39,896 bases of DNA, from IMG/VR virus record IMGVR_UViG_3300035698_013684, positions 1 to 39,896 of that record; one strand, written 5' to 3'. The stretch is from a virus. Position 1 is the stretch's first letter. Each line of letters begins with the position of its first letter. The translations under genes and the position numbers were made by a program. Shown here in pieces: positions 1 to 39,896 of the stretch. The notes beneath the pieces were generated by a model that made no database searches, had not been told where the DNA came from, and saw only the letters and a list, made by a program, of their open reading frames with translations.

Positions 1-152
1 GGGTCAGCTCCCAAGTCAATATGTTTTTTAACTCCGCTTAAATTTCCAAAGGAAATAGAATGTTTTAATGCGTCAGCCAATTTAGATTCGTTACTAGCTT
101 CTTTCAAGTTTATGTTTTCTTTAAATTCTTTCACACTGATTTTTGTTTTCAT
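1..152 (-). CDS. Tagged small protein, N-terminal fragment (runs off the window)
   Basis: Only the first 50 codons are inside the window. The ATG at 152 follows a strong ribosome site (AAGGAG, about 6 nt upstream). The protein begins MKTKISVKEFKE, the same 12 residues that open the genes at 1065-1967 and 1983-2324, and in variant form those at 6405-6647 and 18747-19118. After the tag the sequence is unrelated to those proteins. I do not recognise the remainder. An early-type promoter lies 42-71 nt upstream (194-223). By analogy with T4 internal proteins the tag could be a capsid-targeting peptide; that is an inference. Confidence 0.8.
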   Translation of the reverse strand, partial: MKTKISVKEFKENINLKEASNESKLADALKHSISFGNLSGVKKHIDLGAD

Positions 153-193
153 TTTATTTCTCCTTTTTTACTTTACCTCACTCTTACTATTTA

Positions 194-223
194 ATTATAC
201 ACTAACCACGTACCGTTGTACAT
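194..223 (-). promoter_or_regulatory. Early-type sigma70-like promoter
   Basis: On the minus strand, -35 is ATGTAC (223-218) and -10 is TATAAT (199-194), separated by 18 nt. The spacer shares the GGT...GTGGTTAGTG pattern of the promoters near 29.6 kb. It would drive the tagged gene that starts at 152. Confidence 0.7.
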
Positions 224-246
224 ACTTATTATAACAGTTTTAATTT

Positions 247-567
247 TTAATATATGTAGTTTGTATTTAGACTAAATATAAATCTTTGAATAATAAGTTG
301 GATTTGTGGACAACAATTTGATCCAGTCATCTTACTTAAACCTGGAACCATATAAAGAGCTCCATCTTCCGAATTTGCATTTCTATCAATTAATATAGTT
401 ACTTTATTTTTATTTGTAGGCCAGGTTATTTCCATTCCCATTGAATTTACACCTTGATCTGAATATACTATATCTGAGTAAAGGAAAAGTTCATTATATT
501 CTGGTAATTTCCTTAATATTCTATTGCAGTGGTTTACTAGTTGAAAATCATTAATTCGTTTAGGCAT
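247..567 (-). CDS. Hypothetical protein, 106 aa
   Basis: The start chosen is the ATG at 567 (MPKRINDF), because GGGGGT lies 7 nt before it. A longer reading from 582 would place this ribosome site inside the gene. The upstream gene ends at 569, so the two are almost touching and probably translated as one operon behind the promoter at 994-1023. The protein is soluble, with mixed charge and a Cys-Cys pair near residue 85. No family was recognised. Confidence 0.65.
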   Translation of the reverse strand: MPKRINDFQLVNHCNRILRKLPEYNELFLYSDIVYSDQGVNSMGMEITWPTNKNKVTILIDRNANSEDGALYMVPGLSKMTGSNCCPQIQLIIQRFIFSLNTNYIY

Positions 568-568
568 T

Positions 569-760
569 TTAAATACCCCCATTTATTCTATATAACATTA
601 TTATTATAAATAAACATAATAAAATGCTATTTATTATACAACTCCAATTAAATATTATTTTATTAGCATCAAATCTTTTTTCACTTAAACAACCATAATT
701 ATATATAAGACCAAGTGAAATTATTATAATAAACAAATTAGTCAAATTAAAAAATAACAT
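569..760 (-). CDS. Small membrane protein, 63 aa
   Basis: Two hydrophobic segments, about residues 3-22 and 40-58, are separated by a short charged loop (SEKRFDANK). It overlaps the end of the upstream gene by 14 nt and ends 1 nt before the next start, which suggests translational coupling. The ribosome site (GGA, 8 nt upstream) is weak. Small two-pass membrane proteins are common in early regions of T4-type phages; no function can be assigned. Confidence 0.55.
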   Translation of the reverse strand: MLFFNLTNLFIIIISLGLIYNYGCLSEKRFDANKIIFNWSCIINSILLCLFIIIMLYRINGGI

Positions 761-962
761 TTAATTTATCCAATTCTAGTCTTATGTAATATAAACCCAA
801 AAGCCATAAGTGTCCCAAGTTAGATAAAACTAAAATCAACTCTGGATAGGCTTTAAAAGTATTTAAATAAATTAATGTAGTAGTAAAAAAGAAAAGTAAT
901 ATTTGTGCACTAACAATAGCTTGTGTGGGTGTACAAGTTTTATTTAATAAATCTAACTTCAT
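747..962 (-). CDS. Small membrane protein, 71 aa
   Basis: The start chosen is MKLDLLN at 962, because AAGGAGAGA lies just before it; the in-frame ATG at 980 overlaps that ribosome site. Two hydrophobic stretches (about residues 15-33 and 41-58) predict two membrane passes with a short charged C-terminus. It is the first gene of a three-gene operon (962 to 247) behind the promoter at 994-1023. No family was recognised. Confidence 0.6.
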   Translation of the reverse strand: MKLDLLNKTCTPTQAIVSAQILLFFFTTTLIYLNTFKAYPELILVLSNLGHLWLLGLYYIRLELDKLNVIF

Positions 963-993
963 TTTATTTCTCTCCTTCATTTTTTACTATTTA

Positions 994-1023
994 ATTATAC
1001 CATAAAAAAATGGTCTTGTAAAG
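994..1023 (-). promoter_or_regulatory. Early-type promoter overlapping a stem-loop
   Basis: -10 TATAAT (999-994) is preceded by GG. -35 CTTTAC (1023-1018) lies 18 nt upstream and inside the left arm of the terminator hairpin at 1003-1042. The downstream context TATAATTAAATAGT matches the promoter at 2381-2410. It would drive the membrane-protein operon 962-247. Confidence 0.6.
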
Positions 1024-1042
1024 TTTTATTTTACAAGACCAT
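1003..1042 (-). terminator. Intrinsic terminator, 13 bp perfect stem
   Basis: A perfect 13 bp inverted repeat (1010-1022 with 1030-1042) has a 7 nt loop and is followed on the minus strand by a run of seven T. It lies 22 nt after the stop of the kinase-like gene and would end that transcript. Confidence 0.85.
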
Positions 1043-1064
1043 GTACCACAATTTCTTTTAGTAT

Positions 1065-1967
1065 TTAGTATTTTTCTGGTTGAGTTCTTTTAGTTTTATT
1101 CCATCTTTTTGGTATACCAACAGTTGGTGTATAGTCTTCAATTTTATCAACAAAAATTGTTTTGAATTGATCAAAACTAAGTGTAGATTGTCCGCTGGCT
1201 TTAACTTTAAAGTATTCACCTTTTTCTATAACAAATGACTTCTCATTTTCTGTTCCTTTCTCACCTCTTAAAATAGTAGAATCCACATGAATTTTGTTAA
1301 AGACAAACCAAATATCTCCATCCATATATTTTTTAACCCTATCACCCATTTCTACTACTTCATACATAGTTTTAACTGCACCTTTATGAGTGTCAATTAA
1401 AATATCGGATGGAACTACTCTTCCTCTTTCTGGATTTAAGTTTTGTTTCATCGCAACATTTATATCATTTATAACCCAAACAATATGTATGTTTTGTTTA
1501 GAATAACCCATGATTTCAGCTTTATATGACAAGCTGATTAATTTTCTAATATCTCTTAGTGTTGTATCAAAAATTAAATTTGGTTTCTTTTCTGGAGTGG
1601 AAGTAAGAATGCTATTTTCTAAAGCGTTAAGTCTTTTATCTCTTAATTTAAAATCATTTATAATTTCATGCAATTTTTTAACATTATCTGGATTTGTTAA
1701 ATCAAATGTTGCAATATCTTCTCCAGTTTCTTGTTTTAAGATGGCACGAAGTTTCATAGATTTCATTGCTAACCTTTTAAGCTCATCCGGATCCATTACT
1801 CTTCCTTCTATTCCCAAAAGATTATCTAAAACATAACCTTTTCCGGAACCTGCTCCGCCTGCCAATATTACAACTTGACCATATTTCGGACGTCTATTAT
1901 TAAATGTTATTAAAGCTTCTTTAAAAGCTTTTTCTTTGAATTCTTTTACACTAATTTTTGTTTTCAT
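1065..1967 (-). CDS. P-loop kinase-like (zeta-toxin type) protein with N-terminal tag
   Basis: The start is the ATG at 1967 (MKTKISV), because GGTGGTGAGT lies directly upstream; an earlier in-frame ATG at 1979 has no such site. Residues 1-12 are the shared tag MKTKISVKEFKE. Residues 37-44, GGAGSGKG, form a Walker A P-loop at the end of a hydrophobic strand (VVILA). A second strand-like motif, VMDPDELKR, follows at 57-64, where zeta-toxin and related small-molecule kinases place catalytic acidic residues. This supports a phosphotransferase; the substrate is unknown. The gene directly follows another tagged gene (15 nt gap) and ends at a strong terminator. If the tag is a capsid-targeting peptide, this enzyme would be packaged and injected (inference). 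Confidence 0.75.
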   Translation of the reverse strand: MKTKISVKEFKEKAFKEALITFNNRRPKYGQVVILAGGAGSGKGYVLDNLLGIEGRVMDPDELKRLAMKSMKLRAILKQETGEDIATFDLTNPDNVKKLHEIINDFKLRDKRLNALENSILTSTPEKKPNLIFDTTLRDIRKLISLSYKAEIMGYSKQNIHIVWVINDINVAMKQNLNPERGRVVPSDILIDTHKGAVKTMYEVVEMGDRVKKYMDGDIWFVFNKIHVDSTILRGEKGTENEKSFVIEKGEYFKVKASGQSTLSFDQFKTIFVDKIEDYTPTVGIPKRWNKTKRTQPEKY

Positions 1968-1982
1968 TTTACTCACCACCTT

Positions 1983-2324
1983 TTAAAATTCTTGACCTTC
2001 CCACTGACCAGTTTCTGTGTTCCAACCTAAGTTTATAATTTCGTTTCTAATTTCTTCCATATTTATAACTTTCCATCCAGCTCCAAAATCTATATATAAG
2101 TCTTTTTGATGTGGTACTTCCATAATTGTTGATAAATTCCATTCTGGAGAATTGTCTAATAGAAAGACAATTGATTTAACTCCCCATTTTGAACGTCTGA
2201 TTATTACATTATGTAAACTTTCATTTTCGGGATTGCTCTCCGTAATTTCAATGGCTTTTGTTTTCAATACTAATTCATTACCTATTTGTTCTTTGAATTC
2301 TTTTACACTGATTTTTGTTTTCAT
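1983..2324 (-). CDS. Hypothetical protein with N-terminal tag, 113 aa
   Basis: The protein opens with the exact tag MKTKISVKEFKE, followed by an unrelated body. The body looks like a compact alpha/beta domain rich in Trp (ESLHNVIIRRSKWGVKSI, then DFGAGWKVINMEEI). A GGAGGG-type ribosome site precedes the ATG at 2324. It is the first gene behind the early promoter at 2381-2410 and is followed by the tagged kinase-like gene, so the two are probably co-expressed. No domain family was recognised. Confidence 0.75.
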   Translation of the reverse strand: MKTKISVKEFKEQIGNELVLKTKAIEITESNPENESLHNVIIRRSKWGVKSIVFLLDNSPEWNLSTIMEVPHQKDLYIDFGAGWKVINMEEIRNEIINLGWNTETGQWEGQEF

Positions 2325-2380
2325 TTGAACCCTCCATAGTTTTTAGAAAGTGTCTTTTTGTTTCACCCTCTCACTATTTA

Positions 2381-2410
2381 ATTATACACTATTTTATATT
2401 TATTGTACAA
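2381..2410 (-). promoter_or_regulatory. Early-type sigma70-like promoter
   Basis: -35 TTGTAC (2410-2405), an 18 nt spacer and -10 TATAAT (2386-2381), followed by TAAATAGT as at 994. It lies 57 nt upstream of the tagged gene starting at 2324. Confidence 0.8.
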
Positions 2411-2482
2411 TTTAAATAATATTAAAAGTTATGACCAATGACCTTCCAACATATATATTTATAACAGAAATAAAGTATATAG

Positions 2483-2583
2483 AAAAAAAGACGGATATTA
2501 AAAAATATCCGTCTAAAGTATAACAGGAGGCAGATACTACTTTCACAAAATAGTATCCTATGAGGAACCACACTGTTCCTCAA
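2483..2583 (-). ncRNA. Three consecutive hairpins ending in an intrinsic terminator
   Basis: Reading the minus strand, three perfect stems follow one another: 8 bp (2582-2575 with 2568-2561, 6 nt loop), 7 bp (2557-2551 with 2539-2533) and 10 bp (2513-2504 with 2499-2490, 4 nt loop). The last is followed by about seven T. The third is a good terminator for the operon ending at 2616. The first two make this either a structured 3' end or a processed small RNA. Confidence 0.6.
2490..2513 (-). terminator. Intrinsic terminator
   Basis: A 10 bp perfect stem with an AAAA-type loop and a T-run on the minus strand at 2489-2483. It separates late-type genes (2616-3558) from the early cassette below. 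Confidence 0.85.
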
Positions 2584-2615
2584 TTTCTATTTTAATATAA
2601 AACAAAAAGTTTTAT

Positions 2616-3050
2616 TTAATAACCTCTATAGCTTGCTGGTTTTTTTCTTTGTTCAGTTAATTTATTATAGATATTAATTATTTTTTCAATTAAACATTCA
2701 TACGTATCAGCTTTATTTGTTAGAATAGAATATAACTTTTCACCGGATTTTGCATGTCTCAATTCTATAAATTTTGAAGTGAATACATGAATAGAAATTA
2801 TTCTTTTAAATACTACAACACTTGGTTCTTTTGGTGAGGTATAACATTCATATCCTTTTGCTTGTAATTCATTTGAAATTTTTAAACTAATTTTTTTAGT
2901 TAGATCTTTTAATTCTTTTTCCATTTCAATTTTAGCTTCGAAATATTCGTGGAATTGTTTTATTTCATTTTTCTTTTCTTTTACAGTTTTTACTAATTCT
3001 TCAGTTTTTACTTCTTTGCTTGTTTTTACTTCGTTGGTTTCTTTTGACAT
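2616..3050 (-). CDS. Hypothetical charged protein, 144 aa
   Basis: The start chosen is the ATG at 3050 (MSKETNEV), because GGAGG lies 7 nt upstream; the longer reading from 3089 would contain this site. The first 60 residues are rich in Lys and Glu (KTSKEVKTEELVKTVKEKK) and probably helical or coiled-coil. The remainder contains a mixed alpha/beta segment with one Cys-Tyr-Thr region near 75. It follows the gene at 3070-3558 and ends 34 nt before the hairpin cluster at 2483-2583. No family was recognised. Confidence 0.65.
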   Translation of the reverse strand: MSKETNEVKTSKEVKTEELVKTVKEKKNEIKQFHEYFEAKIEMEKELKDLTKKISLKISNELQAKGYECYTSPKEPSVVVFKRIISIHVFTSKFIELRHAKSGEKLYSILTNKADTYECLIEKIINIYNKLTEQRKKPASYRGY

Positions 3051-3069
3051 GTTAATGCCTCCTTTAGTA

Positions 3070-3558
3070 TTATTTTTTACTACCTTCATTTATAATATAA
3101 TCTAAAAAGGTTATACCCTTTATAAATTTATACATATCCGTATCTTTTTTTCCAATAACAAATAAGCTTGTGTATAAAACTTTATATAAGTTGGCGCTCC
3201 AATAATCTTTATGTATTAAATTATTTAAGGTTATGCCAAAATATCTATTTACTTTTGCTAATAAAGTTAAACCAAAAGCTCTTCTTGTTGATATTAAAGT
3301 TTTTGCATTTAAATTATGAGCTGGTTCAACATTAACAATTAAATCTTGTAAAGCGTCTGTTGTTAATCTATAATATTTTCTTAACAATACTTTCAAAACT
3401 TGATCATCATTTGGATTTACTACAAGTAAATGTATTAGATAATAATTAATTAATTTATTTATTTCTTTTTTATCTTTCATTTTATTTAAATAATTAATAA
3501 TAATACTCGAGATCATATTTTTACCGCTAAATTGTTCTAATAATTTTTCAAATTCCAT
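3070..3558 (-). CDS. Hypothetical protein, 162 aa
   Basis: A mostly helical, Leu/Ile-rich protein without a clear membrane segment (MEFEKLLEQF, then a central region with LRKYYRLTTDALQDL). AGGAGA precedes the ATG at 3558, and a late-type TATAAATA element lies at 3600-3607, so it is probably expressed late with the virion genes. It could be a tail or baseplate assembly protein by position; nothing in the sequence proves it. Confidence 0.6.
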   Translation of the reverse strand: MEFEKLLEQFSGKNMISSIIINYLNKMKDKKEINKLINYYLIHLLVVNPNDDQVLKVLLRKYYRLTTDALQDLIVNVEPAHNLNAKTLISTRRAFGLTLLAKVNRYFGITLNNLIHKDYWSANLYKVLYTSLFVIGKKDTDMYKFIKGITFLDYIINEGSKK

Positions 3559-3599
3559 TTATATGTTCTCCTGTTTGATTCTCTATATTATTATACTAT

Positions 3600-3607
3600 T
3601 ATTTATA
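3600..3607 (-). promoter_or_regulatory. T4-type late promoter element
   Basis: TATAAATA on the minus strand (extended TATAAATAATAGTATAAT), 42 nt upstream of the start at 3558. It overlaps the stop region of the preceding gene. Confidence 0.65.
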
Positions 3608-5440
3608 TCATATAAAAAATTGATTATTTAATTTACCAACTCCCGGAGAAACTATTTTAGGAGATTCCACTTTTGTTGAATTTGCAATATTTGTGTTAGT
3701 TGTATTTACATTTGTTGAAGTAGTTCCCTCTGTATAATATGTTTTTTGCTTTTCTTCAAAATCTTTTTTTTCTTTTTCTTTTTCAAGTAATTCCCGTTCT
3801 ATTTTATCGGCATTACTTTCTTGTGTTGGAGTATCTAATTTATATTGTTTTATATCAATTAAATAGTCTGGGGTTATAGCGTCCAATTTATCCAAATAAT
3901 AATTAAAAACTTTAACTCCTATTAGTTTTGCGTAAAATAATAGATCTTCAATTACTCCACCAAACCAATCAAAAAATGGTGTAAACATATCACTCAACAT
4001 ATTTTTTGCATTAGTTAAACCAGCTTTAACATTTTCAAATGCGTCTAATAAGTCTTGTTTTGATGCTTCAAAGAACCCTGATATGGATTTACCAATATCT
4101 GAAAAGAATTTTCCCCAATAATCAAATATTTCTGACATACTAAATTCACCAGTTATTGATTCAACCCAATGAATTAATCCACCAATTGCACCACCAATTA
4201 ATCCACCCAAAACAAAACCAATTGGTCCTCCAAAAGGAATACCCATAACGGATCCGATCGCAGCCCATTTAGATATTTTTGAAAACATTCCACCACCAAA
4301 AAGTATTCCGGATAATCCACCCTTAATTCCTTTTTCACCAGTTTCTTTATTATGAAAAAATCCAATAATACCATCTTTAACCATATTCCAAACACCAGCA
4401 AGAGCTAGTCCGGCCATTGCAACAACACTAAACCCAACGGCTAAACTTCCAGAACCCAATGTAGTTACAGCGGTTAGAAGATAAGTACCTATAGAACTAA
4501 GACCTGCCATAATACTTGTACCGAGGTTGGCCAAAATTGGCATAAGATAAGCGCTTATTCCACTAAGACCAGTCATGATTGCTCCGCCCATCCAACTAAA
4601 CAGTGCTATAAGTGGTGCATAAATAAATCTTTCCATTCCAACATCCAACAAACTTCTTTCTTTAGTTCCAGAAAATATATTTCTTTTCTCTTTTGGTTTT
4701 TCATCTTTTGCACCATCGGTTGTTACAGCGGGCAACGTTTTTTTCTTTAAATCTTCGTCCTGAAATACAGATTTGAAATTATTATTTAATAAATCCAAAC
4801 TTTTTACAATCATCCGAAAATAAGATTTCTGTAATTTCCTCGAATTTCTTTTATCTTCAGTTTTAACTACCGGGAAAAATTCTTCTTTTGAAGATTTGTC
4901 TAAAAACAATACTTTAAAATTATTATTTAATAAATCCAAACCATTTACAATTATTTGCAAAAAAGAACTATTTTTTTCATCTTTCTCCGAAAATTCTTCT
5001 TTTAAAGATTTGTCTAAAAACAATACTTTAAAATTATCATTTAATGAGTCTAAACCATTTACAATTATTTGCAAAAAAGAACTATTTTTTTCATCTTTCT
5101 CCGAAATAATTATGGCATCAGAAATATCACTTTTATCGTCAAACATTGAAGATATAGTTGTGAATGATTTAACATTTTCATAAATACTATCTATTAGTTT
5201 ATCTGTCATATTTGTTATTTCATCTAATATTAAATTATTTGTAAAATTTAATCCGTTCATTGAATTAACACAAACTACTGCATAATTTTTAAAACCGGAG
5301 TCAAATGAATTCATCAACATATCAAATTTATCATTTAATATTTTAGGAACATTCTTATCATTATCAGGTACAATTAATTCAGTACTAACTTTATTTTCTG
5401 GGATGTTATTCTCACCACCAGCAATATCCAATAAATCCAT
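3608..5440 (-). CDS. Large virion protein with internal repeats and glycine-rich hydrophobic domain, 610 aa
   Basis: Residues 113-150 and 151-188 are near-identical 38-residue repeats (each opening with EKDEKNSSFLQIIVNGLD after one or two residues), and a diverged third copy lies at about 203-236. Residues about 273-430 are Gly/Ala-rich and strongly hydrophobic, with several possible membrane-spanning helices (for example GGPIGFVLGGLIGGAIGGLI). A Lys/Glu-rich and Thr/Asn-rich tail follows. This build resembles tape-measure or membrane-active tail proteins of phages, but no specific T4 homologue was recognised. AGGAG precedes the start at 5440. Position within the tail and neck gene cluster supports a virion role. 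Confidence 0.6.
   Translation of the reverse strand: MDLLDIAGGENNIPENKVSTELIVPDNDKNVPKILNDKFDMLMNSFDSGFKNYAVVCVNSMNGLNFTNNLILDEITNMTDKLIDSIYENVKSFTTISSMFDDKSDISDAIIISEKDEKNSSFLQIIVNGLDSLNDNFKVLFLDKSLKEEFSEKDEKNSSFLQIIVNGLDLLNNNFKVLFLDKSSKEEFFPVVKTEDKRNSRKLQKSYFRMIVKSLDLLNNNFKSVFQDEDLKKKTLPAVTTDGAKDEKPKEKRNIFSGTKERSLLDVGMERFIYAPLIALFSWMGGAIMTGLSGISAYLMPILANLGTSIMAGLSSIGTYLLTAVTTLGSGSLAVGFSVVAMAGLALAGVWNMVKDGIIGFFHNKETGEKGIKGGLSGILFGGGMFSKISKWAAIGSVMGIPFGGPIGFVLGGLIGGAIGGLIHWVESITGEFSMSEIFDYWGKFFSDIGKSISGFFEASKQDLLDAFENVKAGLTNAKNMLSDMFTPFFDWFGGVIEDLLFYAKLIGVKVFNYYLDKLDAITPDYLIDIKQYKLDTPTQESNADKIERELLEKEKEKKDFEEKQKTYYTEGTTSTNVNTTNTNIANSTKVESPKIVSPGVGKLNNQFFI
4877..5104 (-). repeat. Two near-identical 114 bp tandem copies inside the gene at 3608-5440
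   Basis: The period is 114 bp, exactly 38 codons. For example, the same TAAAAACAAT block occurs at 4901 and 5015. Only a few bases differ, so the duplication is recent compared with the diverged third copy at about 4730-4834. Confidence 0.8.
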
Positions 5441-5461
5441 TTATATTCTCCTTGTTTTAAA

Positions 5462-6061
5462 TTATTTTTTTGGTACTAAGGTTTCTATTTCTTTTTCATT
5501 TGTATCTTTTTTATCAGCTTTTTGTAATTTCACAAGATAATTCATATATTGTAAATATAGATCTGAGTCTTGTTTAGATTTTAATAATTCCATTTTGAAA
5601 TTATCATCTATTTCTGTATCTTTTAAAAAGTTTTTAAATAAAGATTCATTGTCCATTTCTTTATTTATATCATCATGAATAAAATATTGAAATTCTTTCC
5701 AATTAGCTTCAAATACTGGAAGACCGGTTATAGCTTTATTTTTTCTTCTTGCAACTTTACAACCTAAAGGTGGAACTGCCATTGCAACATCACCGGTTGT
5801 AACGGTTTCCGCTACTAAAGAACATGTAAGTCTTACAGCTTTCTTGACCATAGATTCAAAAATTGTAAATTCATCAGAATTTATTTTTAAATCCACTCCT
5901 AACTTCTCGGTTAAATGAAAATATACTTCATCATAAACTTTTTCTACAAAAATATCATTAGATTTAGTTTCTTTAACTATTCTATTAAAAGATTCTTGTA
6001 AATATTTATAATTAGATTTATTGTTTTCATGTAAACATTTATCTTTTAAAATATTAAACAT
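5462..6061 (-). CDS. Hypothetical protein, 199 aa (probable virion or assembly protein)
   Basis: A charged, mainly helical protein with a central conserved-looking motif TTGDVAMAVPPLGCKVARRK at about residues 87-106 and a Lys/Glu-rich C-terminus. GGAG lies before the ATG at 6061. It sits immediately upstream of the large repeat protein (21 nt gap), so the two are probably co-transcribed. An imperfect late element (AATAAATA) lies near 6089-6096. I cannot name the family. Confidence 0.6.
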   Translation of the reverse strand: MFNILKDKCLHENNKSNYKYLQESFNRIVKETKSNDIFVEKVYDEVYFHLTEKLGVDLKINSDEFTIFESMVKKAVRLTCSLVAETVTTGDVAMAVPPLGCKVARRKNKAITGLPVFEANWKEFQYFIHDDINKEMDNESLFKNFLKDTEIDDNFKMELLKSKQDSDLYLQYMNYLVKLQKADKKDTNEKEIETLVPKK

Positions 6062-6110
6062 ATTGTATTCACTCCTTCTAAAAATTCTTATTTATTATAA
6101 TTTCTGGTCA

Positions 6111-6323
6111 TTAATTTTTTGGTGGGTAAACACCTTCCATTAATCTTTTTCTATTTTCTTTAAAATTTTTTACATTAAATCTACTTTCATTTTTAGCTAA
6201 ACTTTTTTTCCTTTTAGCTTTTTCTTTGTCTGCTTTAATTTTAGCTTTTTCTTTTTCTTTCTTAGCTTTAATTTTAGCTTTTTCTTTGTCTGCTTTAATT
6301 TTAGCTTTTTCTTTTGGATCCAT
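6111..6323 (-). CDS. Lysine-rich repeat protein, with an upstream in-frame extension broken by TAA
   Basis: Residues 1-45 are an almost pure Lys/Ala/Glu/Asp repeat (KEKAKIKADKEKAK units), probably a highly basic helix. The C-terminus is FNVKNFKENRKRL and a short tail. The ATG at 6323 has no ribosome site. Upstream in the same frame is ATG 6386, just behind AAGGAGATT, giving MKSIFNV, then a TAA stop (6365-6363), then KFQESRDRLRLEK running straight into this ORF. That upstream segment resembles the protein's own C-terminus. One base change would restore an 91-residue protein, so this is probably a damaged gene or needs recoding. Confidence 0.5.
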   Translation of the reverse strand: MDPKEKAKIKADKEKAKIKAKKEKEKAKIKADKEKAKRKKSLAKNESRFNVKNFKENRKRLMEGVYPPKN

Positions 6324-6404
6324 TTTTTCTAATCTTAATCTGTCTCTACTTTCCTGAAATTTTTATACATTAAATATACTTTTCATTTCATAATCTCCTT
6401 TTTA

Positions 6405-6647
6405 TTAAATTCTTTTTCCTTTCACATAGGCTTGTCGACTCAGATTTGGTTCCTGTGCTTGTTTCTTTAAATAAGTCATTTTATCCTTATGGAGTTTATC
6501 TTGTCTATCCAACTCCTCATCTGACCAACCATTCTATAGTCTAAATTTTTGATACATTTTTTCTACATGGTGCATATACATATTTTCATCATGATCACCT
6601 TCACATAATCTTTTTTTAAATTCTTTTATAGTGATTTTAGTTTTCAT
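6405..6647 (-). pseudogene. Tagged small ORF interrupted by an in-frame TAG
   Basis: The ATG at 6647 opens MKTKITIKEFKK, a variant of the shared N-terminal tag, and the frame runs 37 codons to TAG (6536-6534). The same frame continues without another stop for 42 codons (NGWSDEELDRQDKLHKDKM and onward) to TAA at 6405. The continuation looks protein-coding in composition. TAG is used as a true stop elsewhere here (30943, 38376), so a general TAG reassignment is unlikely. Nonsense mutation, readthrough, or sequence error are the options. A 37-residue product is the minimum. Confidence 0.55.
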
Positions 6648-6665
6648 TTTAAGTTCTCCATTTCA

Positions 6666-7070
6666 TTAAATATTTACAACTGAAATTAATATTGAAAGAT
6701 TTCCACCCTCATCTTTATTTCTTCTTATAGATAATCGGCCGTTTTCTGTAGAATTATACATTTTAGAATCGGTTGATAAACCAGCTGGTTTTTCATCTAC
6801 CCTATTTGCTAAACCATAAGAAACTGAGTTTTCGACATCAGTTAAAGAAGTTATTTCAACAACTTCAGATCCATCACTATCAATTAAAATTAGACCAAAT
6901 CTGTTTAATGCGGATTTTATTTGTGATAACGGAACTTGGTTAAAATTAGTTAATCCCTTTGAAATTTCTAACAATGCTTCTTGGATTGTTTTTAATTGGC
7001 TATCATTTATAACGGATTCTTGTACAACTTTATTTAAATTTTCTTCTAAAAACTGTAAAAAATAATTCAT
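6666..7070 (-). CDS. Hypothetical virion-cluster protein, 134 aa
   Basis: The N-terminal half is helical (EENLNKVVQESVINDSQL), and the C-terminal half is beta-rich with polar turns (SDGSEVVEITSLTDVENS) and ends in SILISVVNI. AGGAGATATAATA precedes the ATG at 7070, and a full late promoter element lies at 7104-7111. The arrangement suggests a late, probably structural product. No family was recognised. Confidence 0.6.
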   Translation of the reverse strand: MNYFLQFLEENLNKVVQESVINDSQLKTIQEALLEISKGLTNFNQVPLSQIKSALNRFGLILIDSDGSEVVEITSLTDVENSVSYGLANRVDEKPAGLSTDSKMYNSTENGRLSIRRNKDEGGNLSILISVVNI

Positions 7071-7103
7071 TATTATATCTCCTATTTTATGTTCTGTTTA
7101 TAT

Positions 7104-7111
7104 TATTTATA
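7104..7111 (-). promoter_or_regulatory. T4-type late promoter element
   Basis: Minus-strand TATAAATA within the 15-base context TTATAAATAATATAA, the commonest form in this window. It lies 34 nt upstream of the start at 7070 and 8 nt from the stop of the resolvase gene. Confidence 0.8.
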
Positions 7112-7118
7112 ACAAAGA

Positions 7119-7742
7119 TTAAATAACAGTTAATATAATTTTTTTTAATAAAGCGTAAGAATCAACTATGTCTTCAATTGGACTTTTTGTATTCTTAATA
7201 TAATCATTATTATTTATATCAAAAATATCTAATATTTTATTTGTTTCGTCCGAATTTATTTCTCTAAACTGTTTTAACATATTTTCCTTTTTTGCAGTTC
7301 CGGAACCAGTGAAATATTTTTTTAAAACAGTTGGTTTAACTGTTAATAAATGTTTAGTGACATTTGGTAAACAAGCTATCTTGTATTTAATTAATCCGGA
7401 AAGTTCTCCAATATCAACTAATTTACCCATTCCTTTATAAGCATATCCTTCAATTCCAATAGCAATGGCATCTTCGTCTTTTGAATATAATTTTATGATT
7501 TTTAAAATTTCATCAGCAATTAACCCATATCTCAAGGTATTTTCAAAATCTAGGTCTCCAATAAAGGCGATATTATCAACTCTTTGGTCTACTGTATCAA
7601 AATTAAATAAAAATCCTTCTGATGTCAACTTTCTTTTCTTTGCAACTTTATCAGAATTAAAGTAATAAAAATAATATTTTCCGTCTTTTAGTATGGATAT
7701 ACCGGTACAATTGATTGATGGATCAATTCCAAAATAAACCAT
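7119..7742 (-). CDS. ruvC: RuvC-like Holliday-junction resolvase
   Basis: A RuvC-type endonuclease fold: FGIDPSINCTG at residues 4-14 with the first catalytic Asp at 7, GIEGYA with catalytic Glu 98, a basic segment with KK at 151-152, and IEDIVDSYAL with Asp 191/194 completing the four-acid site. At 207 aa it is slightly longer than bacterial RuvC. Enzymes of this family cut four-way DNA junctions symmetrically. In T4 the junctions are resolved by endonuclease VII (gp49) before packaging; this phage may use RuvC for the same job. The gene lies among neck and tail genes. AGGAG precedes the start at 7742. Confidence 0.85.
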   Translation of the reverse strand: MVYFGIDPSINCTGISILKDGKYYFYYFNSDKVAKKRKLTSEGFLFNFDTVDQRVDNIAFIGDLDFENTLRYGLIADEILKIIKLYSKDEDAIAIGIEGYAYKGMGKLVDIGELSGLIKYKIACLPNVTKHLLTVKPTVLKKYFTGSGTAKKENMLKQFREINSDETNKILDIFDINNNDYIKNTKSPIEDIVDSYALLKKIILTVI

Positions 7743-7770
7743 TAGTCAAATCTCCTGTTATTTGTTATAA

Positions 7771-8415
7771 TTATAATTCACCAAAAGGTGTACTTGTTGT
7801 AATTAAAATAGAGTTTTTATCAACATAATCTACAAAATCTTCCCTTATTTCATCAAATTTCTCATCTCCAACGGCAATTATGGACTTAATGTCAGTGTCT
7901 AAAATGTTGTCTGTTTCAATATTAAATTCATCATCTGCTGTTGCATATTTTTTAACTTTAACTTCATAAGCAATTCTTGTTCCTAATGGAAATTTATGTG
8001 CTTCATTAGTTACATAAGTAATTTGGTATAATTGTTCGGTAAAATCAAAATAAAAAATGTCTCCAATGGTCGGTGGTCCTAAAGTTTCATAATCTGTACT
8101 TAAGGACTCTTCAAATTCTAACATGGAAATATAAAAAGTTAGATCTCTTATTCCTTCCCATGCAAACTTACTAAAATTATCTTCCATATTATCAAATACA
8201 GAAGTTGGATTATCTAGTTGGATAACCATTTTATAAAATTTATTAAATTTATATATATCTTCACCAAAAACATTATTGGAATATAAGATGGCTTTAGGGA
8301 AATATCTAACTTCTTGACCAGATATTTCTACACCCTCTTTATACAATTCACGTATTAAGTTAATTTCATTTGGATTGGTCTGATCTGTATTTCTAAAATA
8401 ATTATTTTTAGCCAT
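7771..8415 (-). CDS. 14: Neck protein gp14
   Basis: The order of motifs matches T4 gp14: an N-terminal helical segment with the strand QEVRYFPKAIL, then VFGEDIYKFNKFYKMVIQLDN, then DNFSKFAWEGIRDLTFYIS, then PTIGDIFYFDFTEQLYQITYV and a beta-rich end. At 214 aa it is a little shorter than T4 gp14 (256 aa). gp14 and gp13 build the neck that closes the filled head and accepts the tail. The gene for gp13 is 3 kb upstream on the same strand, and gp15 is two genes upstream. AGGAAAACA serves as ribosome site. Confidence 0.85.
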   Translation of the reverse strand: MAKNNYFRNTDQTNPNEINLIRELYKEGVEISGQEVRYFPKAILYSNNVFGEDIYKFNKFYKMVIQLDNPTSVFDNMEDNFSKFAWEGIRDLTFYISMLEFEESLSTDYETLGPPTIGDIFYFDFTEQLYQITYVTNEAHKFPLGTRIAYEVKVKKYATADDEFNIETDNILDTDIKSIIAVGDEKFDEIREDFVDYVDKNSILITTSTPFGEL

Positions 8416-8424
8416 ATTGTTTTC

Positions 8425-8928
8425 CTAGTTTACGAAATATTCATCTTTGAGGTAACTTATAATTTGTACTTGTAATCCATTCATTTCTTTTTGATTATAT
8501 AAAGCTAATCTAAATTCAGGGTATGCTTTCATTTCCTTATCGTCAGTGTCATTTCCTCTTATAATAAAACCTAAGATTAAATTACCATCACAAATTGCAT
8601 ATAATTGAAACGTATCATAATCTAAAACATCAGCTGATTTTTCACTTTCCATATCATTACTATCTAATGGTGTAAAGTAAGTTTTTGCTAAATAGTTTAT
8701 TGAGTCAGAAAGAACCGGTTCAACTTTTAAAAAACCACCAGTTAATTTATTAGTAATTATTCCGAACATGCCGAATAAACTAAAATTAATTTGTGTTAAT
8801 AAATCTATCATTAATTCTTTATCACTAATACCATCTACACTTTTAAGTTCTTTAACTTCATGCGGTCCAATTCCACCCGCAACTTTTCCAACTGAAAAGT
8901 TTAGCTCTTCTACATTTTTCATTTTCAT
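8425..8928 (-). CDS. Hypothetical protein between gp15 and gp14, 167 aa
   Basis: The sequence opens with a charged stretch ending GGIGPHEVKELKSVDG. It has a moderately hydrophobic middle (NFSLFGMFGIITNKLTGGF) and a beta-rich C-terminal half (YDTFQLYAICDGNLILGFIIRGND). AAGGAGATATAAATT precedes the ATG at 8928, and a late element lies 36 nt upstream. It ends with TAG. The position between neck genes suggests a head-to-tail joining or tail assembly role. The family was not recognised. Confidence 0.6.
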   Translation of the reverse strand: MKMKNVEELNFSVGKVAGGIGPHEVKELKSVDGISDKELMIDLLTQINFSLFGMFGIITNKLTGGFLKVEPVLSDSINYLAKTYFTPLDSNDMESEKSADVLDYDTFQLYAICDGNLILGFIIRGNDTDDKEMKAYPEFRLALYNQKEMNGLQVQIISYLKDEYFVN

Positions 8929-8963
8929 AATTTATATCTCCTTAAAAAGTTTCTTTCTTATAT

Positions 8964-8971
8964 TATTTATA
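8964..8971 (-). promoter_or_regulatory. T4-type late promoter element
   Basis: Minus-strand TATAAATA in the full TTATAAATAATATAA context. It overlaps the stop codon of gp15 and lies 36 nt upstream of the gene starting at 8928. Confidence 0.8.
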
Positions 8972-9650
8972 AATCGGTTTCATCAATTGTCATTGATTCT
9001 ATTAACTGATTAATATCACCATCATTAAAATCAACAGTTATGGATTCTATTAGTGCGGAAGGATCTACACCAACAGGTTTCCATAAATTACCTTGAATAT
9101 TAATTGTAAAACCAGCTGTAAAATTAAATAATTTATGTTGAACTTGATCTAAATCCGGTGATGTTGATGGAGCAGATATGGATAAAGCTAAATCATACGG
9201 AATATTTAATCCAGCCAAAGCATTCTGTTTTAGTGTAAATGTTGATGCAAAATATGGTAAAATTTGTTCTAAGATTGAATAACCAACATCATTACTTTTA
9301 GCAATTACATCGACTTGATAAATAAAATTATATGGAATTGGGGTATAAACCTTATTATCACCACATTGTAAAGTATTTGTTCCGAGTCTGTTATAACTAT
9401 TGTTATAACTCATTTGTGATAAGTAAAAACTCATAATTGGTAATTGCTTTTCTATTTTTGGATCAGATATTATATAATTATAAATATCCTTTCTTTCTTT
9501 AAAATTATGACCAAATATTAATTTAACTGGTTTAAATATTTGGTTTTTATCTTCATCAAAAGAAACATACTTTAAATTGGAAAATAACACTCCAATTAAA
9601 GCGGTATATTTCTTTATAGATCCGTGATAAAATTCTTTATTTTTGAACAT
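8967..9650 (-). CDS. 15: Tail terminator / sheath stabiliser gp15
   Basis: The N-terminus (MFKNKEFYHGSIKKYTALIG, then LFSNLKY) matches the start of T4 gp15, which opens MFGYFYNSSFRRYATLMGDL. The middle SYNRLGTNTLQCGDN...PYNFIYQVDVIAKSND and SILEQILPYFASTFTL also matches gp15 (T4 has QIVEQILPYFQP). At 227 aa it is shorter than T4 gp15 (272 aa), mainly at the C-terminus. gp15 caps the finished tail and sheath and docks to the gp13-gp14 neck. AGGAG precedes the start. Confidence 0.9.
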   Translation of the reverse strand: MFKNKEFYHGSIKKYTALIGVLFSNLKYVSFDEDKNQIFKPVKLIFGHNFKERKDIYNYIISDPKIEKQLPIMSFYLSQMSYNNSYNRLGTNTLQCGDNKVYTPIPYNFIYQVDVIAKSNDVGYSILEQILPYFASTFTLKQNALAGLNIPYDLALSISAPSTSPDLDQVQHKLFNFTAGFTINIQGNLWKPVGVDPSALIESITVDFNDGDINQLIESMTIDETDL

Positions 9651-9664
9651 GATTTAACACTCTC

Positions 9665-10057
9665 CTAGATATTTTTATACCAATTTACTAATAACTCTGC
9701 AATCATATTTAGAATTCTTCTTTTAACAATAATTTGTTTTTGTTTAAACATGCCTTTAATGTGAGCTGTTAATTTATCATTTTTCATAGATTGTATAACT
9801 ATTCTCATATTTTTATCTTCAGCTTTTTCTAATTCAGCTCTATATTTATTTTCAAGTGAACTTATAAAAGATTCAAAATTATCAAAATCTTTATTATCTA
9901 TTTTTACTCCACCTGTTAATTCTTCAACAACTTTTGATATTGCTTTTTTTGCAATATGTTTTTTATATTTCTTAAATATTTGATATTTTAAACCTATTCC
10001 TATTAGAGCAATATTTAAAATAACCGATACTATCATTATACCCATAACTATATTCAT
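9665..10057 (-). CDS. Membrane-anchored hypothetical protein, 130 aa
   Basis: Residues 1-24 form a single hydrophobic helix (MNIVMGIMIVSVILNIALIG) followed at once by a basic cluster (KYQIFKKYKKHIAKK), so the protein is probably anchored with its helical, charged body inside the cell. AGGAGG lies 7 nt before the ATG. The stop of the upstream gene overlaps this start (ATGA), which implies translational coupling. Function unknown; the location is between gp15 and the gene at 10054-10326. Confidence 0.6.
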   Translation of the reverse strand: MNIVMGIMIVSVILNIALIGIGLKYQIFKKYKKHIAKKAISKVVEELTGGVKIDNKDFDNFESFISSLENKYRAELEKAEDKNMRIVIQSMKNDKLTAHIKGMFKQKQIIVKRRILNMIAELLVNWYKNI

Positions 10058-10326
10058 TGTATATCCTCCTGATTAAAAATAATGTGCGTTTTTAAGTAAT
10101 TTATTTCAGAACTATTTAAAATTATATCAAAATCTTTGGTTAATTGAATTATATCATCAAAATCAATATTATACGGATCTGTATGAATTGCAATTAATTC
10201 TTCTATCCGCTTCATTTTTAATTGATCTATTTCTGTATTGGTTTCAGTAAAATAACTTCCTTCTAATAAAAATTTATCGATATAATTTTCTGTGTCTGGT
10301 GTCCATATACTTAATTTTGTTTTCAT
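10054..10326 (-). CDS. Hypothetical protein, 90 aa
   Basis: A short acidic helical protein. It opens MKTKLSI, which is close to the shared tag, but residues 8 onward (WTPDTENYIDKFLLEGSY) differ, so I do not count it as tagged. Its start overlaps the upstream stop (TAATG) and its TGA stop overlaps the next start. No clear ribosome site of its own is visible. Expression is therefore probably coupled. The family was not recognised. Confidence 0.55.
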   Translation of the reverse strand: MKTKLSIWTPDTENYIDKFLLEGSYFTETNTEIDQLKMKRIEELIAIHTDPYNIDFDDIIQLTKDFDIILNSSEINYLKTHIIFNQEDIQ

Positions 10327-10757
10327 TATTTAGCCTGTCTTAATGTTTTTCCTACTAATAAATCAACAACCTCTGGTGTTTCCATTTCCATAACATCACT
10401 AATAAATAAAGGTATATCCAAATCAAAATCAGTTATTTCATAATAACCTTTTGTGTTATTAATATTTGGAAGAAATTCAAAAATTAATTTTTCACCTTCA
10501 GTTCTTGATTTAATTTTTGACTTCATTTTTTCGTAAATTTCTCTTTTAAAACTATCTACATCAAAAGCAGAATGTTTATCACCTTTGTAATAATCATTAT
10601 TTCTTGTTGATAATGTTCCGCTTAATTCAGTTATATAATCTTGTAATATTTTATAAATTTTATCTGCATTAAGAGACGGGTTTAAAATACCTTCTACATT
10701 TTCTTGAAATTTTTCTTTTCTCATTCCTTTTTTAAAAATACTTTGTGTTAAATTCAT
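10326..10757 (-). CDS. Hypothetical late protein, 143 aa
   Basis: A basic helical N-terminus (SIFKKGMRKEKFQEN) is followed by a charged middle and a C-terminus with DLDIPLFISDVMEMETPEVV. AAGGAG lies before the ATG at 10757, and a late element is at 10792-10799, 35 nt upstream. It begins a three-gene coupled operon (10757 to 9665). Probably a virion or assembly protein by context; not recognised. Confidence 0.6.
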   Translation of the reverse strand: MNLTQSIFKKGMRKEKFQENVEGILNPSLNADKIYKILQDYITELSGTLSTRNNDYYKGDKHSAFDVDSFKREIYEKMKSKIKSRTEGEKLIFEFLPNINNTKGYYEITDFDLDIPLFISDVMEMETPEVVDLLVGKTLRQAK

Positions 10758-10791
10758 GTTAATAATCTCCTTCTTAAGTTTAATATATAAT

Positions 10792-10799
10792 TATTTATA
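10792..10799 (-). promoter_or_regulatory. T4-type late promoter element
   Basis: Minus-strand TATAAATA followed by ATTATATA, 35 nt upstream of the start at 10757. Confidence 0.75.
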
Positions 10800-10804
10800 A
10801 CGGT

Positions 10805-11356
10805 TTAATTATTATCTTCTATTGTATACATATCAAATGCAAAAGTTACTTTAAATGTCATTGGTGAAGATTCTGCATTAGTAGTTGAAAAATTTAAATT
10901 TGATATACCAATAGGAAATAAATTTAAATATTGAAAATAGAATTCTGGTTTAATTAGATCATTTTCCAATACGAATAATTTACCTGTTGAGAATGTATAA
11001 ACATCAAATAAACTGTCTGGAACTTCTGTAAAAGAATCTATATATTTTTGGTTTCCATAATATTTTAACCAATTATAAAAATATTTATAAGTTTCCAATT
11101 TACTGTCTAGTAAAAAAGTTACGTCGAATTCACCAAATACTGGTTTAATTCCGGGGTAATGTAATGTTACACTTTGATATTCCCATGATTTTTTACCATG
11201 AGTCACACCGGGATGACTAAAGTCTAATACATTTAATTCAACGGTTTTCTGTTTATCAAATTCATCTTTTGCATCACTATCTAAAAAATTTCTGGATATT
11301 TGAAATTTATATGCACTATCAAATTTAACATTAAATTTATAACATTCACTTGCCAT
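10805..11356 (-). CDS. Tail-tube-fold protein (gp19 family paralogue)
   Basis: The C-terminal half carries the tube-protein pattern: a structural strand pair, then NLFPIGISNLNFSTTNAESS and MTFKVTFAFDMYTIED, which parallels the end of the gp19-like protein at 23996 (SFPTSVSSIDLDAGNEDIQS then YTVKFEFSG). At 183 aa it is close to gp19 in length. T4 has gp48 and gp54, which share the tube fold and cap the baseplate to start the tube. This may be one of those or a second tube subunit. AAGGAG precedes the ATG at 11356; the gene follows gp13. Confidence 0.65.
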   Translation of the reverse strand: MASECYKFNVKFDSAYKFQISRNFLDSDAKDEFDKQKTVELNVLDFSHPGVTHGKKSWEYQSVTLHYPGIKPVFGEFDVTFLLDSKLETYKYFYNWLKYYGNQKYIDSFTEVPDSLFDVYTFSTGKLFVLENDLIKPEFYFQYLNLFPIGISNLNFSTTNAESSPMTFKVTFAFDMYTIEDNN

Positions 11357-11373
11357 TTTAATAACTCCTTATT

Positions 11374-12153
11374 TTAAGAGAAGAAAAATTTAGGTGGTCT
11401 TTGAAATTCTAGTCTTAACCTTTCTTCTAATTTATCTATATCTTCTTTAGCTTCTTGTCTAATAGCATCCCCATTTAAAGTCATTCCACCTGGGAGTGTA
11501 ATGTTACCAAATTTCATAAGATTAATACCCCATTGGTATTTAACTTGAGCAACACAATATTTTTTCATCCATTCATTATTAAAAATACTATCTTTTATTA
11601 CTAATTCGCCCGCATCATTTTTTTCATAAGCATCAATCATATAAATTTGAAATGCTCTTTTCATGGTGTCAGCATTATAATCATGAACTGGGTTATTTTG
11701 CATTGTTAATGTTTGGGTAGTAAAATTAAAATCATAAGTATTAGTCGGAATAAATGTATCTTTAATCATATCAATAAATTGAGCTGTTTGATAATATCTA
11801 TCATATTCATGAAAATTAGAATATAATTGCATTGGTGAGTTTCTCATGTGTAGAGAATTTCTCAAAAGCCAATCCGACATTCCAGCCATTCTTAATTCAC
11901 CAATAATAGCAAGAACTAATTTACCATCAGTCACAGTTGAAATATCGTATTCCCTTTGATCTTTATCTAAGGTAACAATTAAAATATCTTCTTGCATACC
12001 GTCAAAATGTCGTTCTGAAAATAACATTACTGCGTCTGAAATTCTATTTAAAATTTGTTCATCATCAATATTTATTTTTATAACAGGTTCACCTAATTGT
12101 TGTAATATATACTTCTTAAATTTTTCATAATTAGTTAGGTTTCTCAGGTTCAT
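11374..12153 (-). CDS. 13: Neck protein gp13
   Basis: The sequence matches gp13 along its length: an N-terminal QLGEPVIKINIDDEQILNRI with AVMLFSERHFDG, then a middle with NEWMKKYCVAQVKYQWGINL, then MKFGNITLPGGMTLNGDAIR and a C-terminus LEFQRPPKFFFS. At 259 aa it is shorter than T4 gp13 (309 aa). gp13 forms the neck with gp14 and binds the portal after packaging. The ribosome site is GGAG 6-7 nt upstream, inside the end of the small upstream gene at 12131-12286. Confidence 0.9.
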   Translation of the reverse strand: MNLRNLTNYEKFKKYILQQLGEPVIKINIDDEQILNRISDAVMLFSERHFDGMQEDILIVTLDKDQREYDISTVTDGKLVLAIIGELRMAGMSDWLLRNSLHMRNSPMQLYSNFHEYDRYYQTAQFIDMIKDTFIPTNTYDFNFTTQTLTMQNNPVHDYNADTMKRAFQIYMIDAYEKNDAGELVIKDSIFNNEWMKKYCVAQVKYQWGINLMKFGNITLPGGMTLNGDAIRQEAKEDIDKLEERLRLEFQRPPKFFFS

Positions 12154-12286
12154 TCTTAGACTCCTTATTCATATATTTTATATATTGGGTATGGTTTATA
12201 TATTCAGCTGAAGAAGTAATTAAATATTCCCCGCATAATAATTTGGTAATATATACACGTTTACTACCATTATTTATAATCTGCAT
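12131..12286 (-). CDS. Small protein, 51 aa, overlapping the start of gp13
   Basis: ATG at 12286 behind a strong GGAGGAAAAG site; 51 codons to TAA at 12131. Its last 8 codons overlap the first codons of gp13 in another frame. The product (MQIINNGSKRVYITKLLCGE and a polar tail) is basic at the N-terminus. The strong ribosome site and the overlap favour a real gene. A TATAAATA lies within its fifth to seventh codons (12271-12278) and may instead serve gp13. Confidence 0.55.
   Translation of the reverse strand: MQIINNGSKRVYITKLLCGEYLITSSAEYINHTQYIKYMNKESKNEPEKPN
12271..12278 (-). promoter_or_regulatory. Possible late promoter element inside the small gene
   Basis: Minus-strand TATAAATA (ATTATAAATAATGG), 118 nt upstream of gp13. 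It lies within coding sequence, so chance is possible. Confidence 0.35.
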
Positions 12287-12307
12287 AATCTTTTCCTCCA
12301 ATTATAA

Positions 12308-12340
12308 AAAATCCCGTATATGGTTAATATACAGGATTTT
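12308..12340 (-). terminator. Intrinsic terminator
   Basis: Stem of 7 bp (12308-12314 with 12334-12340), one mismatch, then 6 bp more and a 5 nt loop. Followed on the minus strand by a T-run. It lies after the gene ending at 12369 and separates it from the gp13 operon. Confidence 0.75.
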
Positions 12341-12368
12341 AAATGTAAACTTATACTTTGTAATATAA

Positions 12369-12773
12369 TTATTTTTTTGATTTATTTTTATTACTTTTAT
12401 TAACTTTTTTTAATTTTCTTTCTTCTTTTTTATTTGGTACTTCTTTTAAAATAACGTCTTCTTTAATCATATCAGTTTTTTCTTCCTCCACATTAATTAA
12501 TTCAATTGGATCAACTTCAACTTCAATAGTAAAATCCGGTTCTTCTTTTTCAATTACCTTTTCAACTTTTTCTTCGTTTAGAGTTACATTCGGAACTTTT
12601 ATTTCATCTTCAACATCATCAGATACAATACACAATAGAGTATTAAACCTTTTAGCTAATTTTTCAGCTTCTTCGTCTTTGATTATAATTCCTTCTTTTG
12701 GTACTATTAACTTTTTTGATACACCTAATACAATACAAACTTGTTCGTTCATTATTGGTTTTAATAATTTCAT
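12369..12773 (-). CDS. Hypothetical charged protein, 134 aa
   Basis: Residues 1-55 look folded (VCIVLGVSKKLIVPKEGIII, then AEKLAKRFNTLLCIVSDD). Residues 56-115 are very acidic (Glu/Val/Asp), and the last 20 are almost all Lys/Asn/Ser (KKVNKSNKNKSKK). Its upstream neighbour is the portal gene, which also ends in a long acidic tail. A late element lies 31 nt upstream and a terminator follows, so it may be transcribed on its own. The family was not recognised. Confidence 0.6.
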   Translation of the reverse strand: MKLLKPIMNEQVCIVLGVSKKLIVPKEGIIIKDEEAEKLAKRFNTLLCIVSDDVEDEIKVPNVTLNEEKVEKVIEKEEPDFTIEVEVDPIELINVEEEKTDMIKEDVILKEVPNKKEERKLKKVNKSNKNKSKK

Positions 12774-12803
12774 TTTAATTTTTCTCCTTTTTGTTTATAT
12801 AAT

Positions 12804-12811
12804 TATTTATA
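12804..12811 (-). promoter_or_regulatory. T4-type late promoter element
   Basis: Minus-strand TATAAATA followed by ATTATATAAAC, 31 nt upstream of the gene starting at 12773. Confidence 0.75.
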
Positions 12812-12812
12812 A

Positions 12813-14654
12813 TTATTTATCTTCTTCAGTTTCAGGTTCTGGTTCAACAACTTTTTCTTCTTCGCCAGATTCATTTGGTTCACCATCAAAATCATCTAGA
12901 GAGAATTCGGTTTCATCAATTTCAAAGTCATCTTCTCCACCTTCTCCACCAAAATCTCCGCCCATTTCATCACCAAGATCTCCGCCCAAATCATCTCCAA
13001 AATCTCCACCTGTTCCTCCGGTTGAACCTTCTCCGAAGTCTCCTCCGGATTCATCTCCTTCATCACCAGGAGCTTTATTATCCATCAAACTTAGATTATC
13101 TATATCCAATCCATTAATTTTTGCAACTTCTTTCATTCTTTCATCATCATATTTAAGTATGTCTTTAAAAACATCCTTATGTGTAAAATATTTACCAATA
13201 TGACTTTCCACTTTTGATAATAAATCTAGTCTTGTTGATAATAATTCCTGTTCAATCATTTCATCAAAATAGTTAGATTTATTCCAATTGATTTTTATAT
13301 ATTTTTTTATCTTTTTAAATTCACCATGATCCGCTATAATTTTTCTTGTAATTAAATCCTTTTCTATTAAATCATAAAATATTTCAGTAAAATCAGTTCT
13401 TAATCTTTTAGTAAATCTACTAAATTTAACTTCTTCCTGAGTTATTTCTTGACTGTGACCCATAGTATAACCACCGTCAGCTTCCCATCTAGATTTTGGA
13501 ATTCTTAATGCTTTTTTAACTTTGTTATAAAAATAATCTAAGTCATCCAATTCACCCAAATTTGCTGCACCCGGTAATGAGTCAACTCTTGTTCCCGAAG
13601 ATCCTGATTGAACTGGTATCCAGAAATCTTTTGTCATAGCCATTACATTTTTTCTATTAATTACATTATCACCAGAATCATCATAAGAAGCATCATTTTT
13701 AAATTTATTTATAAGCATATTCATGTGTTCTTCGGCTTTTGAAGTTGACATTCCAAAAACATCAATATAAAAAATCCTTCTTTCTGGTGCTCTTGATAAT
13801 CTATAAATAAGTAATGACATTTCCAATAATTTTAATTGGTTCATAACCTTCATTACCGGATGTAAATAAGAAACGTTTGTATGTAATTTTTTATTATAGA
13901 AGCCAGAAGATACATAGGTAATAAACCTTTCATCAAGAATAACTTTTTTAATATTATAAGATTTTCCCAAATTAGCTCCACCAAATGAACTATTTACTGT
14001 CATTCCCGCTGCGGAGTTTTCGTAATCGATTTCTTCAAATTCAAATAAAGTTTTATTCATTGATTTTAAATGAAATTTTTTAATTTTAACAGGATCTATT
14101 TGATTAATGTCTTGTATTCCTCGTTCAATATCATCTTCAAGAAAAACACTTTCAAAAACAATTCTTCCATCAATATACCAATCTCTCCAGTATCTATAGG
14201 CTTTTGTGTGGAAATCCGTTAAATCAACTATTTTATCAAATGTTTTTCGAACTTCATCTGCAATACTTTCAGAAACCTTATCTTTAAAATCAGATAGATC
14301 TAAAGAAAGAACTTCGTTATCAGAATCCGGAAAAATAGCTTCTTCTGCAATTGTTGAAATAGCTTCCTCAATTTCTGTTTCGTCTGCAATATCTCTATAT
14401 TTTTGAATTAATGCAGGTAAATTGATTAAAGTTAAATCTTTGTTTTGTTCATGTTTTATTACTTGAGAATCAAAATCAAATAATCTATTTTGAACTAATT
14501 CATTAAGTCTACTTATATTTAAACTATCATCATTATATTTATTTGATTGTTGGGTAGTTTCTTGATCTTCGTTTCTCCCCCAACTTTTTAAAACTTGGAA
14601 AGGTTTCTTTAGAAATCCCCATGTAGTTTTTTCGTCTGATTTTTGTTTTAACAT
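12813..14654 (-). CDS. 20: Portal vertex protein gp20
   Basis: At 613 aa it is longer than T4 gp20 (524 aa) because of a 90-residue acidic Gly/Asp/Glu tail. The portal core is clear: IADETEIEEAISTIAEEAIF near residue 72, DFHTKAYRYWRDWYIDGRIV, then KLLEMSLLIYRLSRAPERRI with FYIDVFGMSTSKAEEHM, then FWIPVQSGSSGTRVDSLPGA and LRIPKSRW. gp20 forms the dodecameric ring through which DNA enters and leaves and on which the prohead is nucleated. In T4 gene 20 follows gene 19; here it lies on the opposite strand, about 9 kb away. AGGAGTGATC is the ribosome site. Confidence 0.95.
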   Translation of the reverse strand: MLKQKSDEKTTWGFLKKPFQVLKSWGRNEDQETTQQSNKYNDDSLNISRLNELVQNRLFDFDSQVIKHEQNKDLTLINLPALIQKYRDIADETEIEEAISTIAEEAIFPDSDNEVLSLDLSDFKDKVSESIADEVRKTFDKIVDLTDFHTKAYRYWRDWYIDGRIVFESVFLEDDIERGIQDINQIDPVKIKKFHLKSMNKTLFEFEEIDYENSAAGMTVNSSFGGANLGKSYNIKKVILDERFITYVSSGFYNKKLHTNVSYLHPVMKVMNQLKLLEMSLLIYRLSRAPERRIFYIDVFGMSTSKAEEHMNMLINKFKNDASYDDSGDNVINRKNVMAMTKDFWIPVQSGSSGTRVDSLPGAANLGELDDLDYFYNKVKKALRIPKSRWEADGGYTMGHSQEITQEEVKFSRFTKRLRTDFTEIFYDLIEKDLITRKIIADHGEFKKIKKYIKINWNKSNYFDEMIEQELLSTRLDLLSKVESHIGKYFTHKDVFKDILKYDDERMKEVAKINGLDIDNLSLMDNKAPGDEGDESGGDFGEGSTGGTGGDFGDDLGGDLGDEMGGDFGGEGGEDDFEIDETEFSLDDFDGEPNESGEEEKVVEPEPETEEDK

Positions 14655-14666
14655 TTAAGATCACTC

Positions 14667-15467
14667 CTATTTAAATAAATTCTGTGCTTTATTTGCTCGG
14701 CCTACTATATTTTTTATACCAGCTTGAACTCTGTTTATTATAGAATTTCCTCCACCAAAAATATTATTTGCAATTTCATCTTTATGATAATCCAAATTTT
14801 CTGGTGCAATAGCATCAAGATATGATAATTTAACAGTAAAGGTTTGAATATCCTCAGTTGTCACACTATATTTTAATTCTGATATAGATAATGGGAAAAC
14901 TTCATTTAATTCACAATAATAAACTTCTTTTCTTTTTAAATCCAAAACACTTATTCTAACTTTTGCTTTAATATCATCCAAATAACTCATACCAACAACA
15001 CCTGCATTACTTCTTCCGGTCATCTCAGTTATCCATGAATTAAATAATTTGTAAATACCATAAGTTTTATCGAGGTAAAAAGTAACTTCAATTGGATCCA
15101 AATCATAAGCTCCTGGGAATCTACGTTGAACTCCGTTGTACATAGTTGAAGTTGATTTTATAGTTTTTCCGGGGATAGTAACTTCTTTTATTAAATATTC
15201 TAAATCCCCAAGGTTTTCCTTAAAAGAAGCATTATTTGCCATATTAGCTGGAGGGGCTGAAATTGCAAAAGAAAAAATATTAGTTCGGGCTATATCTGAA
15301 ACTTTTCTTTTTAATGTATGAATTTTATTTTCACCAAGGGGTTTAGAAAAATCGAATAGTTCTGGTATTGATTTAATTCTATCTACATAATCTAATACGT
15401 CTGTTTGTTTTTGTAAAAATTTATTTTCATAAACGGTATATTTACTAAGACTGTCTTTTATGCCCAT
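14667..15467 (-). CDS. Tail-tube-fold protein, probably baseplate tube cap (gp54/gp48 type)
   Basis: Residues about 58-215 carry a tube-like domain: TNIFSFAISAPPANM, then LEYLIKEVTIPGKTI, then YDLDPIEVTFYLDKTYGIYK and FNSWITEMTGR, then VFPLSISELKYS with IQTFTVKLSYLDAI. The order and the C-terminal extension with NNIFGGGNSIINRVQAG resemble T4 gp54, which caps the baseplate hub and starts tube growth. At 266 aa it is longer than gp19 and shorter than gp54 (320 aa). It overlaps the gp52 stop by one base and lies just upstream of the portal gene. Confidence 0.7.
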   Translation of the reverse strand: MGIKDSLSKYTVYENKFLQKQTDVLDYVDRIKSIPELFDFSKPLGENKIHTLKRKVSDIARTNIFSFAISAPPANMANNASFKENLGDLEYLIKEVTIPGKTIKSTSTMYNGVQRRFPGAYDLDPIEVTFYLDKTYGIYKLFNSWITEMTGRSNAGVVGMSYLDDIKAKVRISVLDLKRKEVYYCELNEVFPLSISELKYSVTTEDIQTFTVKLSYLDAIAPENLDYHKDEIANNIFGGGNSIINRVQAGIKNIVGRANKAQNLFK

Positions 15468-16780
15468 TATTTATTCTCCAATTCTTTAATATATTTTAAT
15501 TTAAAATCTTCTTTCTTAATGGAACTTAATTCTTTTTTTAATTCTTTAATCTTTTGGATTTTTGCTTTAATTTCTTCTTTTGTGAATGAAGATATTGGAA
15601 TTCTTAATAATAAATCTGTATATTTTATTCCGTTTATATTATTTATAATGGTTTTTAATTTTGCTCGATTTAGTTTGTTTTTGTCAAGATCTAAAACCTG
15701 GGCAATATATTTTAACTCAATTATTTTTTTATTTATATTATCATTTAATTTATTTATAATAACTTTTTTTCTTTCATCATATTTAGATAATCTCCAATCA
15801 ATGAAATCCTTAAAATAACTTTCAATATTTGTATAATTTCTAAGTTTTTTTCCATCACAAATTACATTTATATTATCAGTTGTAAAAGAGGTATTTAATT
15901 TAAAAATATTTTTAATTTCATCGGTTGTTAATTCTTCCACTAATTTGATAATTATATCGTATGTAGTCTTAGTATTATCCTCATAAGATTTAATTATACC
16001 TTGGGATTTTAATGTTTGTAATAATGAAGTAAATTTTTCCATTTTTATAAATGGATTAACTTCTATTATCTTTATGGTTTTCTTATTTATTTGTTCAAAT
16101 GGTATATCAAACCAATATTTATTATCTTTAAAAGAAATTTTTCCATTGAAATTATTGAAATGTGGTAATAATTTTCTAGTTGGTTTTCCGGCCATGTGAT
16201 TTTTTATAAAAGAAATTAGATTTTGTCTTTTTCTCGGATAAATTTTAACTGCGAAACCTGTTGCTATTCCCTCTACTCCGTTCAACAAGGTATGTGGTAT
16301 TAATGGTAAAAAATAATCATAACAATTTTCTTCTTCATTTTCTATGATTTTATCTTTTTCATTTTTTAAATAATCTAATAATTCAATATCAACATTATAG
16401 AATTTTTTAAAGTTTTCGGAAAGTTTGATAAATGTATATCTTGGACTAGATGCGTAAGGAACAAATCTAGAACCAAAACCATCACCCTCCATTAAAGGAT
16501 AATTATTAGCGGGTATATAGTCTGATGCTAATTTTGCAATAGCTGAAGAAAGGGATTTATCACCATGATGATAATGTGTGAAAGAAATAATATCACCAGT
16601 TAATCCGATAGTTTTTACTTCTTTATTTAATAAACCTTTTTTTAATGCGGTAAATAATATTTTTCTTTGTGATGGTTTTAATCCATCTTCAAAACTAGGA
16701 ATTGCTCTATTAAAAATTGTATATAGTGCGTATTCTTTTAATTTATCATCTACAAATGTAGAAACTTTTAATGTATTCAA
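15467..16780 (-). CDS. 52: DNA topoisomerase II medium subunit gp52
   Basis: A type IIA topoisomerase cleavage subunit. Motifs: RAIPSFEDGLKPSQRKILF, then HYHHGDKSLSSAIAKLA, then YPLMEGDGFGSRFVPYASSP followed by RYTF, where the Tyr (residue 115) is the DNA-linking catalytic residue, then LIPHTLLNGVEGIATGFA. Length matches T4 gp52 (442 aa). A TTG start at 16780 is chosen because GGAGG lies 8 nt upstream; reading from TTG 16795 would put that site in the gene. It works with the ATPase subunits gp39/gp60, which are not in this window, in DNA replication. A late-type element at 16812-16819 precedes it. Confidence 0.93.
   Translation of the reverse strand: MNTLKVSTFVDDKLKEYALYTIFNRAIPSFEDGLKPSQRKILFTALKKGLLNKEVKTIGLTGDIISFTHYHHGDKSLSSAIAKLASDYIPANNYPLMEGDGFGSRFVPYASSPRYTFIKLSENFKKFYNVDIELLDYLKNEKDKIIENEEENCYDYFLPLIPHTLLNGVEGIATGFAVKIYPRKRQNLISFIKNHMAGKPTRKLLPHFNNFNGKISFKDNKYWFDIPFEQINKKTIKIIEVNPFIKMEKFTSLLQTLKSQGIIKSYEDNTKTTYDIIIKLVEELTTDEIKNIFKLNTSFTTDNINVICDGKKLRNYTNIESYFKDFIDWRLSKYDERKKVIINKLNDNINKKIIELKYIAQVLDLDKNKLNRAKLKTIINNINGIKYTDLLLRIPISSFTKEEIKAKIQKIKELKKELSSIKKEDFKLKYIKELENK
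15640..15647 (-). promoter_or_regulatory. Probable internal late promoter inside gp52
   Basis: Minus-strand TATAAATA in the exact 15-base context TTATAAATAATATAA seen at 7104 and 8964. It lies about 170 nt upstream of the tube-cap gene and would let that gene and the portal be expressed late, independent of gp52. Confidence 0.55.
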
Positions 16781-16811
16781 TGTTATTGCCTCCAATTACC
16801 AATTATACTAT

Positions 16812-16819
16812 TATTTATA
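16812..16819 (-). promoter_or_regulatory. T4-type late promoter element
   Basis: Minus-strand TATAAATA followed by ATAGTATAAT, 32 nt upstream of the TTG start of gp52. The adjoining TATAAT could also act as an early -10, but no convincing -35 was seen. Confidence 0.6.
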
Positions 16820-16860
16820 ATAAATATATTATATCATAATATAATAAAGAATGGAGCCTC

Positions 16861-17910
16861 TTATAACATTTTCTGTATTTTTTTACTAAGAAACTTTCGT
16901 ACCTTCTCTTTAAGCTCAACAGAAGAATCTTCTATACCAAATAATTCTCTGATTTTATTTATTACTTCAATATCACTACTTTTAAAAAATCTAGTTGCAC
17001 GTTTTCTGGAAGTATAAATCATATTAAATAAGAACCAAATATAGTTTTCTATTTTCGTATTTTTTATTTTTAAATAATATTGTGAAAGATCTAATCCTTT
17101 ATAGTTATTTAATAGACCGGAGTTCAACTTCATATAGTCAACTGGATCTTCATCATTTATTTTTAAAGAACTTAAATAATTAATTAAACCATTTATAAAG
17201 TTTTCTATATTTTCATCAGCAGTATTAGTTTGATGAAATTGTGGAAAATATTGTCTTAAAATAGTATCCGTCATATTTTTATATAATTCATCTTTATTAA
17301 TAACATTACCACTTTCTTTCTTATTCATAATATTTTCTGTAAATTTTGGATTTACAATTTTATATGTTTCACCGTTATCTGTTGTTATAACTATTCCTTC
17401 TATTTCATCTTTATTTATTAATGGAACATAATTTGAATTTATTGCATTTAAAATTTTATGGGTCCAATCTTTATTACTCATACCAGTTTTAGATAAATTT
17501 AACAATTCAGATATTTGTGATTCATTTAAGCTTCCGGTAAACATAGACTTTAACATAGAAAAATGTTGATTTAAAAATTTAGAATTCATATTTGATTTTA
17601 TAACAACATAATTATTATCTGGAATATCTTTAATTGGAATAATTGGTTTAACACTATCTGGAAATAATTCACCAACAATCCACTCACCATCTTCCATTTC
17701 CAAATTTGATTCAATATAATGTATAATGTCATTATACATTGACAGAGTCATTAATTTTTCCCTAGATAGTTTTTTATTATTTCTTGAAAAATAATGAAAT
17801 TTATTATCTTCTTTTTTAACAGAGAAGGCAACACCGTCAACTTTTTGTTTTATAGTTGTATTTTGTTGTAAAATTTGTTCTGGATTTTCTTCCTTATATA
17901 AATGTTTCAC
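16861..17910 (-). CDS. ATP-dependent ligase-like nucleotidyltransferase
   Basis: The motifs of the covalent nucleotidyltransferase (ligase) superfamily appear in order: KVDG at 23-26 (motif I, Lys23 as the AMP-accepting residue), SRNNK at 42-46 (Ia-like), GEWIVGELF at 75-83 (motif III), EIEGIVI at 169-175 (motif IV) and YKIVNPKF at 183-190 (motif V, Lys184). Residues 191-349 are a helical, Lys-rich domain I do not recognise. It could join DNA or RNA. It starts with GTG at 17910 behind GAGGGG. An early promoter (18055-18084) and a structured leader (17926-18010) precede it. Confidence 0.75.
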   Translation of the reverse strand: MKHLYKEENPEQILQQNTTIKQKVDGVAFSVKKEDNKFHYFSRNNKKLSREKLMTLSMYNDIIHYIESNLEMEDGEWIVGELFPDSVKPIIPIKDIPDNNYVVIKSNMNSKFLNQHFSMLKSMFTGSLNESQISELLNLSKTGMSNKDWTHKILNAINSNYVPLINKDEIEGIVITTDNGETYKIVNPKFTENIMNKKESGNVINKDELYKNMTDTILRQYFPQFHQTNTADENIENFINGLINYLSSLKINDEDPVDYMKLNSGLLNNYKGLDLSQYYLKIKNTKIENYIWFLFNMIYTSRKRATRFFKSSDIEVINKIRELFGIEDSSVELKEKVRKFLSKKIQKML

Positions 17911-17925
17911 AATTTAATTCCCCTC

Positions 17926-18010
17926 TTCTGGTGAGTTTTAATTTCTTGTTAGCTTAAACTATAGCTCAGTAGATAAAAACTTCACATTCATTATTTTTGT
18001 GCCATTAGAA
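17926..18010 (-). ncRNA. Structured leader RNA, copy 1 (5' UTR of the ligase-like gene)
   Basis: On the minus strand this segment shares blocks with 29632-29703: TTCTAA, then a GG/ACAAAAAT block, TATAGTTT, and finally CACCAGAA. It can form a long stem of GTGA(A)GTTTT (17985-17976) with AAAACTCAC (17939-17931), enclosing AGCT/AGCT (17966-17963 with 17954-17951). It starts 45 nt after the -10 box of its promoter, the same distance as copy 2. It also includes or abuts the ribosome site of the downstream gene. Confidence 0.5.
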
Positions 18011-18054
18011 CTTAGTTCGTATATAAATTTAAAGGCACTAAAACGAAAGAAAAC

Positions 18055-18084
18055 ATTATAACATAACCACTGACCTTTGTACAA
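18055..18084 (-). promoter_or_regulatory. Early-type sigma70-like promoter
   Basis: -35 TTGTAC (18084-18079), an 18 nt spacer and -10 TATAAT (18060-18055), followed by GTTTTC. The spacer matches those at 29748-29777 and 29836-29865 almost base for base. It drives the structured leader and the ligase-like gene. Confidence 0.85.
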
Positions 18085-18085
18085 T

Positions 18086-18730
18086 TTAATTTAAATATTT
18101 ATTTGATTTTAAATATTGGATCATTCCCCATAAATGTTTACATAAACCTTGACCCGCATTAATTGGTGGTCTGTCTGTTTTCTTTTTATAATTTCGTACA
18201 TAAGCTCTAACATTTCCATCTAAATACCCATCTGGTTTATTATGAATAGCAAATCTCCAGTTAAAATCAGGACAGGTACAATTTACTTTACATGGATTTG
18301 TTCCCATTCTAGGAATTTCAAACCATACTTTAGTAGTCTGACCATTTTTACTTATAATATCGTGTTCTTTATAATTAGCATTTTTTGGATCTGTATAAAC
18401 AGAGTCAACTTGAGAAAATAAAATATTTGTATTATAATCTTTACCTGTGCTAGATTTACTTGTAGAATAAAATTTTAATAATCTAGTTCCAGCATAATAA
18501 TTAACTTTAAAATTATTTATCTGGATTTGATCTTGATACCTAGACACATTACGATAATTTTTTGACATTGTATTTACAAGATCATCCATAGTTTGTTCAT
18601 TGAATTGAAATTTTAAAGTTTCAAAATTATACATTTCACCTAAAGCTAAAGATTTAATTATATTTTGATAAAAAACCTCTTTTTCTATAAGATTTTTTCC
18701 AATCCTTTCTATCATAGTAAGTTCTTTCAT
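18086..18730 (-). CDS. SWIM-type zinc-finger protein
   Basis: Residues 147-199 contain a CxxxCxC...CxH arrangement: Cys 147, 151 and 153 in PCKVNCTCPDFNW and Cys197/His199 in GLCKHLWGM. This is the SWIM zinc-finger pattern, known in proteins that bind DNA or partner proteins. The spacing between the halves (about 43 residues) is long. The N-terminal 140 residues are unrecognised; a beta-rich section with YAGTRLLKFY is visible. AAGGGG precedes the ATG. It sits downstream of the tagged acidic gene (16 nt gap), and the early promoter of the ligase-like gene abuts its stop. Confidence 0.7.
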   Translation of the reverse strand: MKELTMIERIGKNLIEKEVFYQNIIKSLALGEMYNFETLKFQFNEQTMDDLVNTMSKNYRNVSRYQDQIQINNFKVNYYAGTRLLKFYSTSKSSTGKDYNTNILFSQVDSVYTDPKNANYKEHDIISKNGQTTKVWFEIPRMGTNPCKVNCTCPDFNWRFAIHNKPDGYLDGNVRAYVRNYKKKTDRPPINAGQGLCKHLWGMIQYLKSNKYLN

Positions 18731-18746
18731 TTTAACAACCCCTTTT

Positions 18747-19118
18747 TTATTCGAAAGTTATACCATCTTCCTTATCAATATACATAGTTTTATTTGATGA
18801 GTTTTCTATTTGCATTGAATCTATATCATTCCCCTCCACCATTTCTATAACGTTATCTAAGGTTGTACTTCCGTCCATATCATCATCATCACCCCAATCT
18901 TCACCATCATTTTCTTCATCATCCCAACTACCCGGACCGGTTTCACCTTCAGCTGAATCCCAAGAACTTCCATCTGTAAAATAAATTGTTGCAAATAAAT
19001 CTTCACCGTAACCAAAACCACTATCAGCTATTTTATCAATATTTGATAAAAATAATTGTTTTACATCAATTCCTTCTATTCGTTCCTTTAATTCTTTTAC
19101 ACTAATTTTTGTTCTCAT
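18747..19118 (-). CDS. Acidic protein with N-terminal tag variant, 123 aa
   Basis: The N-terminus is MRTKISVKELKE, two substitutions from the common tag. Residues 40-95 are extremely acidic and Gly/Trp/Asp-rich (DDEENDGEDWGDDDDMDGS). The last 28 residues (NDIDSMQIENSSNKTMYIDK then EDGITFE) resemble the small ORF at 19145-19240. The ribosome site is AAGGGG. Under the capsid-targeting idea it would be an internal head protein; the acidic composition fits the prohead core environment but does not prove it. Confidence 0.7.
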   Translation of the reverse strand: MRTKISVKELKERIEGIDVKQLFLSNIDKIADSGFGYGEDLFATIYFTDGSSWDSAEGETGPGSWDDEENDGEDWGDDDDMDGSTTLDNVIEMVEGNDIDSMQIENSSNKTMYIDKEDGITFE

Positions 19119-19144
19119 TTTAATTTCCCCTTTATAGTTTAAAA

Positions 19145-19240
19145 TTATTGCTTACCATTATTCCAATCCACTGTGCCTTTGTTATCAATATAAACACTTT
19201 CGCCATCAGAATTTTCTAAAATGATGGCATCTATTTTCAT
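19145..19240 (-). CDS. Mini-ORF, 31 aa, similar to the C-terminus of the next gene
   Basis: ATG at 19240, TAA at 19145. The product (MKIDAIILENSDGESVYIDN then KGTVDWNNGKQ) aligns with the last 28 residues of the tagged acidic protein downstream (shared ENS, YID and acidic pattern). GGA is directly adjacent to the ATG, so spacing for translation is poor. It follows promoter 19255-19284 so closely that the leader would be under 15 nt. It may be a remnant of a duplicated gene. Confidence 0.4.
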   Translation of the reverse strand: MKIDAIILENSDGESVYIDNKGTVDWNNGKQ

Positions 19241-19254
19241 TCCTTTATATTTTA

Positions 19255-19284
19255 ATTATATCACATAAAACGCAATATGTAAAT
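19255..19284 (-). promoter_or_regulatory. Early-type promoter overlapping a stem-loop
   Basis: -35 ATTTAC (19284-19279), 18 nt spacer, -10 TATAAT (19260-19255). The -35 lies in an arm of the hairpin at 19281-19319, the same layout as at 994-1042. It would drive the tagged acidic gene and the SWIM gene. Confidence 0.6.
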
Positions 19285-19319
19285 AAGGCTAATGGTTTTT
19301 AAGACCACTAACCTTATTT
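19281..19319 (-). terminator. Stem-loop after nrdD, probable terminator
   Basis: 8 bp perfect outer stem (19281-19288 with 19312-19319), then 6 further pairs with two mismatches and a 7 nt loop. It lies 18 nt after the nrdD stop. The T-run after it is short (TTATTT), so termination may be partial. Confidence 0.55.
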
Positions 19320-19322
19320 ATA
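19315..19322 (-). promoter_or_regulatory. Possible late promoter element
   Basis: Minus-strand TATAAATA in ATTATAAATAAGG, between the nrdD stop and the downstream acidic gene. It partly overlaps the hairpin arm at 19312-19319. Confidence 0.4.
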
Positions 19323-19336
19323 ATACTTTATTTAAA

Positions 19337-21310
19337 TTATTTTGTTTCACTAATATTGATATATTCTCTAGCGCCAAATTCTTGTTGTTTCCCTTCATGA
19401 TAATTATTTATAGATTTATAATATCCAATAACTCTGGCAAATATTTCACAAGGTATTTTTTTTGTACCGTCCGCCATATCAATTCCAAAAGTATTTAAAT
19501 CATTTTCAGAATGTTCATTACAACAATAATCCATTTTAGCTCCGTGGTAACCACAAACTGGACAAACAGAAAAAACGGTTGTGAATGAAAAATATGGTAT
19601 AGTGGTCTTATGTAATATTTTCCTTAATAAATTTGTTATTACTTCATCGGACACACAAGTTAAATCATCACCTATATAGAAATGGACCATTGTACCGCCG
19701 GAATGATATTTTTGAAGTCGATCTTGATTTTCCGCTAATTTAAAGAAATCTCCTTGATCATCAACAGATGGATGACAAGAATTTGTTATCATTGGAGTAT
19801 CTTCAGTTCCAGCTAAAATAATACCGGGATAATTCTGTTTCATAGCCTTTGCCATTCTAAACGACGCACCTTCAGCCGGAGTTGCTTCTAAATTAAAAAG
19901 AAGTCCATGCTGATGTTGTAAAGCATTTGTCATTTTTAACATAAAGTCTAAAACTAGTTCTGCTTTCATTAAACCTTCTTCAGAACTAACTCCATCTTTA
20001 ATACCCATTATCTGTAAAGTTTCATTTAATCCAACATAACCAATAGTATTAAAATAAGAACCAAATTTTCCTTTTAAGTAATGTTTTGTATAAGGCATTA
20101 AATTTAAATCATACATTTCTAAAACGGTTTTTCTTTTCTCCATTAAACCATGTGCTGATATATCCATTGTTTCCATTAATATATTATAAAATTTTTCCCA
20201 GTCACCTTCTGATTCATAGGCTATAGCGGGAAGACCCATTGAAACCACACCCAAACTTCCGGTTGATTCTCCGTTACCAAATAATCCACCTGAATGAGTT
20301 CTAAGTTCATCAAGATCCATCATTAACCTACAACACATTGACCGGGTATCTCCAGTTGACATTTTTTTCTTTTTTGACATTATACCATTTATTTGATTTG
20401 AAATATATGGTCCGCCAAATTTCTTAATATTTTTATATATGACACTCTTAACGTCGGAGCTAATTCCAAAAAATTCTTCAGTTGCATTAATGGTCACAAC
20501 CGGGAAAGTGAAAATTCTACCGCTTGCATCGCCTTTATTTAATTCTTCAAAAAATATTACATTAAATAAATTTACCCATTTAGTAAATTCTTCATATTTC
20601 ATTTGTTCACATTCATCATTTAATAAAGGTTTATTTGCGATCATCACTGGTTTTTTAGCCATATCGTCCGGCATTGTTAAAGCCAAAGAGAAGTTTGAGA
20701 ATGGAGGTTGATTTCCGTATCTTGACGGATAATTTAAATTAAATAAAAGAGACTGAATTGATTGTCTAACTTCTCTTTTAATTTGTTCTATTGCGATTCT
20801 TTCAAGCACCTTAGGAAATGTGTTCGCTCCGTTTTTTTCCATTAAGTCATTTAAAATTATTTTAAAGTCATTATAAATATAAGGAGCTAAATATACATCA
20901 ACATCAGAAAAGGCTTGTGCTCCGGCCCATTCATTCGACAAAATCATAATAAAATTTGTCATCTGGTCTATAGCAGTTCTGAAATGTTTAGCGGGATCTG
21001 CTTTGATGTTATTTTTGATTGAAGGAATTCCTTCAGATAAAAGTGAACCAAGTCCCCAGCCAGAACAATATCCAACTATACCATGACCTAAATCATGAAT
21101 ATGAACTTTTCCTTTATTATGAAATTCAACGAGCTGTTTTGATTTTTCATCGTTATATACTTTATTAAAACTATAGTTGGCAATTATTTTACCAGAAATA
21201 TTATTTAAAAAGCTAGTGAAACAAAAAGATTGGTTGGCATTCTCTTTTTCTCTCCAATCATTTTTGCTTAAATAATTATCCATGTGATTAACCATATTAC
21301 TTAAATCCAT
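19337..21310 (-). CDS. nrdD: Anaerobic (class III) ribonucleoside-triphosphate reductase NrdD
   Basis: A glycyl-radical enzyme that reduces ribonucleotides to deoxyribonucleotides without oxygen. Visible features: HNKGKVHIHDLGHGIVGYCS near residues 64-83, TRSMCCRLMMD with Cys 326/327, a C-terminal zinc site with CPVCG (Cys 583, 586) and YCC (596/597), and the glycyl radical site RVIGY (Gly 629). The length, 657 aa, is close to T4 NrdD (605 aa). The start is the ATG at 21310, since GGAGG lies before it and the ATG at 21322 overlaps that site. The activase NrdG needed to install the radical is not in this window. A late-type element lies at 21366-21373. Confidence 0.95.
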   Translation of the reverse strand: MDLSNMVNHMDNYLSKNDWREKENANQSFCFTSFLNNISGKIIANYSFNKVYNDEKSKQLVEFHNKGKVHIHDLGHGIVGYCSGWGLGSLLSEGIPSIKNNIKADPAKHFRTAIDQMTNFIMILSNEWAGAQAFSDVDVYLAPYIYNDFKIILNDLMEKNGANTFPKVLERIAIEQIKREVRQSIQSLLFNLNYPSRYGNQPPFSNFSLALTMPDDMAKKPVMIANKPLLNDECEQMKYEEFTKWVNLFNVIFFEELNKGDASGRIFTFPVVTINATEEFFGISSDVKSVIYKNIKKFGGPYISNQINGIMSKKKKMSTGDTRSMCCRLMMDLDELRTHSGGLFGNGESTGSLGVVSMGLPAIAYESEGDWEKFYNILMETMDISAHGLMEKRKTVLEMYDLNLMPYTKHYLKGKFGSYFNTIGYVGLNETLQIMGIKDGVSSEEGLMKAELVLDFMLKMTNALQHQHGLLFNLEATPAEGASFRMAKAMKQNYPGIILAGTEDTPMITNSCHPSVDDQGDFFKLAENQDRLQKYHSGGTMVHFYIGDDLTCVSDEVITNLLRKILHKTTIPYFSFTTVFSVCPVCGYHGAKMDYCCNEHSENDLNTFGIDMADGTKKIPCEIFARVIGYYKSINNYHEGKQQEFGAREYINISETK

Positions 21311-21365
21311 TAAAACCTCCATGCAATTGCTAAATTTTTTCTAGTTAACTTTCTGTGTGTAAAGT

Positions 21366-21373
21366 TATTTATA
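21366..21373 (-). promoter_or_regulatory. Late promoter element upstream of nrdD
   Basis: Minus-strand TATAAATA in CTTTTATAAATAA, 56 nt upstream of nrdD. It is mirrored by the plus-strand element at 21920-21927 with the same CTTTTATAAATAA context and a nearby AGTTAACT on each side. Confidence 0.6.
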
Positions 21374-21473
21374 AAAGCTAAATGACGAATTAGAAAAAAA
21401 AATTTTTCTTAATTAAAACAAATAGTTATAAACTAACTTTTTTAATAAAAAATAAATTTTTTGCTTTAACGGC

Positions 21474-21489
21474 ATGCGCGCGCGTATAT
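21474..21489. repeat. 16 bp direct repeat, copy 1 (ATGCGCGCGCGTATAT)
   Basis: Identical to 21634-21649. It is an alternating purine-pyrimidine run, a sequence type able to adopt left-handed DNA. Confidence 0.85.
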
Positions 21490-21532
21490 AAAAAGATCTT
21501 AAGAACTATAGATATACATAAAGAACTATATT

Positions 21533-21563
21533 ATAGATAAATATGTTTTTTATATTTATCTAT
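21533..21563. repeat. 12 bp perfect inverted repeat
   Basis: Arms 21533-21544 and 21552-21563 around a 7 nt loop (GTTTTTT). It is followed after one base by the equally long hairpin at 21565-21595. Confidence 0.9.
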
Positions 21564-21564
21564 T

Positions 21565-21595
21565 GAAACAAAATATGTTCTTTATATTTTGTTTC
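21565..21595. repeat. 12 bp perfect inverted repeat
   Basis: Arms 21565-21576 (GAAACAAAATAT) and 21584-21595 around a 7 nt loop. Same stem and loop size as its neighbour but a different sequence. Confidence 0.9.
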
Positions 21596-21633
21596 TTTTT
21601 AAAGAACTAGATCTCAAGATATAATATGCTAGA

Positions 21634-21649
21634 ATGCGCGCGCGTATAT
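21634..21649. repeat. 16 bp direct repeat, copy 2
   Basis: Same 16 bases as 21474-21489, exactly 160 bp downstream. Followed by TATGCACGCG, which also makes a short CGCGT/ACGCG palindrome. Confidence 0.85.
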
Positions 21650-21763
21650 GCACGCGATTGGTTTCAGTATAAATTTATCGATATAAGCTTAAAAACAAGT
21701 TTTGTTAAAATATTTAAATTTTGATAAATAAATATTGATTTTATAACAAATACTTTTTAACAA

Positions 21764-21825
21764 TCATGAACACTAGAAACGTGTTCATGAAAACCTCCAC
21801 AAGTGGAGGATATTAAGTTAATATC
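21764..21825. repeat. Three adjacent inverted repeats
   Basis: Arms 21764-21773/21781-21790 (10 bp, 7 nt loop), 21794-21800/21803-21809 (7 bp CCTCCAC/GTGGAGG, 2 nt between) and 21809-21815/21819-21825 (7 bp, 3 nt loop). All are perfect and back to back. Confidence 0.85.
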
Positions 21826-21919
21826 TTTATTTTTATAAATTTTAAAACCCAAAACTTCTTTTTAATAACCCTCATTTAAAATATCCAGAAAATTATTTTA
21901 AAAAAGAAATTAAAACTTT

Positions 21920-21927
21920 TATAAATA
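21920..21927 (+). promoter_or_regulatory. T4-type late promoter element
   Basis: TATAAATA in CTTTTATAAATAA, about 100 nt upstream of gp18. Confidence 0.7.
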
Positions 21928-21975
21928 AATTATGTGTGTAAGAAAAAATAGTTAACTGTATAGTTTTAACGTGTT

Positions 21976-21983
21976 TATAAATA
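21976..21983 (+). promoter_or_regulatory. T4-type late promoter element, proximal to gp18
   Basis: TATAAATA followed by ATAATAAC, 41 nt upstream of the gp18 start. With 21920-21927 it gives gp18 two late promoters in tandem. Confidence 0.75.
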
Positions 21984-22023
21984 ATAATAACTATACAATA
22001 ATTTAATTAGGAGATAAAATAAA

Positions 22024-23958
22024 ATGAATTTAGGAAAACATTTAGTAACTAAAGAAAGAGAAATTAATCCATCTATAATTTTTCAAACCGATAGTATTCC
22101 TTTAACTTACGGTAAATTTGAATGGGGACCTTGTGATTACCCTATTTTAACCCAGAATATTCAAGATTTTATAGATACTTTTGGTGAACCAAATAAAGGA
22201 GCAACAATTAGTAACAGACCAGAATGGTTTACAGTTGATGATTTATTTAACTATGAAACCCCTGTTTATGTTTATAGAGTTACCGGAGACACTTCAGTAA
22301 ACTCAAGTAAATTTATTACAGATTCAACAGAATCAAATTTTAAAGTATATTATGATAATTTGGCAGGTGGAACATTTACAGCGTTTAACAGTATAACAAA
22401 TTCTGCTTCATTTGATGGAGAACTTTTATCCGTCGGTTCTGATGTCGATGGCAATTTTGTAATTTTAACAAATGCAAATAAAGTTTTTTCAACCGCTTTA
22501 CCATTTACAAACGGGACTGCCACTGCGGATGTCGTATCAATTGCAGATTTTAATTCTATAACATTTACACCGGATACAACAACTATTATAAAAAATGAAG
22601 ATGAAGTAATAACCGGTGGAATTTCAATAGCATTAACTGGTGATGAAGTAATAAAATTTTATGCTAGATACCCAGGTGCTAAAGGAAATGAATTATATAT
22701 AACTTATTGTGGTAGTGAATTTTATAGTGATTTTGAATATATTCCTGGAAATAGTATTTCTAAATTATTTAATAGAACTTCTTTGAAGGATGCAGAAATG
22801 GCAATAGTTGTTATGCAAAAATTGGGAACTGGTACATGGTCTGTTTTGGAAAGTCATATTGTTTCTGTTAATCGTGACGCTCGTGACGACAGAGGTAAAA
22901 ATCTATATATAGAAACTGTTTTATTTAATAATTCAAATTATATTTATGGATTCTGTAATGACAATTTATATACAATAGTTCACCCTGAAATTTTGGCTGG
23001 AACTATGAATTCTTATGTTGGATATAAATTGACTCCTATAGTTTTAGCTAATGGGGTGGATGTGTTACCAACAAATGAAACTATAGTAGCAACTATGGCT
23101 CTAACTGAAGAATGGGGTGGTAATTTTAAATATATAGTTGATAGTAATATATCAGTTCATGCTTCAGTAAAAAGTGAATATATAAATTTAGCCGAAGCAC
23201 TTGAAACCTCAGCTGTAGTTATGTCATTGGATCCAGATGATTTAAATTTAGCTCAATCTGAATCTAAAATTGTTGATGCAATTAAAACTTATAAATCCGA
23301 TTTAAATATAACTTCATCTTACGGAGCTTTTGCTGGTAATGTAAAATGGAGATATGATAGATTTAATGATGAATATTTTTGGCAAGGAATGAGTTCAGAT
23401 TTAGCTGGATTAAGAATCCTTTCAGATAATAATTATTTTGAATGGTATCCAAGTGCTGGATTTAATAGAGGTAAAATTAGAAACGGTGGTAGTATTGCTA
23501 GACTTGGTGCATATTATACTGGTGCTTTATTAGATGATATTAATAAAAACAAAATTAATGGTTTTATTGCAACCCCACAAGACGGTATAATTTGTATGGG
23601 TGATAACACAATGTATAATCTTGATACAGGACTTTCAAAACTTCATATTAGAATGTTACTTATCGTATTAAAATCTGCGGTTAAGGCTTATATGAAACGA
23701 GAAATTTATGAATTCAATAATGTATATACAAGAAACAGAATTACTTCAACAATAAGTCAATATCTTGAAAGAGTAAAAGCTAATCAAGGTATAACTGGTT
23801 TTAATGTTGTTTGTAATGAATCAAATAACGGTCCTGCTGTTTTGGACAATAACGAATTAATTTGTGATATTCAAATTAAGCCAATACGAGCTGCTGAATT
23901 TATTACATTAACTTTTACATCAGTAGGCGAAAGTGTTAAATTTGAAGAAATAATTTAA
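22024..23958 (+). CDS. 18: Tail sheath protein gp18
   Basis: At 644 aa it is close to T4 gp18 (659 aa). Recognisable parts are the N-terminal region with a segment DLFNYETPVYVYRVTG, a variable middle domain, and the conserved C-terminal half: WRYDRFNDEYFWQGMSSDLA, then WYPSAGFNRGKIRN, then GFIATPQDGIICMGDNTM and the last strand IQIKPIRAAEFITLTFT, which is the arm that links neighbouring subunits. The protein forms the contractile sheath. The ribosome site is AGGAG. It is the first gene of the plus-strand structural operon, with gp19 37 nt downstream. Confidence 0.95.
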   Translation: MNLGKHLVTKEREINPSIIFQTDSIPLTYGKFEWGPCDYPILTQNIQDFIDTFGEPNKGATISNRPEWFTVDDLFNYETPVYVYRVTGDTSVNSSKFITDSTESNFKVYYDNLAGGTFTAFNSITNSASFDGELLSVGSDVDGNFVILTNANKVFSTALPFTNGTATADVVSIADFNSITFTPDTTTIIKNEDEVITGGISIALTGDEVIKFYARYPGAKGNELYITYCGSEFYSDFEYIPGNSISKLFNRTSLKDAEMAIVVMQKLGTGTWSVLESHIVSVNRDARDDRGKNLYIETVLFNNSNYIYGFCNDNLYTIVHPEILAGTMNSYVGYKLTPIVLANGVDVLPTNETIVATMALTEEWGGNFKYIVDSNISVHASVKSEYINLAEALETSAVVMSLDPDDLNLAQSESKIVDAIKTYKSDLNITSSYGAFAGNVKWRYDRFNDEYFWQGMSSDLAGLRILSDNNYFEWYPSAGFNRGKIRNGGSIARLGAYYTGALLDDINKNKINGFIATPQDGIICMGDNTMYNLDTGLSKLHIRMLLIVLKSAVKAYMKREIYEFNNVYTRNRITSTISQYLERVKANQGITGFNVVCNESNNGPAVLDNNELICDIQIKPIRAAEFITLTFTSVGESVKFEEII

Positions 23959-23995
23959 TTTTAAAAATATACAGAATATAAGGAGAAAATAAATC

Positions 23996-24520
23996 ATGGC
24001 TAATAATGCAGTACAAAAATTAAAAACCAAAATGGGAGCTGGAGCAAGAACTAATTTATTTAGAGCTTATATCTTTTTTCCATTCGCAACCCCCGGACTT
24101 GATGATGAAAGTTATGTAATGATCCAAAAAGTTGTAATACCAGAAATTAAAATTGAGGATCCAATTGCTGTAGTTTTTCAAGGCGGACACGAATTAAAAT
24201 TTTCAAAAATAGATAAAAAATATGCTAGTATAGATTTGACTATTCTTAATGATAGTAAATATACATATAGAAAAATGTTAGAAAAATATGTTGAATACAT
24301 TTCTGGTTGGGGTATTGATGAAAAAGCTGAACCTGAACAGTATGAAAGAGATATGATAATCGAAACTAGAAATTTGGATGGAAGTGTTTCAAGAAGATAT
24401 ATTTTGAAATATTCTTTCCCAACAAGTGTTAGTTCAATAGATCTTGATGCTGGAAATGAAGATATTCAAAGTTATACAGTTAAATTTGAATTCTCCGGTG
24501 TAGTTAGAGAAGATGGTTAA
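23996..24520 (+). CDS. 19: Tail tube protein gp19
   Basis: At 174 aa it is near T4 gp19 (163 aa). It opens with KLKTKMGAGARTNLFRAYIF, the usual tube-protein start, followed by VIPEIKIEDPIAVVFQGGHE, then the beta-rich core with YRKMLEKYVEYISGWG and the C-terminal strands. It polymerises into the inner tube inside the sheath, and its position directly after gp18 is the T4 order. AAGGAG precedes the ATG. A long hairpin begins at its stop codon. Confidence 0.93.
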   Translation: MANNAVQKLKTKMGAGARTNLFRAYIFFPFATPGLDDESYVMIQKVVIPEIKIEDPIAVVFQGGHELKFSKIDKKYASIDLTILNDSKYTYRKMLEKYVEYISGWGIDEKAEPEQYERDMIIETRNLDGSVSRRYILKYSFPTSVSSIDLDAGNEDIQSYTVKFEFSGVVREDG

Positions 24521-24550
24521 GATTAAGTTTTTAGACAAAAATTTAATCTT
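24519..24550 (+). other. 14 bp hairpin at the gp19 stop codon
   Basis: Arms 24519-24532 and 24537-24550 pair over 14 bp (one G-T) with a 4 nt AGAC loop. There is no T-run after it, so it is not a typical terminator; it might stabilise the upstream message or be a processing site. Confidence 0.65.
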
Positions 24551-24571
24551 ACCGGGTTATATTAAAAGTTT

Positions 24572-24579
24572 TATAAATA
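24572..24579 (+). promoter_or_regulatory. T4-type late promoter element
   Basis: TATAAATA in TTATAAATAATATAA, 58 nt upstream of the core protein gene at 24637. Confidence 0.8.
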
Positions 24580-24636
24580 ATATAAATTAACGATTAAACA
24601 AAAATAATTTTAATTTTTTAAAGGAGAAATAATACA

Positions 24637-25440
24637 ATGAAAAAAAATCAAAAAGATTTGTTCGGAGAAAATTTTGTACAAGCTATAAAAACTTCATTAA
24701 GTGAAGGTAAAAAATTTAAACTTGATGAAAAATCAAAACGTGGAATAAAAAGTATGTGTAAAGAAGCATTAGAAGATGAACTTGAAGATTATATTGAAAC
24801 TGATGAATCTGAAGAAGGTTTTGACGATGATTTTGAAATGTCTGACGATATGGGTGAAGATTTTAAAGATGATATAATTGACGCTGTTGCTGATGATTAT
24901 GTTATTGACGTAAGTTCTTTAGACGATTCAGATGAAATAGTAATTACAATTTCTGAAGACGGAAATGTTCAAATTGATAAAATTGAAACTGCAACAGGTG
25001 AAGAATTCTCAGGTGAAGAACTTGAATCAGCTGGTGTTATCGAAAGAAAAGTTAGAAAAGAAGGAACTAATACAAAAGGTACAGCAAGAACAAGATTAAA
25101 TGATGGTTCAGGAAAAGTTAAATATTGGACTGATGAAGAAGGCAAAAGAAAATATTATAAAGACGTTCCCGGTGGAGACAAAGGCCAAGTATCTAAATTG
25201 AAAAATGAAGATATTCAAATTAAAGGTGCCGAATTTACAATGGACCCTGAATCTGAAGCAATTATTGATGATAGTGGAAATGTTGAATTTGTTGATAATT
25301 ATTCCGAAGATGATATGTTATCTGGTGATGATTTATCAGTTGAAGCTGATGACGCTCCTTCAAATGAAAACATGGGTGAAGATGAAAATTTTGGAAACCA
25401 AGTTTCAAATGAAGAAGAAGATGACACAATTTTAATATAA
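24637..25440 (+). CDS. Acidic prohead core protein (position of T4 gp67/gp68)
   Basis: 267 aa and very acidic. The N-terminus is basic and helical (KTSLSEGKKFKLDEKSKRGI), followed by an acidic block with EDELEDYIETDESEEGFDDD, a folded-looking region with KVKYWTDEEGKRKYYKDVPG, and another acidic tail. In T4 the small core proteins gp67 and gp68 precede gp21 and gp22; this gene holds that place but is larger, and sequence similarity is not evident to me. It is probably part of the scaffold core cut by gp21. AAGGAG precedes the ATG. Confidence 0.65.
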   Translation: MKKNQKDLFGENFVQAIKTSLSEGKKFKLDEKSKRGIKSMCKEALEDELEDYIETDESEEGFDDDFEMSDDMGEDFKDDIIDAVADDYVIDVSSLDDSDEIVITISEDGNVQIDKIETATGEEFSGEELESAGVIERKVRKEGTNTKGTARTRLNDGSGKVKYWTDEEGKRKYYKDVPGGDKGQVSKLKNEDIQIKGAEFTMDPESEAIIDDSGNVEFVDNYSEDDMLSGDDLSVEADDAPSNENMGEDENFGNQVSNEEEDDTILI

Positions 25441-25466
25441 TTCTAAAAAAGAGGATACCTAATATT

Positions 25467-26198
25467 ATGGCTAATAAATTTTTATTAAGAGAAGAATTTG
25501 ATGCAAAAGATTTTAAAATTCTTACTGAACATGTAGTTAAAGAAGCTGTCGATAAAAATGGTGCGCCAATTAAATATACAGTAAAAGAATATTATACTGT
25601 TGGACCAACTGTTTTAACTGATACAGAAAATCAGAATCATAGAATTTATGGTTCTGAAGATATGGATAAAGCTCTAACAATTTATAAAGAAAAATTTGTA
25701 AACAACAATAGAGCTTTGGGGGAATTAGATCATCCGTTTAATGAAGAACAATCCCTTTATATTGAATTAAAAAACTGTAGTCACATGTTTTTAGAATTTA
25801 GTAAAGATGGAAAATATATTGTATCTAAAGCTAAAATTTTAGATACACCACAAGGTAAAATTGCAAAATCTCTTGTTGATGCCGGTGTTACAATGGGTAT
25901 ATCAACAAGAGGTATTGGTGATATTGAAGAAAGAATGGGAAAAAACATGGTTGTAAATTATGAATTTGTTACCATGGGTGATTATGTTCATGATCCTTCA
26001 GCTCCCGGAGCTTTCTTAGATATTTTGAAAGAAGGTAAAATTTTACTTAAAACCGGATTTTCAGAAAGAGATATACTAAAGATGAAAAAAGAAGAATCAA
26101 AGTTAGAAAAAAAATACAGGATTAATTTATCTTCTAAACAGAAGAATATAATTCTTAGTGAGTTTTTTACAAATGTAAAAGACAACTTAAAAAATTAA
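25467..26198 (+). CDS. 21: Prohead maturation protease gp21
   Basis: A serine protease of the herpesvirus-assemblin type. The catalytic His lies in RALGELDHP (His 89) and Ser in VTMGISTRG (Ser 146). The N-terminal stretch VLTDTENQNHRIYGSEDMDK also fits. At 243 aa it is slightly longer than T4 gp21 (212 aa). It cleaves the scaffold, capsid protein and internal proteins after Glu before DNA packaging, which makes it the enzyme that would remove the tag seen on several proteins here. The ribosome site GAGG precedes the start. It lies between the core gene and gp22. Confidence 0.93.
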   Translation: MANKFLLREEFDAKDFKILTEHVVKEAVDKNGAPIKYTVKEYYTVGPTVLTDTENQNHRIYGSEDMDKALTIYKEKFVNNNRALGELDHPFNEEQSLYIELKNCSHMFLEFSKDGKYIVSKAKILDTPQGKIAKSLVDAGVTMGISTRGIGDIEERMGKNMVVNYEFVTMGDYVHDPSAPGAFLDILKEGKILLKTGFSERDILKMKKEESKLEKKYRINLSSKQKNIILSEFFTNVKDNLKN

Positions 26199-26223
26199 TT
26201 TAATAAAAAGGAGATAAATTCAA

Positions 26224-27120
26224 ATGAAAACAAAATTATTCGAAAAAATGATTAAAGTTTATAAAGAAAATAAAGATATTAAAAGTGTTATAACTGAAAA
26301 TGACTTTAATTCTTTTATGGAAGCTTTCCAAGTTCAATTTGAAAACATTGTAAAGGAAGAAGTTTCTGTTACTAAAAAATCACTTAAAGAAGAATATTCT
26401 AAATATTCTAAATCTATGAAAAGTCTTTATGAAAAAAAAGTTGCACAAGGTGTTTCAAGTGTATTAGAAGATATTGTAAATTTTACAGCTAAAACTTGTT
26501 TCAGTGAAAACAAAAAAATGGTTGAAAAATATATCAAAAATACTTTGAATGAAGAAGTTAAACACGTAAGAAGTGAAATTAACCAAACTGTTAAAGCTGA
26601 AGCAAAAAGAAATACAAAAGCGGTTAAAGAATTTGTTAAGCAGAATAAATATGGGTTTGTTATAGAACAACTAAAAGGTTTAGTTAAACAATTGGGTATC
26701 GAAGAAAATTTTGATTCACTTGCTGAAATTAAAAAAGTAACAACAAGATATAATATTCAGGTTAAAGAGAATAAAAAAATGAAGAAAAAATATGCAAAAA
26801 CTGAAATGAAAAAAATATTTAATGAATCTTTTGGAAATTATTCACAACTTCAAAAAGAAAATGTTAAAAATTTATTCAAAGGTAAAAAATTTAAATCAAT
26901 GTTAGAATTTAAAGAACAGATCGCTATAATCAAGACTGGATTAAACGAAGGCATTATTGATCCCAATAAAAAAGATACAATGAAAGCAAGAATTAACGAA
27001 AGAAATAATTCTATAAAAGAAAATAAAACTTTTATAAATAATAGTAATACAGCACCAATCGTTGGAAACTCTATTGATGCTATATTAGAAAGAACTTATA
27101 AAAAAATGCAAAAAAATTAA
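26224..27120 (+). CDS. 22: Prohead scaffold protein (gp22-like)
   Basis: 298 aa, almost wholly helical and charged (Lys/Glu-rich coiled-coil pattern), located between gp21 and gp23 exactly as T4 gp22 (269 aa). It opens MKTKLFEKMIKVYKEN. The C-terminus NSIDAILERTYKKMQKN could be the capsid-binding end. The scaffold is degraded by gp21. Direct sequence identity with T4 is weak, so the call rests on composition and position. GGAG precedes the ATG. A late promoter element is embedded near its 3' end. Confidence 0.8.
   Translation: MKTKLFEKMIKVYKENKDIKSVITENDFNSFMEAFQVQFENIVKEEVSVTKKSLKEEYSKYSKSMKSLYEKKVAQGVSSVLEDIVNFTAKTCFSENKKMVEKYIKNTLNEEVKHVRSEINQTVKAEAKRNTKAVKEFVKQNKYGFVIEQLKGLVKQLGIEENFDSLAEIKKVTTRYNIQVKENKKMKKKYAKTEMKKIFNESFGNYSQLQKENVKNLFKGKKFKSMLEFKEQIAIIKTGLNEGIIDPNKKDTMKARINERNNSIKENKTFINNSNTAPIVGNSIDAILERTYKKMQKN
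27033..27040 (+). promoter_or_regulatory. Probable internal late promoter for gp23
   Basis: TATAAATA in CTTTTATAAATAATAG, within the last part of the scaffold gene and 112 nt upstream of gp23. The capsid protein needs far more product than the scaffold, and T4 gene 23 also has its own late promoter. Confidence 0.6.
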
Positions 27121-27151
27121 GAAATATTAAAAACAAAAAGGAGAACTTGAA

Positions 27152-28576
27152 ATGAATGAAAACAATGTGCTTATGGAAAAATGGGCAAAAAAAGGCCTAA
27201 TTGAAAAATCAGATACATCAGGTGGAGTAGTAAAACCTAATTATGGTATTCTTTCTGAAAAAAGAAAACTTATCGTAGCAACAATGTTAGAAAATACTGA
27301 AAAAAGTATTAAAGAAGCAACAACAACTTCTGACGTTCAAAATTTTATACCTGTTTTAATTCCGGTATTAAGAAGAACTATACCTGGACTTGTTGCATTT
27401 GATCTTTGTGGAACTCAACCAATGAATACACCAAACGGACTAATCTTTGCAATCGTTCCAACTTTTAACGGAACAATGAACAGAGAACTTGAACCTGACG
27501 ATACACAAATCATAAAACTAGCATCAGCTATTGCTGGACTTACTATTGGTGATGTTATATCACAGGGTGCTGTTACTGGTACATCAATTGCTGTTGGAAC
27601 TGTAGAACATATTACTGCGGATTTTAAAGCAGTTTTAGTAAAAAATACAACTGGAACATTTTATGCAACTCCTTCAGCTTCATCTGAAGATAAAATTTTT
27701 GTTGGTGCAACATATACAACAAATGTTGCTAATGTTAACGTTGAGGGTGTTTTTGACAACGTTGCTATGTGGAATGTTTTGATTGATAATTATGGTGGAC
27801 CTTATGTGACAGCTAATGCTGAATATCTTGGAAAAGATATTAAAGAAATGGGTTTCAAAATTGAAAAGAAAACAGTTGAAGCAGGAACACATAAGCTTAA
27901 AGCTAGATATTCAATTGAAATGGAAGCTGATTTAAGAAATGTTCATGGTTTAAATGCTGAAGAAGAAATACAGAACTTCTTATCTGCACAAATCTCTACT
28001 GAAATAAATGCAGTTCTTTTAAACAAAATGAAAGCTCTAGCAATAACTGGTGGAATGATAACATATGATTATTCTTCAATCGCTTCTGGTGATGGTAGAT
28101 GGGAATATGAAAAATATAAAAACCTAGTTTCAAAAATCGAAGGAATGGCAAACGACATTTTTAAAGAAACAAGAAGAGGTAAAGGAAACTTTATTTTCGC
28201 TTCTCCAAACGTTGTTTCAATTCTTACAATCTTGTCAAGAGGTCTTTACGATACAAGTAATGACAACATGAACAAATTGAATTCTGATTATGATCCAAAC
28301 AATGGTTATGCTGGTATGTTTAATAACATGAAAGTATATGTTGATCCTTGGGCTGAAGAAGATTACTTAGTAATTGGTTATAAAGGAACTTCTGAATTTG
28401 ATGCTGGACTTTTCTTCTGTCCTTATATTCCTTTACAAGCTCTTAAAACAACTGAACAAGATACAGGAAATCCAGTAATTTTCATGCAGTCAAGATACGG
28501 TTATGCTGAAAATCCATTTGGTGGAAAAGCTTTCTTCAGATATATTAAAGTTGAAAACATTCCGTTCTATAACTAA
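27152..28576 (+). CDS. 23: Major capsid protein gp23
   Basis: 474 aa (T4 gp23 is 521). Matching blocks are RRTIPGLVAFDLCGTQPMNT, then a stretch near residue 230 with EMGFKIEKKTVEAGTHKLKA and RYSIEMEADLRNVHGLNAEE, then GKGNFIFASPNVVSIL, KVYVDPWAEEDYLVIGYKGT and the ending NPFGGKAFFRYIKVENI. It forms the hexameric shell lattice after gp21 removes an N-terminal piece (T4 cuts at residue 65; the exact site here is uncertain). AAGGAG precedes the ATG, and two terminators follow the gene. Confidence 0.97.
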   Translation: MNENNVLMEKWAKKGLIEKSDTSGGVVKPNYGILSEKRKLIVATMLENTEKSIKEATTTSDVQNFIPVLIPVLRRTIPGLVAFDLCGTQPMNTPNGLIFAIVPTFNGTMNRELEPDDTQIIKLASAIAGLTIGDVISQGAVTGTSIAVGTVEHITADFKAVLVKNTTGTFYATPSASSEDKIFVGATYTTNVANVNVEGVFDNVAMWNVLIDNYGGPYVTANAEYLGKDIKEMGFKIEKKTVEAGTHKLKARYSIEMEADLRNVHGLNAEEEIQNFLSAQISTEINAVLLNKMKALAITGGMITYDYSSIASGDGRWEYEKYKNLVSKIEGMANDIFKETRRGKGNFIFASPNVVSILTILSRGLYDTSNDNMNKLNSDYDPNNGYAGMFNNMKVYVDPWAEEDYLVIGYKGTSEFDAGLFFCPYIPLQALKTTEQDTGNPVIFMQSRYGYAENPFGGKAFFRYIKVENIPFYN

Positions 28577-28585
28577 ATCTAAATA

Positions 28586-28612
28586 CCGGGATTAAGTTCC
28601 CGGATTTATTTT
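28586..28612 (+). terminator. Intrinsic terminator after gp23
   Basis: 6 bp CCGGGA/TCCCGG stem (28586-28591 with 28598-28603), a 6 nt loop and a T-rich stretch after it. Confidence 0.8.
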
Positions 28613-28620
28613 AATAATTT

Positions 28621-28652
28621 AAAAAGAGTCTAATTAATTTTAGACTCTTTTT
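28621..28652. terminator. Bidirectional terminator
   Basis: 13 bp perfect stem (28621-28633 with 28640-28652), with A-run before and T-run after, so it can stop both gp23 readthrough (plus) and the converging transcript ending at 28655 (minus). Confidence 0.88.
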
Positions 28653-28654
28653 TC

Positions 28655-29113
28655 TTATATAAGATCTAATGCTTCTATATTTTCAAATGCTAATTCTTGA
28701 TTATAATATTTTTCTAATACTAAATCCATCTCGTTTAAAATTTCTTTTTGGGATAATTTATATTTATTTAAATTTATTTTCTTTTCAATTTTTATTTTTG
28801 TTGGATCTGGTTCACCTTTTATAACATAGTCTGAATCTCCGGTAAAACCTCTAACATCAAACTCAAGAAAATTATCTAATGTATATCTTATATAACATAT
28901 AGCTGTTATGTTATATATTGTACTCCTGAATTCTAAGTGAATGTATATGTTTGATAAATTATGACAATTTAAATTAAAAGAAGTTTCAGATAAATAAATA
29001 AATTTAGCTTTATGTTTAGTGTGTTCCCTACAATAATGTTTATTAATACATTTAATTAAAGCTTTTGTTTTCCTATATACACTTTTTTCTGGTGTTTTTC
29101 TTTTACCACTCAT
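28655..29113 (-). CDS. Hypothetical protein, 152 aa, paralogous to the next upstream gene
   Basis: A basic N-terminus with His/Cys residues (INKHYCREHTKHKAKFIYLS) is followed by a beta-rich part and a helical end (LNEMDLVLEKYYNQELAFEN). The pattern of the last 100 residues parallels the protein encoded at 29110-29529, suggesting duplication. Start and stop overlap by 4 nt (ATGA), so translation is coupled. AGGAGG-like sequence lies before the start. The family was not recognised. Confidence 0.6.
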   Translation of the reverse strand: MSGKRKTPEKSVYRKTKALIKCINKHYCREHTKHKAKFIYLSETSFNLNCHNLSNIYIHLEFRSTIYNITAICYIRYTLDNFLEFDVRGFTGDSDYVIKGEPDPTKIKIEKKINLNKYKLSQKEILNEMDLVLEKYYNQELAFENIEALDLI

Positions 29114-29529
29114 ATTACCTCCAAGGATTCTTCTATAAATTCAACATATTCTTTTTCATAATAGTATTCTAAAATGGATTCTATTTTTTTAATAATATCC
29201 ACATAAAAGGTTTCATTTGAGGCTTGTTTCCTAAAACGATAATTGGTTTGCTTGTATTTATTGGCACTAATGTAAGGTATAAAGTTATAAGTATAAAACT
29301 TAATTTTTATATTATTTAAAAATTGATCCAAAGAAATTTCAAAATGAACAGTTGTATATTTTAAAGCACTTTCAAATTTAAGTGTGATTATAGTTTCATT
29401 TGGAGTTGTCGTTGATTGTGAAACCATAAATTTATCATTGAACTTAGTTGACCCTTTTTTAAAATGTATTCCGATTTTGGAAACTAGAATTTTCGCTTTA
29501 TTTTCAAGCATTTTAGTATAAATTATCAT
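29110..29529 (-). CDS. Hypothetical protein, 139 aa, paralogous to the next gene
   Basis: ATG at 29529, preceded by GGAGG at 8 nt spacing. The central segment (ETIITLKFESALKYTTVHFE, then ISLDQFLNN) and the end (KKIESILEYYYEKEYVEFIE) align with the next gene's NIYIHLEFRS, TLDNFLEF and DLVLEKYYNQE. Early promoters lie at 29565-29594 and further upstream. Early expression suggests a host-takeover or anti-defence role, but the sequence does not show one. Confidence 0.6.
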   Translation of the reverse strand: MIIYTKMLENKAKILVSKIGIHFKKGSTKFNDKFMVSQSTTTPNETIITLKFESALKYTTVHFEISLDQFLNNIKIKFYTYNFIPYISANKYKQTNYRFRKQASNETFYVDIIKKIESILEYYYEKEYVEFIEESLEVI

Positions 29530-29564
29530 TTTAGATTACCTCCGTCTTCTTACCTCATAATATA

Positions 29565-29594
29565 ATTATACACTAACCACTAACCTTTGTACAA
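29565..29594 (-). promoter_or_regulatory. Early-type promoter, proximal of three
   Basis: -35 TTGTAC (29594-29589), 18 nt spacer, -10 TATAAT (29570-29565); 36 nt upstream of the start at 29529. Confidence 0.85.
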
Positions 29595-29631
29595 TTATAT
29601 GTTAGTTATTAAATAGGCCATTTGGGGCCTT

Positions 29632-29703
29632 CTGATTTTCTGGTGGTCAAACTATAACTAAGATAATAAAAATAACACCACGATGATTTTTGTCCGCTTA
29701 GAA
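29632..29703 (-). ncRNA. Structured leader or small RNA, copy 2
   Basis: Related to 17926-18010: the order TTCTAA, GGACAAAAAT, TATAGTTT, CACCAGAA is kept on the minus strand. A stem of 5 bp, GTGGT (29681-29677) with ACCAC (29647-29643), takes the place of the GTGA/TCAC stem in copy 1. It starts 45 nt after the -10 box at 29748-29753, as in copy 1. Here it is not next to a start codon, as the first gene downstream begins at 29529. Confidence 0.45.
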
Positions 29704-29747
29704 TTTAAAAGAATTTTAATTTCTTAAGTTAAATTTTAAAAGAAAAC

Positions 29748-29777
29748 ATTATAACATAACCGCTGACCCTTGTACAA
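29748..29777 (-). promoter_or_regulatory. Early-type promoter, middle of three
   Basis: -35 TTGTAC (29777-29772), 18 nt spacer, -10 TATAAT (29753-29748) and GTTTTC after it. It drives RNA copy 2. Confidence 0.85.
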
Positions 29778-29835
29778 TTTATTTTTATAATTATTTTTAT
29801 ATAGAAGTTCTAATATAAACTAAATAAAAGAAAAC

Positions 29836-29865
29836 ATTATAACATAACCGCTAACCCTTGTACAA
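29836..29865 (-). promoter_or_regulatory. Early-type promoter, distal of three
   Basis: -35 TTGTAC (29865-29860), 18 nt spacer, -10 TATAAT (29841-29836). Differs from the middle promoter by one spacer base. It is divergent from the primase promoter at 29878-29906. Confidence 0.85.
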
Positions 29866-29877
29866 TTATATAGAAGG

Positions 29878-29906
29878 TTTACAAATATTCAATTGTGTTA
29901 TATAAT
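29878..29906 (+). promoter_or_regulatory. Sigma70-like promoter for the primase operon
   Basis: -35 TTTACA (29878-29883), 17 nt spacer, -10 TATAAT (29901-29906), 30 nt upstream of the primase start. The spacer lacks the conserved pattern of the minus-strand promoters. Confidence 0.65.
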
Positions 29907-29935
29907 TATATTAATCAAACAAATAAAGGAGAACC

Positions 29936-30943
29936 ATGCTAATAATAAATAAATTTACGGTTTTGAAATATTTACAACAGATGGGTATTAGTTCTATTAA
30001 TAATAAGGGTCATTATTTAAATTTCCGTTGTCCATTTTGCGGTGATAGTAAAACCAACTCTACAAAAAAACGAGGTAATATTGTAATGGAACAAAAACCT
30101 TATTTCAGGTGTTTCAATTGTAATGTCTCAATGAGTATTTTTGATTTTTTTAAACAACAATCAAAAAGTATATATATGGAATTTTGTAAAGAAATTTATT
30201 TTAATAAAACTCCGGTTATTCCAGTTATACCTAAAGTTGAATTGGATTTTAATAAAGATTTTTTAGAATATATAAAAGACTATAAATTAGAATATTCATC
30301 TATTGGACAAAATTATCTGTTGTCTAGAGGAATTATTTTAACTGATTTTATTAATAAACAATTATATTTCCACCCAAACCTTGATGAGATATACACAAAA
30401 TTCTTTCCAAAAAAATCAGTTATTTTTGGTCAGGGTATATTAATTCCAACTTTTAATTGGAAGAATAAATTGAATGGTTTTCAAATTAGATTATTAAACT
30501 CTAAAAGTATGAGATATGTAACCCTAAAATTGGACGATGGTGGGAATATGTTATTTAATTTACCAAACGTAAACCCAAAGAAACTAATTTATTTAAACGA
30601 AGGATTTTTTGATGGACAATTCTTGGGTAATTCAATCAATACTAATTTGGCTTCTATAAGATCAGTTGCTGAAAAATTAACAAGAAATCTTCCGAAAGAA
30701 AAATTAACAATAATTTTAGACAACGAACAATCTAATGAAATAAAAAAGTTAATGAACTTTTGTATTAAAAATCATTATAAAATTTTTATATGGCCAAAAG
30801 ATTGTGGTGAGATTAAAGATATAAATGAGTTATATTTAAAAAAGTTTATCGGAAAACGAGATAAATTAATTGAGTTTATAAATAATAATACACATGTAAG
30901 TATTAAAGCTAAAATGTATTTTAATGCTTGGTCACACAAATAG
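29936..30943 (+). CDS. 61: DNA primase gp61
   Basis: Zinc-binding domain at the N-terminus with CPFCGDS (Cys 32, 35) and CFNC (Cys 59, 62), then a TOPRIM catalytic domain: KKLIYLNEGFFDGQFLG with Glu 222, and TIILDNE at 258-264. At 335 aa it matches T4 gp61 (342 aa). It makes RNA primers for lagging-strand synthesis together with the gp41 helicase. The start follows AAAGGAG. An early promoter lies upstream; the dUTPase gene follows 13 nt after the TAG stop. Confidence 0.92.
   Translation: MLIINKFTVLKYLQQMGISSINNKGHYLNFRCPFCGDSKTNSTKKRGNIVMEQKPYFRCFNCNVSMSIFDFFKQQSKSIYMEFCKEIYFNKTPVIPVIPKVELDFNKDFLEYIKDYKLEYSSIGQNYLLSRGIILTDFINKQLYFHPNLDEIYTKFFPKKSVIFGQGILIPTFNWKNKLNGFQIRLLNSKSMRYVTLKLDDGGNMLFNLPNVNPKKLIYLNEGFFDGQFLGNSINTNLASIRSVAEKLTRNLPKEKLTIILDNEQSNEIKKLMNFCIKNHYKIFIWPKDCGEIKDINELYLKKFIGKRDKLIEFINNNTHVSIKAKMYFNAWSHK
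30877..30884 (+). promoter_or_regulatory. Possible internal late promoter inside gp61
   Basis: TATAAATA in GTTTATAAATAATAATA, the same context as the gp18 proximal element. It lies 80 nt before the dUTPase and could bring the baseplate genes from 31415 under late control. Confidence 0.5.
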
Positions 30944-30956
30944 GAGGCTAAAACCA

Positions 30957-31397
30957 ATGTTCAAAAATTTTTATTTAAATATTGAATTGCTTGACAAATA
31001 TGCAAAAGTGCCAACAAGAGCACATTCCGGAGACGCTGGTCTTGATGTTTATGCAACAAAAACTTATACAATTAAGGCTAACTCAGATATATTAATACCA
31101 TTAGGTTGGAGATGTGAATTCCCAGAAGGATTTGTTATGACGGTAAAAGAAAAATCTGGAAGAGCTGTTAATAATAAATTAACTTGCGGAGCTTGTATAA
31201 TTGATAGTTTATATCGTGGAGTTCCACATGTTCATTTATTTAACAATGGTTCTAATGATGTTTTAATTAACCGCGGTGAAAAAATTGCACAGTTAGTAAT
31301 AACCAAATGTTGGGATGGTTTTCCAAAATTAGTAAAACATGTAAATATAGAAACAGATAGAAACACCGGTGGATTTGGTTCAACTGGAATAAAATAA
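30957..31397 (+). CDS. dut: dUTP diphosphatase (dUTPase)
   Basis: A trimeric dUTPase with all five motifs: SGDAGLDVY (motif 1, residues 24-32), KSGR (67-70), GACIIDSLYRG (78-88) with Asp 83 and Tyr 86, a GEKIAQLV motif (107-114) and the P-loop-like RNTGGFGSTG (135-144). It hydrolyses dUTP to dUMP, keeping uracil out of DNA and feeding dTMP synthesis. 146 aa is typical. The start at 30957 is chosen for the AGGAGG just upstream; an in-frame ATG at 30924 lies within the primase gene. T4 itself uses gp56 instead. Confidence 0.95.
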   Translation: MFKNFYLNIELLDKYAKVPTRAHSGDAGLDVYATKTYTIKANSDILIPLGWRCEFPEGFVMTVKEKSGRAVNNKLTCGACIIDSLYRGVPHVHLFNNGSNDVLINRGEKIAQLVITKCWDGFPKLVKHVNIETDRNTGGFGSTGIK

Positions 31398-31414
31398 CAC
31401 GGAGGAAACATTAA

Positions 31415-32284
31415 ATGCAAGACTTATTACAATTTTCAGAAGGGTTAAACTTTCAGAAAGAATTAATTTTACCAGTTTCAAAATATAAAATAACAGTAAG
31501 ACCTTTAAAAGTTAAAGATGCTATGGGGCTTTCTGTAAACAATCTAAAAGATTTGGTACAAAACAAATATAAAAATAGAAAAGAATTTGAAAATATGTAT
31601 TCCGAATTCAGACAAGTGTTGGATTCATCTATAGAAATGGTTTCTGATTTATCAAAAGATAAGCTAGAAAGTTTATGTTTCTTAGATTATATTTATTTAT
31701 TTTCATTTATCAGAAACCAATCAGAAGGTGAAACTAGTTTAATAATTTCAACTTTATGTAAAGAAACGGGGTGTGATCACAAAGTTAATCTTGAATTAAA
31801 AATAGATGAATTAAATATTGATAACTTAGATTTTAATAATAAACTGAAATATGAAGCTAATAATATAGAATTTGAATTTTCAACAAAAAAAATTGGTTTT
31901 CATGAATTTATGCAATTAACTTTATTATTGGCTGATATTGAAAAATTAAAAGACATGAATTTGAAAACTCAGAATGAATTAATGGATATGTTATATAATA
32001 TATTATTTAATATAGTAAATACATTGAAGGTTACAAAAGGTACTGAAGTTCATTCATATAAAATGACTAAATCAAATTCAGAACAATTAACACCTTCGGA
32101 AGTGAACCTTACAAAATTTAAAACATTTATGATGGATATATTACCAAGATTTATAACTACAAAATTATTCAAGGAGCTTTTAGTGAGCCAACCACAAATA
32201 AATGGTGAAATTTCCGAAAAATGTGAAGCTGGTCATATAAATAAAGTTGTGGTGAATAGTTTCAGTTTTTTTATGCTAATTTAA
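31415..32284 (+). CDS. gp26-like baseplate hub / tail assembly protein, zero-frame product
   Basis: The pattern matches the T4 baseplate-protein family (gp26): ELILPVSKYKITVRPLKVKD near residues 17-36, then a helical part, LCFLDYIYLFSFIRNQSEGE around 90-109, then a Cys-containing strand (TLCKETGCDHKVNLELKIDE). At 289 aa it is longer than gp26 (208 aa). Its 3' end is a run of seven T (32266-32272) just before the TAA at 32282, and a coding-like extension continues in the -1 frame to 32448. That arrangement resembles the two-product tail assembly chaperone genes of many tailed phages. GGAGG precedes the start. Confidence 0.75.
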   Translation: MQDLLQFSEGLNFQKELILPVSKYKITVRPLKVKDAMGLSVNNLKDLVQNKYKNRKEFENMYSEFRQVLDSSIEMVSDLSKDKLESLCFLDYIYLFSFIRNQSEGETSLIISTLCKETGCDHKVNLELKIDELNIDNLDFNNKLKYEANNIEFEFSTKKIGFHEFMQLTLLLADIEKLKDMNLKTQNELMDMLYNILFNIVNTLKVTKGTEVHSYKMTKSNSEQLTPSEVNLTKFKTFMMDILPRFITTKLFKELLVSQPQINGEISEKCEAGHINKVVVNSFSFFMLI

Positions 32285-32448
32285 ACCGGTTTGAAGATGA
32301 TACTATTTATAGAAGAATTTTCATGTTAAATAAAGCTGAGTTTAGTTTAGAATCATTGGAAAAAATGTGGTATTATGAATTAGATATTTATGAAGTAATG
32401 GAATTAGATTACCGGGATAAAGTAAATAAAAGTCGAAATAATAAATAA
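32272..32448 (+). CDS. -1 frame extension of the gp26-like protein (58 codons)
   Basis: If ribosomes slip back one base on the T-run at 32266-32272 (zero-frame codons TTT TTT preceded by T), translation continues as YANLNRFEDDTIYRRIFMLN, then KAEFSLESLEKMWYYELDIY and a basic end, to TAA at 32448. The fused protein would be 344 aa. The segment has protein-like composition before its first ATG (codon 18), and that ATG has no clear ribosome site, which argues for frameshifting rather than a separate gene. A sequence error in the T-run is the main alternative. Confidence 0.65.
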   Translation, partial: YANLNRFEDDTIYRRIFMLNKAEFSLESLEKMWYYELDIYEVMELDYRDKVNKSRNNK

Positions 32449-32461
32449 AAGGATATGACGA

Positions 32462-32857
32462 ATGGAAAATCAAAAATATAATATTGACAGAATTTTTAAT
32501 AACTTAGAGAAATTGGATAAAGAAAAAACAAATAAATCTGAATGTATTTTAGTTCAAGAAAAAATAAATTTATTATTTAAAGACGAAAAAGAAGAAATTA
32601 TAAGAAATTCTGAAGCTATTGGTTTTATTTCAAAAGAATTATCCGATGAAAAATTAAATCTTGGTATACTGAAAGAAAAATTGGATAATGTTTTGACAGA
32701 CGATAAACAAACTAAACTTTTTAAAAAAGAAACATACAGAAGATTCGGTTTAATTATTTTAGGTAGTATTATAGCTATAATTATTCCAGCTTTTTTAACT
32801 TTGTTAAAAGGTAATTTAATTCAGCTTATAAAGAATTTATTTCAGGGAGTAATTTAA
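32462..32857 (+). CDS. Coiled-coil protein with C-terminal membrane anchor, 131 aa
   Basis: Residues 1-95 are charged and helical (IDRIFNNLEKLDKEKTNKSE and onward), followed by one hydrophobic helix at about 103-122 (GLIILGSIIAIIIPAFLTLL) and a short tail. The layout resembles XhlA-type membrane accessory proteins of phage lysis modules, but the similarity is structural only. AAGGATATGACGA precedes the ATG. It is adjacent to a polytopic membrane protein starting at the base after its stop, so the pair is probably co-expressed. Confidence 0.6.
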   Translation: MENQKYNIDRIFNNLEKLDKEKTNKSECILVQEKINLLFKDEKEEIIRNSEAIGFISKELSDEKLNLGILKEKLDNVLTDDKQTKLFKKETYRRFGLIILGSIIAIIIPAFLTLLKGNLIQLIKNLFQGVI

Positions 32858-33586
32858 ATGGAACTAAACAAAATACCTAAAAAATATAAAATAATGGGGA
32901 TCGGAATTCTTATAACTTTTATAATATCTTTTCTAATATATTCAGCATTTAATTTAAATGATCTTGGTTTTCAACTAAAATGGCTAGAATATTTCTGGGG
33001 TTTAACTCTATATAGTAGTTTACTTTTTGTAGTCTTACATAAGTCTTTATCTAAAACAAAGAAACATATCATTTATTTAATAGTATTTATATCATTACTT
33101 TTATTTATAGCATTTATGCCCGATAATGTAAATAAGACTAATGTACCTATATCTTCAATTATATGTTTTTCTTTATTTTATAATTTGGCTTTTCTAGGTA
33201 TTTTATATGAGATCTCAAAATTAAATCTTAAAACAATATTCTTAATAGTTTCAAATTTAATTATAAGTCTAGGTTTATTGTCTGGTATTTATATAATAAA
33301 CTCTTTATTTGTATTATCCTATTCAACAACTTTAACTTACATAATAGGTTTACTTTTAATTACCTATATTTTATGGAATATGAAGGCTCAAATATTCAAG
33401 ATAAAAAATTTATATATATTATTTATATTATTAGGAAACCTTATAACTATAATGTTTTATTTTATAATGTTGGCCTGTCATTTAAAAGGTTTATTTGTAA
33501 TAAATACTAATATAATAGTATATATTTGTACATTACAACCGTTGTTTTATTGGTTAGGTGTTAATTTTATATTAATGGAGGATTAA
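32858..33586 (+). CDS. Polytopic membrane protein, about 8 helices, 242 aa
   Basis: Hydrophobic segments fall at about residues 12-30, 42-60, 69-87, 98-118, 124-145, 150-168, 184-205 and 213-233. Few charged residues lie between them, mostly Lys, and no catalytic motif is visible. The ATG follows the previous stop directly (TAAATGG) and a plausible GGGAG lies upstream. A large multi-pass membrane protein is unusual within a baseplate cluster. Holin-like, superinfection-exclusion or transporter roles are possible; the sequence does not choose between them. Confidence 0.6.
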   Translation: MELNKIPKKYKIMGIGILITFIISFLIYSAFNLNDLGFQLKWLEYFWGLTLYSSLLFVVLHKSLSKTKKHIIYLIVFISLLLFIAFMPDNVNKTNVPISSIICFSLFYNLAFLGILYEISKLNLKTIFLIVSNLIISLGLLSGIYIINSLFVLSYSTTLTYIIGLLLITYILWNMKAQIFKIKNLYILFILLGNLITIMFYFIMLACHLKGLFVINTNIIVYICTLQPLFYWLGVNFILMED

Positions 33587-33587
33587 A

Positions 33588-34628
33588 ATGTCATTTGGTA
33601 ATAATATAGATACTGATATTTTTAATTCATCTAATTTTTCCGATACATTAGAACATCAATTAGGTATACATTTAACAATACTTATGGTAGAAATTCTGGG
33701 AACATACCCCGGATATTTAATAACGGATTCTATTTATACTGGAACATATATAAATTCAACTGGTGGGGAAGTAAAATCCGCAGGATTTGGTACAACTCCG
33801 GTTGATGTTACTGGTTTAAATATATCTGAAGAAGAGCGAACATGGGAAGCTTATTTAACAAGCCTTTCGGCTCAATATGCTACAATAAATAATTATTTTG
33901 AAAGCTCAACTCCAGCAGATCTAAATAATGATTTAACTTTACTCGATGCAAATGCAAGACCAGTTGGAAGAGCTGGATATTTATCAAGATATGCCGACAC
34001 AAACTTTTTGGCTTTATCTAATTATGCAAGTGAGTCTTATATTTTATATGATGATTCAACTGTTCCATTAATTCCAGCTTCATATTATGATATTAATAAA
34101 TTCGTAGATATTTTTGAATACTACAAACAGGTTATATTTTCATCATTTTATAACCTACTAAGTACAACACTAACAGCAAATACTTTAATGTATCAATGGT
34201 ATTCAACTCCAGCTCCTGCTCATTGGGGTGATCCAGACTCTAATCCAGTAGAAGAAACATTTGACGATACATTTATAACAACAACTTTTGCTGGTATTTT
34301 TTCATATACCGGAACCGAAGAACCCGCATTAATTGCTTTAATGACCGGAACTGGAACTTTTGTTGTTGATAGTATAACTTATGACGAAGGAGTAGAAAAT
34401 TTTGTTTCTCCAATAGGAAATCCAACGTTATCTAATATGTTTACTTTATTTAACATAATTGGTGCATCTGGTGGATCTATAATAAATAGAAATTATAATG
34501 ATAGAGTAACTTATCCGATCGCAGAATACCCGGATATAGAAAATTTTTATATTATTAAAAAATTATATAATGTTGTATTTAGTTTTTACAATCTGGATTA
34601 TCTTTATCCTAGAAAATTAAAATTATAA
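33588..34628 (+). CDS. Hypothetical baseplate-cluster protein, 346 aa
   Basis: A Thr/Ser/Tyr-rich, low-charge protein of the kind found in virion structures. It opens MSFGNNIDTDIFNSSNFSDT and contains TRP-like aromatic segments (ALSNYASESYILYDDSTVPL). It starts after GGAGGAT, directly behind the membrane protein, and is followed by the PAAR gene 13 nt downstream. No T4 homologue was recognised. Likely part of the baseplate or central spike complex, by position. Confidence 0.6.
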   Translation: MSFGNNIDTDIFNSSNFSDTLEHQLGIHLTILMVEILGTYPGYLITDSIYTGTYINSTGGEVKSAGFGTTPVDVTGLNISEEERTWEAYLTSLSAQYATINNYFESSTPADLNNDLTLLDANARPVGRAGYLSRYADTNFLALSNYASESYILYDDSTVPLIPASYYDINKFVDIFEYYKQVIFSSFYNLLSTTLTANTLMYQWYSTPAPAHWGDPDSNPVEETFDDTFITTTFAGIFSYTGTEEPALIALMTGTGTFVVDSITYDEGVENFVSPIGNPTLSNMFTLFNIIGASGGSIINRNYNDRVTYPIAEYPDIENFYIIKKLYNVVFSFYNLDYLYPRKLKL

Positions 34629-34641
34629 AAAGGAATTAAAT

Positions 34642-34965
34642 ATGGGTCAAGAAATTGCAACTAAAATAAGTAGGGGTATTGGTATATGTGACCACGGAGC
34701 TCCAGATGGTTGTCCACATACAGTTAATATTTATTTTACTGTTGCCTTTTCACAAAACTTTTCATCAAATAACAATCCCGTTGTAAGGAAAAATGATAGA
34801 GTTATTACAACATGCCCACATTGTGGTACTGGTATTATAATAACTGGTGCTTCAAAATTATCAAATAATGGTATTCCGGTTGCAAGAAAATCTGATAGAA
34901 TAACATTACCCGGTGGACAAGGTAACATCATAGCAAACACTTCAAATAATTTTATTTCGACTTAA
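34642..34965 (+). CDS. PAAR-domain spike tip protein (gp5.4-like)
   Basis: 107 aa. The PAAR fold is shown by paired metal-binding residues (Cys 16, His 18, Cys 24, His 26 and Cys 58, His 60, Cys 61) and repeated beta-hairpin motifs NPVVRKNDRV, TGIIITGASK, NGIPVARKSDRI and GQGNIIANTS. PAAR proteins sharpen the tip of the central spike of contractile tails; T4 has gp5.4. The gene stands just before gp25 and gp6, inside the baseplate cluster. AAAGGA precedes the ATG. Confidence 0.9.
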   Translation: MGQEIATKISRGIGICDHGAPDGCPHTVNIYFTVAFSQNFSSNNNPVVRKNDRVITTCPHCGTGIIITGASKLSNNGIPVARKSDRITLPGGQGNIIANTSNNFIST

Positions 34966-34987
34966 TTACACAGTATTCATTTTGTGT

Positions 34988-34995
34988 TATAAATA
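34988..34995 (+). promoter_or_regulatory. T4-type late promoter element
   Basis: TATAAATA in TTATAAATAATATAA, 29 nt upstream of gp25. Confidence 0.8.
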
Positions 34996-35023
34996 ATATA
35001 AAACATATAAAGGATATAATACT

Positions 35024-35404
35024 ATGGCTATAACTTATTCCGATTTTGATATAACCCTTTTGAAAAATGAAAATTTAGATATGACAAAAATAACAAACGC
35101 TGATAGTATTCATAATTCAATTAGAAGTGTTATTATGACAAAAAAAGGTGAAAGAAAATTTAACCCGGACTTTGGATCTAATTTAAAAATGTACCTGTTT
35201 GAACCAATTTCATTATTAACTGCTGAAGAAATGAGAGATGATCTAACTGTTAATATTGCAAAATGGGAACCTAGAGTTGACGCTATAGCAGTAGAGGTTT
35301 CCCCAATACCAGATGAAAATATGTATGTTATTAATATAAAATATTTAGAAAGAATAACCCAACAACTAAAAGAACTTAATTTTAGTATTGATGTTAATAG
35401 ATAA
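35024..35404 (+). CDS. 25: Baseplate wedge protein gp25
   Basis: A gp25/lysozyme-like wedge protein of 126 aa (T4 gp25 is 132). The family motif WEPRV lies at residues 81-85, and IHNSIRSVIMTKKGERKFNP at 29-48 is also typical, with the GSNLKMYLFEP motif next. gp25 links sheath and wedge and nucleates sheath assembly. It stands in front of gp6, with which it interacts in the wedge core. AAGGATATAATACT precedes the ATG. Confidence 0.93.
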   Translation: MAITYSDFDITLLKNENLDMTKITNADSIHNSIRSVIMTKKGERKFNPDFGSNLKMYLFEPISLLTAEEMRDDLTVNIAKWEPRVDAIAVEVSPIPDENMYVINIKYLERITQQLKELNFSIDVNR

Positions 35405-35418
35405 AGGAGATATTTAAA

Positions 35419-37386
35419 ATGAGCTTAAAAGTAAATAGGGAATTTGATAAAATAGAGTTTGCTGAAGTAAAATTAAAATTAAAAGAATTTTTAAAAACAC
35501 AAGATGAATTTAAAGATTATAACTTTGAGGGAGCAAATATTTCGGTAATGTTAGATATTATGGCATATAGTATTCATTATCTATTATATTATTTAAATGT
35601 TTCCATCAATGAATTTTTCCTAGCTTACACAGGAATTAAAGAAAATGGAATTACTTTATCAAAATCATTGGGTTATAAAGCAAGAAGAAAAGTATCATCA
35701 ACCGGTGAAATTTTTATTATACCAAATTCTGAATTAAAAGTTATTGATGCTGTTAACACAATGTTAATTCCTGCCTTAACCAAATTAAGTTCTGGTGAAT
35801 TTTCACTAATAACAACTGAAGATAAAGTTTTAAATGATGAAAATGGTGATAATATAAGTGTACAAGAAGGTGAACTAATAAATATTAATTATACTGTTGT
35901 TGATGGAGTTTCAGATTATATTATTAATGAACTTGCTGATGATATTGAAAATACTTTTTTCCGAGTTTTTGTAAATGGTGAAGAATTTACAGCAAATTCA
36001 GATTATAAAGAATTTATTAATGGGAGTTCAAAAATATATTTCTTAGCCAGAATTCAAGATAAATTAAGAATATCCTTTGGCGATGGAATATTTGGTCTGG
36101 CCGTTCCTGAAGGTGGATTAATAGAATTAAAATATTTAAAATCAAGTGGAAGTTCTGGTAACACAATTGGATTTATTACATTAGATGAAACTCTAATTGA
36201 TAGTAATTCAGCTACTTGGACAGCTGAAGAATTATCTATAACAATTTCCAATTCTATTCTTGGTGGAACTGATGAAGAAAGTTTGGACTCAATAAAATTA
36301 AATGCTCCAAAATCATTTAGTGCACAAGAACGAGCAATAACTAGAGATGATTATGATGTTATTTTATCACAAGCTGGATATAATGCAACTGTTTGGGGCG
36401 GAGATTTAGAATTTGAAGTGTATTCAATTCCCAGCGGATATGCTGTTGCTGGAAGTTCTTACGGTTTAGCTAATGGAGATCTTGATTTATTTCTTGGTGG
36501 AATTATTCCACCATATTTTACCACAGAAGTTAGAGACGAATTAGAACAATATGATTTTGTTTCAGAAGTTTATGATGATATGGTTTGGGAATTAAATTTA
36601 GTACCGGTTCCAATTTCAGATTTACCAGCTCCATTAGATGATGTTACTTATACATATTGGAAATTAACACATAAACCAAAAATTGGCCATGTATTTATGA
36701 CAGGATTTAATATTGATGGAAGTGGAAATAAAGTAAAATATTCTGATACTGATGTAATAAATTTTAAATCATTTATAAGAAATCAAAAAGTAATAACATT
36801 AAAAGTTTTACCAAAAGAACCAAATATAATTGATTATAATTTAAATATAGTTTTAGCTAAAGTTGATAATTTCCTGGGTAATGGACAAGAACTTATTAAT
36901 AATATAAAAGCAGACGTTTTATCATATTTCAATGAAAATTTTACAGGTTGGAATAAAGAAATTATAAAATCACAAATGATTGATTTGGTTATGAATAATA
37001 CAGATATAAAATATTGTACTATTGATTATACCACAAGTGCAAAAGTTTATGAGCCTTATGGATTGGGTAATTATTTAACAATAAGATATTTTAATGGACT
37101 TGGTGTTTCTTCAATTGTTATAACTGAAGACGGCGGTGGAATTGTTGCTTCGGATAACGGAACTGGTTTAATGAGAGATGAAACAAATACTAATATTACA
37201 GATTCTAGGGTTGATTATGAAAACGGTGTAGTTGAATTAAAATTATCTGACACCACTATAAATTTTGATACTAATACTTACACTATAACTTTTGAATATA
37301 CTGATGAAGAATATCAATTAAACAAAAAAGAAGTTTATTTAAACGAAATAATATCATCTGATATAAATGTTACATTTAGAACCTAA
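35419..37386 (+). CDS. 6: Baseplate wedge protein gp6
   Basis: 655 aa, matching T4 gp6 (660 aa). The N-terminal part (EFLKTQDEFKDYNFEGANIS, then MLDIMAYSIHYLLYYLNVSI and NEFFLAYTG) and the SFSAQERAITRDDYDVILSQ segment near residue 296 are characteristic of the gp6/baseplate-J group. gp6 makes the inner baseplate ring with gp53 and gp25. The coding sequence is 14 nt from gp25. The ribosome site is AAAGGAG. No disruption was seen. Confidence 0.92.
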   Translation: MSLKVNREFDKIEFAEVKLKLKEFLKTQDEFKDYNFEGANISVMLDIMAYSIHYLLYYLNVSINEFFLAYTGIKENGITLSKSLGYKARRKVSSTGEIFIIPNSELKVIDAVNTMLIPALTKLSSGEFSLITTEDKVLNDENGDNISVQEGELININYTVVDGVSDYIINELADDIENTFFRVFVNGEEFTANSDYKEFINGSSKIYFLARIQDKLRISFGDGIFGLAVPEGGLIELKYLKSSGSSGNTIGFITLDETLIDSNSATWTAEELSITISNSILGGTDEESLDSIKLNAPKSFSAQERAITRDDYDVILSQAGYNATVWGGDLEFEVYSIPSGYAVAGSSYGLANGDLDLFLGGIIPPYFTTEVRDELEQYDFVSEVYDDMVWELNLVPVPISDLPAPLDDVTYTYWKLTHKPKIGHVFMTGFNIDGSGNKVKYSDTDVINFKSFIRNQKVITLKVLPKEPNIIDYNLNIVLAKVDNFLGNGQELINNIKADVLSYFNENFTGWNKEIIKSQMIDLVMNNTDIKYCTIDYTTSAKVYEPYGLGNYLTIRYFNGLGVSSIVITEDGGGIVASDNGTGLMRDETNTNITDSRVDYENGVVELKLSDTTINFDTNTYTITFEYTDEEYQLNKKEVYLNEIISSDINVTFRT

Positions 37387-37401
37387 AGGAGATATAATTA
37401 A

Positions 37402-38376
37402 ATGGCTAATCAAAAAAGAAAAATATTAACTATATTCGCAAATAGATTTATACCAGATTGGATCAGAGAAGATTCACCCTCTTTTGTTTCTTTTATAAAA
37501 TATTATTTAAAATTTGTAGAAGATAATTATTATTTGGAATATCAGAATTTTTTAACATCAGTTGACGTGGATCTAGTAAATGAAATAAATGAATATAATA
37601 AGAATATTACTGTAAGAACGGATTTTACAACTTTGCCGGCTGTTAATGATATTTTAGTTGGTGAGACTTCCGGAATTTTGGGAACAGTTTATCAGGTAAT
37701 TTCAAATAGTAATGTTTATGTAAAGATGAATAATTTATCTGATGAATATGACGTTAAACCAATTTTAGATGATAGTGAAAATGTTTATATTCAATCTAGA
37801 CCTGGGGAAATAGTTCAAATTAAATCTTTTAATGATATAGCTCAAGAATTTTTTATTAATTTATTTCTTCAACAATACGGTTATAATCTTAGAAATTTAT
37901 TAAAAGATGATTCTATAACTTTAAATTCAAAATCAGCATTCTTAAAAAATATTAAAAAAATAAATGTGAATAAAGGAACGGTTGAAGGTTTTAATACTTT
38001 TTTCAATTCATATCGAAGTAAGGATTTTGAAGATCCAAATGTTCACATTAGAATAACTGATGAATTATTTTTAAATAATTCAACTGGATTAATTGAAGGT
38101 TTTTCTGATCCACAAACTGGAGACGATGATCCGGTAACATATTCACCAATTCCATTTATGTATAAAATAGAAACTAATTTAGACCCATTATCATTTAGAC
38201 AAGTTATAATGGATTCAATACACCCAATAGGATTTAGATTACTTTATGATTTTATTTCTAGTTGGAATGAAATTTTGGCATTAAGTAGAGCTGGCGGAAC
38301 AATAATTGATACAGAAGTTTTCTTTACAAATAATGAAACTGAATATGGATTAAAAGATACAAGAACTTATGGCTAG
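37402..38376 (+). CDS. Baseplate wedge-type structural protein, 324 aa
   Basis: The N-terminal region FIPDWIREDSPSFVSFIKYY, then a Tyr-rich linker, and the segment KINVNKGTVEGFNTFFNSYR near residue 195 follow a pattern common in baseplate proteins of T4-like phages downstream of gp6 (WIR/FVxFIKxYY and KGTxxSFxFLF). It may correspond to part of T4 gp7 or a related wedge protein; the length does not fit gp7 (1032 aa). It ends with TAG. AAGGAG precedes the ATG. Confidence 0.7.
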   Translation: MANQKRKILTIFANRFIPDWIREDSPSFVSFIKYYLKFVEDNYYLEYQNFLTSVDVDLVNEINEYNKNITVRTDFTTLPAVNDILVGETSGILGTVYQVISNSNVYVKMNNLSDEYDVKPILDDSENVYIQSRPGEIVQIKSFNDIAQEFFINLFLQQYGYNLRNLLKDDSITLNSKSAFLKNIKKINVNKGTVEGFNTFFNSYRSKDFEDPNVHIRITDELFLNNSTGLIEGFSDPQTGDDDPVTYSPIPFMYKIETNLDPLSFRQVIMDSIHPIGFRLLYDFISSWNEILALSRAGGTIIDTEVFFTNNETEYGLKDTRTYG

Positions 38377-38389
38377 AATTTTTTAAGTT

Positions 38390-38397
38390 TATAAATA
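38390..38397 (+). promoter_or_regulatory. T4-type late promoter element
   Basis: TATAAATA in TTATAAATAATATAA, 34 nt upstream of the fibre gene. Confidence 0.8.
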
Positions 38398-38430
38398 ATA
38401 TAAATTAACATATAAAAAGGAGCAAATTTT

Positions 38431-39896
38431 ATGGCTGTTGCAAATAATGGTATAATTACTAACAAAACCGCTCAAGCTATTATGGCTTATCAATTAGATC
38501 CAACTGATGATTATAAAATTATTGGTTTTGGTTATTCACATACTGAATTAGCTACATTGGATCCAGCAACTAATACCCCATTACCAGTTGATACAACTCA
38601 AGTAAAGACCCACATGCTGGCTGATGCGGATGGTACTTTTCAAATAAAAACTTGGGATGCAGACTCAATTGAATTTCGTTGTGTTATTCCTAGAGAAGAT
38701 TTTAATGGAGCTGTTTCTGGTGATTATATTTTTGATAATAAAGTTATTGATGGATCAAATGAATATTTTCCAATTAAATCATTCTACATTTATGCAGAAA
38801 AAGTTTTAACTGGTGAAGTATTTGTATTTTTTATAGGAAGAGCTTTAACTACAATTAATTTTGATGGAACGCAAAGAATTTCATTAAAATCAGTTATATA
38901 TTATGCAAACGTTGGATCATCTTCTGAAATAAAAGAATTAGAACAAACTATTCCAGATGAATGGACAAACTTCTTTTATGATTTTAGAAATATAATGACA
39001 GTTTATGTTAATAATGATGGATCCGGAAATGATTTTGATTATCTTGGTAGAAGTGAAGAATTTCCATTTGCTTCACTTAATAGAGCATTGAAAGAAATTC
39101 CATTTGGATGTTGGGGATATATAAGGGTAAAAGATAATGGAGCGGGAAGTCCTTATTTATTAACTGAACACCATAATCTTATTGGTACTTATATAGCAAT
39201 CGGATTGGATTCTACTGCTGGTGCTGGAGATAAGGTTAGAATTACAAGAAACGTTGACGCAAGTATTGCCTTATATAATGCTGGATTTTTACAATTTACT
39301 TCAGATACAGAATTTATCGATGGTGTTTATGCACATAATTTATTGTATGTGTATGATAATTCTACAATTTCATTTTCCGGAAATACCGAAATTACACTTG
39401 ATGCAACAAGTAACGATTTTATTACTGGAAATCAAGGAACTTTTATTAATGGTGTAAGCGGAGTCTTTGATATAAGTAATCTTAATGGTAAAAAAATAGT
39501 AAACTTTTCAGATGACAGTTATTTTAAATATATAGATTTAAATAGTGCTTCTTCTAACTTAGTTCCAGCTACACATTTTAATACAAATTGTAAAGTTATG
39601 ACAAAAGCTGAAGTTATTGCACTTATTTCGTCCAGTGCTATTGACGCTTATACAAAAACAGAATTAAACGCGGGTCAACTTGATAATAGATATTATACCG
39701 AAACAGAATTAAACGCGGGTCAACTTGATAATAGATATTATACCGAAACAGAATTAAACGCGGGTCAACTCGATACTAGATATTATACCGAAACAGAATT
39801 AAATGGAACAGTTGGTTCAGCTGGTGCAAAAGAAGATAAATTTAATAAAAATACTGCACACAATAAAAATTTTGGTACAACAGTTGGAACGGTTAC
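38431..39896 (+). CDS. Tail fibre or baseplate-attached receptor-binding protein (incomplete at the window end)
   Basis: The frame is open from ATG 38431 (AAGGAG upstream) to the end of the window, 488 codons. The N-terminal 130 residues look like a baseplate-attachment domain (MAVANNGIITNKTAQAIMAY, then DPTDDYKIIGFGYSHTELAT). A beta-helix-like middle follows, then three copies of a 15-residue repeat (TELNAGQLDNRYYTE) at 39658-39792, typical of fibre shafts. The repeat pattern Y-T-x-x-E-L-x-x-x-x-L-D-x-R-Y is common in phage fibres. Receptor specificity would lie in the missing C-terminus. Confidence 0.8.
   Translation, partial: MAVANNGIITNKTAQAIMAYQLDPTDDYKIIGFGYSHTELATLDPATNTPLPVDTTQVKTHMLADADGTFQIKTWDADSIEFRCVIPREDFNGAVSGDYIFDNKVIDGSNEYFPIKSFYIYAEKVLTGEVFVFFIGRALTTINFDGTQRISLKSVIYYANVGSSSEIKELEQTIPDEWTNFFYDFRNIMTVYVNNDGSGNDFDYLGRSEEFPFASLNRALKEIPFGCWGYIRVKDNGAGSPYLLTEHHNLIGTYIAIGLDSTAGAGDKVRITRNVDASIALYNAGFLQFTSDTEFIDGVYAHNLLYVYDNSTISFSGNTEITLDATSNDFITGNQGTFINGVSGVFDISNLNGKKIVNFSDDSYFKYIDLNSASSNLVPATHFNTNCKVMTKAEVIALISSSAIDAYTKTELNAGQLDNRYYTETELNAGQLDNRYYTETELNAGQLDTRYYTETELNGTVGSAGAKEDKFNKNTAHNKNFGTTVGTV
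39658..39792 (+). repeat. Three tandem 45 bp repeats in the fibre gene
   Basis: Copies at 39658-39702, 39703-39747 and 39748-39792, with a partial fourth copy after them. Copies 1 and 2 are identical; copy 3 differs at two bases. Each encodes 15 residues including RYYTETELNAG. Confidence 0.92.

Follow-up and report, generated by a model that had tools for sequence, protein, structure and literature searches.

A diverged gp26/gp51-type tail assembly chaperone gene with a predicted -1 frameshift in a T4-like phage

We find that positions 31415-32448 of a viral record from IMG/VR (IMGVR_UViG_3300035698_013684; "the window" refers to the whole stretch of 39,896 nucleotides) very probably constitute one tail assembly chaperone gene that is read in two ways through a predicted -1 frameshift. 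Most ribosomes would stop at the zero-frame terminator (32282-32284) and release a gp26-like short product of 289 residues (TAC-N), and a minority would slip back by one base on the heptamer T_TTT_TTT (32266-32272), read 58 further codons and release a long product of 344 residues to which a gp51-like domain has been added (TAC-NC). By analogy with gpG/gpGT of phage lambda, the basis on which roles have been assigned to the two products (PMC5009743), the part common to both would coat the tape measure protein, and recruiting the tail tube subunit would fall to the extra domain. We infer the slippage at the window's heptamer and the product ratio from the arrangement described below, and the function of both products from that analogy. 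The features of the gene are as follows.

31401-31405, + strand: ribosome binding site GGAGG of the gp26-like open reading frame, from the sequence
31415-32284, + strand: zero-frame open reading frame of 289 aa, putative short product, gp26-like tail assembly chaperone (TAC-N, G analogue), from our own gp26 profile and hhalign
32266-32272, + strand: slippery heptamer T_TTT_TTT, from the sequence and from its position, matching that of T_TTT_TTN in relatives
32272-32448, + strand: -1 frame extension of 58 codons plus TAA, predicted gp51-like (T-like) C-terminal domain of the 344-aa long product, from profiles and codon usage
32282-32284, + strand: zero-frame stop TAA, three sense codons past the heptamer, from the sequence

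Reading frames and identity of the two halves

Across the run of seven Ts the zero frame reads (AG)T TTT TTT ATG CTA ATT TAA, and the open reading frame ends in ...NSFSFFMLI*. A slip of -1 makes TAT at 32272 the next codon, in a frame that stays open to the TAA at 32446-32448; its first ATG, which the initial annotation had called internal, lies at 32323, with no earlier GTG or TTG. That annotation's coordinates for the T run, for the end of the zero frame and for the 58-codon open -1 frame are all confirmed. Among all open reading frames of the window, this heptamer is the sole in-frame XXXYYYZ near the end of an open reading frame with a -1 extension of at least 40 codons. In codon usage the extension outscores every one of the 1404 off-frame 58-codon chunks taken from the window's genes, and it falls at the 15th percentile of the true-frame chunks. 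The occurrence together of a heptamer and an open -1 frame in the window is beyond chance.

Both halves can be placed by profile comparison. The -1 segment matches PHROG_634, the "baseplate hub assembly catalyst" family of T4 gp51 (E=0.004; E=4e-4 over the whole record), and the match starts at 32302, ahead of the first ATG. We also built our own profiles of gp26 and of the gp51 extension from 100 relative loci and ran them against 474 six-frame segments: the extension profile picked out the -1 segment (E=1.6e-6, next best 0.6) and the gp26 profile picked out the zero-frame open reading frame as its top match (E=5e-4, next 0.24), in each case as the single credible match. A gp51-type C-terminal domain thus lies directly downstream in the -1 frame, by both PHROG_634 and our own profile, and the initial description of this segment as protein-like is borne out by the same matches together with codon usage. 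In an hhalign comparison with 36 cyanophage gp26 sequences the zero-frame protein aligned at E=3.5e-4, sharing the motifs RP..VK and YLF..IR..S.GE. Pfam and PHROGs gave no direct recognition of this open reading frame, and PHROG_150 had no match in the whole record; both halves are highly diverged, as the E value of 5e-4 with the gp26 (G) profile indicates. These weak but consistent matches suggest that the zero-frame protein belongs to the gp26 side of the gp26/gp51 family (PF12322, PHROG_150, PHROG_634), in keeping with the gp26-like label that the gene had been given from the sequence alone.

Conservation of the junction in relatives

Searches for direct relatives of the open reading frame by blastn, tblastn and peptide patterns found none, tblastn with the 59-aa extension gave no match at E 10, and a major capsid protein pattern likewise recovered no relatives; several IMG/VR relatives found through gp6 or gp25 had no gp51 match, and these sequences are fragments. 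The homologous junction in relatives was reached through the PHROG_634 match of the -1 segment. In IMG/VR, a profile search returned at least about 600 loci, of which 80 were kept, chosen by protein motif and blind to the heptamer. All 79 of the 79 complete loci have T_TTT_TTC followed by one sense codon and the zero-frame stop, and all encode the gp51 domain in the -1 frame; the count is drawn from interrelated loci and so is not one of independent events. Fourteen of 14 named phages that are not of the T4 type (P-SSM2, Vibrio V09 and 6E35, Sinorhizobium phiN3 and phiM9, Aeromonas Ahp1, Methylophilales Melnitz-2, five Synechococcus phages, Prochlorococcus phage Syn33 and Pelagibacter HTVC008M) have a T_TTT_TTN junction (TTC, TTT or TTG); in all of them the zero frame stops 0-2 codons later and gp51 lies in the -1 frame. 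In P-SSM2 the last residues of gp26 are QSFFV*, on T_TTT_TTC, and the -1 frame that holds the annotated gp51 is open through the heptamer; IMG/VR relatives reached through the window's gp6 have the same junction. The form found in the window, T_TTT_TTT, recurs in phiN3, Melnitz-2, HTVC008M and two further loci (L039, L040). The initial annotation had proposed checking relatives for the T run and the -1 frame, and both prove to be conserved, among distant relatives.

In relatives the first Phe is always TTT; the residue preceding the heptamer can be S, A, N, D or G, yet its codon ends in T in 79/79. This pattern bears on the reading in which the downstream segment is a second, overlapping gene with its own translation through coupled initiation, in line with the GenBank annotation of gp51 in relatives. 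Those relatives are indeed annotated with separate gp26 and gp51 genes (a separate downstream gene with its own start had been named beforehand as evidence against a frameshift), and an ATG shortly past the heptamer, within a few codons, is found in many cyanophages. Yet the first start in the -1 frame of relatives ranges from codon 3 to codon 45, and the heptamer is invariant despite available synonymous changes; in the window the first start comes only after the PHROG_634 match has begun, and the Shine-Dalgarno (SD)-like element of relatives (below) has a spacing that suits the heptamer rather than an ATG. We consider separate translation the least likely of the alternatives weighed here. 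The joined product is present in 0/13 annotated records opened at the junction, whose annotation thus lacks the long chaperone.

The same junction weighs against a homopolymer error in sequencing or assembly, under which the true run would be off by one T and the gene would be a single in-frame G-T fusion like T4 gene 51. The record is a fragment from a metagenome, seven Ts in a row are the type of site that is prone to miscalls, and in-frame G-T fusions are known in T4-type and Campylobacter phages. The window's junction, however, coincides exactly with the frameshift site in over 90 relatives, finished isolate genomes included, and the fusions of T4-type phages accompany a second, short gene, none of which was found in this record. 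We therefore hold such an error to be very unlikely, and read the run as a probable -1 frameshift site.

Stimulatory signals around the heptamer

In relatives an SD-like GGAGG, GAGGG or GAAGG stands at a fixed 9-10 nt 5' of the heptamer in 94 of 99 distinct loci, and the Glu codon at this element is GAG in 76/89, compared with 31% elsewhere. In the P-SSM2 clade (45 cyanophage loci) a covarying stem of 11 bp starts 5 nt 3' of the heptamer; 93.7% of its cells are paired, against at most 47% when the stem is slid, and compensatory changes occur at columns 21/35, where the wobble base of an Ala codon and the second base of a Glu/Ala/Val codon change together. An SD element, a heptamer and a stem together form the layout known from dnaX. 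Cyanophage clades (L090-L123) differ from one another in the hairpins predicted within 45 nt past the heptamer, for example GGTCCATATGGACC in L104-L106.

These signals also bear on whether slippage of the polymerase on the T run, rather than of the ribosome, yields the long product. The run of seven Ts in the window and one of eight in L038 are homopolymers of the kind that such slippage would use. Against this, 91 of 100 loci have only six Ts and then C, a run too short for efficient transcriptional slippage, and an SD element and a stem-loop are stimulators of ribosomes. We rank transcriptional slippage below a miscalled run and above separate translation, with all three improbable, and continue to favour a ribosomal -1 frameshift.

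The window's own frameshift stimulators are weak. The window, like several other clades, lacks the 11-bp stem seen in the P-SSM2 clade, and two candidate elements can be listed for it.

32251-32255, + strand: GGTGA, possible weak internal SD-like element 10 nt before the heptamer (duplex -2.8 kcal/mol; not above background, as 23% of window positions are as good)
32276-32350, + strand: possible downstream RNA structure, tentative (80-nt fold -15.1 kcal/mol; z -2.5, 2/200 shuffles, a modest signal)

Gene pairs, fold and gene order among T4-like phages

The initial annotation had noted that T4 is not known to frameshift here, and T4 indeed carries paralogous genes 26 and 51. T4 gp26 and gp51 both match PF12322 and PHROG_150 and match each other (E=2e-6); gp26 aligns to the short product (E=3e-19) and ends two residues past the conserved FF, and gp51 continues into the T domain (E=2e-9). 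The divergent gene pair of T4 is also present in Proteus, Aeromonas ZHF and Thanatos phages, and Campylobacter phages Los1 and CJLB-10 carry two gp26-family genes in tandem, encoding 235 aa without and 224 aa with the T domain.

L149, 407-1770: tandem gp26-family genes of Los1 / CJLB-10, with the same stretch in L150

The T4 and Campylobacter genes resemble the window in specifying a short (G) and a long (G+T) protein, and differ from it in doing so through two paralogous genes and no frameshift. Judging by these comparisons, both products appear to be encoded in every lineage examined, whether by frameshift or by gene pair. A separate gp51-type paralogue may also exist elsewhere in the window's genome, beyond this 39.9-kb fragment.

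The predicted fold of a relative is in line with the analogy with tail assembly chaperones that had been drawn from the sequence. An AlphaFold2 model of cyanophage gp26 (relative L044; pLDDT 85) gave as its best two chains by VIA-align the HK97 tail assembly chaperone (gp13; Z 7.5) and YqbN (Z 6.5), over 85-86 residues; both values are below Z 8, and we therefore take the match, in which the HK97 chaperone is the closest to the predicted gp26 fold, as support and not as proof. Foldseek against the PDB alone found no significant match. The AlphaFold2 model of the window protein has low confidence (pLDDT 66), and its best Foldseek matches are gp26 proteins. The third-best structural match to gp26 is PDB 5ir0, ORF19 of a Vibrio cholerae PICI-like element (Z 4.5), and PICI-like satellites might carry a chaperone mimic.

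The initial annotation had also described the tail assembly chaperone genes of many siphoviruses and myoviruses as lying near the tape measure, which holds for relatives and fails for the window. The tail tube gene lies directly upstream of gp26 in P-SSM2 and phiN3 and the tape measure gene lies downstream in HTVC008M, as in the V-G-GT-H order of lambda. The window's gene lies instead between a dUTPase-like open reading frame (by eye) and small membrane open reading frames, with no recognisable tape measure adjoining. Since T4 genes 26 and 51 also stand outside the tube-chaperone-tape measure order, that order is no defining exclusion. On the opposite strand and distant from the chaperone gene, a 610-aa open reading frame (3608-5440, - strand) weakly matches tape measure families PHROG_58 and PHROG_305 (E about 7e-4) and is possibly the tape measure gene. 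In the structural region, the open reading frames at 24637-25440, 32462-33586 and 33588-34628 have no significant family matches, and at 32462-33586 they look membrane-spanning by eye. Elsewhere in the window, 19337-21322 (- strand) encodes an NrdD-like large subunit of anaerobic ribonucleotide reductase (PHROG_487, E=1e-68), which suggests a host that lives without oxygen.

Two known systems frame these observations. Lambda gpG/gpGT and its relatives share with the window a short and a -1-extended product of one gene, predicted in the window, with the slip near the 3' end, and share with the window's relatives the tail tube gene upstream and the tape measure downstream; the window differs from lambda in its T_TTT_TTN slippery site and its gene neighbours, and we claim no sequence similarity to lambda G or T. 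The gp26/gp51 genes of T4-like cyanophages and of KVP40-type, Pelagibacter and Sinorhizobium phages are closer, with both sides homologous, the position and frame of the slip identical and the zero-frame stop close behind. Compared with them the window is very diverged, its stop comes three codons on and not 0-2, and a strong SD and a clear stem are lacking.

Vladimirov, Gautam and Davidson reportedly identified the tail assembly chaperones of T4-like phages in 2022, under a title said to favour a mechanism other than frameshifting. The frameshift conserved between G and T of long-tailed phages was described by Xu, Hendrix and Duda (2004, cited in PMC5009743), and the 2016 review excepts T4 from it (PMC5009743). 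PMC12846349 attributes poly-T slippery sites in TAC-N genes of T4-like phages to Vladimirov et al. (2022); in the passages searched, the papers on PRFect and GeneTack do not deal with phages of the T4-like group. The idea of a frameshift in T4-like phages is thus not new and, because those poly-T sites are already credited to Vladimirov et al. (2022), we do not claim the family-wide pattern as new. What the window adds, on the strength of the sequence comparisons, is a diverged member of the gp26/gp51 chaperone genes with a predicted -1 frameshift.

Support for the frameshift reading that was first suggested for this gene comes from the heptamer and the T-like domain in the -1 frame across relatives. 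We hypothesize further, as a proposal with about an even chance of being correct, that a three-part -1 signal in the gp26/gp51 gene (internal SD, T_TTT_TTN and downstream stem) is ancestral for T4-like phages, that T4-type and Campylobacter phages each exchanged it for a paralogous pair, and that the window represents a deep branch that kept the frameshift. T4 itself looks exceptional, in that it uses two genes where most of the relatives examined use one gene and a frameshift, and even a lineage as diverged as that of the window would appear to retain the frameshift arrangement.
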